Of a DNA stretch of 64,000 nucleotides, positions 1 to 64,000 are shown piece after piece. Both the position numbers and the translations under genes were made by a program. The number at the start of each line of letters is the position of its first letter. Position 1 is the first letter of the stretch. Below the pieces are notes generated by a model. That model did not search any database, was not told the origin of the DNA, and was given only the letters and a program-made list of their open reading frames with translations. Source of the DNA: Candidatus Altimarinota bacterium (GTDB taxonomy: Bacteria > Patescibacteriota > Gracilibacteria > BD1-5 > UBA2023); NCBI GenBank assembly GCA_028685185.1, contig JAQUEK010000004.1:1-64000 (forward strand). Direction: 5' to 3'.

Positions 1-1322
1 TCAAGTTGTTTTTGTAAATTACTTTTAATTTGTGAATTTGATGCTAACTTTACTTCAATCAATGTGCTATCTTTTCATTTTGAAACCTTAAAATCAACCG
101 GTCATCTTCAATTATTAACTTCTTTATCAACAGAAAAACCCGAAGCATTAAACATTAAATCAAGCATAATTTGGGCATCACTCTCACGAATTCTTAATTC
201 TTCTCAATCCCAGAAAATCTTATAACTGTCTCTTTCTTCAAGATAATGTTTAAATGATTTTACTTTTTCTATTACTTCATCAAAAGAGGTAATTTCTTTT
301 TCATAAAATTGTTTTTTATTTAGTTCACCTATTGCAGTCTTTATAGATTGGTAAAGATAAGTTTCTATATTAGAAACATCAGAAGCATTATTAATTAAAG
401 ATTTATCTCAATTTTCTTCTTTATCTTTGATATAGTAATCCAATAATACTGGAAATTCTAATGTCGTTCATATGAGTGCCTTTTGCCTATTTGCCTTGTT
501 ATCGTCAATAGTTATTTCCCCAGTTTTTTTGTCTCTCTTTTTCGGCATCAGTCATATGAAATATTTATTGATTTTTTCTTTTAATTCATCATTAGTAATC
601 TTGTTGATAATAGTGGTATCTTGCTCTAAATAATCATTTTTTGTAATCCATCAATTTTCTTTCACGAGAATATCCTTTGGTGTAAGCAAAACAAACTCTT
701 TTTTACCTTTTTTGTTTATTATAAAAGGAAGTTTGGCAATTTTACTATTCCATTCTCAAAAATTATAATCAAAAACTGATCTTGGGACATTAAAATTACA
801 TAAATACTTCTCATCTATATTTTTTTGGGCAAATTTTTGAGTGTAATCAATCAAAAAAGACTTGATAAGATTAAGTGTAAAATCACTTATCTTATCAGCT
901 CAAACTCTATCTCAAATCAAACATAACTTCTCTAAATGTGAGCTTTTTGTTATACCTCATCCCCTACTTAATAATGAACTTAAATTATTTTTCAATTCAT
1001 TAGCAAAATGCTTATTTAGTCATATTCATAAGTTGGAGTTTTTTGAAAATCATAGCCATACCTCTTTGACTTCCGAAAAAATAGCATTTCTTTCTTCGAA
1101 TAGTCATTCGTCAGATTTTTCTTTTAAATATGAGATATATTCAATAATATTCTTATGTAATTCTTTATATTCTGACTTACTACTAAAAAATATCAAAAAT
1201 GGATCAACAAAGGCAGGGTTATCACAAATGAGAGAAATATCAAGTGCTCAATACTTTTCAATCTTTTCATGATTAACTTCAAAGAAATCAGAAAAATATA
1301 TTTTAAAATTAATTTCTGCCAT
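1..1322 (-). CDS. Protein with C-terminal PD-(D/E)XK nuclease signature (3' end outside window)
   Basis: About 440 residues are visible from the ATG at 1322; the C-terminus lies beyond the window edge. Read with TGA=Gly. The N-terminal part contains NPAFVDPFLIF near residue 40. Near residues 400-425 it has NNGRGPVDFK followed by STLIEVKLAS, which gives D410, E423 and K425 in the spacing of a PD-(D/E)XK nuclease core. It lies 41 bp downstream of the HEPN-motif gene and is last in the visible hsdR-hsdMS operon, so a role in phage defence is likely. The nuclease assignment rests on this motif only; I do not recognise the N-terminal domain. Alternative: a nuclease-fold protein without cutting activity. 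Confidence 0.7.
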
Positions 1323-1363
1323 AAAACATTGAATTAATAATTAACTACTTATTTATTTTGAGT

Positions 1364-2770
1364 TTATTTAGTTTTACTATTTTTTAATATTACAGAACTT
1401 GTTTCTTGGTTTTCAGAAGTCATAACAGCCATATTTCAAAGACGTCAAAGCTCAATGTATCTATGAAAGCACGCTATGAAAAGGTTATTTAGAGCATCTT
1501 CTTCTTTTCTGTAATAGTAGTTATCTCAATAATATTCTTTTAATATCATATCCCATTCATTCTCAAATATATGAAAATCATCATAGAAATCACTTGAAGT
1601 CTTTATTTCAAATCTATCTTTTCAGAAAATTATATCATCTTTATCAATCCAAGATTTTGTTGAGCATATAAATATAAGCACATTATAAATTTCCTCGTTG
1701 GTATCTTTAATATTTTTAGAGTTTAAATGTTCTCTTATAAATAAGCTCTCTTTATCATCTCATGAATAATCAAACTTCATATTGAATTTGCTTTGTAATT
1801 CGCTAATTTTTTCAGTAATAACCTCTTTTTCTTCTTTATTATTAGTCTGCTCTTCAAGAATATGAAGTATTTCTAAAATATTATCCTTTTCTTCATAATT
1901 ATTTAAATCGTATTCTTCAATCTTCGTTGCATTCACAAAATAATTGAGTATATCTATTATATTTACTCATTCAATTTCAAAAACTCAAAGGAACAATTTA
2001 TTGAAATGTAGTAAGAATAATTTTAATCCTGTTTCATTTATCTCTCATAATTTGGCAAGCAAAATGAGTATAATAATCTTCCTACTAAATGTTGCATAAT
2101 TTCTATCAGGTTTTCACTTTATATAGTGATTATTTATATTATTATTTCATAAACATAAATCATTAATCATTTCAATTTCTATCGAAGAGAACACGTTTCT
2201 TAAAAATAGTCCTTGAATTTTATCTTCTGCCGTATCGAATATATTTCATTCATCTTTATTTAAAAAAGAATTATCTATAAATCAATCAATAATCTTTTTG
2301 ATAATAGATTTATGTTTTTCATTAATTGATTTTATATTATTTAGAATATTAATAAATACCGTATGGCAATCAAAACAATTCTTTATGTAAACATCTCAAT
2401 TTGAATGAGCACAATCATTCCTGTGTTTTATAGGCATAGATATAAATCTCTCTATTTCTCTTGGGTTAAATCAATAATATTCTCATATTATTTTTACAAA
2501 ATCACTCTCTCATAAGTTTGATAAATCGAAAGATTTATTGAATGGTTTACTGTTGAGTTCTTTTCTTATATTTTTTGAAAAATCAGAATTTGTATCATAG
2601 AAATAAATCTGTTGTGCGTTTTTATATAGATACGTAAGATAAAGCATATTTAATCAAAGCACCGCAAATCTATATTTCTCTTTATCAAGAAATATATTTA
2701 TACTTTCATATAGATATCTTAAAAAATCATTATTATCTTCATAATAGTAATCTTTTGGCAGATAAGTCAT
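1364..2770 (-). CDS. HEPN-motif protein in type I restriction operon
   Basis: 468 residues, read with TGA=Gly; ATG at 2770, TAA at 1364. Residues 117-122 read RNDCAH within KHRNDCAHSN. This is the RNxxxH form of the Rx4-6H catalytic motif of HEPN ribonucleases. No Walker A motif is visible, so it is not a complete PrrC or RloC (these carry an N-terminal NTPase). The rest is helical and charged, with many Asn, Lys and Glu. It lies 52 bp after the hsdM-hsdS fusion and 41 bp before the PD-(D/E)XK gene on the same strand. In established type I systems, HEPN anticodon nucleases such as PrrC sit beside hsd genes and fire when restriction is inhibited. A similar role here is inference. Confidence 0.65.
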
Positions 2771-2822
2771 TATCTCATCCGTAATGTCTAATAGTTGCTG
2801 TTTTTCTGGCAAAGTAGTTATT

Positions 2823-5429
2823 TTAAAATAATTTATTAATAATCCTGTCTATATCTTCTTGTTTATTATCTCTTACTTTTTTTAATTTTACTATTAATTC
2901 CTCTTGTGTTTCAAGTTGTTCTATTATTTCTTTTTGTTTTTCAATTGAAATAATCGGGACTTTAATTTGTTTTATGGCATTAGCATTAAACTGAGGTTGT
3001 CATCATCAACTTACCAATTCTTTTTTTTGCTCTTCGTATTTATCGCTAAATGAATAAAAGAAATAATATTTATTTAACAGTTTTGAGTTGTCTATATTAA
3101 GTCTAATCAAAAATCAAGCAAATGCCGATCGAATATCTGAATTAAAATATAATGTTTTTCAATAAGTAGCTCATGTTCTTGCTACGAGTATATCTCATTT
3201 ATTTAAAATATATGTTTTAGTTTCTTCATTTAATGGTATATATTTAAAGTCTTTATTTTTAAGTAATCAGTTCTCATCAATATCGGTAATTCTAACATAT
3301 CTTAATTCTCAATCATCTAATCAGGCTAATCATATTCAATATTCAGTATTACATAGTTCATTTAACTCAACCCACTCAACATCTAATCATTCAATATATT
3401 CCTCAAAATTGCCTCTCTCTCTCTCTGTTGCCTCTATAAGTTCATTTGCCTTGTTTATTATTTCTTGCTTTTCATTAATTTTATCTATTATTTCTTGTTG
3501 TATTACTAATGGAGGTAATGGTATTTCAAAGTTATATAATATTTTAGAGTTCAAATTATTTATATTTGCTCAGGAAATTGTATTCCTAAGATAAGTATTA
3601 AAATATTCTCACCTTAGTAAATTAAATAAATATTTTGGTAAAACTTTATCATTAGCTACTATTGCTCACATAAATCATCAAAAATAATATTCAGTATTAA
3701 TATCGATATAAGCAATTTTTCAAATATGTTCTTTACTTCAACTTGCTAAACAAATAAATATATCATCTTTGTGTAATTTTTTCTTTTCATCTCATCATAC
3801 TGATATATTAATTGTTTTAATATCGGTTAAATTTAGATTGCTATTTTTAACATTGATATTATTGGCTCTTAATACCTTTATTCAATTTTCACTATCTAAT
3901 TCATCATCTTTTGAATATACAAGTCATCTTCTTAATTCACAAATTTCTCATAGTTTTATTCTTGGAAATGCTTGAATTCAATCTTTAATAATACTTTTTT
4001 TATATCTTCAAGCACTTAAAATATACTCATTTTTAGCAATATCTTCTATTGAAGCAAACCATGCATTTTTTGAGTTTAACTTTTCATCTTCTAAGATATT
4101 ATTTCAATTGTAATGTTTTAGATATTCATATCTTTCTAATAAATCCGGAATGTCATTAGTTTTTATTGGTCTTCTTTGCGCTCATAGGTCATATCAATCA
4201 TTTTGCAAATCGTAGAACCAAACCTTTTCTGTTGGTTTTCATTTTGTAAATATGAGAATGTTTGTCTTAACTCAACTGTAAGGCTGAAAAATTCAGCTTG
4301 GCAACGAAATTACAGCATTAAGACTACATTTCTCTACTAAATGTTTTCTGATATTAACATAATCGTTATTAGTTTTAAATACCATACCTTCTGGAACTAT
4401 AACTACACATCTACCACCTTTATTAAGTTTATTAATCATATGTCATAAAAACAATACCTCCGTTGCGCTTGAAAAAACTGGGAAATCAAGCTTATCAATC
4501 CTATCTTTTGCTATACTTCAAGCAAAAGGCGGATTTGCAAGAATAACATCATAACTTCTTCATTCTTCTATTTCGTCTTTATTTTTTCATAGAACATCCT
4601 TAATTCTAATACTGGTTCATTCACTAAATCAATGTAGGATCATATTCATTATTGAGAACCTTACCATATTGATATCTATATCGTATCAATAGAAAGTTTT
4701 GGTATAAAGGAAATCTCTCTGATTATCATTTAATAAATCACCAGTTCAAAGGTTGTATTTCTCTCATCTTCAATCTGTCTTCTCAATAAGAGTATTATTA
4801 TGTGAGTGTTTCGTAAGTATATGATTATATGTTCATATTAGAAATCATGCAGTTCAGCAAGCTGGATCATATATTGTCTCCATAACATCAGGATCAGCAA
4901 GCTTTACCATCATATCTATTACATTTCTTGGAGTTCTAAATTGCCCATTTGTTCAAGACTTGCTTATTTTTGATAGCATATATTCATATAAATCTCATTT
5001 ATCGATGAAATCAAACTTTGAGAAATCAAGATTTGCAATACTTTCTACTACTGCTTTTAATGTAGATGGTTCATATATTTTAAGATGAGCATTTTTAAAA
5101 AACTCTCTTTCTTCTTGTTTTAGAACGCTTAAATTTCTTATAAAAGGAAAAATATCGCTTTCTATGAATAATCTTAACTCATCACCATTGAGATTATGGG
5201 CCCAATTCCTGAACTTGTATTTTTCTTTGTCTCCCTTGAAAATTCAATCATATGTTTTATTTTGCATTCGTGCTATCGCTTCTCTCTCTTCTTCTTTCTC
5301 ATCAAGAAGCTTCAAAAATATGAAGTATGAAATCTGCTCTATATAGTCAACAGGATTATTGACTCATCCAGACCAAAGATTTTGTATGATATTATCTATT
5401 TTAGCGATAAGTTCAGTGTGATTTGCCAT
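2823..5429 (-). CDS. hsdM: Type I restriction methyltransferase-specificity fusion (HsdM-HsdS)
   Basis: 868 residues in one frame with no TAA or TAG. The HsdM part (about 1-480) starts [10 protein letters not shown], has the SAM-binding motif DPACGTAGF near 190 and the N6-adenine methylase motif NPPF at 299-302. The frame then continues directly into a specificity subunit with two target recognition domains (about 480-680 and 685-868). Each TRD is followed by a conserved helix, the first containing [18 protein letters not shown] and the second [17 protein letters not shown]. HsdM and HsdS are normally separate genes; a fused M-S with a separate HsdR is unusual for a type I system, though type IIG enzymes fuse these parts. 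It lies 20 bp after hsdR. Function: N6-adenine methylation of a bipartite site and targeting of HsdR. Confidence 0.9.
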
Positions 5430-5449
5430 TGTTTATTTAATTTAAAAAA

Positions 5450-7603
5450 CTATTGAAAACATATTGTATTAAGTTCTTCTATTTTTCCTACTATTTCTTG
5501 TCAAAAAAGGCTGTTGGCCTTGTTAAATCATCATAAGGCTGTATAGGGTGGCCTTTGTAAATCTTCAAGCTGTAATCTCTTATTATTTGCGATTATCTGA
5601 TTTTTTAGAGTTTCAAGGTAATTGATTTGTTCATCTGAAAAATTTTGGTTAGCAATCCATCAATTAAATATATCTTCAATATGCTCTTGTCTTGTGGGGA
5701 ATTTTGTTAATCAATATGCTACTTTCAAGAAATCAAGAAAATCTGCTTTTGGTTGTTCGTAGGCTTTTCTTAAATTTTCAATATTAAAATGTCATTTCTG
5801 CCTTAATATCTCTTTTTCAACATTTTCAACATTATCTTGTGTTATATCGTCATATTTTCAGTCTTTAATTTTCTTTAATATCTCAATTTCTTCTGTTTTG
5901 GAAATAATAAGGCTTTCAAACTGCTCCTTATAATTTCTAATATCTATCTTTTCACCAGCTCAAATGTTCATAAATCAACTTTCGATCATTCTATCTTCTG
6001 CGTGTATTTCTTTAAATTCTCCCTTTTTATCAATTTCTCCTTGTGTTTCTTCGTCTTCAAATATATTTTTTGGGCTGTATTCTATATTTTTAATAAGTCA
6101 GGGCTTTGTTTCTTTCTCTTCATATCATAAAGATTTGAAATACTCATATATTCAAACATAATCATACATTACAAACTTATTTTTAATAAGCTCTCAATTC
6201 CTGAAATATAGACGGGTTCATCGTCATCTTATTTGTTGGTAAAGTATAGGTGATTTTGTCGGTCTCACAATAACTATATTTTCTACTTTTGGCGCATCAA
6301 ATCAAGTTGTAAGCATGTCAACACTTACTATTGATAGTGGTAAAGTGTCATTTTTAAATCTTTTAATTATATCATCCTTATTTTCTACTGTATAATCAAT
6401 TAATTCTGCGTAATTTCCTTTATATTCAGGATGTTCTTCATTTAGCATTCTACATAGAGTTGCTGCATGTCTCTGATTTACTGCAAACCAAATTGATTTT
6501 GTATTAGGTTTTGCTTTTTCTTTGAAGTCTCTTACTATTTCAAGGTTTCTTTCGGGAACTGTAATTTTTCTTTCAAGATCAGATGGTAAATAAGTTTCGC
6601 CAGTTTCTGTATCTACAACTCAATTTAAGCTTATATCTGTTCTTCATACATAGACAGTATAATCAGCAAGAAATCAATCTTTTATTGCCTCTCTCATTCA
6701 ATAAACAAAGTGTGGTTGTTTTGTTTCAAAGAATGTAAAAGTGTTTCTATCTTGTAGGATTGCAGGAGTTGCAGTTAGACCAATCTTTATAGCATCAAAA
6801 TAATCAAGTATCTTTCTCCATTCTCAATAAATACTTCTGTGGCATTCATCAACTACTACTAAATCAAAATATCATGCTGTGAATTTGTTATAATGATTTT
6901 GTAAGGTTTGAAGTGTTGAAACTGTTATTGTATTTCATTCTCTCGGTTTTGCATAACTGTAAATATAACTTCAATATTCTCTTGTATGTTCTTTAAAAGT
7001 TCATAGTGCTTGATTGGCAAGTTCTTCTCTATCTACAAGAAATAAAACCTTATTTACAAGGCCACATTGAATAAGTCTTTTGATTTCTGCTGTGATTGTT
7101 CTTGTTTTTCAAGTTCCTGTTGCCATTTCTATAAGAACCTTCCTTTTTCATCTTAAAATGGCTTCATCAATAGCCTTACAACAATCCGTTTGATATGGTC
7201 TTTCTACTATAAAATTATCTACTGGAATATCTGAAAGAGGCTTGATATACAATTCTCTTGCTTGTATTCTCATTAAATCATCTTGTGAATAAAATCAATT
7301 GATAGGTCTGGCATCTGAATTATTAACATCCCAGAAATATATTTGATTTCAATTAGCAAGAAAGGCATACTTGATTTTTAAATCTTCCGTATACCTTTTG
7401 GCTTGGTTTTTTGCAGTGTATGGATCAATTGCTTCTTTTTTTGCTTCAACAATTGCTAATGGTCTTCCTGCTTTATCTCTTAAAAGATAATCAGCTCTTC
7501 CGTCAGCATATATTTCTGTTGATACCTGTGATTTATCTTCTATATTCCATCATGCTTCTCTTAAATTTCTATCAATTATAATTCTTGCATCTGTTTCTGG
7601 CAT
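5450..7603 (-). CDS. hsdR: Type I restriction enzyme HsdR (EcoEI-like helicase-nuclease)
   Basis: 717 residues, ATG at 7603, TAG at 5450. An N-terminal nuclease region has DGRADYLLRD and VEAKKE near residue 52, the PD-(D/E)XK pattern. The superfamily 2 helicase follows: ATGTGKTRT near 163, VVVDECHRS near 249, GLTATP, and a late QIRGR-type motif VI. The C-terminal region matches the general layout of the EcoEI_R_C family. It is somewhat shorter than classical EcoKI-type R subunits, as usual for the EcoEI type. It is first in the leftward operon. In the complex it translocates and cuts unmethylated DNA, with site choice supplied by the downstream M-S fusion. Confidence 0.92.
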
Positions 7604-7796
7604 TTAATTTTTATTTATTATATAAATTGCTTTACAGTCTATCTATTTTTATAGATAATTCAATTTTTATATTTTTTAAAAAACTATACCAATATATATG
7701 GGATGATTGCTTTTATAATTTGATATTTGTTTAAATATTCTTATATTAAGAACTGCTATTTATAGTATATTTTCAAATATTTTTAATAGTCTTTAT

Positions 7797-8960
7797 ATGT
7801 CAAAATCAACAAATATTTTTTTTAAAGAACAATCAGAAATTACTCGTCAAAAATTAGAGCTTTATAATTGATATATAAAGAAATATGCTATTACTCTTTT
7901 AATGGCTAATTTTTGGGATTGAAAAATATTTATTGCTGATTTATTTTCATGACCATGATTTAATTGAAAAGATAAATGAAGCCCTTTATTATTAATTGAT
8001 ACATTAAATGAATTGCTTTCTAACCCTGTATTACTTAATAAATATGCCAATCCGGAAGTTATAATGCTTTTTAATGATAAAGACAATATTGAAGAGTTAA
8101 AAACAAATATATCAAATTATTCTGTTAGTAAACATATTAAACTTAATTATGAAAGTAAAAGTTTTTCAGATATATTACCTTGATTGAAAGAAATAATTGA
8201 TAAATCAAATATTCCTAAATTTTTTTTCTTGGATCAATTTAGTTATTCAACTGTATCTTTAAATGACATAAAAACTCTTTTTTCAGCTAAAAATACAGAA
8301 ATACTCTTATTTTCTCCTGTAATTGATTTGCATAGATTTGTAAATGCCGAAAATTTAAAAAATAATAAAGACCATAAGACTCGCAAAGTAATTGAAGACT
8401 ATACAGATAAATGAATATGAGATCATTACGAATGAGATATTTATAAATTATGTGATGAAATTGTATGTAAATTAAAAAAGGAACTTAAAAGTGATTATAT
8501 AAGATATATATTATTAGATGACTGAAAAAGAAAAAATGCTTTATTTTATCTTACCCGTCATCCCTTATGATTAATTAAATTTAATAATGTAGCTATAAAA
8601 TTATGAGATTATTGAATTTGAAGGCTTGATATTAAAAAGAAAAAAAATGAAAAAGAAGAATGATTTCAGATATGCCTTTTTTCAGAAAAAGAAATTGATG
8701 AAAAAGCAATATGTAAGCATGCTTTATTTGAAAGTAAACTCATTGAATTATTAACTGATAAAGAAGTATCAAATAAAGATATTATAATATTCAGTGCAAT
8801 CAATTGGATTGAAGTTAGTGAAACAAACAAGATTTTAAAGGAATACAAAAAGCAATGAAAATTACAAGTTAGATATGTAAATTGACTAAATACAAAATGA
8901 TTATATATTTCTGATAAACACTGGAATGAAGTTATAAGTTTTATTAAGCTAAAAAAATAA
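7797..8960 (+). CDS. tcmP: Three-Cys-motif partner protein TcmP
   Basis: 387 residues, ATG at 7797, TAA at 8958. The N-terminus has [20 protein letters not shown], where four glycines are TGA. This is the DLFxGPG signature of TcmP proteins, which resembles a Rossmann methyltransferase loop. The gene ends 4 bp before the DUF5131 gene, matching the usual pairing that gave the family its name (partner of the three-Cys-motif protein). It is transcribed divergently from hsdR across a 193-bp gap rich in A and T. The biochemical activity of TcmP is not established; its place in a defence island suggests defence or phage-related work, as an inference. Confidence 0.8.
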
Positions 8961-8964
8961 TAAT

Positions 8965-9672
8965 ATGACACAGAAGTCAAAGATAGAATGGACCCAATTA
9001 ACTTGGAACCCGGTAACTGGTTGTTCAAAGATTAGTGAGGGGTGCAAAAATTGTTATGCTGAGAGAATGTCAAGAAGACTACAATTAATGGGACAGAAAA
9101 AATATATTAATTGATTTGAGTTAACTTTACATCCTGACACTTTAAACTATCCATCAAAATTAAAGAAACCATCAATTATATTTGTTAATTCTATGAGTGA
9201 TCTATTTCATGAAAATGTTCCCTTTGATTTTGTGAAACAGGTATTTGATGTCATGAATAAAGAAAAACAGCATATTTTTCAAGTCGTAACCAAAAGAGCT
9301 GATATTATGTTAGATATTGTCTCTAAACTTGAAATATGAGATAATATATGGCTATGAGTTACCATTGAGAATAACAAACATTTAGATAGACTTGAATATC
9401 TTAAAAAAACAAAAGCAAGAATTAAATTTTTATCATTAGAACCTTTGCTTAGTGATTTATTTGATTTAGATCCCAAATGAGTTAATTGGGTAATTGTCTG
9501 ATGAGAATCTTGACCTTGATCGAGAGAAATAAAGGAAGAATGGGTAACTGATATTAGAGATAAATGCATTAAGAATAAAATACCATTCTTTTTTAAGCAA
9601 TGGTGATGAATTAATAAGAAAAAATCTTGAAAATTACTTGAATGAAAAGTATATAATGAATTTCCAATTTAA
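8965..9672 (+). CDS. DUF5131 / phage Gp37-Gp68 family three-Cys protein
   Basis: 235 residues, ATG at 8965, TAA at 9670. It begins [20 protein letters not shown] and contains [16 protein letters not shown]: three cysteines in C-x6-C-x2-C spacing, which could hold an iron-sulfur cluster as in radical-SAM-like enzymes. Later motifs typical of DUF5131 are [46 protein letters not shown] and PFFFKQWGG. The length matches the family. Four bases separate it from tcmP, so the two are almost certainly co-expressed. The family is common in phages and mobile regions. The radical-SAM suggestion is inference from the cysteine pattern. Confidence 0.87.
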
Positions 9673-9872
9673 CAATCAAAAACTATCTGATTATATGTCT
9701 TTATTTTAAATATTTTTATTTTTAATAGATATAATAAGACATTTTTTTATTCCACAATTTTTCAGATAATTTATATCATTTCGTAAACTTTCAACTCCAT
9801 TTTTTATATGTAAGTGTAATTAATAAATTTCCGTATATATAGCAATATATAATTAATGATTTATTAATATCT

Positions 9873-10454
9873 ATGTCTATAAATAAAAAAGTCTTGGTAT
9901 GCTTATGAATTACATTTCTTTTATCAATTCCTTCATCAACTCCAACGCATGCTTTTGAAGATACAGAACTTGATACTTTTTCAGAATTTCCCAATTCTTA
10001 TGAGATATTTTTGAATGAAGCAATAAAACAATCTAAAAATTTCGGTTTTTGTAAATGAATTAAAGAATGTATATTTTATGATGAATATGTAGATGTCCTT
10101 AATTTTCATATTTTTACACTCTCAAACAATCTGGATGATTTGTATTATATCGAAAATCAGTATTGAAAATATTATCACGATTGGATTTTAGATAATAGAT
10201 TACTTATTGAAGAAAAATTTGATGAGTATCTGACAAAAGATATAATGAACTATTTATGATGAATGATTTTAAATGAAGAAAATGGTTTTAATGAAGAGCA
10301 AATCCATAACATATATTTTTGATATATAAAAAATGAAGGATTTTATAAACTTTATAAAGCTAAAAATAAAACCAAGGATTTGAAGCAACAAGTGATATAT
10401 GATTATATGATCTATCTGTTATTTTCAGATATTAGATTATATAAAATAAATTAA
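9873..10454 (+). CDS. Secreted protein of unknown function
   Basis: 193 residues, ATG at 9873, TAA at 10452. The N-terminus MSINKKVLVCLGITFLLSIP is a clear signal peptide, with a plausible cleavage site near THAFED. The mature part is acidic and tyrosine-rich with many Asn and Lys and no repeats or recognised motifs. There are few cysteines (one pair, FCKGIKECIFY, could form a small disulfide loop). It is isolated: 200 bp of AT-rich DNA precede it and a terminator hairpin follows at about 10512. I do not recognise the family. Confidence 0.7.
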
Positions 10455-10511
10455 TTTCTATTGAAGATATACTTGTAATTAGTCGGAATATTTCTCTATT
10501 TTTATTAAAAA

Positions 10512-10538
10512 TAAATCTCCTTTTTCAAGGAGATTTTG
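10512..10538. terminator. Intrinsic terminator (bidirectional)
   Basis: Stem AAATCTCC / GGAGATTT with a short TTTTCAA loop and T-rich 3' side, between convergent genes ending at 10454 (+) and 10554 (-). Confidence 0.75.
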
Positions 10539-10553
10539 TTATAGATGTTTATT

Positions 10554-10880
10554 TTAACCTTCTGGAAATGGAATGATTGATAAAAAATTATTCATTTTAG
10601 ATTCTCATAGGTAATTGCTATTTTCTTCAAGCCATTCTGATAAGCCTTCAATGGTTAATAATTCAATAGATTCTCATTCGCTTCGACTGTTTCAATAATG
10701 AGTTGCATATCAAGTATTAGCTCATCACCAGCTATATAGGAATAATTGTCAGTTTTTTGTTCTATAAATATCTTGTTCCACGTAATTAAAATCACTTTTA
10801 CTTGTTCATCATTTATAAAATCATCAGATATGTTCAGCTGTGTCAGTATCATATAATTTTCAGTTGATTATTGTTTTCAT
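10554..10880 (-). CDS. Small conserved protein of mobile elements
   Basis: 108 residues, ATG at 10880, TAA at 10554. The sequence reads MKTIINGKLYDTDTAEHIGG, then YRTKNGQLFLYSWGG, then LSEWLEENSNYL. This matches a common small-protein layout of plasmids and integrative elements (start MKxIxNGKxYDTxTAxxIG, middle LYRTKxGxxFL, end EWxEEx), for which I know no function. It is only readable with TGA=Gly (12 glycines are TGA), so it would be missed under the standard code. Its neighbours are other small accessory genes. The resemblance is recalled from memory and was not searched. Confidence 0.7.
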
Positions 10881-10938
10881 AGTTCTAATTAGTTATATAT
10901 TAAAATGTTAATTTATTTTTAAATAGTATTCTTTATGT

Positions 10939-11349
10939 CTATTCAGCTTCTACAAGCTTATTTGTAAGTAGGAAAAGAATAGGTATTTTTTGAAAATATT
11001 GCTTTGAATATATTATTTCTTTATATTCGGATAAATGGATATTGATTATTCAAGTGGAATCATAGCTATCCGGGTAGTAATATGTATCTTGATTTTCATC
11101 GTAAAATCTAATTCAGAAAACTACTTCAAGATCTCAAAATTGGAATGATCAGGAGTTATGTATTCCGAATGGATCATTGTAAATATCGAAACTATCAAAT
11201 GTATGAATTTTTTGAATAATTTCATAAAGTTGATCGGGAGTAAAGTCATCATTATGGTCTACTATATCTATATTGGAAACTTCAAAATTCTTAATGAAGT
11301 CATCGTTTGCTTGTCGTATTATGTCAAGCGTTGCATTTTGTTCATTCAT
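10939..11349 (-). CDS. Hypothetical acidic protein
   Basis: 136 residues, ATG at 11349, TAG at 10939. It is acidic, starts MNEQNATLDIIRQANDDFIK, and has a run of charged and aromatic residues (FYDENQDTYYYPDSYDSTG) before a more hydrophobic C-terminus ending LLTNKLVEAE. There is no signal peptide or membrane span. It is preceded by the mobile-element small protein in the same direction. I do not recognise the family. Confidence 0.6.
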
Positions 11350-11695
11350 ATTGTAAGGGTTGTTAAAAAATAAGTAAAAAAGAACTCTAAATCCCGCTAT
11401 CTATTTTCATGCTCCCTATAAGCAATAACGAAATTTTAGATAACAGGATCCAAAGTTCTTTATCGGATCATATATTTTTTAAAATTTGGAATAGGGAGAA
11501 TTATTTTGCGGTTCCAAGAATTTCTTTTAATGAACGTTTTGAGAGTAATTTCTTAAACTCTTTAATCATATACATTTATAATTTACTAATTTTGGACTTT
11601 TTTTGAAAATCAAATTGACGATTTTTAAATTTGTGTTTTAAATATATTTAGTGTATACTATGTCTATTCAATCTTAACTATTTTATATCTTGATT

Positions 11696-11911
11696 ATGCT
11701 TATAAATATGCCGTTAGAATATGCTTCTCTTTTAAAATATATCTTATTTCCAATAGGCTTTGTTATTGTGAGTTTTATATTACAGAAATGGCTGAATATT
11801 ATAATTACCACTCTTCGAAAATTGGACGAGTTCATAGTTAGTTTTAACAAATCAAGTCTTCTTCTGTTATCTCTTTATTTTGTAGTTCTTATTTATATCA
11901 AATTCAGTTAG
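11696..11911 (+). CDS. Small membrane protein
   Basis: 71 residues from the ATG at 11696 (an in-frame alternative lies at 11690), TAG at 11909. Two hydrophobic segments are visible: residues about 10-25 (YILFPIGFVIVSFILQ) and the C-terminal SLLLLSLYFVVLIYIKF. Between them lies a short charged linker LRKLDEFIVSFNKS. It precedes two unknown genes on the same strand by 38 bp. No TGA codons occur in it, so the composition test gives no support, and the call rests on length and hydrophobic pattern. Confidence 0.45.
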   Translation: MLINMPLEYASLLKYILFPIGFVIVSFILQKWLNIIITTLRKLDEFIVSFNKSSLLLLSLYFVVLIYIKFS

Positions 11912-11949
11912 TAGTCATGAATATTTATTTACAATTAATCTTTTAAAAA

Positions 11950-12516
11950 ATGACAACAGAAAACGAAAAAGAATATAAGAATACAGATCCTGATTTTAAA
12001 ACTTGATGATCTGACATAATTGATATACGACCATTACTATCAGACAAATGGTATTTAGAAGATCAAGAGTATTGAGAAAGAGAAAGAGGAGAGCCTTTAA
12101 TCCCGAAAGTTATTGTTTCTCAATCAAGGAAGATAGAAATCAAAAATAGAAAGATTTTAGCAAGGAGAAAAAAAATCAAGGCGTTAATAATCAAGTTGAA
12201 GTATTGAGTATTTAGAGTATTTCTATTTATTTACAGAAAGATTTTAATTTTATTTATAGGCGTATATCAGAAGCTTGAAAACAAGATAAGAAGCCTTGAA
12301 TGGGGTTGAATTAACTTCGATGTCAAATATGATGAAAAAACTCTGTATTTTCTCGCCGTTAGTCTTCCGCAGACTGTCTATAATGTAGAACAGATTTTGA
12401 TGTATTATCCAATTTTAAGCAAGAAGAATTGCTATAAGCTTTTAGAAATAAGAAGGAATGAACTTAAAAAGTTCAATGAGATATTCAATAAAAGGAATAC
12501 TATGTGTCAAAAATAG
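11950..12516 (+). CDS. Hypothetical basic protein with membrane-like segment
   Basis: 188 residues, ATG at 11950, TAG at 12514. The N-terminus is acidic (MTTENEKEYKNTDPDFKTGG). A strongly basic stretch KIEIKNRKILARRKK is followed by a hydrophobic segment around VFRVFLFIYRKILILFIGVY, which could be a membrane anchor with a positive-inside flank. The C-terminal part is soluble-looking and includes SLPQTVYNVEQILMYYP. It lies 28 bp before the next gene in the same direction, likely one operon. I do not recognise the family. Confidence 0.6.
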
Positions 12517-12544
12517 TCGATTTATAGAATATCTGATTTATATT

Positions 12545-13003
12545 ATGAAGCTTTTACCGAAAGAAAATTTGCTTGTATTCAAGGCTAATTTGAGCTGAGA
12601 CATTGTCTATTTTCAATACTGGGACATTGACTACTTCTGATTTTGAAAGCCAGAAAAGATTATTGAGTTCATTAGAATCTGAAAAAGTGAGCCCTTCCTT
12701 TTATTGAAGCCACTTCTTATAATCAATCCACCAAGAATAGACTGAATATATGATAAAAGGGAGCTTTGAAATTATATAAGTAATGAAATAGAAAAGAAAA
12801 GGGTATATCTTAATAGGTTATGAGTTCAATTATCTAAACAAATTAAAGATTATATAATAAATGATGAGATTGTTTTTTATAACAAGAACGGCATTATTAA
12901 GGAAAAATATGTTTGGGTGAAAATACCGAAGAAATATAAGTTTCTTATTGATTACTTTTTTTGAGATGAACCCGAAGATCCGGAAGATAAAATTCCGCCA
13001 TAA
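12545..13003 (+). CDS. Hypothetical protein
   Basis: 152 residues, ATG at 12545, TAA at 13001. It begins MKLLPKENLLVFKANLSGDI and has alternating hydrophobic and charged segments, a basic middle (KRVYLNRLGVQLSKQIKDY) and a C-terminal tail GDEPEDPEDKIPP rich in Asp, Glu and Pro. There is no signal peptide. It is probably co-transcribed with the gene 28 bp upstream. I do not recognise the family. Confidence 0.6.
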
Positions 13004-13152
13004 TCCCCATTATTTCTATCGGTTGAATTTCTATATATTTTCAGTTGTTTTTCAGTTGGTGTGCCATATATAAAATTCAGCAAAATCATCATTTAGAATA
13101 ATGCTATATTTTATAGATATTTCTATCAAATTATTCCTGAAATAATTTAAAC

Positions 13153-13187
13153 AATAAAAGCTGTCATTAATTTTGACAGCTTTTATT
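13153..13187. terminator. Bidirectional intrinsic terminator
   Basis: Perfect stem AATAAAAGCTGTCA / TGACAGCTTTTATT with a 7-nt loop, placed between the convergent genes ending at 13003 (+) and 13192 (-). Confidence 0.85.
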
Positions 13188-13191
13188 AAAG

Positions 13192-13518
13192 TTAATATTC
13201 ATTAGAATTCATAATCGTCAATAGACGTCATGTGATTTTAGCATTAGATGCGTCTTCGCTTCAAAAGTTGTAGTCAGTATCGTAATAGTCAATTTTCCAA
13301 TAAATTTGATTTCATCCAATTTTTAAGCTTCAAAAATCATGTTCTCAATATGGATCATTTCATTTTCTGAAATCTGTGTAATATTTTACTTCTTGTATTA
13401 TCTTATAAACCATTTCTTCTCATAAGTCTTTGACTCATTTAGTGATTAAAGTTTTTGAGTTTGGGATATTTTCTCTGTGTTTGTCGTTTAGCTCTTTTAT
13501 TATTTCTGACTTTTCCAT
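13192..13518 (-). CDS. DUF3768 family protein
   Basis: 108 residues, ATG at 13518, TAA at 13192. The C-terminal half carries the DUF3768 pattern: DPYGEHDFGSLKIGG, then IYWKIDYYDTDYNFGSED, then GRLLTIMNSNEY. The family is small and frequent on plasmids and phages of proteobacteria; its function is unknown. Eight glycines are TGA. It faces the unknown genes across a strong terminator and lies about 200 bp before the integrase, in line with a mobile-element setting. Confidence 0.82.
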
Positions 13519-13680
13519 ATTTTATTTTTTTAAATGTTAAAAATTATATTTTACATTTAATACATACATTAATTTCTTTCAATTATCTTTTATTAGCTAC
13601 AAGTATATTGTAGCCAATAAAATCCAGTAGCTCTATGTTTAAAACAAAATATAAACTTGCTTTATTTCTCTTATGTGATA

Positions 13681-13726
13681 TTATTAGACTCGTTATATGT
13701 ATTTTAACATTAAGTCTAATATAATT
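13681..13726. promoter_or_regulatory. Paired AGTCTAATA motifs before integrase
   Basis: ATTAGACT at 13683-13690 and AAGTCTAATATA at 13712-13723 form an inverted pair directly upstream of the integrase start. Very similar motifs flank the start of the second integrase at 45275-45381. They could be recombinase arm sites or an operator. This is pattern reading only. Confidence 0.5.
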
Positions 13727-14317
13727 ATGAAATTTGTAGAACCTATAAGATTTCCGAAATCCATAGCTGCCATTAAAAATATCTTTCGTTGAGAATGAAA
13801 CATTAGAGATTTATTGTTGGTGGAACTTTGAATAAATAGTGCTCTGAGGATTTCAGATCTCTTAACTATTAAAGTAAATTATTTATTTGAAAAAGATCTT
13901 ACTATAAAAGATTTCTTTGATATTAAGGAAATGAAAACCGGAAAGATGAGTAGAATAACAATTACTCCAAAAGTAAGAGCTACCCTTGAAGAATATAAAA
14001 AAGCTTATCCTGAAATTGTTTCTTTGGAAAATAATTATATCTTTTTCAAAAGAAAAACTTTTCCCCTTGGGTCTGCTCCTATTTGAAGAAAAATGTCTTG
14101 ATATATAATTTCAAATATCTGCGAGCAAGTAGGTTTGAAGTGAAATTTTTCAAATCACAGTTTACGTAAGACTTGGGGTTTTATCGCAAGGACAAGCGGA
14201 ATACCTATCGAAATTATCCAGCATAAATTAAACCATTCATCATTACTAATCACTCAAAAATATTTGGGGATTACTGCTGATGAAATAGCCGATGCTTGTA
14301 TGAAATTAGATATTTAA
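13727..14317 (+). CDS. Small tyrosine recombinase / integrase (copy 1)
   Basis: 196 residues, ATG at 13727, TAA at 14315. Catalytic residues of the phage-integrase fold are visible: R41 in ALRISD, H144 and R147 in HSLRKTW, H170 in HKLNHSS and Y179 in TQKYLG, with K probably in the TGKMSR hairpin. At 196 residues it is a catalytic domain with almost no core-binding N-terminal domain, as in small XerH- or integron-like forms. It is a close paralogue of the integrase at 44654-45244, which has the same length. It probably moved the accessory region around it, but no flanking repeat was found for this copy. Confidence 0.88.
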
Positions 14318-14319
14318 TT

Positions 14320-14598
14320 TTACTTCTTCAATATGTTTGATAAGTTGAATTCATCCAAATCATTTACATGTTCTCATTTATTATTAACTTTCCTTACTTT
14401 TCAATCTATTTTTACAAATATATTTCATATAGGAAAATATAAGCTTCACTTTCACTTATCTACAACTATTTTTCATTTTTCATCTATATAATAATCATAC
14501 CAATCGCTTCATTCCTTATTTTCAATTAAGGCTTTTCATTTATATTTTCTATTTATTCAAAACATATTGTATTTATTAAAAATCGATAATAAACACAT
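14320..14598 (-). CDS. Hypothetical protein converging on integrase
   Basis: 92 residues, ATG at 14598, TAA at 14320, so its stop lies 2 bp past the integrase stop. It reads MCLLSIFNKYNMFGINRKYK, then DWYDYYIDEKGKIVVDKGKG, then FVKIDGKVRKVNNKGEHV. It is basic and about a tenth of its codons are TGA, so only code 25 shows it. The alternating DYYIDEKGKIVV and FVKIDGKVRKV strands suggest a small beta-rich fold. I do not recognise the family. Confidence 0.6.
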
Positions 14599-14669
14599 AC
14601 ATTCTTTTCTAATTTGTGGATTTTTTAAAAATGTGTTATTATACAACAAATAAAAATAAATAATCAATA

Positions 14670-15656
14670 ATGGCTTGATTGGATCAAGTGGCATATTACA
14701 GACCACCAGAAACAGAAGTTAGAACAAGCACCCCTGAAAAAGATAATAATTCAGGGTGAAATGTTGATTTTAAAAAGGAAGGTGCTAAAAGAAATTTTAC
14801 GAACATACTAAATCAGCTTTGAGAAACACAGAATGAAATAGATGATATCAACAGTATTAATTGAGATTTAACAAGAGATGAAATCGATGCTCTACTACAA
14901 GTAAAAGAAACAAAGAAACAATTATTAGCTTATAATTTACATGTAGAAATTTCTGATGATGGCGTAGCTACTTTAAGAGATTTTGACAAACAGACACAAG
15001 ATGAATTGATAGGAGAACTTAAACCTGAAAATTGGGAATCATTATTAGCTTTGCCTATATGATGAAGGGTTGAAAAAACAATAAAAATGTGATTAGTTCT
15101 AAAAAGATTAGCAATAAGGATCAATAAGTTATATAAAGATGAAAAACTGCTCGATAGCTGAAAGGAAGTTATATTAAAAGCCTGCGAACTTGCTAAAAAT
15201 TGAGATTTATATAAAATAAAGAGAATTATTGATGTATTGAAAAAATCAAGTGATACTGAATGAACTTTGACAAGAATACAAAAAAATAAAATAGTTGATG
15301 AACTTGTTTCCACTAAACGAGACATTCAGAAAATAAAGACAGAGTGAAGATCTTCAAGAGCTGTTGAAAAATTAAGTGAAGTTGAATATGAACCTATTTG
15401 AAGACTTTGAGATAATTTACATAAGTTATTCAAACATAACCCTAATACCAAACCAGAGTTTTGAAACATAAAAGATCAGGCATTTACTGAAATTAGGAAA
15501 TTCGAAAAATGGGAAGCTAAAAACTTTAAAATTCCTGATTTTAAGGAAATTAAAGAAAAATACATATGAGACTTTCTTCAAATGTTAGAGAGCCATTGAG
15601 TTAATACAAAGAATTTAAAAAATATTGAAGATATTAAAAGTTTATTTACTAAATAA
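14670..15656 (+). CDS. Hypothetical protein of accessory region
   Basis: 328 residues, ATG at 14670, TAA at 15654. It starts MAGLDQVAYYRPPETEVRTS and is hydrophilic and mostly helical, with segments such as NILNQLGETQNEIDDI and TRDEIDALLQVKETKKQLL that look like coiled coil. There is no signal peptide or catalytic motif. The next gene starts 6 bp later. The pair could be structural or replication proteins of the integrated element. I do not recognise the family. Confidence 0.65.
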
Positions 15657-15662
15657 GCAAGT

Positions 15663-16148
15663 ATGCCTAATACAATTAATACATACTCCGGAAATGATGC
15701 AAGAGAAAAAACTTCTGAAAAAGTCAAAACAATATCTCATGATTATGATTATTTTATTTGATGTATTGAATGAAATGATAAAACAAAATTTGTTCCAGAG
15801 AATCCAGATAAACAAATGAGAGATGAAATAGCTGAATATAACTTTAATTCTCTATTTTGAAAGGTGGAATTATACAGAGAAAGAATTAGTTCAGAAACAT
15901 ATTCTGATTATAGTGATTTTATTTTCTTACAAAATTACATAAAAAAATTGTTTTCAGTCTCTTATACTAATCAACCTTTATTATCTGCTTTTGAAACTCC
16001 TGAAATTAAAGATAAGTTTTTCAATCTTATGAAGAAATACATTTATGATAATTTTCCTTGATTTATGATGGATCTTACAAAACAATTTCCAATTTTATCA
16101 GATAATGAAATTAATTCTCTCCTAAATAATAATCCTGATATTAAATAA
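15663..16148 (+). CDS. Hypothetical protein of accessory region
   Basis: 161 residues, ATG at 15663, TAA at 16146. It begins MPNTINTYSGNDAREKTSEK and ends in ILSDNEINSLLNNNPDIK. Soluble, mixed charge, no motif recognised. It follows the 328-residue gene by 6 bp and is probably translated from the same mRNA. Confidence 0.6.
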
Positions 16149-16492
16149 TTGTTTTCTTGCTACTACTACAAATAAGTTTTATAATTTATCTATTACTTCT
16201 ACTTTAATATCTACTATATTACAATACTATTATCTACTATTATTATCATATATATCTAATGTCTTACTGTTAATATAATACTATTACATACTAATAACTA
16301 TTATATTATTAGATATATATTATTAATTAGTTTCTCTTATGCTTTACTATAAATAACAAGAAGAATGTTTTATATCAGGGCTTACCATACGACCTTTCGC
16401 AATATCTTGAAAAATCCACATTTTCTTTCTTAATTAAGTATATACTTTGTATATATAAGGCAATCTTGAAGATTTTAATTTTTATGTATTGT

Positions 16493-16660
16493 ATAAAATA
16501 TATTGAGTGCTAAATATGCTTCAAATTTTTCCAACAACTCTTTGATGTATTTTTCTTTTCAATATCGGGATTAAGTCAAAGAATTCATCCAGAATTTCCA
16601 TATCGAATTCCAATGTCAAAGTTTTGTTTAGAAATTTGCCACATTTGAGCAACCATAAAG
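16493..16660 (-). pseudogene. Decayed copy A of WLPKG-family small gene
   Basis: The minus strand reads WLLKCGKFLNKTLTLEFDME and ILDEFFDLIPI, aligned with copies B (17974) and C (18786), but the frame is lost after the DLIPI region and the tail KRKIHQRVVGKI no longer matches. Key positions WLPKG and ECDMEIPDEF are altered. A terminator-like hairpin (stem AATAATCCCAT / ATGGGATTATT, 16676-16710) sits just before it, as at copies B and C. Confidence 0.55.
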
Positions 16661-16675
16661 GGGAACTAAAATAAA

Positions 16676-16710
16676 TAATCCCATCCTTATAACAAGAATG
16701 GGATTATTAT
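16676..16710. terminator. Hairpin before copy A
   Basis: Stem AATAATCCCAT / ATGGGATTATT with loop CCTTATAACAAGA. It occupies the same place relative to the small gene as the hairpins at 18137-18175 and 18945-18975. It could terminate or attenuate leftward transcription. Confidence 0.6.
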
Positions 16711-16769
16711 GGTTAGAGAGGTGAGTTTTGGATTTGGTTAGAGTTTTTGTAAAATAGTGGTTATTTTTA

Positions 16770-17950
16770 GGTATTCATATATTATTTAAATCACCTTATA
16801 TCAAATCACCTTATATCAAATCAATCAGCATTAAATCAGTAAAAATCATATCAATAATCATCATATTTTGTTCAAGTGATTTTATGTGTTCAATCTATAT
16901 TAAAGAATCTCTTATTATATCATTCATAATCAAATCATTTTAAGTCAAATCATTCAGGGTCATATTTTGTTCAAGTGATTTTATGTGTTCAATAATCATC
17001 AAATCATCTCTTATTATATCATTCAGAATCAAATCACCTCTTATTATATCATTTTTCGTCATATTTTGTTCAAGTGATTTTATGTGTTCAATAATCATCA
17101 AATCATTTCTTATTATATCATTCAGAATCAAATCACTTTGAATCTTGATTATATCAGTTAAAATGCACTCAATTTTTATTAAATCATTTCTTATTATATC
17201 AATTTATATCGTATCAATAAATATTGTATCAAAAAAAATCAAATCACTCTAAATCGAATGATTCTCAATTCATATATAACTTTTTTACATTAAATCATCT
17301 TTCATTATATCAATATTCATTGAATAAATATTGACTTGATTTATCAATTCAAATTCAGAATACATCATCAACTTTATTAAGTTTAAATTTTTTAGTTAAA
17401 AGAAAATCTTCTTTTCATTCAAAATTAATGAAATACCCAGAATTAACTTCACAAATCTTATTTCATTTTTTATCTAATCAATTTACGTTAATTCAATAAA
17501 CATCAAATCACTTATAGTCATATCAATTTAAATCAAATCCATAAGTATTATATCATTTTTCATCATATTTTGTTAATGTTATTTTATGAATTCATTCTCT
17601 ATTAAATCAATAGTGATTATACAATGTTCATGTGTATCTATAAATTCAATTCATATCGTATCATTTTTCATCATATTTTGTTAACGTTATTTTATGAATT
17701 CATTCTCTATTAAATCACTTTTTATTAAATCACTTATAGTCATATCAATTTAAATCAAATCCATAAGTATTATATCATTTTTCATTAAATTTAGTTCCTG
17801 TAAATTTATGAAATCATTCTCTATTAAATCAATTCGCATCATAATAAGTTCAAGTATCTTTATGTAATCAATTTTGATAAAATCAAAAATAATCAGGAAT
17901 ACCATTTTCATAAAATCAATTCATAATAATGAAAGATATAAAAATATATT
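16770..17950 (-). repeat. 15-bp periodic array, probable decayed pentapeptide-repeat gene
   Basis: Over about 1.2 kb the plus strand repeats ATCA / AAATCA roughly every 15 bases. On the minus strand this gives five-residue units such as GDLIL, NDIIR, DDLMI and NDLIK, the (D/N)-L-x-x spacing of pentapeptide-repeat proteins. A larger unit of 99 bp beginning CATATTTTGTTCAAGTGATT recurs at 16862, 16961 and 17060, and a related unit with CATCATATTTTGTTAA recurs twice after 17550. Only 16940-17131 is open (63 codons); TAA and TAG recur in frame elsewhere. Apart from this array and copy A, nothing that looks like a gene is seen between 16149 and 17973. Confidence 0.6.
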
Positions 17951-17973
17951 AATATTTTGAATTATATCTATTT

Positions 17974-18156
17974 TTATAATTTATCAAACTTTCCCAATAA
18001 TTCTTCTTCATATTCTTCTCTATCAATTTCAGGATTCAATTCAAAGAATTCATCTGGAATTTCCATGTCGCATTCTACTGCCAAAGTTTTGGTTAGAGAT
18101 TTGCCACCTTTGGGCAACCATAGAATCAAATTTATAAAAAATAGCTTTTTCAGCAA
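17974..18156 (-). CDS. WLPKG-family small protein, copy B
   Basis: About 60 residues if started at the TTG at 18156; the conserved part begins at WLPKGGKSLTKTLAVECDME (about 18120) and continues IPDEFFELNPEIDREEYEEE. TAA at 17974. Copy C shares most residues while differing at third codon positions, which supports a coding role. The start is uncertain: the TTG lies inside the hairpin at 18137-18175. An out-of-frame ATG in CTATGGTTGCCC is disrupted in copy C. The protein is acidic at its C-terminus; I do not recognise the family. Confidence 0.5.
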   Translation of the reverse strand: MLKKLFFINLILWLPKGGKSLTKTLAVECDMEIPDEFFELNPEIDREEYEEELLGKFDKL

Positions 18157-18175
18157 TGAGAAGCTATTTTTTTGG
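18137..18175. terminator. Hairpin before copy B
   Basis: Stem AAAAAATAGCTT / AAGCTATTTTTTT with a short loop, followed by TGGTTAGAG. The motif GGTTAGAG also occurs just inside copies B and C and next to the copy A hairpin. Confidence 0.6.
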
Positions 18176-18278
18176 TTAGAGTTGATATTTTTGATTCCGT
18201 AAAATATTATTTTGTTATATTCTTTTTTTAAATATAGTTTCTATGAAATTTTTTAAGTCTCTTCTTAATTTATAAACT

Positions 18279-18791
18279 ATGAAAATTTATATCACATGAC
18301 CTTGATGATCTTGAAAATCAACAATTTCAATCAAATTAGCGAAGCTATATAATTTACCTGTTATTCATTTAGATAAACTGCTTTGGGTACAACCTTGAGT
18401 TGAAAATAAAAATTATTGAGATTTACAAAGGGCTGCCATTAAAGAAGAAAAATGGATAATTGAATGACCGAGTTGTTCAATAGTTAAAGAAATGAAGAAT
18501 GATATTGATTTGATAATTCTTTTAAATCCTAATCCAATTATTAATGTTTTCAATGTTGTAAAAAGATATATAAAATGACGTTTTTTTAACGGGGAGAGAA
18601 TAGGTGTTAATATAGAATCTGAAAATCAACTTTCATTAAATTTTCTATATAGAACATTAATTTACAGAAAAAGGCAACTTCCACGACTACTTAAAAATAT
18701 AAATGATTCATGATTGATTCCTAAATTATTAGAAATTAACTCTTTTAGCAAATCGTTCGATATAGTCAAAGACCATATTGATAATTTATAA
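18279..18791 (+). CDS. P-loop nucleotide kinase-like protein (topology modulation / adenylate kinase-like)
   Basis: 170 residues, ATG at 18279, TAA at 18789. It begins MKIYITGPGGSGKSTISIKL: a Walker A P-loop in which four glycines are TGA, one of the clearest signs of code 25 in the window. It continues with VIHLDKLLW and EEKWIIEGPSCS, matching the adenylate-kinase-like 'topology modulation protein' group (D of LDKLLW, then WIxEG). The substrate is unknown. Its stop overlaps the stop of copy C on the other strand by a few bases. Confidence 0.8.
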
Positions 18792-18950
18792 ATCTTTAAA
18801 TTTGTCTAACAACTCTTCTTCAAAAATAATTTTTTCAATATCAGGGTTCAATTCATAGAACTCATCCGGAATTTCCATATCGCATTCTATTGCGAAAGTT
18901 TTGGTTAGAGACTTATGACCTTTGGGCAACCATAGAATTTTATAAAACAA
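18786..18950 (-). CDS. WLPKG-family small protein, copy C
   Basis: 54 residues from a TTG at 18950, TAA at 18786: LWLPKGHKSLTKTFAIECDM, then EIPDEFYELNPDIEK and an acidic tail. GAGGGA just before the TTG could serve as the ribosome binding site and is part of the 3' arm of the hairpin that ends the antiporter gene. The start is not certain. Differences from copy B are mostly synonymous or conservative. Function unknown. Confidence 0.5.
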   Translation of the reverse strand: MFYKILWLPKGHKSLTKTFAIECDMEIPDEFYELNPDIEKIIFEEELLDKFKDL

Positions 18951-18975
18951 TCCCTCAGGAAAACCTGAGGGATTG
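18945..18975 (-). terminator. Intrinsic terminator of antiporter gene / leader hairpin of copy C
   Basis: Stem AAACAATCCCTCAGG / CCTGAGGGATTGTTT around a 4-nt loop, directly after the TAA of the antiporter gene and directly before copy C. Confidence 0.8.
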
Positions 18976-18977
18976 TT

Positions 18978-21077
18978 TTATATTAGTGTTTTTGCATCCC
19001 TATTTATCTTGTGTTCTATTTCATCTGATATATCAACATATAATTTAGGAGAAAGGAATTCTTTTTCAAATAACACTTTAACTGTCTTTTCCTCTAATTT
19101 CAAGAGTGATTTATTCACAAGTCGTATATCCAATTTACTTATCATTTTTTCATTTTTTGAATAGATCTCATTCATTTTTTGTCTGCTTAATCAATTGAAT
19201 TTTGAATATAATTCAATTATGGAATTAAAGGAATTTTCTGATATTCAAATATCAATTTTTCTAAGCTTTTGGAATTCATCTATTACTTTGCTTGATACTA
19301 TATATTTTGTCCTATTTTTCAGGTACTGGTATATGATATCATCATTTTTTGAATGGAGATATATTATGATTTTATCAATTACCCCCATCTCTTCAATTAA
19401 TGTCTCTTGTTTAACCTGTGTCTTATCATTTTCAATCCTTTCAATTTGCCTGTCTATTTTTCATAGCATATATTTGAATATATATTCATCGATCTCATTA
19501 TATCTGAATAATTCCTTGAGATATTGTTTCTCTATTCATAATGCATGCAAAGAAAACGCCTTATTTATCAATTCATCAGGATTTTTATTTTTTGAAAGCA
19601 ATTTTTTGAATTCTTCAATCTCATGGCTTAATTTTTTCTGATATTTGCTATTCAATTCTACATATTCAGATTCAGAGATATGTCATTTTAAATTAATCTG
19701 TTCTATTTTTTCTATGATTTCCAAATAAATCAATATCATGGATTCATGTTTCTGGAAATGTTCAATTTCATGCAGCTTATTGATTTTAAGCTTCTTCACA
19801 AGATATCAGATGCTAGGAGCTTTTATGAATAAGGTAAACATTATGCTTCATATTGTTATTGCCAATAAGAAGTCTTTTATGCTATATGGAAGAGTCCAGC
19901 TTTGGATTATAAAATCATCAGGTATCATAAGAACCATCATTAATGCAAGCGCACCCCTTAAACTTCACCAAGCTAGAAGATTCTGCCATGATTTTGGAAT
20001 ATTATCCTCAAGCTTCAGGATATTAAAAATGCTTATGGGAATATAGATACTTATTCATCTGGCAATTATTACCACTAATATGGTAATGATTACAGGTATA
20101 ATGAAATTAATCAGATTAACATTCAAAGAAACGAACATAACTCACATCAATAAGAATACCAATGAATTTGCAACGAATCATACAAATCACCAAAAATTCT
20201 CCATATATTCCTCCACTTTATGAGATATCTTATATCTTCAGTAATTTCCGACAACTATGGAAGCTACGGCTGTAGCGATAACTCAAGATATTTTGATTTC
20301 AAATCATCATATTTTAACAAATTCACTTATCACTTCAGAAAGTATAAATGTCAAATGTGCTACAATCATCGTAAGAGCTATTTCCAGATTTTCATTTCAT
20401 CTAACTTTTTCAATTAGCTTGGAAAATCAAAATCACATCACAGATCCAAAAACTATTCATCAGATCAACATGCATAAAAATGTTGCTATTCAGATTCATA
20501 TGGTTCAAGTGGATACAACTCAGCTTTTTATCACAGCAAGCATTACCAGAAACAAAGCCAAAGCTGTTCAATCATTAAATAAGCTTTCTCATTCGAAAAT
20601 CAAAACAAGACGACGAGGTGCTCAAAATTGCTTAAACAGGGCCAAAACAGCTACAGGGTCAGTGGATGAAATTATCGATCAGAATAACATTGTGATTTCC
20701 AGAGGTACAGGTAATCAAATCAGATCAAAAATGAAATATAATCAATATCAGATTATGAAAGTGGAAATAAGGAGTCAGATTATTGCCAAAGATCATATTG
20801 ATTTCCAATTTCTAAGCAATTGCCGATATCACATATTATATCCTGACTCGAATATCAGAATCGGAAGGAAAACAAAAAATAGCAATTCAGGCGTAAGTTT
20901 GAATTCAACAATGAATTTCAAAAATCATAAATGGCTTATTGGAATCAAAATCAGTCATGTAAGTACAAGAAGTACAGTATAGGGAAGCTTTGTTTTTTTT
21001 GACAGCATATATACAAGGCTTGAAATTGATAACAAACTTAAAATTGATAATGTCGATAATAGAAAATTATGGTCCAT
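18978..21077 (-). CDS. Na+/H+ antiporter, CPA1 (NhaP) family, with long C-terminal domain
   Basis: 699 residues, ATG at 21077, TAA at 18978. About twelve hydrophobic segments fill the first 400 residues. CPA1 motifs are visible: FVFLPILIFESGYNM, the ion-binding-region motif SSTDPVAVLALFKQFGAP, FEGESLFNDGTA and ARGISIYIP. The last 300 residues are a hydrophilic helical domain (HEIEHFQKHESMILIYLEII and on) longer than in typical NhaP, probably a cytosolic regulatory part. The protein exchanges Na+ or K+ for protons at the membrane. Many glycines in membrane segments are TGA. It is followed by a terminator. Confidence 0.9.
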
Positions 21078-21255
21078 GCTTATTTATTATTTTTTAATCC
21101 CTTGATTTTATACATTTATTTATTTTGGCAAGTATTTTTGCTTAAAATCCTAAATATGATATATGTTGATTTTTCAGGTTTTTTGACAAAAAAACGTATA
21201 TTCATATACTCGGATTGACCTAGTTTGACAGTTTATACATTATAGATAATTAAAA

Positions 21256-22758
21256 ATGATCATCGCGATAATGCTGTTTACATATCTGATAACCATATAT
21301 CTCCTTTATATGCTGTTTTTCAGAAAAATCGTATTTCCTATTAAGAATCATATCTTCATAATCTTTCAGAATGATGGTGAGATTCGCTGATGAGGCTGAC
21401 TTATTACACTTACCGCTGAAATCAGAACTTTTCTCTGAATCCCATATAGCTTTATAAGGCATGGATTCAATGATATTAACAATTACAAAGAAAATTTCTT
21501 TTCTCCTTTTTCAGAGAAGCTTTCTATGCATCTTATCTTTCGTGATACTAATCACAGCATATTTCAAGATGAAAATGTAAGCAGATTCGTTCATTTCTAT
21601 AAGAAAATATTTCCTGGCAATGATATTCCAAAAACATGGCTGATTATAAATTACACCTTTGTAGAGAACTTATTCAGGTTCATACCTCCGTTTAAACTCG
21701 GTTCATTTAATATAAGAAGATCTAGTCTATTTAAGACTCTCTCGCATCTTGTGGGTGATAATGACCTATGATGAAATAAAAGGAAGGATGTGATTTTTTC
21801 CTTGATACCGAGAATCCTCATTTTGTTCATCATACCTTTTTTCCCTCATCTGATGCTTGTATTGGGAAAAATATGATTAAATAAGAAGGATATGGTTTTA
21901 GTGTGATACGATGAGAAGATTCCGAGAAGTCCAATATATATCAGTATTGCTGAAAACAATCTTATAGGTAGGAAATGAAACAGATACATTGAAAATTCCT
22001 TATGATTCGATTTTTTTATTCAGGATGTAAACGAAGAAAATATTTCCTGAACATGAAAAATAAGGATATCGAAAAGGCTTTTCGCTGAAGAATCATTTCC
22101 TCTTTCCTGAACATACAGATTCGTTCTTCTTCCGGTTTTTTCAAAGCATTTTTCTTTTGACGAAAGCGATTATAGATATTTCGAATTCGGTCCGAACGGA
22201 TCATTTTACCATGAGATATCTTTTGAATTCAACCTTCCAAGAACCTGATTCATAGATATACTAAAGCAGGACTGATTGCAGAATACTAATATCACAGCCA
22301 ATTTTCAGACAAAAATGTTTCAATATCTGCCTATCACAAATCTACCTTCAAAAAAAGATCATTGGCATTCCTTAAATAAAAGCTTTACAAAGAATCTCAG
22401 ATTGGTATATGATCTTATGAGTGATAACTCTGCTTTAAGATTGATACATAGGACGATAATATCACCTTGAATACTTCAGATATCTTTCCAGAAATCAGTG
22501 ATACCATCAAAATCGAACTTTCTTTTTACATATGAAGGAAGTATCATAGATATAAAAGAAGTTATAACAGAGGATGAGGGGAAAACATTGATCTTTTTCA
22601 TATCTGATCCTGATTCTATCCCTTATTATACTTCATTAGAGAAAAATACTGTCTTAAAAGTCGAGATGTCAAATATAAAAGACGTTACCTGAATGATTCA
22701 TTACGGTAACGTCTCAAGAAAAAATTGGCTTCCTTGGTCTGAAAATTACATAAGATAA
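21256..22758 (+). CDS. Membrane-anchored protein of unknown function
   Basis: 500 residues, ATG at 21256, TAA at 22756. A hydrophobic N-terminal segment MIIAIMLFTYLITIYLLYML acts as anchor or uncleaved signal. A second hydrophobic stretch lies near residue 190 (IFSLIPRILILFIIPFFPHL). The region after it looks beta-rich, as in an extracellular sandwich. The first 90 residues have a GEIRGGGLITLTAEIRTFLG patch with four TGA glycines in a row of charged and small residues. Its stop overlaps the convergent 94-residue YG-repeat gene by 13 bp. I do not recognise the family. Confidence 0.7.
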
Positions 22759-23030
22759 GAAAGATCAGAAATAGCTGTATCTCAATATTTTTCAGGAGCT
22801 TTATCTCAATAAGTTTCCTTTGATTTTTCTCCGTAAGTTTCAGGAGCTTTATCTCAATAAGTTTCCTTTGATTTTTCTCCGTAAGTTTCAGGAGCTTTAT
22901 CTCAATAAGTTTCCTTTATTGTATCTCAATATTTTTCTGGTGCTTTCTTTCAATAACTTTCAGCTGGTTTTCGCGAAACAGTGTTCATTTTTGAAGGTGT
23001 TTCATTATAAGAGTGCTTGTATTCTGGCAT
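22746..23030 (-). CDS. Small YG-octapeptide repeat protein
   Basis: 94 residues, ATG at 23030, TAA at 22746. Residues about 20-80 are seven or eight octapeptides of the form K-A-P-E-(T/K)-Y-G-(D/E) alternating with K-S-K-E-T-Y-G-D. A 48-bp unit is exactly duplicated at about 22813-22908, so the array is recent or still changing in number. There is no signal peptide or membrane span. The same ExYG repeat ends the neighbouring 410-residue protein 41 bp upstream, so the two likely act together. Function unknown. Confidence 0.75.
22813..22908. repeat. Exact 48-bp tandem repeat
   Basis: The 48-bp block starting TTTCCTTTGATTTTTCTCCG and ending CTCAATAAG occurs twice head to tail, with a third partial copy. 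It encodes two octapeptides per unit in the minus-strand gene. Confidence 0.85.
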
Positions 23031-23071
23031 GGTTTTTTAGGTTAGAAGTAATATGGTTTTAAAATTGATTA

Positions 23072-24304
23072 TTAATATAGTTCAGGTATTGTTTCCCCGT
23101 AGCTTTCCGGAGCTATCTGTCCGTAATTCTCTGGAATCTTCTGTCCATAATTTTCAGGAGCTATCTGTCCATAGGTCTCAACCGGTAATTGTCAATAATT
23201 TTCGCTTGGAAGTTGCCCGTAGTTTTCAGTTGGTCATTGCCCGTAGTTTTCGCCTGGTTTTTCACTATATGTATGTTCTACTGTTGTCACTTCCTTTCAT
23301 AATACATGAGAAGATTTGGAAGAATCTACAAAATTTCATAGATTATCTCAAATTTCACCTATTCATTCAGGGCGAACAATTTTGGATGTCCTGATATCTC
23401 ATCCGAATGGGATATTGATTCCCGCGGTGATCCTTGAATCCTTGTAATTTTCTCAATTGATCTGTTTTGCATTCACTTCCCAAGTTGCTCAGCTTATCGG
23501 TTTTATATTTCATTTATACCCCACTCCAAAGCTAGTTTCTGAAGATGATTTATTGACTTCAGCAAAAGCTTGTCATAGATCCATGTATTGAGTATATTTC
23601 AGACCAGCGCCTGGAGTATTTTTTGATTGTCCGTCATTATATCTTAAGCTAGATGTTCCTGCAGATGCAATGATTTCACCTCATTGCCCCACATTGAATG
23701 TTCATGAAATAAGAGCTTGTGTCTCTTGTGCTCAGATGAATCCATTATGAATCTTTATCGTATCGATAAATGTTCAATAATCAACAATCTCAGTGTGTTC
23801 TGATACCGTCTTATTACCTGAAATGCTATGAGTGATCTTAGTATCGATCGAACGAAGAAAAGGAACTCATTCTGGACTTATACGGAAATTTAAACCCGCT
23901 TTTCCTTGTGAAACATCATATTTTTCTCATGTTGATCAGAATGTCCTATTTTGTCATAATCATTCAACGAATCACATTATCTGCATATTATTACCGATTT
24001 GCATTCAATAAGCAGCAAGAAGTCCTTTTTGTTTTTCTCAAAGCTGTCAATCTATAAGAAGACTTGAAGATCAGTTAGGATTAACCTGAATCCTAACATT
24101 GACCATATAACCCTGCTCTTTGGAATATTCCAAAGCAGTGGAATTCACTCCTACTAATTTTGCATGTTCATTTAGTTTTCCTTTGGTATCAGAATTTAAC
24201 TGAGATTTCTCATCAATAAGATCGTTTGATTCCGTCTTTTTATTTCTCATATATTGTGGAATCTTATTAAGAGAATCCGGTTTGTTATTTTCTAATCCTG
24301 CCAT
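23072..24304 (-). CDS. Beta-rich protein with C-terminal YG-octapeptide tail
   Basis: 410 residues, ATG at 24304, TAA at 23072. The first 60 residues are hydrophilic with no signal peptide. Residues about 80-340 alternate hydrophobic and polar residues in short strands (LNFRISPEG, FGVGYKWNIKP, ITAGINIPFGG), as in beta-barrels or autotransporter-like domains. The last 65 residues are about seven octapeptides such as PENYGQIA and PSENYGQL. Gram-negative-like barrels are unexpected in a monoderm CPR cell, and without a signal peptide export is unclear. It is probably co-transcribed with the small repeat protein downstream. I do not recognise the family. Confidence 0.7.
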
Positions 24305-24523
24305 GGTATTTTTAATATGAAATAAATATTAAATCAATATTACTATACTTTTATTTTTCTGTCAAAAACATGTTTTATCATAATAATGACACCAGACATC
24401 ATTAAAAGCTTACTTTGGTTGCATGGATTTTTTGTCAGAATATGTCCCCATAATTACTTATTGATTAATGTTATTTAAAAGCTATAATAAGTAGTCACCT
24501 TTATCCGTTAAACTTATTTCTTT

Positions 24524-25933
24524 ATGAGAAAAGCCTATAAAAATGCAGTAGCATTGACTGCTGCATTGTCACTTAGTCTGACTGGAATTTTTGCTGTTTC
24601 TGCAGCAGTCACTCCGACACTTTGAACTGCATCTACATTTAGCATACTTGCAGGTACTTTCACCAATACATCAGCTGCGACTATAATAAACTGAGACATC
24701 TGATTCACCACATGACCTTTTCTTGCTCCATTAGGGACACAGTTGAACTATGGACCTTGAGTTCCTACTCCACAAGCTAGGATAGATGTCTCTGATGCAT
24801 TATCAACATGATTGGCTCCACAGACATGTACTCCAGCATTCACATTCGGCTCTACGACAGACTTGAGCCTTTTGCCGCAACCTTTGACTTCCGGAGTATA
24901 TTGTATAGCATGAGATGCTTCAATATGATCCGCATGAATAACTCTTAGCGGTACTTGAACATTCATATTCAGAATAAATGGTTCACTTACTTCTGTTGAT
25001 AATTCTGTTGTCACATTGTCACCTTTAACATCAGCTTGTGATGTTTTCTGGACCCCTACAGCAGCAACCACACTTGGTGCAACCACTGTATTTGGCTGAA
25101 TTATCATCGATAACGCAAACGCAATTACGATAGGAGCTAATACTACATTGTTAGGAAGAGCTTTATCATTGGGAGCTGGATCTGTTACTACCGGTGATTC
25201 ATCTGTAATAACTGCACCAAATTGTATAATTCCACCTGTTAATGCAACCCTTAATGTAATAAAGCAAGTTATAAATATTAGCGGTTGAGTTTCATTGCCT
25301 TCACAATTCAATCTTCATGTAAAATTCACCGGTACTGATGTTTCATGAAGTCCTGCATTCTGAACTTGAGCTCCTGGAGTTTCATATTCGCTTAATGCAT
25401 GAAACTATACAGTAAGCGAGGATACAAATGCTTCATATGCAAGAACTTTCAGCGGTTCATGTGATTCAAGCGGTAATGTTACACTTATCTGAGGGGACAA
25501 TAAGACTTGTATTGTTATAAATACCTTCATTCCACCAGTCATTAACAATGGTTGAGGTGGTGGTTCGGTTCTTTCAACTGATAGTTGTCAAAACTGAGAT
25601 TATTCTTCAAGCTATTATGATGGAATATGTGGTACAGCACCAGCTACAAGCAATACCGGTACTTCAACTGGAACGGTTACAGCTATAATTCCTGCTCCTA
25701 TAATCAGCACCGGTAGTGTCGTCACAGTTGTTCCTGTATCTGAAGTCACTCAGTCGGTTCCTGTTAACAGTACAGCTGAAGTAGTTGAAACCTCTGTTCC
25801 AACTCCCGGTCTTCCTGATACTGGTTTTGCACCAGAAGAAAAAAATAATGTATGAATCATTGCTATGATAGCCAGTATTTTTGCATTGATTTCAATTTCC
25901 ATGAGTGTTATTCTAAAAAGACGTAGTATGTAA
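24524..25933 (+). CDS. DUF3494 (ice-binding-like) cell-wall-anchored protein with LPDTG signal
   Basis: 469 residues, ATG at 24524, TAA at 25931. A signal peptide (MRKAYKNAVALTAALSLSLT...) is followed by a DUF3494 domain starting TPTLGTASTFSILAGTFTN, with SGVYCIAGDASIGSAGITLS and the GGIIIDNANAITIGANTTLL segment. A second region with NISGGVSLPSQFNLHVKF looks like a small surface domain. A Ser/Thr/Val-rich linker leads to LPDTG, then a hydrophobic segment and KRRSM, a complete sortase sorting signal. A sortase gene lies 175 bp downstream. DUF3494 proteins include ice-binding and adhesion proteins; which applies here is unknown. Confidence 0.9.
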
Positions 25934-25953
25934 TATCTTCTAACTATTATAAT

Positions 25954-26094
25954 ATGCTTTTAACCATAGGATTGGTGCTCATAGTATTATGGGTCTTAGG
26001 TTTCGTCACTTTTCATGTTGTATGATGATTCATTCATATACTTCTCGTATTAGCTGTCATAGTTGTTCTTATAAGGATAATAAGAGGTAAGTAA
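25954..26094 (+). CDS. lmo0937-family small membrane protein
   Basis: 46 residues, ATG at 25954, TAA at 26092. The sequence MLLTIGLVLIVLWVLGFVTF followed by VVGGFIHILLVLAVIVVLIR and RGK is the typical form of the lmo0937 (DUF5670) family: two hydrophobic helices around a GGFIH turn. It is often stress-related and of unknown mechanism. It lies between the LPDTG protein and the sortase on the same strand. Confidence 0.85.
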
Positions 26095-26107
26095 TAATCT
26101 TAATCAT

Positions 26108-26704
26108 ATGAAAACAGGGATATTACTGAAAATATTGGTATTCACGTTGTGAATATCTGGGCTTTCATATTATCAGATTTTTGCACCGGAAAATATCATC
26201 ACTGAAACACAAGCCAAGCCAATAAGGCATTTTAATATAGTGAAAAATAAAGCTCCTTGAATTCTGATAGCTCGGTTGAAGATTCCAAAGATCTGAATAA
26301 ACACAATTCTTGAGAATGTCGGATTAACGCCGAAATGAGCATTAGGAGTTCCTAAATGAATTGTCAATGCTGGGCTGTATAGTCTTGGACCTGCACCATG
26401 AGAAAATGGAAACGCGATTATCGATTGACATTTCGGATGGATAAATAAAAAGCCTGCCGTATTCAATGATTTACATAAATTAATCAGATGAGATAAGATA
26501 TATGTACATGATAAAAAATGATCGATCGTTACTTTTATTGTGAGCTGATCAAGGATATATAAGTCAGATGATAAAGCTTCGGAAATATTCATATCAAGCG
26601 ATTGAAAATCCCATCTGAATCTGATTACATGCCAATGAACCTGGGATAAGAAAAGAAAAGAATATTCGGATCGGCTAGTCATATTTGCTGATAATGAAAT
26701 CTAA
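26108..26704 (+). CDS. Sortase
   Basis: 198 residues, ATG at 26108, TAA at 26702. An N-terminal membrane anchor (GILLKILVFTLGISGLSYYQ) precedes the catalytic domain. The triad is visible: H108 in IIDGHFGW, C175 in LITCQGTW and R189 in SDRLVIF. The C-x-G-T-W context fits class E/F-type sortases. It would cleave the LPDTG of the protein encoded 175 bp upstream and attach it to the wall. The three genes 24524-26704 form a compact surface-display unit ended by a strong terminator. Confidence 0.92.
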
Positions 26705-26713
26705 ATATAAAAA

Positions 26714-26755
26714 ACAAAAAAACCATACTGATCAGTATGGTTTTTTTGTTTTTTA
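26714..26755. terminator. Intrinsic terminator
   Basis: Perfect stem AAAAAAACCATACTGA / TCAGTATGGTTTTTTT after the sortase gene; it also serves the convergent lipoprotein gene. Confidence 0.9.
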
Positions 26756-26759
26756 ATGA

Positions 26760-26945
26760 TTAACTGGCTTTTGTAGTTGTATTTGGTTTTGTATTCTGGC
26801 TATATGTCGGACTTCCATGTTTGCTTTTATTTGCAGGGTTTGCATTATCAGATTGTGTCTTATTTATCTGATTCTGCTGTCAGCAAGAGCTAAGCGCAAA
26901 TATGGAAAGTATGGTTGCCGTAAAAAAAGCTGTAAATTTTTTCAT
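26760..26945 (-). CDS. Small lipoprotein
   Basis: 61 residues, ATG at 26945, TAA at 26760. MKKFTAFFTATILSIFALSS followed by CGQQ is a lipobox signal peptide (L-S-S-C). The mature part is a short Asn/Ser/Thr/Lys-rich tail with no fold motif. Function unknown. Confidence 0.75.
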
Positions 26946-27037
26946 GATTTTCATTTAAAAGATATGATTTATATTATTTGATTTATGTTAATTTTCCGTA
27001 AAAATGCAAATCTTTTTTGATTCAGCGATGATTTTAA

Positions 27038-27643
27038 CTAAGCCGCAATAAAAGAATCTATTTCGCCCTTAATATTTAAACTCTCCAAAGCCAATTGCTC
27101 TCAAGAAGCATAATTCACTCATTCTAGCCAGAAATTCTTAGCCTCAAGTCATATGAATCATAGAAGTAAGTTTATCGGACCGGTAAGATTGTCATAAGGC
27201 GCGAATGGCGTATCGATATATTTTCATCATCTTGCTCATACGACAATGGTCTTTTTTATATTCTTGACAAGTCAGATATAATTTCAATTTTCTATCGCAA
27301 ATGTGTCATTTATCTTAAGGACAAGATCAAACCATGTCTTCAGTGCACCAGGAAGTCAAAAATTCCACATAGGTGCAGCGATCACTATATTATCAGAGCT
27401 TTTAATCTGATCGATGTATTCCTTTTGCACATCAGCAATCTTCTTGTCTTCAGAACTCAATCACTCATATTCACCGAATCAATAATTATATGCTATGACT
27501 CATTCGCTTAAAAATGGAATATAAGAATTGAAAAGATCAAGATGGATAACCTCTCATCAAATCTTTTCAATAATATGGTTTCAAAGCTCTATTGATTTTG
27601 ATCTTTCTCCTCTTGGAGAAGATTTGATATATAATGTTTTCAT
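27038..27643 (-). CDS. azoR: FMN-dependent NADH:quinone / azoreductase (AzoR-like)
   Basis: 201 residues, ATG at 27643, TAG at 27038. The flavodoxin-like fold is seen in MKTLYIKSSPRGERSKSIEL (phosphate loop SPRGERS), the APMWNFGLPGALKTWFDLV motif that binds FMN, and GARGGKY. The length matches the AzoR family. It reduces quinones or azo compounds in the cytosol with NAD(P)H. It is divergent from an HxlR regulator; the 88-bp gap carries palindromes, so it is probably controlled by that regulator in response to electrophiles. Confidence 0.88.
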
Positions 27644-27664
27644 ATTTATTTTTGATTAATTAAT

Positions 27665-27725
27665 AAAAACAAGTATACTTTATATACTTAATTGTAAATT
27701 ACAACTTATTTGTAGTTACTAAAAA
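27665..27725. promoter_or_regulatory. Divergent promoter and probable HxlR operator
   Basis: TTGTAAATTACAA is a perfect palindrome near 27700, and GTATACTTTATATAC and TTTGTAGTTAC lie on either side, between azoR and hxlR. HxlR proteins bind palindromic sites of this size. Confidence 0.6.
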
Positions 27726-27731
27726 TATACC

Positions 27732-28034
27732 ATGAAAAATACATGTCCTGTCCAATCCATCTTCAATTTCCTTTCAAAAAGATGGATGCTGCTTGTCTTG
27801 AAATCGATAATCGATGGAAAGAATACCTTCTGAGATATAAAAAAATGACTGTGAAGCATAAGTGCAAGGATACTTTCAGAAAGATTGACAGAACTGCAAA
27901 ATGAAAATTATATCGAAAGAACCGTAATTCAGGAAAAACCTATAAAGATCAGATATACGATAACTGAAAAATGAGAATCATTATGAGATTGTCTCGGAAC
28001 TTTAGATAATTGGGTCAGAGAGAATGCTGCATAG
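27732..28034 (+). CDS. HxlR-family transcriptional regulator
   Basis: 100 residues, ATG at 27732, TAG at 28032. MKNTCPVQSIFNFLSKRWML and then FGDIKKGLGSISARILSERL and LTELQNENYIERTV form the winged-helix HTH of HxlR proteins, including the N-terminal cysteine that senses electrophiles in family members such as HypR and YodB. It is divergent from azoR and probably represses it. Confidence 0.9.
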
Positions 28035-28040
28035 ATCTTG

Positions 28041-28080
28041 ATATAATAAAAAATCCCCGAATATCGGGGATTTTTTATTA
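28041..28080. terminator. Bidirectional terminator
   Basis: Perfect stem ATAATAAAAAATCCCCGA / TCGGGGATTTTTTATTAT between hxlR and thrS. Confidence 0.9.
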
Positions 28081-29844
28081 TATCTTTTTAGTTTTTATCT
28101 CTTCAGATATATCAGATATGAAGTCTTCTATCTTTGCAACATTCTGCTCTTTTGTCTTATAATTCCTGACGGAAACCGTTTTATCGTTCTGCTCTTGCTC
28201 TCATACTATCAGGATATATGGGATCTTTGACATTTCAGCATTCCTTACTTTCTTATTAAGGCTATCAGAGGTATTGTCTACAGTCGCCCTTATTGAAGAT
28301 TCTTTCAGTTTTTTGCAGATCTCCTGACCATAATCATTGAAGATATCAGACACAGGGACAATTATCACTTGTTTAGGAGCTAACCATAAAGGAAATATTC
28401 CTGCGAAATGTTCGATCATGACCCCCATAAACCTCTCAAGAGATCCAGATATGGCTCTGTGTATAACGACTGGTCTCTCCTTTTCTCAGGCTTCATTCAC
28501 ATATGAGAGATCGAATCTTTCAGGAAGCTGGAAATCACACTGGATAGTAGCAAGCTGCCATTCCCTTCAGATAGCATCCTTAAATATGAAATCAAGCTTT
28601 GGTCAATAGAATGCTGCTTCATCGATTCAAATCCTGTAAGGAAGATTGTATTTTTCTGCTGCTGCAGTCAATGCTCATTCCGCTTTTTCCCATGCCTCAT
28701 CGCTTCACATATATTTTCATTCAGGTCATCTTACTGAAAGTCTTACCCAATATCATTCAATCATTCACATAGTGACATAGAATTCTTTTATGATAGAAAC
28801 TATTGTTCATACCTCATCGCTTATCTGTCAGACCCTGCAGAATAAATGCCCATCATCCTGAGTTATTGATCTTACTCTGGTTAATCAGCTCAATTGTCAG
28901 CTTTTTTCATCCCTATATACAGTTGCTGGTTCAAAATATCTTATAGGCATATCCCTATAGCTGAATTGATTATCAGCGAATATCTGCATATGATGAGGAC
29001 AATTCATCGGTTTCAGAAAAAAGCTATCATCAGCTCATTTCACCCTGAATAGCTCATCTCAAAATTTTTCAGCATGTCCAGAAGTTATATACAAATCCTC
29101 TTTTGCAAGATGAGGAGTCCAGACCCTGTCATATCATTTATTCTTGTGCAGTTCCCAAAGATAATCCTCTATTTCCTTACGTATTACCATTCAGTTAGGC
29201 TGAAGCAAAGGTAGTCCAGCTCAGACCAATTTCGATATGGTAAAAAGTTTCATCTTATCTCAGATTATCCTATGATCCCTTCTTTTTGCCTCTTCTAATT
29301 GTTTTAGATAAGCGTCCAGTTCTTCTCTGTTTTCAAATGCAAATGCATATATCCTTGTCAGCATCTTATTATTGGAATCTCATTTCCAATATGCTCAGGC
29401 TATCTTATCCAGTTTGAAAGAGCTTTCATCTATATCCAGAGACTTTCATACATGAGGTCATCTGCACATATCGACGAAAGTCTGAATTCATTGCTGAGTC
29501 ATGTTCTTATAAAAGCTTATCTCTGTTTCTCATCATGCTTTCAGATCCTCTGCCATCTCAACCTTATATATCTCTCATGAATCATTAAGAATCCTTATTG
29601 CTTCATCAACAGGCAATCTGTAATTCTCGAAAATCTGATTCTGCTTTATGATGTTTTTCATCTTTTTTTCAATCTCTTTAAGGTTTTCCTCTTTGAACTC
29701 AACTTCACCGAAATCAAAATCATAATAGAATCCATGCTCGATATCAGGCCCGATTGCAAGCTTCGCATCAGGATATATGGATTTCACAGCTTGTGCTAGT
29801 ATATGTGACAAACTATGACGTTTTGTCGGTAATTCATATGACAT
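28078..29844 (-). CDS. thrS: Threonyl-tRNA synthetase without TGS domain
   Basis: 588 residues, ATG at 29844, TAA at 28078. It starts directly in the editing (N2/SAD) domain: HSLSH at 10-14 and DMCRGPHV later, then the class II catalytic core ([60 protein letters not shown]) and the anticodon-binding domain. The roughly 60-residue N-terminal TGS domain found in most bacterial ThrRS is absent; the ATG is followed at once by the editing domain. It charges tRNA-Thr; one such tRNA is at 48659-48734. No T-box was seen upstream. Confidence 0.95.
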
Positions 29845-29909
29845 ATTGTTATTTGATTAATTATTAAATATTATGCTTCAATCAGATTTTCAGGATTAAA
29901 TCAGCATAT

Positions 29910-30302
29910 TTAGGCATTTCAAGCCAATTCTTGCAGTTTCAACTCCTCAATTATCTCTAATACTTTTTTTGGTAAAAGGTTTTTTTCTTCAATTATATAA
30001 TTACATCATAGATCAAATTGATCTTGTCTCATTTTAGGGTCGGATGAGGCTCAAACCATTATTCATCCATATATAGCTCTAATATCCTCTATAAGTTTGA
30101 AGGTGAATTCAGGAAAGGGACTTTCATCACTATCAAGCTTTCAATCGAATGTTATTATATCGAATTTTCCATCATGCTCTTCGAATAGTCTCGTGGCTTC
30201 CGCCAATGTATGAGCCTGAACAAGATTCACTTCATCGCGTAAACTCATCCTATATCAGAATTGGAGACCTTTACAATCTTCAATTATCATAACCTTTTTC
30301 AT
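29910..30302 (-). CDS. Response-regulator receiver-like protein
   Basis: 130 residues, ATG at 30302, TAA at 29910. MKKVMIIEDCKGLQFGYRMS has the acidic pair (E-D) of receiver domains; FDIITFDGKLDSD holds the probable phospho-acceptor Asp, and GGMVGASSDP the conserved Ser/Thr. The conserved Lys is not clear. No output domain. A second stand-alone receiver is at 41446-41874. Confidence 0.65.
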
Positions 30303-30323
30303 AAGTATATTTTTATTGATTTA

Positions 30324-30352
30324 AAAAACTCCCATTTTCATAGGAGCTTTTG
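30324..30352. terminator. Weak terminator hairpin
   Basis: AAAACTCC / GGAGCTTTT stem upstream of the receiver-like gene; imperfect. Confidence 0.45.
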
Positions 30353-30365
30353 ATTTATATTATTC

Positions 30366-30440
30366 ATCAAAAAATCTCCTACTTGAAGGAAGTTGTGGTT
30401 ACTATTGATGTTACAAGTAGTGCAACCATTTTAAGGCGGT
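30366..30440. other. Possible structured leader before dnaX
   Basis: CTACTTG and CAAGTAG form a stem enclosing GTTGTGGTTAC..ATGTTAC, with AACCATTTTAAGGCGGTT after it. The block lies about 120-190 bp before the dnaX start in otherwise plain AT-rich DNA. I cannot match it to a known RNA family. Confidence 0.3.
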
Positions 30441-30559
30441 TAATAATATGACGATATATTATTAAATCTTAAGGAAATGTCAATAAAAATGTTAGTTAAT
30501 TTAAATTTGGATTTTCTATAAAAATTGATAATATTTAAAAAAATTAAACAAGCATTTAT

Positions 30560-32038
30560 ATGTCATTGTACCAGAAATACAGACCGAAGGATTTTGAATC
30601 ATTAGTTTGACAAGAGTTCGTAAAGATATCGTTGCAGAATGCTATGCTCCAATGAAAAATCGTTTGAGCATATCTTTTTTATGGATCCAGAGGAACAGGT
30701 AAGACATCGGTTGCAAGAATACTTGCGAAATGACTAAATTGCCTTGACCTTACAGACACATGAAATCCGTGCCATGAATGCGTGAACTGCAAGGCATTCC
30801 AGAATGATGAGAATCTTGATATAATAGAGATAGATGCCGCTTCGAATACATGAGTCGACAATATCCGTGAGCTTATCGAGCGCGCACAATTCCAACCAAA
30901 CCAATCCAAATACAAGGTGTATATAATAGATGAGGTGCACATGCTTTCCAAATGAGCTTTCAATGCTCTTTTGAAGATATTGGAAGAGCCTCCTGTGCAT
31001 GTGAAATTCATACTTGCAACTACCGAGATACATAAGATTCCTGATACAATAATATCAAGGACACAAAGATATGATTTCAAGAAAATCACAGAACAGGACA
31101 TAGTCGACAGGCTAGCCTTCATCGCAAAAAGCGAAAATATATCAGCTGAAACCGAAGCGCTGAAATTGATCTGAAGGATTTCAAAATGATGACTTAGGGA
31201 TGCCATATCATTATTTGAGCAATATTCAATCTGATGAAACCTCAAACTTGAATATCTTAGGGCAAACCTTCAGCTCGTATGAGATGACTTCCTGAAAGAA
31301 TTCATAAACAGCATACAGACGAAAAACAGATCCGAAATTCTTGAAAAGCTATTGTTCCTAAGGGAAAAATGAATTGACGTCAAGATATTTTTAGAGGAGA
31401 TAGTCTTCTTTCTTAGAGACAGGCTAATGGAATCCTTCTGAGAAAACATTTTCCATGAATATATAAGAATGTTTGAAGTTTTTGAATGAATTTACGGAAA
31501 ACTGAAATATGTTCCGAATACATTCACGATCTTGGAGATATGAGTACTAAAGCTTATTTCAGGGGAAAGCACTGTTTCAGCTACAGTTCAATCAAAGTCT
31601 GAGATTCAGAACGTACAGAAGCCCCGAGAGGAGATAAAAATAGAAAAGAAAGCTGAAGAAAAGATTAAGATCGAGCCAGAAACAGAAACAGAAGCTGAAA
31701 TTCCTGAAATCAAAGAAGAGAAGATCGTAGAAAAAATTGTAAAGAATAATACAGGAAAAAAATTCGATATCAAGGAACTCATCGAAAGCGTAAAAAAAGA
31801 TAGCTGAAAATGATTCATAGCAATGACTCTGATATCTTCAAGGTTTGAGATAAAAGATGATACATGCAATATCTACACCAGTAATGACTTCAACTTCCAG
31901 AAACTGAATACACCTGAAGTGAAATGATATCTATCACAGAAAATGGAAACCCTTTTTTCTGTCTGATACAGCATGGTCATCGGATTAGATAAGAAAGGCT
32001 GAAACAATATACTGAATGATGTTTGAGACATATTTTAA
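30560..32038 (+). CDS. dnaX: DNA polymerase III subunits gamma/tau
   Basis: 492 residues, ATG at 30560, TAA at 32036. [20 protein letters not shown] begins the clamp-loader ATPase; Walker A is [10 protein letters not shown], the zinc module has NPCHECVNC, Walker B is [20 protein letters not shown] and sensor 1 is [15 protein letters not shown] with the SRT arginine. The VGQE and AKGLNC glycines are TGA, fixing the code. A Glu/Lys-rich linker (about 340-400) precedes a tau-like C-terminal domain. It loads the sliding clamp during replication. Confidence 0.95.
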
Positions 32039-32070
32039 GTTTAAAAACAATAATATATAATCCATAATTC

Positions 32071-33288
32071 ATGAAAGTACCTTATATCTTCAAGCTTATA
32101 TTCAATAAGTTTTTCTTCCAGAAGATTTTTGCAATAGCTCTTCTTATATCTATTGCATATTATCTTCAGCAATTTTTCGTGCTTTTCCTTATAACTTTCC
32201 TTTTTGCATATCTTTTTCTGAACCTATGAGAATTCTTAAGCAAATTCTTCCTTAGATATATAGAGAAGATCCATTCAAGATGATGGAAGAATTTCCTGAA
32301 AGCGTTTTTTTCTGTAAATTCGATAGTCTTATCCTTATATATACTTTTCATATGACTTATAATCTTTGCCGTGTCTGATATAATTCCGAAAATAATAGAT
32401 GAACTCTCAAATCTGCCTAAAACAATGCCCTTCTTAGCTGATCAGGTAAAAACTGTGCTTATAAAATTAGAAGAGCTGAAAAATTTCAAGCAGGACATCC
32501 AATGAACATTGACTGATCTTCTTACTCAAAGCAATTATGAGATAGTCATGAAGTTCCTTTGAAATCTGAAAAGCGTCTGATTGATCCTTGTTGAATTCAT
32601 AATCTCGCTTATCTTAAGCTATGTTTTCATTATAGATAGAGTGAAGATAAGAAATTACTTCGAAGAGATAAAAAAATGAAATTTTGCGTTCCTGTATAAT
32701 GAATATGAGATCATATTCTCAAAGATCGCAAATTGATTCTGAATGATATTCAAGGCTCAGAGCATAATCTCATTTGTAAATACGGTTCTTACCATCTTCT
32801 GACTTTATGTGATAAGCTTTGTCCATTGATGAAACGCTTTCCCTTATATATTCACGCTTGCTATATTGGTATTCATCTTCTGATTCATTCCGGTACTATG
32901 ATTATTCCTATCTTCAATTCCTATTCTTGCTATCGGTTTCTCATATTGATGACTTACCATAGTGTTCGAGATTTTGCTTATGATATCGATAATCCATATG
33001 ATTGAGGCATATTATCTTAATCCGAGAATCGTATCATCATATATGGAAATGCCGATTTCCCTTACATTTCTAGTCCTTATAATGTCAGAACAGCTTTTCT
33101 GATTGGTGTGAATGCTTATTTGAATGCCGGTTTTCTATATAATACTTGATATCCTTAAAGATTTCGATTCTTATATAAGCAAGGTCAAATGAACATACTC
33201 AAAGATAAGCGATGTGAAAAAAGAGACACAGAATAATATCTCATCCTGAATCCGGCTCAGCAGGTCAGGAAAGAAAAGTGAAATTTAA
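32071..33288 (+). CDS. AI-2E family transporter (copy 1)
   Basis: 405 residues, ATG at 32071, TAA at 33286. Eight or so hydrophobic segments; motifs of PF01594 include FGFIPVLGLFLSSIPILAIG and EAYYLNPRIVSSYMEMPISL followed by FGLVGMLIGMPVFYIILDIL. It lies 32 bp after dnaX and ends with a terminator. Family members export small molecules or act as Na+/H+ antiporters; the substrate is not known. A second member is at 37853. Confidence 0.88.
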
Positions 33289-33298
33289 CATTATATAA

Positions 33299-33337
33299 TA
33301 AAAAATAACGAATGATCGCGATCATTCGTTATTTTTT
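33299..33337. terminator. Bidirectional terminator
   Basis: Perfect palindrome AAAAAATAACGAATGATCG / CGATCATTCGTTATTTTTT. Confidence 0.92.
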
Positions 33338-33940
33338 ATTATGCTTTACATCATAAAGCAATTTTTGATATAGAAGCTTATTCAGAATTGAAAATTCGAA
33401 ATGCATCGGATCATAAGGTGTCTGCCAATCTCATCACCATATAAATCAGTTTTTCTTCATTATATCTACAAATACTTTTGGTATCTTGCAATTTCTTCAG
33501 CTGGTCTTGTATGGCAAAAATCAGTTTTCCTTCGGATTGATATCGATAGCCAAACCTAAGGAATGGGCGCTTATCTGTCATGAATATTGAGTATCCTTAT
33601 AATCTCTTACCTTTCTCGGATTATATCATCCAACACTTTTTATCTTGTATCTTTTAGCTTTAGGATCTGATCTGACCTCATTTTGGATTTTTTCCAGAAC
33701 TTCTTTCAGATATTTATGTACAACTATCTTTTTGCCTAAAAAATCTACTACTGCAATATCATGTTTTATCTGATCGAAATCTCATCATAAAAAATCGAAA
33801 AGAACCGAAGTAGATTGTTTTTCCAGATCGAGATTTTTTCACTCCATTATTTCCTGAAGAAAGATTCTTCAGGTGTCGTTTAATTTTTTATTTGGTCAAA
33901 GAATTGATTTCTCTATTTTTGTATTTGTTTTTTCCATCAT
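33329..33940 (-). CDS. M15-family peptidase (VanY / L-Ala-D-Glu or D-Ala-D-Ala type)
   Basis: 203 residues, ATG at 33940 (a second ATG follows directly), TAA at 33329. The C-terminal half has SAHSLGLAIDINP, with H and D as zinc ligands, and GFIWGGDWQTPYDPMHFEF, the G-G-D-W...D-x-M-H-F-E signature of M15C peptidases. No signal peptide is seen. It cuts peptidoglycan stem peptides. It starts 7 bp downstream of the VirB4-type ATPase stop, so it may open the wall for a secretion or DNA-uptake apparatus. Confidence 0.85.
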
Positions 33941-33946
33941 GTTGAA

Positions 33947-35923
33947 TTATGTATTCGGATTTGTCGTGATGACCTTCTCCTCGAAATATGAAGCCAATAT
34001 ATGGATTCATACATGTTCGGTTCAAGCGAAGAATAGTCATTGTCAGACTGATGATTGGAGAAGTATGTATTTCTCTTGTTCAGTCAGCTTGAAGATATTC
34101 TGCAGAACATCTATTGAAGCTGGCGATTGTTTAAGAAGCAATTGTATGGATGAATTCGTGACTATCGCTTTTCAGTACTGGCTTGTAATGAAATCTTCTA
34201 CATCCTGTGTAATGGTAGTGACTCAAAGATTATATTTTCTCGCCCTCTTTACCAATCAGAACATGAATTTCGCACTATCGTCATGCTGCATGATATTCCA
34301 TGCCTCATCAACGACAAGGAATCTTTTCTTGTTCGTACTTCTTACTTTATTCCAGATGTAATTCAATATTATATACATGGCAACCGGACGAAGAACCTCA
34401 TCAAGATCACGTACGCTGAATACCTGAAGTCATTCTGTAAGATCGATATTCGTGTGATCTGAAAATATTCAGGCGAAAATTCAGTTTACATATTTCTCAA
34501 GCCTTTCGGTAACTCATTTACCTCAATCCATGGTTTCAAGAACAGAATAAAGATCTTTCATTATAGGTATTTCCTTTCCTGAAACAGAATCATCTTCAAA
34601 AGTTATTCACTTAAGGCTGTATGTTATTATAAGTGCTTTTTCAAGGATTGAAGATTCTGAAGGGGTTATCTTTCATAGCATCAGGCTCATCAATCAGATA
34701 AGATTGACTATAGATCATCTCAAAAGGTCTCATGGTTTCGCATCATAATCCTTCATCTCTCTTGGTAAATCAAAAGGGTTTATTCTTTGGTCTGAATTAA
34801 GATTTATATTAAGGTAGCTTCACCCTACAGTGTCCACAAGAGACTTGTACTCATTCTCAGGATCTATCACTATGACATCGGTTCAAAGCATCAGGCTTCT
34901 CAGGATTTCAAGCTTAACGGCAAAAGATTTTCAACCTCACGATTTTGCGAAAACCACCATATTTGCGTTTTCAGTCCTGAACCTATCGAAAACTATAAGT
35001 GAATTGTTATGTGTATTTATTCAATAAAGTATTCCATCATCCTGACTTAACGTGTTTGAAGTGAATGGGAATGTCGTTGATAATCATTTTGTAGAGATAT
35101 TTCTAAATACTCATACTTCATCCTTTGCGAAAGGTCAGCTTCATACAAATCATTGTTCAGCCCTTAGAAAGGCTTGTTTTGTAAGAATATTCCTTCAGCT
35201 TAAAAGATTCTCAAGATTATTTCAAAGCTTTTTCAGTTCATCTTCTGTTTCAGCATATATTGTGATATATATTCAAAGATGGAAATATTTTTCCTGTCAT
35301 CTTGTAAGGCTTCATCTAAGCTCTTCTACATCCTGAATCTGAGCTTCTAATGCAGGATCGTTTATAAGTCATTTGTCTGCATTTATACTTCTCTCTGAAT
35401 GAAGCTCTGTAAGCCTTTTCTTAAGATATTTCATAATATATGCCGAATCCACAGGATAGACAAACATAGACAAATCGAATTTTATATCCCAGTTGATAAG
35501 AGGAGAAAGCCAGTTTCATTCAAGAAAATCAGGGTAAGCATAAACGAAGAATGTTCTTGCAAAAGTGTCTCATATCTGTATTTTAGTCGCATCTATCTTC
35601 ATCATTGACGGCGCTATGGCATCTTTGATGAAAACTAGGGCTTCCTTGTATTCTTTTTCTCATTGCCTTATTTCTTCTGCTTCCTGTTTTGTGATCTTCT
35701 TATTTTGATCTACAACCAAATCTTTTGAAGTTGGCATCTCTGGAGATGTGGGTTTCTCGTTAACTTCATGAGATTCGATTCTCTGCTCATTCTTTTCTAT
35801 GGAAACCGTCTTATCTTGCTTTGTTATTTCGAATATCTCTTCCAGAACTTCTTTTTCATATCACAAAGCGTCTCAAGTATAATTCTTACTCACTAATTCT
35901 ATTAATTGTTCTTGATCCGACAT
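33947..35923 (-). CDS. VirB4 / TraC-family conjugation-type ATPase
   Basis: 658 residues, ATG at 35923, TAA at 33947. The N-terminal 100 residues are hydrophilic and Glu/Lys-rich. Walker A is FAKSGGGKSFAVKLEI with DVIVIDPENEYKSLV after it (typical VirB4), and Walker B is FLVVDEAWNIMQHDDSAKFM followed by TTITQDVEDF. VirB4 powers type IV secretion and, in CPR and other monoderms, may power pili. No VirB6, VirD4 or relaxase gene is seen in the window. It forms a group with the SpoIIE phosphatase upstream and the peptidase downstream. Confidence 0.9.
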
Positions 35924-36008
35924 ATCTTTTATTCTTTCTGTTTAATATAAAGTTAATCTGGTATGATTTTAATTAAAAGTCGTAAACTTACAAATCAAAA
36001 TTTTTGAT

Positions 36009-37178
36009 TTAACTCCAGTTCCACTCTGTTATATTCTCTTTTGGGATATTTGATTCGACATTATTTTCTATGACCTCATCTCATTTATAATGTGCAACTA
36101 TAAGTGTGATATCGTCAAATTGCTTATGATTGTATCACATGAACTTTGAAAGATCTATTGTTATGTTGTTGAATATTCATTGAGCTGTTTTTATTCAGCT
36201 TTTGTCTATGACACTAACCAATCTGTCTATTCAGAACATCAGAGAATCTTCCTTGTCGCTATTTCTGGCCTCTGTTATTCAATCGGTATACATTATGATT
36301 ATATCTCACATCTCGAATGAAAGCCTCGATTCCTTAAGTACCCTTGAAATATCCTTTGCCATTCAAAGCGCTACTCATCAGGATTTCAGCTTGTAAGTCT
36401 TATTGTCTTTTTTCTTATAAACAAGAAGATATTCATGTCATGCTCAAACCATATACATCTTTTTTTCCTGTTCATTCCATCTTATCATAAGCAAGCTCAT
36501 AAGCATATTCGATTTTATCCTAGGCTTAAGTATCTCATTCGCATTTGAAAGGATCTGCGCCGAATTCACCATTATCTTTGAGAAAGCTGATATAAGGGCA
36601 TTTACCATCATCATTACGAAACCTGATGCAACTCAATGTCATGTTACATCTCAAAGATATATATAATAATTCTCTCATTGCTTTATGACATCATAGCTAT
36701 CTCATCAAACCTCTGAAGCACTCTTTGTATTTGCGACGATGTCTAGCGATGGGATTGGTACTATCTTCTTATTCAATGTGTTTTTCTGTATATCTGCAGC
36801 CAATTCAACTTCTGATTTCAAAACCTTTCAGCTTTTCAACTCTTCCTTGAAGTTCTTCAGGATCTCAAGACTCTTATTGAAGAAGTTTATGATGAACTTT
36901 ACTTCAGGATTCGCCCCCGAAACACTCAAGTGCTGTCATTTCTTGGATCAGATAAGAAATAATGCTATTTCTTTCTTAAGGTCCAATATGGGTTTTATAA
37001 CTGATCTATAAGCAAACAGATATAATGTTACAAGTTCAAATATGCCAATATAAAGCATATATTTAGGATTTTCGACAAAAATATTGTTGAAATTGAAAAA
37101 TGCGTACATATTTCCCAATATGAAAAACAGCAAAAGGAATATCAAGAGGTTTTTATTTATGTAAGCAAAAAATTTCAT
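36009..37178 (-). CDS. SpoIIE/RsbU-family serine phosphatase with membrane domain
   Basis: 389 residues from the ATG at 37178 (a TTG at 37187 is possible), TAA at 36009. Two hydrophobic segments (NLLIFLLLFFILGNMYAFF and MLYIGIFELVTLYLFAYR) anchor it. The PP2C-like domain has GGDSYDVIKQGENYYIYLGD, VTGHGVASGFVMMMV, and late MYTDGITEARN with FDDITLIVAHYK. It would dephosphorylate a serine on an anti-anti-sigma-type or other target. No partner kinase or anti-sigma gene is adjacent; its target may be the neighbouring apparatus. Confidence 0.9.
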
Positions 37179-37317
37179 AAGATTCAATGGTTTTTCAAAT
37201 ACTTTTCAAGACTATATCATAAAAATCTCATTTGCGCAAAAAATAAGGTATAAAAAAGTTTTGATATAAACCCTATTTTTAATATAATTCAGATGTTTAT
37301 TTTTATAAGTAAAATTT

Positions 37318-37773
37318 ATGAATTCTTTAAATAAAGTTCAGTTGATAGGAAACATTACTGCAGATCCAGAAGTAAGGCAAACTCCAAATTGACAATACGT
37401 TGCAAATTTTAGCTTGGCTACTAACAGGGTTTGGAAAGATGCTTCTTGAGCTAAACAAGAACAAAGCGAATTCCATAATGTCGTAGTATGGGGAAAGTTA
37501 GCAGAAATAGTAGAGCAATATGTGAAAAAAGGTAAGAAAATATATGTCGAGTGAAGGCTTCAGACCAGAAGCTGGGAAGATCAGACTTGAGCTAAGAAAT
37601 ATAAGACAGAAATCGTTGCTGACAATGTTATATTATTATGAACTCCAGGTTGAAAGGATGAATCAAGTGATTTCTCAATGGATTATTCTTCAAATGAATC
37701 ATCTCCATCAAAGGCCAGAAAAAGCAGCCCAAAACAAGAAGAAGAGATAAATATAGAGGATATCCCTTTTTAA
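37318..37773 (+). CDS. ssb: Single-stranded DNA-binding protein
   Basis: 151 residues, ATG at 37318, TAA at 37771. MNSLNKVQLIGNITADPEVR, then VANFSLATNRVWKD, SEFHNVVVWGKLAEIVEQYV and KKIYVEGRLQTRSW make the OB fold. The C-terminus ends INIEDIPF, the acidic tip that binds partner proteins. Standard SSB length. Confidence 0.96.
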
Positions 37774-37786
37774 TCTTAAATATCCA

Positions 37787-37832
37787 AAAAGTAGAGACGA
37801 AGCAACGCTTCATCTCTACTTTTTTTTTGGAA
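37787..37832. terminator. ssb terminator
   Basis: Stem AAAAGTAGAGA / TCTCTACTTTT with T-run, between ssb and the next transporter gene. Confidence 0.88.
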
Positions 37833-37852
37833 AAATCCTAAATGTATTTATA

Positions 37853-38998
37853 ATGATGGATATCTTTAACCCAATGAATATGGAATTCAATATGAAAAAA
37901 AATGAATATAAGGTATTTTTCTTTAAGGTCCTTATATTCCTTGGTATATTGCTGATTTCCTTCATTCTTTTCAGTGTCTACAATATAATATTGATATTAA
38001 TGTTTGCGATATTCCTTAATATCCTGTTTGCACCGTTTCTGAATAAGCTTAACAAAAAAAAGGTTCCGGACTGGCTATGAATAATACTGGTTTATATCTT
38101 CATTCTTCTGACAATCATAATACTCTTTTCTGCGATAATTCCCATTTTTGCATGAGAAATTTGAAAGTTTGCAAATAATCTGACCGCTTATATCGGTACT
38201 ATCCAAGAAAATTATAAGATTGATTGAGTGAACTGACTATGACTTCCGAAATATATCACAGATAATTTTTCACCGATACTGTCAAGGATAGATTTCAATA
38301 CCATGCTTGATGCTCTGAAGGCAAATTTTCTTGAAATCTGAAATTTTTTCACCAAGAACCTTTCAAATTTCGTAATAAATTGAATCTGAATCGTATCTTC
38401 CATAACTTGAGCATTCTTCAATCTCATGCTTACTTTCATTTTCGCATTTTTCATCGCACTTGAAAGGAAGGATATCAAAAATTTCTTTTATAAGATAACT
38501 CCGAGAGATTTATCTAAATATCTTGAAAAGAAGGAGGATATAATAATGTCAACTCTTAACAATTGGCTGAAATGACAGATCATCCTTAGTATTTCGATTT
38601 TCACATTTACTGTGATATGACTTAATATCATAAGGATTTTCTGAGTGAATATAAGTTTCTGAGAAACACTTACCTTATGACTTATAGCTTGAATAATGGA
38701 ATTCATACCTTACATATGACCGTTCATAGCCCTTCTTCCTGCAATAGCCATAGCATGAAGCCTATGACTGGAATCTCTAGTGATAGTAATAATCCTATAT
38801 GTGATAATACAACAGCTGGAGAATAATGTTCTGGTTCCTTATATAATGAGCAAAGCGACCAAGGTCTCACCTTTCGCAGTCCTATTGGCCATGTCATTAT
38901 GAGCAAGCTTGTTCTGAATATTATGAATTCTTGTGACTGTACCAGTCGTTTCTGTTGTCCAGATTTTCCTTGATGATTATCTTAAATGAAAAAAATAA
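37853..38998 (+). CDS. AI-2E family transporter (copy 2)
   Basis: 381 residues, ATG at 37853, TAA at 38996 (downstream ATGs exist; the start is not certain). Same layout as the gene at 32071: MEFIPYIGPFIALLPAIAIA, then QQLENNVLVPYIMSKATKVS and FGILGILVTVPVVSVVQIFL. It is a membrane exporter of unknown substrate and lies in the ssb region without a clear partner. Confidence 0.87.
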
Positions 38999-38999
38999 T

Positions 39000-39027
39000 T
39001 TGACATAAATCCAAAACTGAATATAAA
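39000..39027 (+). promoter_or_regulatory. Promoter
   Basis: TTGACA at 39000-39005 and TATAAA at 39022-39027 with a 16-bp spacer, pointing to the leader at about 39035-39195. Confidence 0.6.
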
Positions 39028-39034
39028 AAATAAG

Positions 39035-39195
39035 CACTTAACAAATTTATGCATATGATACAAAATATAGTACATCAAAATTATTATTTCTGGTTCTGTT
39101 TCTTTCAAAGGCGAAGGATTATTTTTGATGTCTAAATTTTAATTTAAGAACAAATTCAAAATGGTCCTTCGGAATAATTCGAAGGATTTTTTATT
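39035..39195 (+). promoter_or_regulatory. Leader with competing terminator / antiterminator stems
   Basis: TCCTTCG at 39165-39171 can pair with CGAAGGA at 39180-39186 to form a terminator followed by a T-run, or with an identical CGAAGGA at 39112-39118. ACATCAAAA (39072-) and TTTTTGATGT (39123-) can form a further stem. This is the architecture of an attenuator or riboswitch upstream of the gene at 39208; no ligand class recognised. Confidence 0.45.
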
Positions 39196-39207
39196 TTTTT
39201 AAACCAA

Positions 39208-39609
39208 ATGATCATGCCAATAGATGCAGCCAGAAGAACAAGGGAAGATTCCCTAAGATCAGATCCTATGACCCAAAAATCATCGCAGCGACCATATCTC
39301 CATGTGGTCGAAAAATCAAGCGAAACAGCAGCTAAGAATCCTCTGAATGATATCAAGGAAATGGTTTCTGATACTGTTGAGGATATAAGATGAAATAAAA
39401 CAGGTTTCGTTTTCCCGGTCTCAGAGAAATGATATCTGAGGAAAAGGAGGAAATACCTTTGAGAATTGAAAAAAGCTGTAAGTAAGATGGTATGATGAAA
39501 AGATGTCAGATATAATTGAAAGGTCAACTGACAAGGCGGGTCCATATGAGTCGAATCCTTCACATATGAAGATGAGAACTGATGGCCAGTCGAAATCCAA
39601 ATTTGATAA
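39208..39609 (+). CDS. Hypothetical basic protein
   Basis: 133 residues, ATG at 39208, TAA at 39607. It begins MIMPIDAARRTREDSLRSDP. The C-terminal half is basic and glycine-rich: EKGYLRKRRKYLGELKKAVS, then GGKDVRYNGKVNGQGGSIGV and NGGPVEIQIG. No signal or membrane segment. It is preceded by a leader with alternative hairpins and followed by a second unknown gene 21 bp on. Function unknown. Confidence 0.65.
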
Positions 39610-39630
39610 TAATATATAATTAAAAACAAG

Positions 39631-40107
39631 ATGTTAACAAGTACAGAGAGCATGATAATGTGAAGCCAGGATTTTATGGAATCACCGCAATCACATCTGA
39701 ACATCATGACCAGCGTCAAAAAAATTGCAGATGAGAGAACTAAGATAAATTATTTCCACATCAACCAGAAAATGGCAGCAAAGTTTCCAAAATGAATAAA
39801 TCTGAGTTTTTCTGATGCTATTGAGAACAGAAACTATATAACCGTGTCATATAATGGTGAAACTTATTATGTTACCTATGGTAATCATCTGAACTTTGAA
39901 GGCTGAACTAAAAATGATTTCATAATGCTCAGGATTTTTCCAGATATGAATTTCCGCTACAGCAGATCTAAGGATATTTCCATATTTGCCGATTGAACGA
40001 TAACAGATGGTCTTTCTAAATTCTGAAAGCACGACACTAGAATAGATAATATATGGCCAAAAGAATTCTTAGATACATTTTCAAAAAGGATTGACAGTAT
40101 TAGATAA
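39631..40107 (+). CDS. Hypothetical protein
   Basis: 158 residues, ATG at 39631, TAA at 40105. It contains FHINQKMAAKFPKGINLSFS and ENRNYITVSYNGETYYVTYG, then LNFEGGTKNDFIMLRIFPDM, an alternating pattern of a beta-rich soluble protein. Its stop overlaps the murC stop on the other strand by 8 bp. Likely in one transcript with the gene at 39208. Family not recognised. Confidence 0.65.
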
Positions 40108-41440
40108 TCTTATTTCTAAGATCATCTACATTTCCTGCTCAAAGAAGTAATATTACACTTGAGGCAGGATTTTTCTTATCATAATCCCGTATGATTTCTG
40201 AAGAGTGTTCCAATCAGTTTCAATTTACTACGCTTATATACTTTTCATTAAGCTCATCGACAAATCTCTGGGTAGTCATGAATTCAACATCCTCTCTTTT
40301 ATCACGGGAGAAGTATATGTCAGGTATCATCAAGCTATCAGCGCTATCAAAGCAGGTCTTGAATGAATCAAGAAGCTCTATCGTCCTTGAATACTGATGA
40401 GGTTGGAATACGACAAAAAGATTTTTTTCCTTATATTTCTCTTTTATAGCATCGAGCGTAAGCCTTATTTCAGTTGGATGATGACCGTAATCGCTCATCA
40501 GGATATTTCAATTTGAAGTTTCCTTTATTATCTCTGATCTTCTCCATGCTCATTTATATGAATCAAGTTTCCCAACAATGAATCCATCATCAAGGGATAA
40601 CATCTTACCTACAACAAAAGCCAGCTTTGCATCAAACTCTATGTGAGAACCCGGAACTTGAAGATTGAATTCAGGAAAATCTGTTTTTTTTCAATCGTAT
40701 TCAAAATGTTTTTCATGTACAAAAACCTGTTTTTTCGAAGAATCCCTAAGCTTGAGACAATTTTCATCTTCTCAATTCAGTATCATACATCATGACGTCT
40801 GATCTTGCATTGATCTGAATGCGCTAAGATAATCCTCCATATCCTTATAATAATCAAGATGATCAAGCTCTATATTGGTTATTACAGTTATATAAGGATT
40901 GTATTTAAGAAACGATCTTTTGTATTCGCAAGCTTCTATGACGAAATATTCTCATTTTCAATAATGGAAATTTGAATTATCAAGTTGAGGAACTTGTGTT
41001 CATACTACCACAGAAGCATCTGTCTCTCATCATGAAAGCATTATTCATAGCATTGAAGTTGTTGTAGATTTTCAGTGCGTTCCTGATACTGCTATACATT
41101 TTTTAGAATTGACTATTTCGGCTAATGCTTCGGGATATGAAATATTCCTTATTCAAAGTTTTTTAGCCTTGGTAAGAATCGGGTTAGCCATAAGATTTTC
41201 CTCTTTTGAAAGATCAGGTTTTGTAATTATCGCTTCGCTATATATCACAAGATCGGTATCGTCGCTTAAATTCGGTTCTTCATGTCATATGAACACTCTT
41301 ATTCATTCGTTTTCAAGCTTATCAAGAAGTCCTGATTCTGCCTTATCAGATCAGCTTACCTGAAATCATATGCTTCTATAATACCTTGCAACGGCACTTA
41401 CTCCGATTCAACCTATTCAGATGACAAATACTTTTTTCAT
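40100..41440 (-). CDS. murC: UDP-N-acetylmuramate--L-alanine ligase
   Basis: 446 residues, ATG at 41440, TAA at 40100. The N-terminal Rossmann part [20 protein letters not shown] binds UDP-MurNAc; the ATP loop is [16 protein letters not shown]; the central domain has VVGTQVPQL and [13 protein letters not shown] and LDHLDYYKD; the C-terminal domain has [20 protein letters not shown] and FQPHQYSRT. It adds L-alanine in peptidoglycan precursor synthesis. Other mur genes are not in the window. A receiver-only regulator starts just upstream. Confidence 0.95.
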
Positions 41441-41445
41441 ATTTT

Positions 41446-41874
41446 TTATATCAAATTTTTACTTCGTACTTTTTCTTTTATGAGCCTCATAAGGAATTTT
41501 GTCTGTTTCGGCTTAGCAAAAACTCCGTTCATTCATGCATCGAGTCAAGATTTTTTCCTATTTTTATCGGCATTTCAAGTAAATCAAAAGATGGTAGGAT
41601 GTTTTTCTAATAATAAGCTTCTGATTTCAGCCGTTGCCTCTATTCAAGTCAATCCTGGCATATCGAAATCCATGACAACTATATCATATACCCTTTCACT
41701 GATTTTATTCAAAGCATCCTTTCAGCTTGATGCCATATCAAAATCCAAATCGATTTTCTTAAGAAATTCTGAATACATGACCCTTAATGTAGGATCATCG
41801 TCAACGAACAATAATTGTAATCTTTCACTTGAATAATTTTTTTCTGATTCCGGATGATCTGATTGCTCATTCAT
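41446..41874 (-). CDS. Stand-alone response regulator receiver
   Basis: 142 residues, ATG at 41874, TAA at 41446. LQLLFVDDDPTLRVMYSEFL has the acidic pocket, YDIVVMDFDMPG the phospho-acceptor Asp, and GVFAKPKQTKFLMR the conserved Lys. No output domain, so CheY/Spo0F-like. It ends 5 bp before murC on the same strand and is probably co-transcribed. Confidence 0.85.
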
Positions 41875-41914
41875 AAAGATTTTTTTAACTTTAAAATATA
41901 ATTCTTAAGATTAT

Positions 41915-42058
41915 ATGGAAAAAAATAGCTTAAGCAAGCTGGATATTATTGGTATTACATCAGCTTTGATAGATGAGTTTTTGGCTTCAATAAAAGCCTT
42001 AAAAATTGAGCCCGTGGGTACTTCCAGAATGGTGGTGTGTACCTGACGTCATTTTTAA
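41915..42058 (+). CDS. Small conserved-looking ORF converging on tRNA-Thr
   Basis: 47 residues: MEKNSLSKLDIIGITSALID, then EFLASIKALKIEPVGTSRMV and VCTGRHF. From the TTG/CTTTG at 41964 its 3' part lies in the 158-bp direct repeat, so the same 3' half, without a start, exists again at 48547-48641. If real, the attachment region of the element covers the end of this gene and the end of the tRNA gene. Function unknown. Confidence 0.45.
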
Positions 42059-42121
42059 GACTGTTTTTAGCTATATGGAGCCACAATCGGGAATCGGACC
42101 CGAGACCTCACCCTTACCATG
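41964..42121. repeat. Left direct repeat (attachment site) of tRNA-Thr element
   Basis: 158 bp, identical base for base to 48547-48704 (offset 6583). It contains the 3' half of tRNA-Thr (42076-42121, ending at the anticodon arm) and the sequence downstream of that tRNA. Confidence 0.93.
42076..42121 (-). pseudogene. Partial tRNA-Thr (3' half)
   Basis: Identical to the 46-nt 3' part of the tRNA at 48659-48734, including encoded CCA, T arm and half of the anticodon arm; the 5' half is missing. Confidence 0.9.
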
Positions 42122-42311
42122 CAATATTCACATTTTTATAAGAGTAGTTTTTGGCTTATGTAAAGCATAAATTCAGTACAAAAAAATTTTATAACTCATT
42201 TTTTATGTACTCACCTATAAAGGGTGTAATTATTTTAAATAAAAATAATTAAATTCAAAATAAAAAACAATTTAATATAATATTAATACATATATTTTTA
42301 CTATTATTAAT

Positions 42312-43055
42312 ATGGTTACTATAAATTGCTGATTAAATGAAAATGAAGATACGACATATTTTATGCAATTAAGTTATAATGATGAATGAGAATTGTTCTT
42401 TAGACCACTTTGGGGAGATATTAGACCAACATATTATTTTGATTGATTTAATAATGAAGAATTTGATATTTATAACATCGATCATATATCTTTTCATAAA
42501 GACTGAACGATTCATACTAGATATTTTGACGATCAAAGAAAAAAAGAAAAGATTCTCGATAAAAAATTAGAAAATAGTCTATGAGAAATGTGAATGGATT
42601 ATTATGCTCCACTCCTTGCCTTTTCAATATATGATATAAGGAAATTTATAAAGTATATCGGTAAAAAGGAACCATTAATATTTTGAAATAATACAGATGA
42701 ACCCTATATCTGGGACATAAGTTGAACCAATCAAATTAGTTTTGTTTTCTTTTTAGTATGAGGAAATGTAAACCATGAAATTATGTTAGAAACATATTTT
42801 CCAAATATTTTTAATATCAAGGCTTCCCCTTTATTACTAAATTACTTTTGAAAAGAAGATAAAATTGAGTTTGTGGATTGATTAATGAAAGTAAATGCTG
42901 CAGGATTACTTGTTGCATGTACAACTAGAATAATTACATCTCAACCAGAACGACCATTACTCGGTCAAAAATATTTAAAAACAATAAGTAATACCGAAGC
43001 AATGATGGGAATAACTATAACCCCGTGAGATAAAAGAATTGCATCAGCAATTTAA
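42312..43055 (+). CDS. Hypothetical element protein
   Basis: 247 residues, ATG at 42312, TAA at 43053. It starts MVTINCGLNENEDTTYFMQL, has DEGELFFRPLWGDIRPTYYF in the first third and MKVNAAGLLVACTTRIITSQ near the end. No signal peptide; several aromatic-rich strands suggest a compact soluble fold. First gene inside the left repeat, followed 26 bp later by the HTH protein. Family not recognised. Confidence 0.65.
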
Positions 43056-43081
43056 CCCAATATTTAACTAATTTAAAATCC

Positions 43082-43624
43082 ATGGTAGCAAAATCAAATA
43101 GGAAACAACCTACAACAAAACAAAAAAAGGTAATTGAGCTTGTTAAAGAAAAAGTCAGCAAAGGTCAGCATTTTAGTAAGGCTGAAATTATAAGAAATGC
43201 AGGATACTGAAAATCAATGATAAGAAGACCAGATAAGGTTTTTGAATCTTTAAATGTTGTTGAAATGATTAAATATTACTTTCCTAAAGAAGAACTTTTT
43301 AATATTCACAGGGAACTTGTATTAGTAAAGAAAATCTCCAGTATTGAATTTGATATTAATACATATGACAAAGATATATATTTTATAATGAGAGATGTTT
43401 GAGAAATTGTTAATATAGTTGAATGAAATAATAAAAAAGTAGTTTATTATAAAATTCCTACAAATTTACAGTTAAAAGCATTAGATATGGCTTATAAAAT
43501 AAACTGAACATATAAAGAATCTGAGAAAAAAGAGGAGAATGTCCTTATTCAATTATTTAATAAAATATGAGAAGAAGAAAGAATAAAAAAAGAATGAATG
43601 AAAATAGATAATAATATTGTTTAG
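43082..43624 (+). CDS. Helix-turn-helix protein, terminase-small-subunit-like
   Basis: 180 residues, ATG at 43082, TAG at 43622. KQKKVIELVKEKVSKGQHFS followed by KAEIIRNAGYGKSMIRRPDK resembles the N-terminal DNA-binding helices of phage terminase small subunits (A-x-x-A/N-A-G-Y-S/G-x-x-x). The C-terminal part is basic and charged. No large terminase is present in the element, so another DNA-binding role is possible. Its stop overlaps the convergent toxin gene by 4 bp. Confidence 0.55.
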
Positions 43625-43995
43625 ATAATAAATTTTTTAATAAAATCCTTAACATTTGCTGATGAAATAATTTTTCTTTTAATCTCAATTAAATAATCCG
43701 GATCAAGTTCACACTTGTATTCAATATCAAGTTTTAAAAATTCATCTCTTTGAAATCTTCTTATTTTATTTATTAGTATCATTGTGTCTAGTTTGAAACA
43801 TCAAGTTCAAGATCTGATTATAACATAATCAGTCTCTTTAAGTTTACTACTATTTTTATCAACCAAAGAAGTTGTTAAAGTAAAGAGAATATCTAAAAAA
43901 CAATCAGTTTTTGATAAAATTATGGCATATTTATTTTTTGAGCTTCAATCCTCAAAATTAAAATCTTTAATATGATAGATATCACCTTGTTTCAT
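43621..43995 (-). CDS. PemK/MazF-like toxin partner of Panacea antitoxin
   Basis: 124 residues, ATG at 43995, TAA at 43621. The start MKQGDIYHIKDFNFEDGSSK followed by NKYAIILSKTDCFLDILFTL matches the MazF/PemK beginning (xGDIxxxxF...GSxxxRxxIVLS). The remainder, KETDYVIIRSGTGCFKLDTM and on, fits the following strands. It starts 4 bp after the stop of the DUF4065 gene, an antitoxin-first operon. Probable mRNA interferase or other growth inhibitor; the family call is moderate because catalytic residues could not be checked. Confidence 0.65.
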
Positions 43996-43999
43996 AAAT

Positions 44000-44569
44000 T
44001 TATAGGGTATATCTAATTTTTTTAATTAAAACAATATTTTCATTATATTCTTCCGCTACAATATCTTTAAAATTCTCATTTGTCATATCTTTAGTTATAT
44101 CAATTGCTTTCCAGTCATCTCATGATTTCCAAGCTTCATTTAAATGAGTAATATCAGATAGATTTTTTGAATTTAAATTTCAATATTCTTTAATTATTTC
44201 ATCAAAAACTTCTTTTTGATTTTGAGATATATAGTCATTATCCCATTTTTTAACGGGCTCAATTTTGTGTGATTTTTTTTGATTAAATATTTCTCACCAA
44301 AAACTGATTGTAATTTTTATATTTCAATCTGTTTTTGTATCGCTTTTAATTATACTTTGAATAAATTCTTGTCAAATCTCTGGAACTGGTCAGTAAGGCT
44401 CTTTTATGAATACATCTTGTATTAGCAATGCTCAATATTTATCTGCATATCTTAGATTTGAAAACCATAAAATTTTATATAATTTTGTCTCAGTTAAATA
44501 GAGATTTAAATCTGCAAATTTGTTTGAAATATACAATACGTATTGGATAAATTCATCTTCATTAAACAT
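44000..44569 (-). CDS. Panacea (DUF4065 / SocA-like) antitoxin
   Basis: 189 residues, ATG at 44569, TAA at 44000. ETKLYKILWFSNLRYADKYG followed by FIKEPYGPVPEIGQEF is the core of the DUF4065 / SocA / GepA domain (KLxKLLYFxx...G.xIxxxxYxAxxxGPV). Panacea proteins act as antitoxins for many unrelated toxins in PanAT systems; SocA instead brings toxin SocB to ClpXP. The gene precedes the PemK-like gene by 4 bp. A stabilising role for the element is inferred. Confidence 0.78.
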
Positions 44570-44653
44570 GTTTGTTTTATTTAAGAACTAAAAAAAGTAT
44601 ATTTATATTTGGAGAATATCAAAATAAATCTATTGACAATATATATAATTAAT

Positions 44654-45244
44654 TTATAGATCCAATTTATTACAAGCATCTTTAATTTCATCAGCTGTAA
44701 TACCTAAATATTTCTGCGTTACAGCTAGGGAAGAATGATTTAACTTATGTTGTATAATTTCAAGAGGAATCGAGTTCATACGAGCCTGATATCACCAAGT
44801 TTTCCTAAGTGTATGATTTCAGAAGTTACCTTTAAGTCAAACATCTTTACATATCTTAGATAATAATAACCAGCTCATCTTTCTTCAAATTGATATTGAT
44901 CCTAATGGGAAGGTCTTTTTTTGAAAAAATATAAAATTATTACTATCTTTAACTATCTCAGGATATATTTCACTATATAGTTTCAATGTATCTTTAACTT
45001 TGGGAGTTATGGTTATCCTATTGGTTTTATTAGTCTTTTCTTCTTTTATATCAAAGAAGTCATTTATTTCTAAATTTTCATTGAATAAGTCTTTGGTCTT
45101 TATGTTTAATAGATCGGAGATTCTAAGAGCTGAGTTGATTCAAAGTTCAAACAGAAGCAAATCTCTTATATTTCATTCTCATCTCAGAATATTCTTGACC
45201 TGAGATATTTTTTTGACATCTCTAATTGGTTCTACAAATTGCAT
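44654..45244 (-). CDS. Small tyrosine recombinase / integrase (copy 2)
   Basis: 196 residues, ATG at 45244, TAA at 44654. Same family and length as the integrase at 13727: ALRISD, NHTLRKTW, HKLNHSS and TQKYLGITADEI, which give R, H-x-x-R, H and Y. It lies in the middle of the 6.6-kb element and is the obvious candidate for its integration into tRNA-Thr. Upstream are inverted AGTCTAATA-type motifs shared with copy 1. Confidence 0.92.
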
Positions 45245-45274
45245 AATTAATTAGCCTTAAAGTATAAATAAGTA

Positions 45275-45381
45275 TATTGAGTCTAATAATATTAAATTAG
45301 TTAAAAGAGTCAAATCTTTTATTTGTTTTCTGTAAAGGATTACTAGATTATACTAGACTCAATAGTATTGTGTCTAATATA
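45275..45381. promoter_or_regulatory. Inverted TATTGAGTCTA motifs between divergent genes
   Basis: TATTGAGTCTA at 45275-45285 and its exact inverse TAGACTCAATA at 45354-45364, then TGTCTAATATA at 45371-45381. The same core occurs before integrase copy 1. Candidate integrase arm sites or operator. Confidence 0.55.
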
Positions 45382-45440
45382 ACAACTTGGTTGTTTTAAA
45401 AAATATATATACTTATATCAATACTATATAATAAATTTAA

Positions 45441-46028
45441 ATGAATAATAAAATTTTTAAAGCGAATTGAAATCCTTCTACATCATGACATTTTTGATGG
45501 CAATGAGATGATAAAATGTTGTTGTTTTATTGACTTAAGGAATGATACAAAAATAGTGCAGACAAATTAGTAGATATTGCATTGGAAGATTGATGAGCAA
45601 TAACATTAGATACATTTGTTTTTCCAATAGCATTTTTATACAGACATTATATTGAAATTGAAATCAAAAGGTTATATTATTATGTATTTTGAAAATTTCC
45701 TAAGCAGAGCCATAATTTGCAAGAACTTTTTAATATTTTAAAAATAGACATTCTTGATAAATCAGAGACTATTTTAAATCTTATTAAACATAATCCTGAA
45801 ATAATAAGTGAGATTAAATCAATAATATCAGAATTTCATGAAATGGATGAGAAGTGAGATGTTTTTAAGTATTTAACTGACAAAAATTATAAACCTTATT
45901 TTGAAGAATTTGAATATATAAACTATCCTCAAATAAAAGAATCTATTGATAAAATATATAATTTCTTTTCCTATATAGTATATATTCCGATAGAAGATCT
46001 GTGAATCTTTGATAATCTAAAAAAATAA
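45441..46028 (+). CDS. Hypothetical protein, possibly HEPN-like
   Basis: 195 residues, ATG at 45441, TAA at 46026. The segment FPIAFLYRHYIEIEIKRLYY followed by HNLQELFNILK resembles helical HEPN-type or AbiV-like proteins (FLYRHxIELxLK ... HxLxxL). The catalytic Rx4-6H motif is not obvious. It is divergent from the integrase. Defence or regulation is possible but not shown. Confidence 0.6.
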
Positions 46029-46057
46029 ATTATTATATCAACTCATAATATAATAAT

Positions 46058-46543
46058 TTATTTGCTTTCAAATTTAATTTTTTCCCTCAATAAAACCAAG
46101 AATCTATCATATCTAGCCTTTATAATTTTATCAATTTCATCCTGCTCTTTTCATTGAGTACTTAGATTATCTTTTAGTTTATCATCTGTATTCTTTCAAT
46201 AATCAATCAAACTTCATTTTACATCATTTCAAGACATCCTTAATCTATCTACCAATTTTGAATATTCTGGACTATTTTTATTTCAGTTAAAGCTTTGAAA
46301 ACCATTAAGGTCATCCATAAAATCTTTTAATGAAAAGAAAAATCTATTTACAATTTTAATTTTAATTGAATCATCTCAAAAGGCTTCTTTCAGACAATTT
46401 TTAACTACTTCTGCCTGTTTAGAATATGGCATTCTATGATCAATATCTTCGCTATCCAACTCATCTTTAAGATATTGTGTTTCTTTCATAAATTTAGTAT
46501 GGTCTTCTTCACTCCATGTTGGCGTTAGATCATTTAATGACAT
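46058..46543 (-). CDS. Hypothetical helical element protein
   Basis: 161 residues, ATG at 46543, TAA at 46058. Charged and helical; MSLNDLTPTWSEEDHTKFMK at the start and IIKARYDRFLVLLREKIKFE at the end. It is third in a row with the genes at 46561 and 46990 on the minus strand with short gaps (17 and 21 bp), so one operon. Family not recognised. Confidence 0.6.
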
Positions 46544-46560
46544 AGTAAATATATTAAGTA

Positions 46561-46968
46561 TTATTCTTTTGGTAGAACCTCTTTTACCGTCTTTTTAGTA
46601 TCTTCTGAAACTGTTGGAATTTTTGAAATATCGAAATGAACAATTTCCTCATATTTTCTTTCAAACCCCATAAATCTTTTTCTATTTTCTTTCTTTCTTT
46701 GTTTGACTTCAGGTTCATTTGAGGGTGTTTCCATTAGATATGCTAAATATTCTTTCATTTCTGCTAATAGAAATCTATAAAACTCAACAAATGTTTTATT
46801 TTCTAAAGTGGCATATTTAATGATTAAATCATTAACTTCCTGATTTTTTCAACCTTCTATAGTTTGAATTATAAGAGCCATTTCTTTTTTACCCTTCTCG
46901 CACAACTCGTTTAATTCTGTAATCTTAGCATCTTCTTCAGCTAGAAATTGAGAAAATTCTGTTTCCAT
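46561..46968 (-). CDS. Hypothetical coiled-coil element protein
   Basis: 135 residues, ATG at 46968, TAA at 46561. METEFSQFLAEEDAKITELN and LIIQTIEGGKNQEVNDLIIK are helical heptad-like; the C-terminus KRFMGFERKYEEIVHFDISK is charged. No TM. Operon member as above. Confidence 0.6.
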
Positions 46969-46989
46969 AATTTTAAAGTTAAATATAAA

Positions 46990-48144
46990 TTATCTTATTC
47001 AGATTTGAGTATATAAAATTTTAATTCTATTTACATTTTCTTTTGTGAACTCCTGAGCTGCCTGTGATTTTGTTTGTTTAGCGGCTTCCACCATTGTATC
47101 CGAAATTCTTCTCAATGCAACTCTTGTTCCTTCCTGTAAAAACTTATCTTGTGCTATTTCTCAGCCTCTATGAACTATAAAATCTTCAATTCTATCGATA
47201 ACTCCCTCAAATAAATCTAACTTTCATTCATTTAAGAAATCCTTTATATTTATATCCTTTGCTAAATCTTCGATTTTGAACATAAATTCTTTATTTCAGA
47301 TCAATCCTTCGGAATTACGGAACATTGTTGCATTTACAAGTTTATTAAATGCTCAATCAACAAAGTCAGCACCTTCACCCATTGATTCTGCTCTTGCAAT
47401 ATTACCAGGCTTAAATTCGTTTTTAGGGACTTTAATTGAAAAACCCTCAGTAGTTACTCCATGTGGTTCAAAAGTTTCTTTAAATCATTGAATTTTACCT
47501 TTGTATTTTTCGAAGATACTTTGAATTGCTTTTCATCCAATCTCTTTGGCTTCGAGTATTTTTGTTCATGCTTCAGTTTGTAACATTATTTTACCTGTTT
47601 TATCAACCATTAATCGGCATCATTTCGATAAAACATTAAGTCAAACTTTACCGAGAATAGTACTGAAAGTGGCAAGTAATAGAATTATATCAAGTGGTTC
47701 AAGAAGCGGCGTTTCCAAAGGATGATCTAAATTCTTAAGATTCTCTATAAAATTTGTATCTGGTAATGCTTCTACTTTAGAATATTCCTTTTCAAAAGTG
47801 TCATAGCTTGGACAATCTTTTCAAAAACATCACTGAAGAATCTTTATGTATTGCTCCCTTAATTTTGATTCATTCCTCTGATTTTCTTGATGTAATCAAA
47901 AATATTCTTGTTCTAATCATTGTTTTAACCTTGTTAATCATGATTGATACTCAGGATTATTAGGAATATTGCTTGCAATAACAGTTCTTTGTTTCTCTGA
48001 TTCAGAATAACCATCATTAATCGCTAAAATTACGTCTGAACCTTTAGGTCCAATTGAAATATCCTCTAAATCGCTGATTTTAGGTAAATCCTGTTGCTTT
48101 TCTGCTTTTAGCTCTTCATTTCCCAACTTTTCTCAAAATACCAT
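46990..48144 (-). CDS. Large hypothetical element protein
   Basis: 384 residues, ATG at 48144, TAA at 46990. The N-terminal 130 residues are hydrophilic and helical; a hydrophobic stretch PLDIILLLATFSTILGKVGL lies near residue 160; then a mixed region (FEKYKGKIQGFKETFEPHGV, GADFVDGAFNKLVNATMFRN). Could be a membrane-associated transfer or structural protein of the element. Family not recognised. Confidence 0.6.
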
Positions 48145-48155
48145 ATTTGTTTTTG

Positions 48156-48347
48156 TTAATATTCCTTTTCAAAGAAATTAATATCAATACCTTTCAATTC
48201 TTCAATTTTTTCAACATCCTCTCGATGTTCTTGATATTTTTCTTTTGCCTTTCTATTGAGATTTTTCACTTTTTCTATGTTCTCTCTATTATTTTTGACA
48301 TATTCCTTATTAACCTCAATAAAATCATCCGTATTTATTATTATCAT
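48156..48347 (-). CDS. Small charged coiled-coil protein
   Basis: 63 residues, ATG at 48347, TAA at 48156: MIIINTDDFIEVNKEYVKNN, then RENIEKVKNLNRKAKEKYQE and an acidic end. It contains no glycine, so TGA gives no test. It starts the four-gene leftward operon. Function unknown. Confidence 0.5.
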   Translation of the reverse strand: MIIINTDDFIEVNKEYVKNNRENIEKVKNLNRKAKEKYQEHREDVEKIEELKGIDINFFEKEY

Positions 48348-48546
48348 TGGTTAAATATTACAATATTATTGATATGATACTATATTCTTATTTTTCAGTC
48401 AATAATTGAGTTTATATAGGAGGTTAAACAGGTTTTATGTATTTTAATTACTTTTAAATAAAAATGATAGAATAATTTAATTGTGAGGCAAATTGTTCTA
48501 AAAGAATTGTAATTTCGTCCATATATACAAAGTTAATATATAAAAA

Positions 48547-48704
48547 CTTTGATAGATGAGTTTTTGGCTTCAATAAAAGCCTTAAAAATTGAGCCCGTGG
48601 GTACTTCCAGAATGGTGGTGTGTACCTGACGTCATTTTTAAGACTGTTTTTAGCTATATGGAGCCACAATCGGGAATCGGACCCGAGACCTCACCCTTAC
48701 CATG
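48547..48704. repeat. Right direct repeat (attachment site) of tRNA-Thr element
   Basis: Exact copy of 41964-42121; it contains the 3' half of the complete tRNA-Thr gene. Confidence 0.93.
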
Positions 48705-48734
48705 GGTGCGCTCTACCAGCTGAGCTATTGCGGC
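48659..48734 (-). tRNA. tRNA-Thr(GGT)
   Basis: 76 nt with encoded CCA. Acceptor GCCGCAA pairs with TTGTGGC; D arm GCTCAGCTGGTAGAGC; anticodon arm CACCC/GGGTG with loop ATGGTAA, anticodon GGT; T arm CTCGG GTTCGATTC-type CCGAT. It is the integration target of the element. Confidence 0.95.
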
Positions 48735-48827
48735 ATGGACACATTATATTTCCAAAAAATAAAATGCAAGCTTGTTATTAAAATAAATCCGATATAATGC
48801 TTTTCATATATCTAAACAAGATGAATT

Positions 48828-49343
48828 ATGAATATAAATGTCATTGAAATCGTCATACTTATAATACTTATTCCGTTCGCATTAGCATGAATGTCACTTG
48901 CTCCATGGGTTCCGACAAGGAAAAAGGATTACATAAGATGACTAAAGCTCGTGGAATTCAAGAAGTGAGATAATTTCTATGAGATATGAAGCTGAGACTG
49001 AAGAGTCACTTTCTATGCAGGAAAGAATCATGATATAAATGCGAGGTGAATAGAGATCTGCTATCCGATTTATCTTTATGCAAAAATCAAGAACATCATA
49101 CAGAAAAACAGAAACATATCTTTTGAAAATGCAGATCTGTTCAAATATGATTTTTCTGATGCAGATGTCATATATCTTTATTGAATGCCGGACAAAAATC
49201 CGAAGCTAATAGATAAGTTCAGAAAGGAATTGAAAAAATGAACCAAAATCATTTCCTATACTTTTGAAATAAAATGACTTGAACCTATAGAAATAAGCAA
49301 ACCTACAGAAAATGATCTTCCGATTTATCTCTATGAATTTTAA
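48828..49343 (+). CDS. Membrane-anchored class I SAM methyltransferase
   Basis: 171 residues, ATG at 48828, TAA at 49341 (an upstream ATG at 48821 is out of frame). N-terminal membrane segment VIEIVILIILIPFALAGMSL, then FKKGDNFYEIGSGDGRVTFY, the SAM-binding motif I (E-I-G-S-G-D-G-R), ARGIEICYPIYLYAKIK for motif II, and DADVIYLYGMPDKN for motif IV. The substrate is unknown; the family is often annotated as lysine- or RNA-type methylase. It is followed by a terminator. Confidence 0.85.
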
Positions 49344-49381
49344 AAGGAAAAAAGGTGAGCACGAAGCTCACCTTTTTTTGG
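49344..49381. terminator. Terminator between methyltransferase and pyrE
   Basis: Stem AAAAAAGGTGAGC / GCTCACCTTTTTTT with ACGAA loop. Confidence 0.9.
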
Positions 49382-49384
49382 ACA

Positions 49385-50080
49385 TTATGCCCTTGGAAAT
49401 ACACCGTAAGTGTCGTTATACTGACGAATCAATGGAATAGCCATCGCCCTGTCCATGTATTGGTTAGCTGTGGCATCCAATACGAAGAACAGATCTGTAA
49501 GCTCGGCGGCTGCGTACATCGGAACCTTATAATTAATATAGAATTCTTCCAGTGCCGATATCGCATTTTGGCCGCGCTCTTGCCTGTCAAAGGCAATGAA
49601 ACAAGCTACTACTTCGCCTCCTGAGTCTTTAATCCTCTGCATTGCGACTTCTTTTGTCTTTCCGTCAGTCGTGACATCATCGATCAGCGCAACCTTTTTT
49701 CCTTCCATGCTGCTGCCAACCATTATGCCACCTTCTCCATGAAGCTTTTCTTCTTTCCTGTCGTGCGCAAACGCATCAGGAAGACCAAGTCTCGAAAGAG
49801 ACATAGCCGTTGCAACAGCCAATGAAATCCCCTTGTAGGCAGGACCGAACACGACATCATAATCAATGCCTGTTTTTTTGATCGACTCTGCGAAAGAATC
49901 TCCGAGAAGTCCAATCGAGGTTCCAGTGCAGAATTTTCCGGAATTGAAAAAGTATGGCGACATCCTTCCGCTTTTCAGCTTACGAAAGATCTCCTCATTC
50001 AAGAACAGTTCCATTGCACCGATTTTAAGGGCATAATCCACAAGTGCTTCCGCAGCAGTTCCAGGTAACCATTTTTTCAT
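49385..50080 (-). CDS. pyrE: Orotate phosphoribosyltransferase, probably horizontally acquired
   Basis: 231 residues, ATG at 50080, TAA at 49385, with a strong AGGAGAAAGAC ribosome binding site. PRPP motif: KKVALIDDVTTDGKTKEVAM; others are SGRMSPYFFNSGKF, VVFGPAYKGISLAVATA and FDRQERG. It makes OMP in pyrimidine synthesis. None of its roughly 22 glycines is TGA: all are GGN. Its GC content is visibly above the neighbours'. Genes around it use TGA for a large share of glycines, so recent import from a standard-code donor is the simplest reading. The other pyr genes are not in the window. Confidence 0.96.
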   Translation of the reverse strand: MKKWLPGTAAEALVDYALKIGAMELFLNEEIFRKLKSGRMSPYFFNSGKFCTGTSIGLLGDSFAESIKKTGIDYDVVFGPAYKGISLAVATAMSLSRLGLPDAFAHDRKEEKLHGEGGIMVGSSMEGKKVALIDDVTTDGKTKEVAMQRIKDSGGEVVACFIAFDRQERGQNAISALEEFYINYKVPMYAAAELTDLFFVLDATANQYMDRAMAIPLIRQYNDTYGVFPRA

Positions 50081-50234
50081 GTCTTTCTCCTCTTATTCGT
50101 TGTATTTACTACAAATTCATGTAGTATCCAAGGTTAATGTTAATGAACATCATAACAGGAAACAAGAATGTCCCTATTGTTAACGTACTGGACAATTATA
50201 ATAAAAATGTTGAAATAACAAATTTAATTATTAT

Positions 50235-51281
50235 TTATATCAATTCTGAAAGCATATAATCAAGAATCCCAATTCAGTCCAAAGTCGGTCTAACGAGACC
50301 GGTCTCCTCTTCTAATAATCAGTCAGATATGAATTCTTCCACTTTAGCATTCAGAAGCTCTTTTCTTACTCAAATCGTCCTTAGATCAAACATTATTTTT
50401 TCTATTGCTAGACCGGTCTCGTTTAATTTTTCCTCATATTCTAATATTCATCCATAATAATCATTGAAATCGGAAGAATTCGCAAATCTTTTTCCATCTA
50501 CAAAACTCGCTGCAGATAATCAGAATCACCTATAATCAGAATGGTTCCAATACGATCTGTTATGCTGACATTCAAATCATGTTTTTGAGAAGTTGGATAT
50601 CTCATATCGCGCAAAATCATTTTTTTCAAGGATTTCTGAAATATCCTTATATTCATCTATATATTCATCCTTATTCAGTGATATAATTCACCAGTTCTTA
50701 GGATATATTCATTCCTCCAGCATGTAAACGCTTATATGTCTGACAAAACCATACTTATAAAGTATATTTGAAATATCTTTCATTTTGTCTCATTTTTTTT
50801 CATATGGAAGCCCTATTATAAAATCAAGCCCTACATTCTCTATTATTCAGAGATTTAAGATATCTAATCATTTCAGGACAGTTTGAATATCACATCGTCA
50901 GATTTCAGACAATGTCCTCTCATTTAAGGATTGGATTCAAACACTCAGTCTATTGATTCAAATTTCTTTTAATCCATTTATATAATCTATGCTTATGTCT
51001 TCAGGATTCATCTCAAGGGTCAGTTCTGCGTCAGCGCTTATTTTTCACTGATTTTTGAAAGCATTGATGATTGAATCTATCTGCTTTATACTAAGGATCG
51101 ATGGGGTTCATCATCAGAAATATATCGAATTAAAGCTTTTACCAGAAGAAAATCAGATAATCTCCTGTTTCAAATGATCAAGATATTTTTCTATATCCTC
51201 GCCTTTACCGGCAGGGATTGAAGCGAATTTGCAATATCTGCATTTTCTTGAGCAGAATGGAATATGTACGTATGCGAACAT
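50235..51281 (-). CDS. hemW: HemW-like radical SAM protein
   Basis: 348 residues, ATG at 51281, TAA at 50235. FAYVHIPFCSRKCRYCKFAS contains C-x3-C-x2-C for the 4Fe-4S cluster; FGGGTPSIL binds SAM; LTLEMNPEDIS, RLSVGIQSLNE and DFIIGLPYEK follow, as in HemN/HemW. HemW is a heme chaperone; true HemN has other residues before the first Cys. It overlaps nothing and ends with the adk start region upstream. In a CPR cell without heme synthesis its role is uncertain. Confidence 0.88.
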
Positions 51282-51290
51282 GATGCTTTA

Positions 51291-51926
51291 TTATATGCTT
51301 GAATAAATCTTATTCTGGATTATATATTGAATCTCCTCAAAAACCTCATCGATACCTTTTCCGGCATCTATCGTGTAAACTTTCCTTCATTCAGATGCCC
51401 ATAATGCCAAAAGCGGCAATGTATTCTGATAGAAGGTTTCAACTCTTCTTGAAACAGCCTCTGGAGTATCATCAGATCTGAATATAAGCTTATTTCATGT
51501 TTCAGGATTTATTTCTCACTTGAATTCAGGTCAGAAACTTTCTCAGGTAATGGGATCAATTCTCCTTAATGATAATCTCCTTATGGCCTCGTCTTTCTTC
51601 AGATCAAGGAAGATAACTATATAATCCTTTATTACCGAATCGAACATATCTTTTTGTTCGATTGTCCTTGGTATTCAATCAAAAAGAACGAATCCATCCT
51701 TATGGGTTTGCTTATAATGCACTAATATCCTTCATATCATCTCTATTGAAACGAGCTTTCATTCCTTAAGATATTCCCTGACTTCCTGTGATTCCGGCAG
51801 ATCAAGATCTGCGAAATTCCTTAATTTCTGTCACATCTCAAAAAAATTATAGGAAAACATTTCAGTGATTTTCCTTGCTTGCGTTCATTTTCAGCTTCAT
51901 TGGATTCCAACCAGTATTATGTTCAT
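51291..51926 (-). CDS. adk: Adenylate kinase
   Basis: 211 residues, ATG at 51926, TAA at 51291. MNIILVGIQGSGKGTQARKI is the P-loop; FVLFDGIPRTIEQKDMF is the DGxPR motif; RRIDPITGE, RSDDTPEAVSRRVETFY form LID and late motifs. The LID lacks zinc cysteines. It interconverts ATP+AMP and 2 ADP. hemW begins 10 bp after it. Confidence 0.94.
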
Positions 51927-51997
51927 GTGAGATTAAATTATTTAAATTAATGAATCCTTATGATAATAGCTCATTTGATGATACTTTCAAATTAAAA

Positions 51998-52036
51998 ACA
52001 AAAAAGTCATAGTTTTCACTATAACATTTTTTAAAT
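51998..52036 (-). terminator. rnpB terminator
   Basis: Stem GTTATAGTG / ACTATGAC region in AAAAAAGTCATAGTTTTCACTATAACATTTTTT, downstream of the RNase P RNA. Confidence 0.75.
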
Positions 52037-52430
52037 TTAAGGGTAATAAGCCGAATTCTGTATCTCGATGTAAATCTATCTAGGATTTGAGTCGCCCCAA
52101 ACCTCAAGCGAGGTATACCATTCAAATCAGCTAAGACGCTTTTAATCTAAATGATACCATTCCTCTTGCACTACATAGGGTTTGCCCACATTTCCAAGGT
52201 TACCTTGGAAGTTCTTCCGTGGCCATTGCTGACCTCAAAAGACTTTTCACCTTTCATCACGCGAACATGATTAGTATTGTCTCTGTGGCACTTTCCGTAC
52301 TGCAATCTTATTGGTTATGCATTGCAGCCGCAGGCGTTAGCTGCTATATTGTCTTAGTAGTGTTCGGACTTTCCTCCCAAGATCAAGTCTTGAGTATACA
52401 TCTCCCCTCATGCATATTCTACCTAAATTT
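52036..52430 (-). ncRNA. rnpB: RNase P RNA (bacterial class A)
   Basis: The minus strand has GAGGAAAGTCCGAACACTAC (P4 5' half, about 52360-52378), GGCGTTAGCTGC-type inner helices, CACAGAGACAATACT, GGTGAAAAGTCTTTTGAGGT and the 3' P4 half / end ACAGAATTCGGCTTATTACC. Ends are approximate. It matures tRNA 5' ends. Confidence 0.95.
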
Positions 52431-52449
52431 GATATAAAGCAAATTCTTA

Positions 52450-52959
52450 TTATTTTAATTTATCCCTTACTTGTTTGAAATCATTTACGAAACCTTCGCA
52501 GAAATCTTCCGGATTCAAAGATAGTTCGATATCTATCTCTTCTAATGTCATTTTCTTGAACTCCGTGATTTCATGATTCAATCTTGGTTCCGCATCGGTG
52601 ATTCAGATAAATATTCAACAGAAAATCTTCAATTTATTTCATTTATGCTCAATTTCCTGATATATCTTATCGAGCATCTTCAATTCGCATGTGATATCAA
52701 GCTCTTCCTTCAATTCTCTGCTTGCGCTTCGTGTATAATCCTCTCAGACATCGACATTTCAGAATGCTGCTAGATCCCATTTTTCCGCTGCCAGCTTCTT
52801 ATGGGATCATCTTTTACAGACAATCAGCTTTCAGTCGTGATCTTTAAGAAAGATAGCTACAACCCTTGAGATGAATCACAAATCAGGCTTTCTGCTTTTC
52901 AATTCGCTTCAAATGATGATATCATTCTCATCAACCATATCTATAAGATGATCTGCCAT
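52450..52959 (-). CDS. Nudix hydrolase
   Basis: 169 residues, ATG at 52959, TAA at 52450. Nudix box: AAFGNVDVGEDYTRSASREL followed by KEELDI (consensus G-x5-E-x7-RELxEE), with GDLAAFGN before it. The preceding GLIVCKR-type region resembles isopentenyl-diphosphate isomerase-like Nudix members (FLKDHDGKLIVCKRGSHKKL). Substrate unknown. It precedes rnpB and follows the exonuclease gene by 16 bp. Confidence 0.85.
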
Positions 52960-52975
52960 AAGAATATTCTTAATA

Positions 52976-53578
52976 TTAAAACAGTCTCATTACCATGCTT
53001 TCCTCCAATACGATAACTCATTTTTTCACAAGCTCTCAGAAAGATCTAGCTGTTGCTTCTACATCAATCATCGCATCATGTGCTCATTCGAAATGCTCTC
53101 AGAATAGATGTTTATGTAATTCATTTAATTTAGGTGGCTTGAAGGAAAAACCCCTTCATTGAAGCTTGCAATAGTCAGTTGTAGATCTCATCGTGCAAAT
53201 TGCCTTATTTGGTTGATAATCTCATCTTCTTCAAAGCCTTGCAAGTTCTCACCTTATGATTTCCTCATCGAATTCGACATTATGTCATACTACAGCATCT
53301 GAAGTGTTCAGATATCTCAAGATATCATCAATGACCGATTCTATATATGGGGCATCAACAACATCCTTATCATAAATTCAATGTATCTGTGAAGTTGAAA
53401 ATGGGATTGATATCCTAGGTCTTATGAGGTAATTTACCCTCTCGATCTCTACAAAACCATTAGCTTGGCTAACCTCTCATAATATTCAGGCGAACTGTAC
53501 GATATAAGGCTGTTCCTCAATGGTTCATCATTTAACGGAGAATCAGGTTGTTTCAGTATCAAATACAAAAGCTTTCAT
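52976..53578 (-). CDS. DnaQ-like 3'-5' exonuclease (DEDDh)
   Basis: 200 residues, ATG at 53578, TAA at 52976. MKAFVFDTETTGFSVKGGTI has Exo I (D-x-E-T-T-G); VGHNVEFDEEIIRGEL has Exo II; GAHDAMIDVEATARSF has Exo III with H-D...D. No polymerase domain. It may act as proofreading subunit or RNase-T-like enzyme. It is the first gene after the secY terminator. Confidence 0.9.
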
Positions 53579-53594
53579 AATTATTATTGTTATA

Positions 53595-53670
53595 AAAAAG
53601 TAGATTCAGAACTTAATCCTGAATCTACGTTTTAATTTATGGTAGATCCTGAATCAAGTTCAGGATAATT
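53595..53670 (-). terminator. Terminator of ribosomal-secY cluster
   Basis: GTAGATTCAG / CTGAATCTAC hairpin (about 53602-53630) followed by a second hairpin GATCCTGAA / TTCAGGAT (about 53645-53666). Confidence 0.85.
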
Positions 53671-53677
53671 ATTGATT

Positions 53678-54997
53678 TTAGTAGAAACGTTTGTAATCGT
53701 AACTTTTAAGTTCAGTGTCTATCTTTCTGATAAGATCAAGAACAACTCAAACAACGATTATCAATCATGCTCAGCTAATTAGGAAATCTATATTTCATCC
53801 TCATGAAACATCAATAAATTGCAATGCATTATTAAGCTTTGTTATTATATATGGGAAAACAGCAATAAGTGCTAAGAAAGCTCAACCATAAAGATTCAAG
53901 TTGTTTGAAGTCTTTGCAAGGTACTCTGAAGTTTCTTTTCCTGGTCTGACTCCTGGTATATATCCTCATCTCTTTTGTATATTCTCGGCAACCTCATCTG
54001 TATTGAAAACAATTGAGATATAGAAATATGAAAACCCTAAAACAAGTAAGAAATATATTCAGATATATAGCCAACCTGGATTATTCATGCTGAAATTGTT
54101 CACTAAGAAATCTCAGATATCCTTAAATGCTCATGCAGATGATCTTTTAGCTAATATCTGACCGATAAGAGATGGGAATGTAACTATAGATACAGCGAAT
54201 ATGATCGGTACCATTCATGCCTGATTTACCCTAATAGGAAAATATGATTTTTCATTTCTTCATGTTCTTGTGTATATCAGAGGTATTTTTCTGTAACCTT
54301 CAGTGAACTTTATTATAATGTATATAACTCACAATGTCGCAAGCAGAAGAACTATCAATAGGAAGAAATTTCATACGCTTGCATATCACATGACATGCGG
54401 AGGTACTCAAGCCAAAACTCAAGCAAAGATAATTATTGAAGATCAGTTACCGATTCCGGATTCATTTATTATCTCTCATAGCCACATAAGCAGTAATGTT
54501 CAAGCGGTTATGCATATCATTGCTGGTAGAACTGTACCGAAGAAATCTCAAGTGTTTATAAGTTTAACATCAGCTCATAATAATGTATTAAGAAGGACTA
54601 TCATTCAGTAACTTTGAGCGAAAGCCAAAGGTAAAGTAAGCCATCTGGTATACATATCGATTTTTTTCTGTCATTGCTCTCATTCCTTTTTAAGGGTTTC
54701 AAGCTGAGGGATTATAACTGTTAGAAGCTGGATTATGATTACAGCATTGATATATGGAGAAAGACCCATAAGTATTATAGAGAATCTCTTCAATCAACCT
54801 CACATAAGCGAGCTGAAAAATGATAATCATTGGTTTGATTCAAGAAATTTCTGCACATTTGCCAAAGCTTCCAGATTAACTCCTGGGACTGGAATTATAG
54901 AAAGGAATTCAAAAAGCATAACCAAAGAAAGTGTCAAGATTATTTTTTTCTTTAAGTTTTCAGATTGCCATATTTTAGAGAAATATTTTGCTAGCAT
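53678..54997 (-). CDS. secY: Protein translocase subunit SecY
   Basis: 439 residues, ATG at 54997, TAA at 53678. About ten TM segments; FEFLSIIPVPGVNLEAL (TM1/plug), GLSPYINAVIIIQLLT (TM2), ERGYRKIPLIYTRT-type cytosolic loop, and IPGVRPGKETSEYLAKTSNNL near the C-terminus. It is the channel of Sec export. adk is not directly next to it but about 1.8 kb downstream. Confidence 0.96.
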
Positions 54998-55064
54998 AAA
55001 CTATTTTTAATATAAATAAATTAATGGTACCAGTATAATAAAAAACCAGAAAAGTAAAGCCAAA

Positions 55065-55100
55065 ACTCAAAAAAACTCCCGAATCCTCGAGAGTTATTTT
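55065..55100. terminator. Hairpin between rplO and secY
   Basis: ACTC-CCGA / TCGAGAGT imperfect stem followed by ATTTTATT, 68-105 bp before the secY start; may reduce read-through. Confidence 0.5.
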
Positions 55101-55101
55101 A

Positions 55102-55557
55102 TTATATTAATTCAACTTTTCCTCAAGCCTTTTCAATTTTTTCAATCGCTTGTTTTGAAGCTTTATTAACTGTAACTGAAATTTTTGATTTTAATTCTCA
55201 ATCACCTAGTAATTTTACGAATTCAGCTTCTTTTTTGATTAGACCTTGTTCAACTAAGACTGCATTATTGATTTCCAATATTCAATCAGAAGCTAATTTT
55301 TCAAGTACTGAAACATTGATTACAGCAAGATTGATCTTGTTCAAAGATGTGAATCATCTTTTTTTAGGCATTCTTCTAAAAAGAGGAGATTGTCCTCATT
55401 CGAAAGAAGGAGAAAATTTTGATCATCCAGCTCTTGCATTCTGACCTTTACAACCTTTTCAAGAAAAAGTTCATTTTCCTGATCAGTTTCCTCTTCAAAG
55501 TCTTTTTGATGTTTTTCTTGAATTTGCGTTTGGCGCAACTAAACTATGATTTAACAT
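55102..55557 (-). CDS. rplO: Ribosomal protein uL15
   Basis: 151 residues, ATG at 55557, TAA at 55102. Basic N-terminus GRGNGSGKGTFSGKGCKGQN and RAGGSKFSPSFEGGQSPLFR are the L15 signature; LGDGELKSKISVTVNKASKQ follows. It lies directly after rpsE: rpmD (uL30) is absent. Confidence 0.96.
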
Positions 55558-55583
55558 ATACCTTTATAGTAAAAATTTAATAT

Positions 55584-56129
55584 TTATTCTTTAATTTCAG
55601 CAACAACTTCTTCTTTAGTCTCAACAACTTCTTCAACAACCTTTTTAGAATTCTTAGGATTTGGTTTCAACATAGATAATGCTTTTATAGTTGCTCTAGC
55701 ATTTGTGATAGGATTTGTAGATCCATATCTTTTTGCAAGGATATCTTTGATTCCTGATACAGAAATAAGCTTTCTCACAGCTCATCAAGCGATTATTCAA
55801 GTTCAAGGAGATGCTGGATGGAGCATAATAGAAGCTGCTTTAAAATTTGCAGTGATATCATGAGCGATAGTTCAATTTTCGATTTCAAATTTTATCAAAT
55901 TCTTTTTAGCATCTCTTACAGCTTTTTCAATTGCAACAACAACTTCTCAAGCTTTTCAGATTCAAAGACCTACAGTTCATTTTTCATTTCAGACAATAAC
56001 AGAAGCTCTAAATCTTAATTGTCTTCAACCAGCAGTAACTCTCGTTACTCTGTCGATACCTAACAATTCTTCTTTGAATTCCTTGTTAACTTCTTTAAAT
56101 CATCATTTTTTTTGTGGTTCTTTAGCCAT
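55584..56129 (-). CDS. rpsE: Ribosomal protein uS5
   Basis: 181 residues, ATG at 56129, TAA at 55584. The double-stranded RNA-binding and C-terminal folds are present, ending IKDILAKRYGSTNPITNARA. After it comes an unusual acidic tail KKVVEEVVETKEEVVAEIKE. Confidence 0.96.
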
Positions 56130-56154
56130 ATTAACCTACTATTATTAATAAAAA

Positions 56155-56496
56155 TTAAAATTGTAATCCATTTTCTCTAGCTGAATCAGCCAAAGCTTTA
56201 ACTCTACCTATATACATAAATCATCCTCTGTCGAATACACAAGTGTTGATTCAAACTCAAACAGCTTTTTTAGCTAATTCTTGTCAAACAGCCAAAGCCT
56301 TTTCAACTTTAGTACCTTTCTTCAATTTCATATCTGAAGCTGAACATAGAGTCTTTCCAGAAACATCGTCTATTAATTGTGCGTAGATATTTGAATTACT
56401 TCTAAATACAGCTAATCTAGGCTTAAGTGCAGATCCTGAGATCTTAGCTCTGATTCTGTGATGTCTTCTAATTCTTTTTGAAACTTTTTCTAACAT
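56155..56496 (-). CDS. rplR: Ribosomal protein uL18
   Basis: 113 residues, ATG at 56496, TAA at 56155. [40 protein letters not shown] and the end [20 protein letters not shown] are typical. Confidence 0.96.
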
Positions 56497-56534
56497 ATTT
56501 TTATAATAAATTTTAAATAAATGATTATTTTTTA

Positions 56535-57089
56535 TTATTTCTTACCTCAAGTCTTTCAAGCTTTTCTTCTTACATATTCTCATGAATATCTTATTCATTT
56601 ACCTTTGTACGGTTCTGGCTTCTTGATAGATCTAACTTTTGCAGCGAAGAATCAAACCAATTGCTTGTCTATTCATCTGATCAATATTGTGTTCTTCAAA
56701 GCAGGATCTGCAGCTACTGTAACTCATTCTGGAGCAGTTAGCTCAACTTTATGAGAGAATCCTACTGAAAGCGTTAATTTATTCGTTCATACAACTTCAA
56801 ATTTATATCAAACTCAGATGATTTCCAAAGATTTTTCGAACATATTAGTAACTCACTCCACCATATTAGCGATTAAAGTCCTAGTTAGTCACCATACACC
56901 CTTTTGGAATGAATCAGTTTCATCAGCTATACCTACAGTTATGGAAGTATCAGTTTGATCTAAAATTACAAAGTCTTTTATTTCAAAAGATAACTCTCAT
57001 TTAGGTCATTTAACTTTCAATAGATTCTCATTCTTAGAGATTATTACTCAAGATGGAATTGTTATTGGTAATTTTCAAATTCTAGACAT
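56535..57089 (-). CDS. rplF: Ribosomal protein uL6
   Basis: 184 residues, ATG at 57089, TAA at 56535. [15 protein letters not shown] start and the C-terminal [29 protein letters not shown] signature, with most glycines as TGA. Confidence 0.96.
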
Positions 57090-57114
57090 ATAAAAAGTTT
57101 ATTTTAAATATAAA

Positions 57115-57510
57115 TTAAAATATTTCGCAAAGTAGTTCTCAACCTACGTTCAAGGCTCTAGCTTCATATCAAGTAATTACTCACTTAGGAGTTGAAAGAA
57201 CATATATTCATAATCAGTTTCTAGATTTTTTAACATCTTTTGATTTAAGATAGATTCTTTGTCCAGGCTTGCTTATTCTTTTGAATGTAGGAATGTATTT
57301 TGTCATTCTTACATCGTTTAGAGCAACCACTATATCCTTTTTTCAATTTCATAAGTCGCTAACTTCATACGAAACAACGTGTCAGTTCTTTTTTAATATT
57401 CTTAATATTTGCTCTTTTATTATAGAATGAGGCAAACTGATAGAATCTAGTCTAGCTAAATATCAGTTTCTGATTCTTGTTAATAAATCTGCTATTGGAT
57501 CGTATATCAT
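57115..57510 (-). CDS. rpsH: Ribosomal protein uS8
   Basis: 131 residues, ATG at 57510, TAA at 57115. DPIADLLTRIRNGYLARLDS start and STPKGVITGYEARALNVGGE LLCEIF end. Confidence 0.96.
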
Positions 57511-57557
57511 ATTTTGATAAATATAAAATATAAAATTAAAATTATAGGTTTCCTATT

Positions 57558-57782
57558 TTACCAGCTTGATTTCCTTACTCACATAAGTTCTCAAGCATTT
57601 GCTTTTTCTCTAACACATATTCTGCACATATTGAATTTTCACATGTATCATCTAACTCTTCAACAAATTGAACATCTGTGATATAACTTTGTTGCGAAAG
57701 GTATTTCTTTTCAAGATTGGTGAAGCTTATCTGCAATTTCCTTAATTTTTTTGCATTTAACTTCTATTGCTTTTCTTGCCAT
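57558..57782 (-). CDS. rpsN: Ribosomal protein uS14, zinc-binding type
   Basis: 74 residues, ATG at 57782, TAA at 57558. CSICGRVRGYMGKFNMCRIC gives two C-x2-C pairs for zinc, followed by VREKANAGELMGVRKSSW. Confidence 0.95.
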
Positions 57783-57800
57783 ATTAATTTAATTAAATAA

Positions 57801-58340
57801 CTATTTAGTAAAAGGAAATTCTAGAGCTTGCAATAATGCCTTATTGTGATCTTTGTTGTTTCATTTGATCTTTATTGTAATCTGAAGACCGTGTGGCTTA
57901 ACAATATCTTGCTGTGGAACTTCAGAGAAAATAACATGTTCTTTTATTCAGAAATTGTAATTTCATTCCTTATCGAAAGATCTAGTTGAAAATCATCTGA
58001 AATCTCTGATTCTAGGACTTGTTACCTGAATAAGCTTCTCTAAGAAGTAAAACATCTTATCTCATCTTAGTGTAACCATAAGTCAAACTGGCATTCATTC
58101 CCTTAACTTAAAGTTAGATATAGCTTTCTTTGCATTCTTAACAACAGGAAACTGTCATGCAATCAATGCTAAATCATTCTTAAGAACAGAATAATCTTTT
58201 CATCCACTCTTTATAAAAGTACCTATTCACATATTAAGAACAATCTTTTCGATTCTTGGAACCTCCATTTTATTCTTAATTCCAAGTTCCTTTATAAGAC
58301 TTGGAAGGATTTTTTCTTTATAGTTTTTCTTAAAACTCAT
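57801..58340 (-). CDS. rplE: Ribosomal protein uL5
   Basis: 179 residues, ATG at 58340, TAG at 57801. [20 protein letters not shown] near the start and the late [20 protein letters not shown] region identify it. Confidence 0.95.
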
Positions 58341-58364
58341 AATATATAATGATTAAAATCTTAA

Positions 58365-58667
58365 TTAAATAGCTTTTCCAGATTTTTTTGAAACCCTAGT
58401 TTTCTTTCATCCTTCAATTTTAACTCAAATTCTTGTTGGTTTTCAAGTAGTTGGACATTTCAACGAGACATTAGATACATCTATTGATTTTTCAACCTTA
58501 ATTATTTGACCTGGTGTAGCTCATTGTTTTTTAATATGCTTAGTAACAATGTTTATACCTTCAATCACTACTCTGCTGTTTTTTGTATCGACAGCAAGTA
58601 TCTTTCATTCTTTTCATTTATCTTTTCAAGCAGTTACTACTACTTTATCTCAAGATCTTATTTTCAT
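58365..58667 (-). CDS. rplX: Ribosomal protein uL24
   Basis: 100 residues, ATG at 58667, TAA at 58365. KIRSGDKVVVTAGKDKGKEG KILAVDTKN is the KOW motif. Confidence 0.95.
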
Positions 58668-58691
58668 ATTAGTAAAATGTAATAAATAATA

Positions 58692-59060
58692 TTAAAGTAC
58701 TTCAGGAGCTAAACTTATTATTTTTTGGAATCACTTGTTCTTCAATTCTCTGAAAACCGGTCAGAATACACGAGTTGCTTTTGGTTCTCAACTGTCGTTT
58801 ATTATTACGCAAGCATTATCATCAGATCTGATATAGCTTCAATCATCTCTTCCTATTGGATAAGCTGTTCTAACTACAACTGCCTTAACAACTGATTTTT
58901 TCTTTATGTTTCATTGTGGTAACGCCTTCTTTACAGAACAAACGATGATATCACCTACAGTTGCATATCTTTTCTTTGATCCTCAAAGAACTTTTATACA
59001 TAGAACTTCTTTTGCTCAGCTATTATCAGCAACGACTAATCTTGATTCAGTCTGTATCAT
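58692..59060 (-). CDS. rplN: Ribosomal protein uL14
   Basis: 122 residues, ATG at 59060, TAA at 58692. MIQTESRLVVADNSGAKEVL start and FRELKNKGFQKIISLAPEVL end. Confidence 0.96.
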
Positions 59061-59090
59061 AAATTGATTTTTAAATTAAATATAAATAAA

Positions 59091-59312
59091 TTAATCTACA
59101 ATTATCCATCTTTTTAATTTACTCAATGGTCTTGTTTCAGATATTTTAACAACTTGTCATAATTCGCTAGAATTATTTTCATCATGTGCATAAAATTTCT
59201 TAGAAATCTTAAATTTCTTTTTATATTTTGGATGTATTTTGTAGCTATCAATAGTTACAACAGCGGTTTTATCCATTTTGATGCTGGTAACAATTCAAGT
59301 TTTTGTTCTCAT
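59091..59312 (-). CDS. rpsQ: Ribosomal protein uS17
   Basis: 73 residues, ATG at 59312, TAA at 59091. [23 protein letters not shown] start and [19 protein letters not shown] end. Confidence 0.95.
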
Positions 59313-59336
59313 TAGTTAATCTTTAAAAATATAAAT

Positions 59337-59543
59337 TTAATTTATAGATAGAAAAGTGTTTAATCTAGCAATATATTTTTTATACATTCTAATCAAATGA
59401 GTCTCTTTTAACTCATTAGAATAATGTTTCATCTTCAAAACAAACAATTCTTTCTTTGCTTTGTTTAGTTCTTGATTAAGCCCTTCGTTATCTAATTGAT
59501 TTAAGCTTGCTATATCTTTAATTGAACTTTCTGTCTTTTTCAT
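59337..59543 (-). CDS. rpmC: Ribosomal protein uL29
   Basis: 68 residues, ATG at 59543, TAA at 59337. Two-helix protein: NQELNKAKKELFVLKMKHYS, THLIRMYKKYIARLNTFLS. Confidence 0.93.
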   Translation of the reverse strand: MKKTESSIKDIASLNQLDNEGLNQELNKAKKELFVLKMKHYSNELKETHLIRMYKKYIARLNTFLSIN

Positions 59544-59556
59544 AGTAAAAATAAAA

Positions 59557-59961
59557 TTAGGAAACTAGTATTTTTGTCTTCACTGGCAATTTATACGAAG
59601 CTAATCTAAAAGCCTCTCTTGCAACTTCTGGCGCAACTCATGATATTTCAAAGAGTATTCTACCAGGTTTTACAGGAGCTACGTACATTTCTACGCTACC
59701 TTTACCTCATCCCATCGGAACTTCTAGAGGCTTGGTTGTATATGGTTTATCAGGGAATATTCTAATCCAAAGCTTTCATCATCTTTTCAAAAATCTTACG
59801 ATTGCACGTCTAGCAGACTCAATCTGGCGAGATGTGATAAATCCTTGTTCAACTGTTTTTATCGCATAATCACCGAATGATATATTAGATCATCTTACAG
59901 CTATTCACTTTAAAACTCATCTTTGAGCTTTTCTATATTTCGTTTTCTTTGGTTGTAACAT
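59557..59961 (-). CDS. rplP: Ribosomal protein uL16
   Basis: 134 residues, ATG at 59961, TAA at 59557. [20 protein letters not shown] start, [20 protein letters not shown] and [20 protein letters not shown]. Confidence 0.96.
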
Positions 59962-60007
59962 TGTCCTTAAAGCTTATTAAGTATATTGGTTAAAAAAAAA
60001 TGTCAAA

Positions 60008-60646
60008 TTATTTTTTATTTTTGAAGATGTCTCATTTATATATCCAAACCTTTAATCAAATTACTCCGTATATTGTATTTGCTCTTTCAGTAACATAATC
60101 TATATCAGCTCTGATAGTTTGAGTAGGGATATTTCATTCCTTATAAGTTTCTGTTCTTGCGATTTCAACTCAGTTAAGTCTTCCTGAAGCTATAACCTTG
60201 ATTCATAGTCAACCTTTTTCGATTGTCTTTGATATAACGTTTTTTATAACTCTTCTATATGGAAGCTTCTTCTCAATTTGCCTAGCGATCATATCAGCAA
60301 CAGTTGAAGCGCTTAATTCAGGTTTTTTGATTTCCTTTACATCTATATTGAATTTAGAATCAAATAGTTTAACTAATTCTTTTTCCAGATTCTCTATGTT
60401 TTCACCATTCTTTCATAATACAATAGCAACCTTTGAAGTATAAATGACAACATTTATATGTTCATTTGTATAATTTATGAAAATATTTCAAACAGGTATT
60501 CAAGTCAAGAACTTCTGAACGAAATTTCTAAGCTCAACATCACGAGAAACTTTTGAAGCGTAGATTTTCTTATCAAAATATCAACTTGTTTTCCAAGTTT
60601 TAATATATCAGATTCTAAATGCCATTGGACTAACTTTGTGTCACAT
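60008..60646 (-). CDS. rpsC: Ribosomal protein uS3
   Basis: 212 residues. The start ATG-TGA at 60646 reads MGHKVSP, the usual S3 beginning (MGxKVxPxxFRLG), so Gly-2 is TGA. A start at the next ATG (MAFRIG) would lose this. The KH domain and RTETYKEGNIPTQTIRADID are present. TAA at 60008. Confidence 0.96.
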
Positions 60647-60673
60647 GCTTTTTTGGTTTTAAAAAATATAAAA

Positions 60674-61000
60674 TTATTTAACTTTCAATTCAAGTAGAAT
60701 ATTTGAAGTTCTTTTAAGGATTGGATGACTCCTTCATCTTCCGATCGGATTTCATCTTTTCATAACTACTCATTTTGCAATGATTAGAGAACTAATAACT
60801 AAATTATCTTTTTCTTGTCAATCATTATTAACTGCATTAGATACTGCACTGAATAAAACCTTGTATAGAATAGAAGATCATTTGTTTGGCATATATTTCA
60901 ATATATCCAATGCTTTTTGAACTTCCATATTTCTAACTATAGTTGCAACAACAGCTATTTTTTTCGGAGATATCCTTATGTTACTTGCGTATGCTTTCAT
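60674..61000 (-). CDS. rplV: Ribosomal protein uL22
   Basis: 108 residues, ATG at 61000, TAA at 60674. NIRISPKKIAVVATIVRNME start and RKMKSDRKMKESSNP-type beta hairpin with SNILLELKVK end. Confidence 0.93.
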
Positions 61001-61059
61001 ATTATTTTTTTTAAATAAGTTTTATTTTGTTGAGATATAGCGAACCATATCTGCACTAA

Positions 61060-61326
61060 TTATTTCCTGTTTCAAGCGTGACCGATGAACTTTCTGGTAA
61101 TTGAAAATTCTCATAATTTGTGTCCTACCATATTTTCTGTAACGAAAACTGGAATATGAGTCTTTCAGTTATGTACTCAGAATGTATGACCTACAAATTC
61201 AGGTATTACAGTACAATCTCTTGCCCATGTTTTTACAACCATCTTTTTTCAAGTCTCATTTAACTTCACAACCTTTTTTAAAAGCCTGTCATATATATAA
61301 GGTCATTTTTTTAAACTTCTAGTCAT
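61060..61326 (-). CDS. rpsS: Ribosomal protein uS19
   Basis: 88 residues, ATG at 61326, TAA at 61060. MTRSLKKGPYIYDRLLKKV start, [20 protein letters not shown]-type middle and FIGHAGNRK end. Confidence 0.95.
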
Positions 61327-61388
61327 ATTATTTAATTAGTTATTATTTATTGTAGAGATACTTCTACTGGAATATCTTCACTATATTA

Positions 61389-62234
61389 TTACTTTTTCAT
61401 TAATCTTCAATCTCTCTTTCTAAGTATCCATCTGTTTGTATCTTTTCTTTTTCTTGTCTTAACTCATAGAGCAGGTTTTCCCCATGGAGTCTTTGGATAT
61501 GGCATACCGATTGGTGAATGTCATTCTCAACCTCCGTGTGGATGGTCTACTGGATTCATTGATTTTCAAAGTACAGTAGGTCTCTTTCACATCCATCTTG
61601 ATCTTCAAGCCTTTCAGATTGTGATCTGATTGTGATCGGTATTTGATAGTACTCAGATAGTTGCATAACAATTCTTATGAACCAATCTGATTTCTCCTGA
61701 TGGTAATTTGATTTGTGTATATTCACCTTCCTGAGAAAGAATCAAAGCGCTTGTTCAAGCAGATCTAACTGTAGATGCTCATTTTCAAACTATTATCTCT
61801 ACATTATGAACACTTAATCATACTGGTATGTTTCAAACTTGCATTCTGTTTCCGCTGATTGGCTTTGCAGTAGCAGAAGTAATTACAACATCTCCGACCT
61901 TTATATCTTTGTGTGCAAGGATATATCTTCTAGCTCAATCATTATAGCAGATCAATGAGATATAAGCAGATCTGAATGGATCATATTCTATAGTTTCAAC
62001 CTTAGCTGGTATATCTAATTTATCAACATAATGAAAATCTATCATTCTGAACAATTTCTTGTGTCATCCTCATTGATGTCTAACGGTAATCCTTCAAGTG
62101 TTATTCCTTCATGCGTTCTTGCTTAATCAATAAGTAAGAGCTTTATGAGGTTTTGAAGTAGTTAGTTCGTCAAATGTATATCCAGACATTTGTCTTCTTC
62201 AAGGTGTGGTTGGTTTATATTTCTTTATTGCCAT
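61389..62234 (-). CDS. rplB: Ribosomal protein uL2
   Basis: 281 residues, ATG at 62234, TAA at 61389. [20 protein letters not shown] start, GRNNTGRITVRHQGGGHKKL, and the peptidyl-transferase loop [20 protein letters not shown] near the end, several of whose glycines are TGA. Confidence 0.97.
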
Positions 62235-62308
62235 ACTAAGCTAATTTTAATTTGTAATTTTTTAATTAAGATTCCTTCCTGCTTACAGGAGCGGGAATAA
62301 CAAGTTGG

Positions 62309-62608
62309 TTAGTCTTTAATTTTCAATTTAATAAAATCAGAAATCCTATCTTTTCAAGCTAATCTTATCATAGCCTTAACTGAAGTCCTTTTCTTCAAAG
62401 CCACTCAAGTTTTAGTATTTCTAAATTTCTCTCTAGTCTTAACAATATTTACACTTGCAACCTTAACTCAGTACAATTGACCAAAAGCGTTTTTTACATC
62501 AACTTTTGTTGCACCCTTGCTAATGATAACAGTATAGATTCAGCTCAATTCTCATTTTTGGCTTTTTTCTGTTACTACAGGTTTTTTAATTATATCAAAA
62601 AGGTTCAT
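62309..62608 (-). CDS. rplW: Ribosomal protein uL23
   Basis: 99 residues, ATG at 62608, TAA at 62309. FDIIKKPVVTEKSQK start, KVDVKNAFGQLYGVKVASVN and the basic tail. Confidence 0.95.
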
Positions 62609-62621
62609 TCTTCTAATTATA

Positions 62622-63242
62622 TTATGAATAAATTTGATCTAAATGATTCAGGCTATCTTTTGTGAAGATTAAATCATTATATTTTAATAAATCTACTGGA
62701 TTTAAGTATCAAACTCAAATTGGTTTAACAGTTTCAATATTTCTTGTAGCTAAGAATAATTCCCTATCATTTGGCAACATTGCGAATAATCACTTTGTTG
62801 TATTGATATTCTTTATTATTTCAACTACGTTCTTAGTCTTGTATTCTTGATTATTCACTAGATCGATAACCTTTATCTGGTTATTCATAGCCTTAGAAGA
62901 AAGAAGAGAGAATAAAGCTATACGTCTTTCCTTTTTATTCATGCTTATAGTAAAGTTCCTGTTTGATTTAGGACCAAAAGCAACTCAACCTCACTTTCTG
63001 ATTGGAGATCTTGCAGATCATGCTCTAGCATTTCAAGTACCTTTCTGTTTGTAGATCTTTCTAGTAGAACCTGTTCTATCTCATCTAGACTTAGTGTGAG
63101 CTATAGGTGATCTAGAATTAGATCTCTGTAGCATAAGAAGTCTGTGTATTAATCCAGAATTCACTTCTAAACCGAAGATAGACTCGTTCAATTTAATTTT
63201 TCATGTTTCAACTCAAGTTGAGTTATATAAGATTGCTTCCAT
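62622..63242 (-). CDS. rplD: Ribosomal protein uL4
   Basis: 206 residues, ATG at 63242, TAA at 62622. The long loop SKSRGDRTGSTRKIYKQKGT GNARAGSARSPIRKGGGVAF is the L4 signature. Confidence 0.95.
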
Positions 63243-63260
63243 TTATTTAAAAATTTTTAA

Positions 63261-63809
63261 TTAAAAGTTTAAAACAATAAGTGAGTTTCTTGCTCCAGGA
63301 ACTGCTCCCTTTACAGCAATAACATTAATATTTTTGTTAACTAATTCTAAAGGTACCTTCTTAAGAGTTACATGATCCGTACCCATGTGTCCATGCATCT
63401 TTTGTCCTGGTTTTGTTCTTCTTGGTTTTCTGTTACCTATAGATCATAGAGCTCTGTGGAATTTTGATCATACCCTTCATGGACCTCAATGGAAATTATG
63501 TCTCTTCATCGCTCATGCAAATCATTTTCATTTTGAGATTCACATTATAGTAACAATTTCGACTCAATCCAAAACATCAAGAGAAACTATATCTCATTTC
63601 TTCAATCCGCTCATCTTATCACTCATAGGAACTTCTCTCTTTGTATCTGAGTCAGCGATTTCTAAAACTATAGCTTCATATCAATCATTTGCAGTTGTCT
63701 TTACTTGAAAAACTTTCAATTCAGGGATTTTAATAAGTGTAACTGGAACAAGTTTATCTTGTTTGATGATTCTAGTCATCTCCAATTTTTTTCCTAACAA
63801 TCAAGCCAT
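63261..63809 (-). CDS. rplC: Ribosomal protein uL3
   Basis: 182 residues, ATG at 63809, TAA at 63261. LGKKLEMTRIIKQDKLVPVT start, FAGAMKRHNFHGGPGRVGSK and KMHGHMGTDHVTLKKVPLEL are typical. Confidence 0.96.
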
Positions 63810-63917
63810 CTTTTTAAATTAAATTACAAATTACAAATTTAAGATTATAGATTACCATTTTAATCTATAATATTGTTTAACAACGTTTGTATCATTTTGG
63901 AATCTAGTTACCCGAAC

Positions 63918-64000
63918 CTAAGCTCAAATATCTATTTTCAAGTTAGAGGTTGGAATCAACATAACTTTTCGTTTTTTTTCTAAAAGCCTGGGTATTTTAT
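63918..64000 (-). CDS. rpsJ: Probable C-terminal end of ribosomal prot. uS10 (partial)
   Basis: Only the last 27 or so codons are in the window, ending VMLIPTSNLKIDIGA and TAG at 63918. Position before rplC and the resemblance to the S10 end (LMxLDLPxGVDVEI) suggest rpsJ; the fragment is short. Confidence 0.55.

Follow-up and report, generated by a model that had tools for sequence, protein, structure and literature searches.

Probable recent import of pyrE from a standard-code donor into a bacterium that reads TGA as glycine

The orotate phosphoribosyltransferase (OPRT) gene, pyrE, of a Candidatus Altimarinota bacterium with genetic code 25, in which TGA encodes glycine, is in all likelihood a recent import by horizontal transfer from a donor that uses the standard code and Shine-Dalgarno (SD) sites. 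The gene lies in a 64,000-nucleotide stretch of contig JAQUEK010000004.1 (assembly GCA_028685185.1), hereafter the window. The original prediction of an import from a standard-code donor is borne out by the absence of TGA from all glycine positions of the gene, a foreign GC content, an SD site, and a phylogeny that conflicts with the PyrEs of the host's own family. The direct donor is unsampled, and we infer its genetic code from the marks carried by pyrE, which support the import well.

A TGA-free gene in a TGA-rich genome

The pyrE gene (49385..50080, minus strand) encodes an intact protein of 231 aa, terminates with TAA, and matches TIGR00336 with a score of 137.8 bits, above the curated cut-off of 106.8. 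Its glycines had been put at roughly 22, all encoded by GGN; all are indeed GGN, but there are 21 (10 GGA, 5 GGC, 5 GGT and 1 GGG). The probability of finding no TGA among 21 glycine codons is 2.7e-13 under a binomial model at 0.748 and 1.5e-7 under a beta-binomial model fitted to native genes, which allows for gene-to-gene spread, so that chance is excluded under both codon models. By contrast, the flanking native genes, separated from pyrE by gaps of 40-155 bp, use TGA as often as had been claimed: the protein-lysine methyltransferase-like gene downstream (48828..49343, plus strand) employs it for 10 of 11 glycines and the gene for a HemW-like radical SAM protein upstream (50235..51281, minus strand) for 20 of 32. 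The higher GC content and the strong ribosome binding site ascribed to pyrE are both apparent. Its GC content is 0.46, compared with 0.323 +/- 0.036 for native genes (maximum, 0.397); the rise is confined to the gene and falls back at either end, and, with glycine codons removed, pyrE still ranks second highest among 574 genes. The SD site, AGGAG (50087..50091, minus strand), is located 6 nt before the ATG (50080-50078) and is foreign to this SD-less genome. Neither CGA nor CGG is present in pyrE, and garbling of the import through decoding of these codons was accordingly dropped from consideration.

Just downstream of pyrE, there is a hairpin, GGTGAGC-ACGAA-GCTCACC, flanked by runs of A and T (49348..49379), which is terminator-like on both strands; no second copy was detected among the loci examined, hence it is uninformative on the donor. 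A tRNA-Thr gene (48659-48734, minus strand) and a gene for a short Xer/integron-integrase-like recombinase (44654-45244, minus strand) are encoded within 5 kb. Despite their proximity, an integrating element carrying pyrE is unsupported, given that no repeats were found that bracket pyrE or tie the recombinase or the tRNA-Thr to it.

The genome-wide count of glycine codons suggested along with the original prediction, which we ran over the window plus another 35 stretches of the host genome (753 kb of 1171 kb, or 64%), revealed that TGA-free genes are rare. In this part of the genome, the share of TGA among glycine codons is 75%; of 541 genes containing 8 or more glycines, only 6 lack the codon, compared with 0.013 expected from the beta-binomial model fitted to native genes. 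The distribution of the TGA share is bimodal, with six genes at 0, the next lowest at 10%, and then 21% and up. The six are single genes scattered at separate places, and each has an SD site. Besides pyrE, they encode a CFI-box-like protein (L043:11237-12085), a protein without a family match (L047:3675-4421), a methyl-accepting chemotaxis protein, or chemoreceptor (L052:11854-13482, in G000:C5), a small protein or spurious ORF (L061:17764-18276), and a protein with MORN-like repeats that were recognized by eye, with no Pfam match (L070:7478-8077). The genes in L043, L047, L061 and L070, each single amid TGA-rich neighbours, are likely imports as well; the L061 ORF may not be a real gene. The L052 chemoreceptor shows a full-length match to phrog_8572 (1.6e-92), so that a phage-related route is possible in this case.

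Shine-Dalgarno sites as a second mark

In the host genome, only 4 of 532 native ATG genes have an SD match of 5 nt or longer at the called start, which is below the number obtained for a control stretch located farther upstream. When an in-frame ATG among the first 25 codons was accepted as an alternative to the called start, such a match was present in all 6 TGA-free genes and in 13 of the 535 others (Fisher p = 8e-10). The 3' end of the host 16S rRNA (L042:90-106) reads AUCUCCUU rather than ACCUCCUU, and pairing of this tail with AAGGAG is therefore still possible. In SR1 bacteria, SD sites are scarce and the CCUCC core has been lost (PMC10783764). SD sites are also sparse in the sampled standard-code Patescibacteria (6 of 55 genes), so that the ultimate donor of pyrE may lie outside Patescibacteria.

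The SD mark tells standard-code donors apart from low-TGA code-25 relatives, which bears directly on the alternative that pyrE came from another code-25 bacterium in which TGA is infrequent, with no change of genetic code. Such relatives exist in the host family (f1), where TGA makes up 2-13% of glycines in the sampled stretches of G001, G008, G010, G016, G017 and G018, and, at 5% TGA, its absence from 21 glycines would be unremarkable. However, of 128 sampled genes pooled from nine low-TGA code-25 relatives, just 4 have an SD site, whereas every one of the six TGA-free genes of the host, pyrE included, has one. Furthermore, most of these relatives have no PyrE match, and the PyrEs of two that do, G008 and G017, are not sisters of the window PyrE (AU p = 0.005). 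We thus consider a low-TGA donor improbable. More generally, the TGA share of glycine within the family spans about 2% to 75% and is often lower at higher GC.

Phylogeny, donor search and time of arrival

PyrE is patchily distributed in the host family and order: the window protein matches 8 of 59 genomes, its own included, and only 5 of 26 same-family relatives. In a 34-row tree, the PyrE of the window forms a group with those of G991, G603 and G743, which are Patescibacteria from a different class (support 96/86), and this group then joins G282 and G036 from the host order (96/88). When sampled stretches of G991, G603 and G743 are read with the standard code, most of the coding density is retained, which is not the case for TGA-rich code-25 genomes. 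The phylogeny of PyrE, also put forward as a check by the original prediction, thus places standard-code Patescibacteria as sisters, and the AU test rejects a position of the window PyrE with the own-family proteins of G008 and G017, as well as a single clade for the order's six PyrEs in the tree (p = 0.003; G009 and G014 not included). Because the branch leading to the window PyrE is long (1.4), its position inside the clade is poorly constrained, and the closest sequence, from G991, is only 49% identical; the conflict with the own-family PyrEs is, nevertheless, firm. Both refuting conditions named with the original prediction, many TGA-free native genes and a tree with PyrE among its host's kin, thus turned out in its favour.

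A search for the donor among mobile elements did not identify a close candidate in plasmids, phages or viral contigs. The viral contigs scanned yielded no relatives of the window PyrE, plasmid and phage records yielded only PyrEs below 60% identity (43% at best), there was no DNA-level match to pyrE in plasmids, and pyrE had no PHROG match.

Other members of the order carry comparable genes. G036 and G282 encode a pyrE-pyrF pair, with both genes TGA-free amid TGA-using genes; an 8-nt SD site precedes pyrE in each genome and a 7-nt site precedes pyrF of G282, and pyrF of G036 overlaps pyrE and has no clear SD site. The G013 PyrE clusters with Neisseria (98/97) in the first tree and with Neisseria and G1007 (88/86) in the second. 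PyrE thus made its way into the code-25 order on more than one occasion. Under the standard code, the Neisseria-like pyrE of G013 (L096:5893-6687) would stop at TGA, and readthrough to a later TAA would extend the C-terminus. A TGA stop is not an absolute block to transfer into code 25 because the G013 gene appears to be read through. The pyrE of G231 is TGA-free too; its product belongs to another PyrE type and the gene has no SD site, hence we did not include it among the imports.

Vertical inheritance of a native pyrE that chance or selection has kept TGA-free would be compatible with the presence of G036 and G282, from the same order, in the wider clade, and with the failure of the AU test to reject a grouping of the three (p = 0.117). 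However, the PyrEs of G036 and G282 are themselves encoded in TGA-free, SD-bearing cassettes, whereas the TGA-carrying PyrEs of G009 and G014 form a long branch of their own and are not preceded by SD sites. Considering also the patchiness of PyrE in the family, the foreign GC content and SD site, and the lack of TGA, which is improbable even when gene-to-gene spread is allowed for, native descent is very unlikely. An assembly or binning artefact that joined a standard-code fragment into the contig is the least credible explanation: a search for another assembly of this species yielded none, but pyrE lies 49 kb inside a 164-kb contig, immediately between native code-25 genes, the six such single genes are at separate places, and genome contamination is estimated at 1.4%.

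Thus, we propose that pyrE was imported from a donor that reads TGA as a stop and starts translation at SD sites, probably as a lone gene that brought its ribosome binding site with it. In the new host, the gene would be read correctly because it contains no TGA and ends with TAA, and the time since its arrival would have been too short for drift from GGN to TGA. On the assumption that glycine codons relax toward 75% TGA, the complete absence of TGA limits the residence of pyrE to no more than some 20% of this relaxation time at a 95% bound, a relative rather than an absolute date; in these relative terms, the predicted short time since arrival holds. Therefore, the long PyrE branch presumably accumulated mostly before arrival. 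The protein belongs to a PyrE subfamily sparsely scattered over Patescibacteria, and code-25 lineages have acquired PyrE repeatedly, usually together with pyrF. One-way gene flow into code 25, the predicted asymmetry, is plausible.

Enzyme function and imports into code-25 genomes

Residues 27-227 of the 231 in the window PyrE match the OPRTs of E. coli and Salmonella (1lh0, 1oro; phmmer E about 2e-40). The proteins share the catalytic loop, RKxxKxHGEGG (R108, K109, K112 and H114 in the window protein), the PRPP loop, DDVxTxG (D134 and D135), and DRQERG (165-170), all of which are intact and to which we assign the roles known from OPRT structures generally. The window PyrE differs in having a longer N-terminal loop and in its PRPP loop, which has TDGKT where the reference enzymes have TAGTA. 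With all these motifs intact, our best guess is that the protein is an active OPRT, predicted to convert orotate and PRPP to OMP and PPi.

The fate of OMP is less obvious. In the host genome (G000), estimated to be 100% complete, PyrF was matched by neither PF00215 nor TIGR01740 (E <= 1), with PF00215 matching 14 of 14 controls, and no model match was obtained for dihydroorotate dehydrogenase (DHODH) or uracil phosphoribosyltransferase (UPRT). The presence of PyrF in the same genome is a pathway feature rather than a criterion of the PyrE family. Because no PyrF, DHODH or UPRT was matched, we can only infer how the host uses OMP: PyrF might be supplied by a gene that the models miss, pyrE might be a recent passenger, or it might serve another salvage role. 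PyrF matches are also missing in G603 and G991, two of the nearest PyrE relatives, and G743 has pyrF adjoining pyrE. Among standard-code Patescibacteria, PyrE is present and PyrF was not detected in G303 and G1007. It is conceivable, albeit rather unlikely, that the PyrE sub-lineage of the host, G991 and G603 was repurposed away from UMP synthesis and spread singly between host-dependent bacteria; the new role may be, for example, salvage of another pyrimidine or regulation.

Horizontal gene transfer into code-25 bacteria is already known, and pyrE is a clear new case. In the code-25 bacterium Vampirococcus lugosii, 126 horizontally transferred genes have been reported, likewise representing entry of foreign genes into a UGA-glycine genome (PMC8080830); here, by contrast, a single gene bears two internal marks, the lack of TGA and the donor's SD site, and the same function entered the order repeatedly. 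For Gracilibacteria and Absconditabacteria, both code-25 phages and TGA-free phages compatible with the standard code are known, the genes of the latter being readable under either code, as is pyrE (PMC10746230). Unlike those phages, pyrE is a single chromosomal gene; among the remaining TGA-free genes, the L052 chemoreceptor has a PHROG match. In the part of the literature covered, we found no papers on pyrE imports in code-25 bacteria. What is new here is that models of PyrF, DHODH and UPRT have no match in the host, and that two of the nearest PyrE relatives likewise lack PyrF.

Whether a lineage becomes genetically isolated by recoding TGA is debated, isolation and protection both having been proposed (PMC8080830). 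Imports into this host stand out by two independent marks, the lack of TGA and the SD site, and there are hardly any intermediate cases. Extended to every code-25 genome, this count could list recent imports and date them relative to each other. Such counts could also measure how many genes are imported, which functions recur, and to what extent genes with TGA stops are filtered. A minor observation concerns a gene at L067:1789-2307, which has TGA at 2 of its 9 glycines and a 6-nt SD site and is possibly an older import moving toward host codon use.
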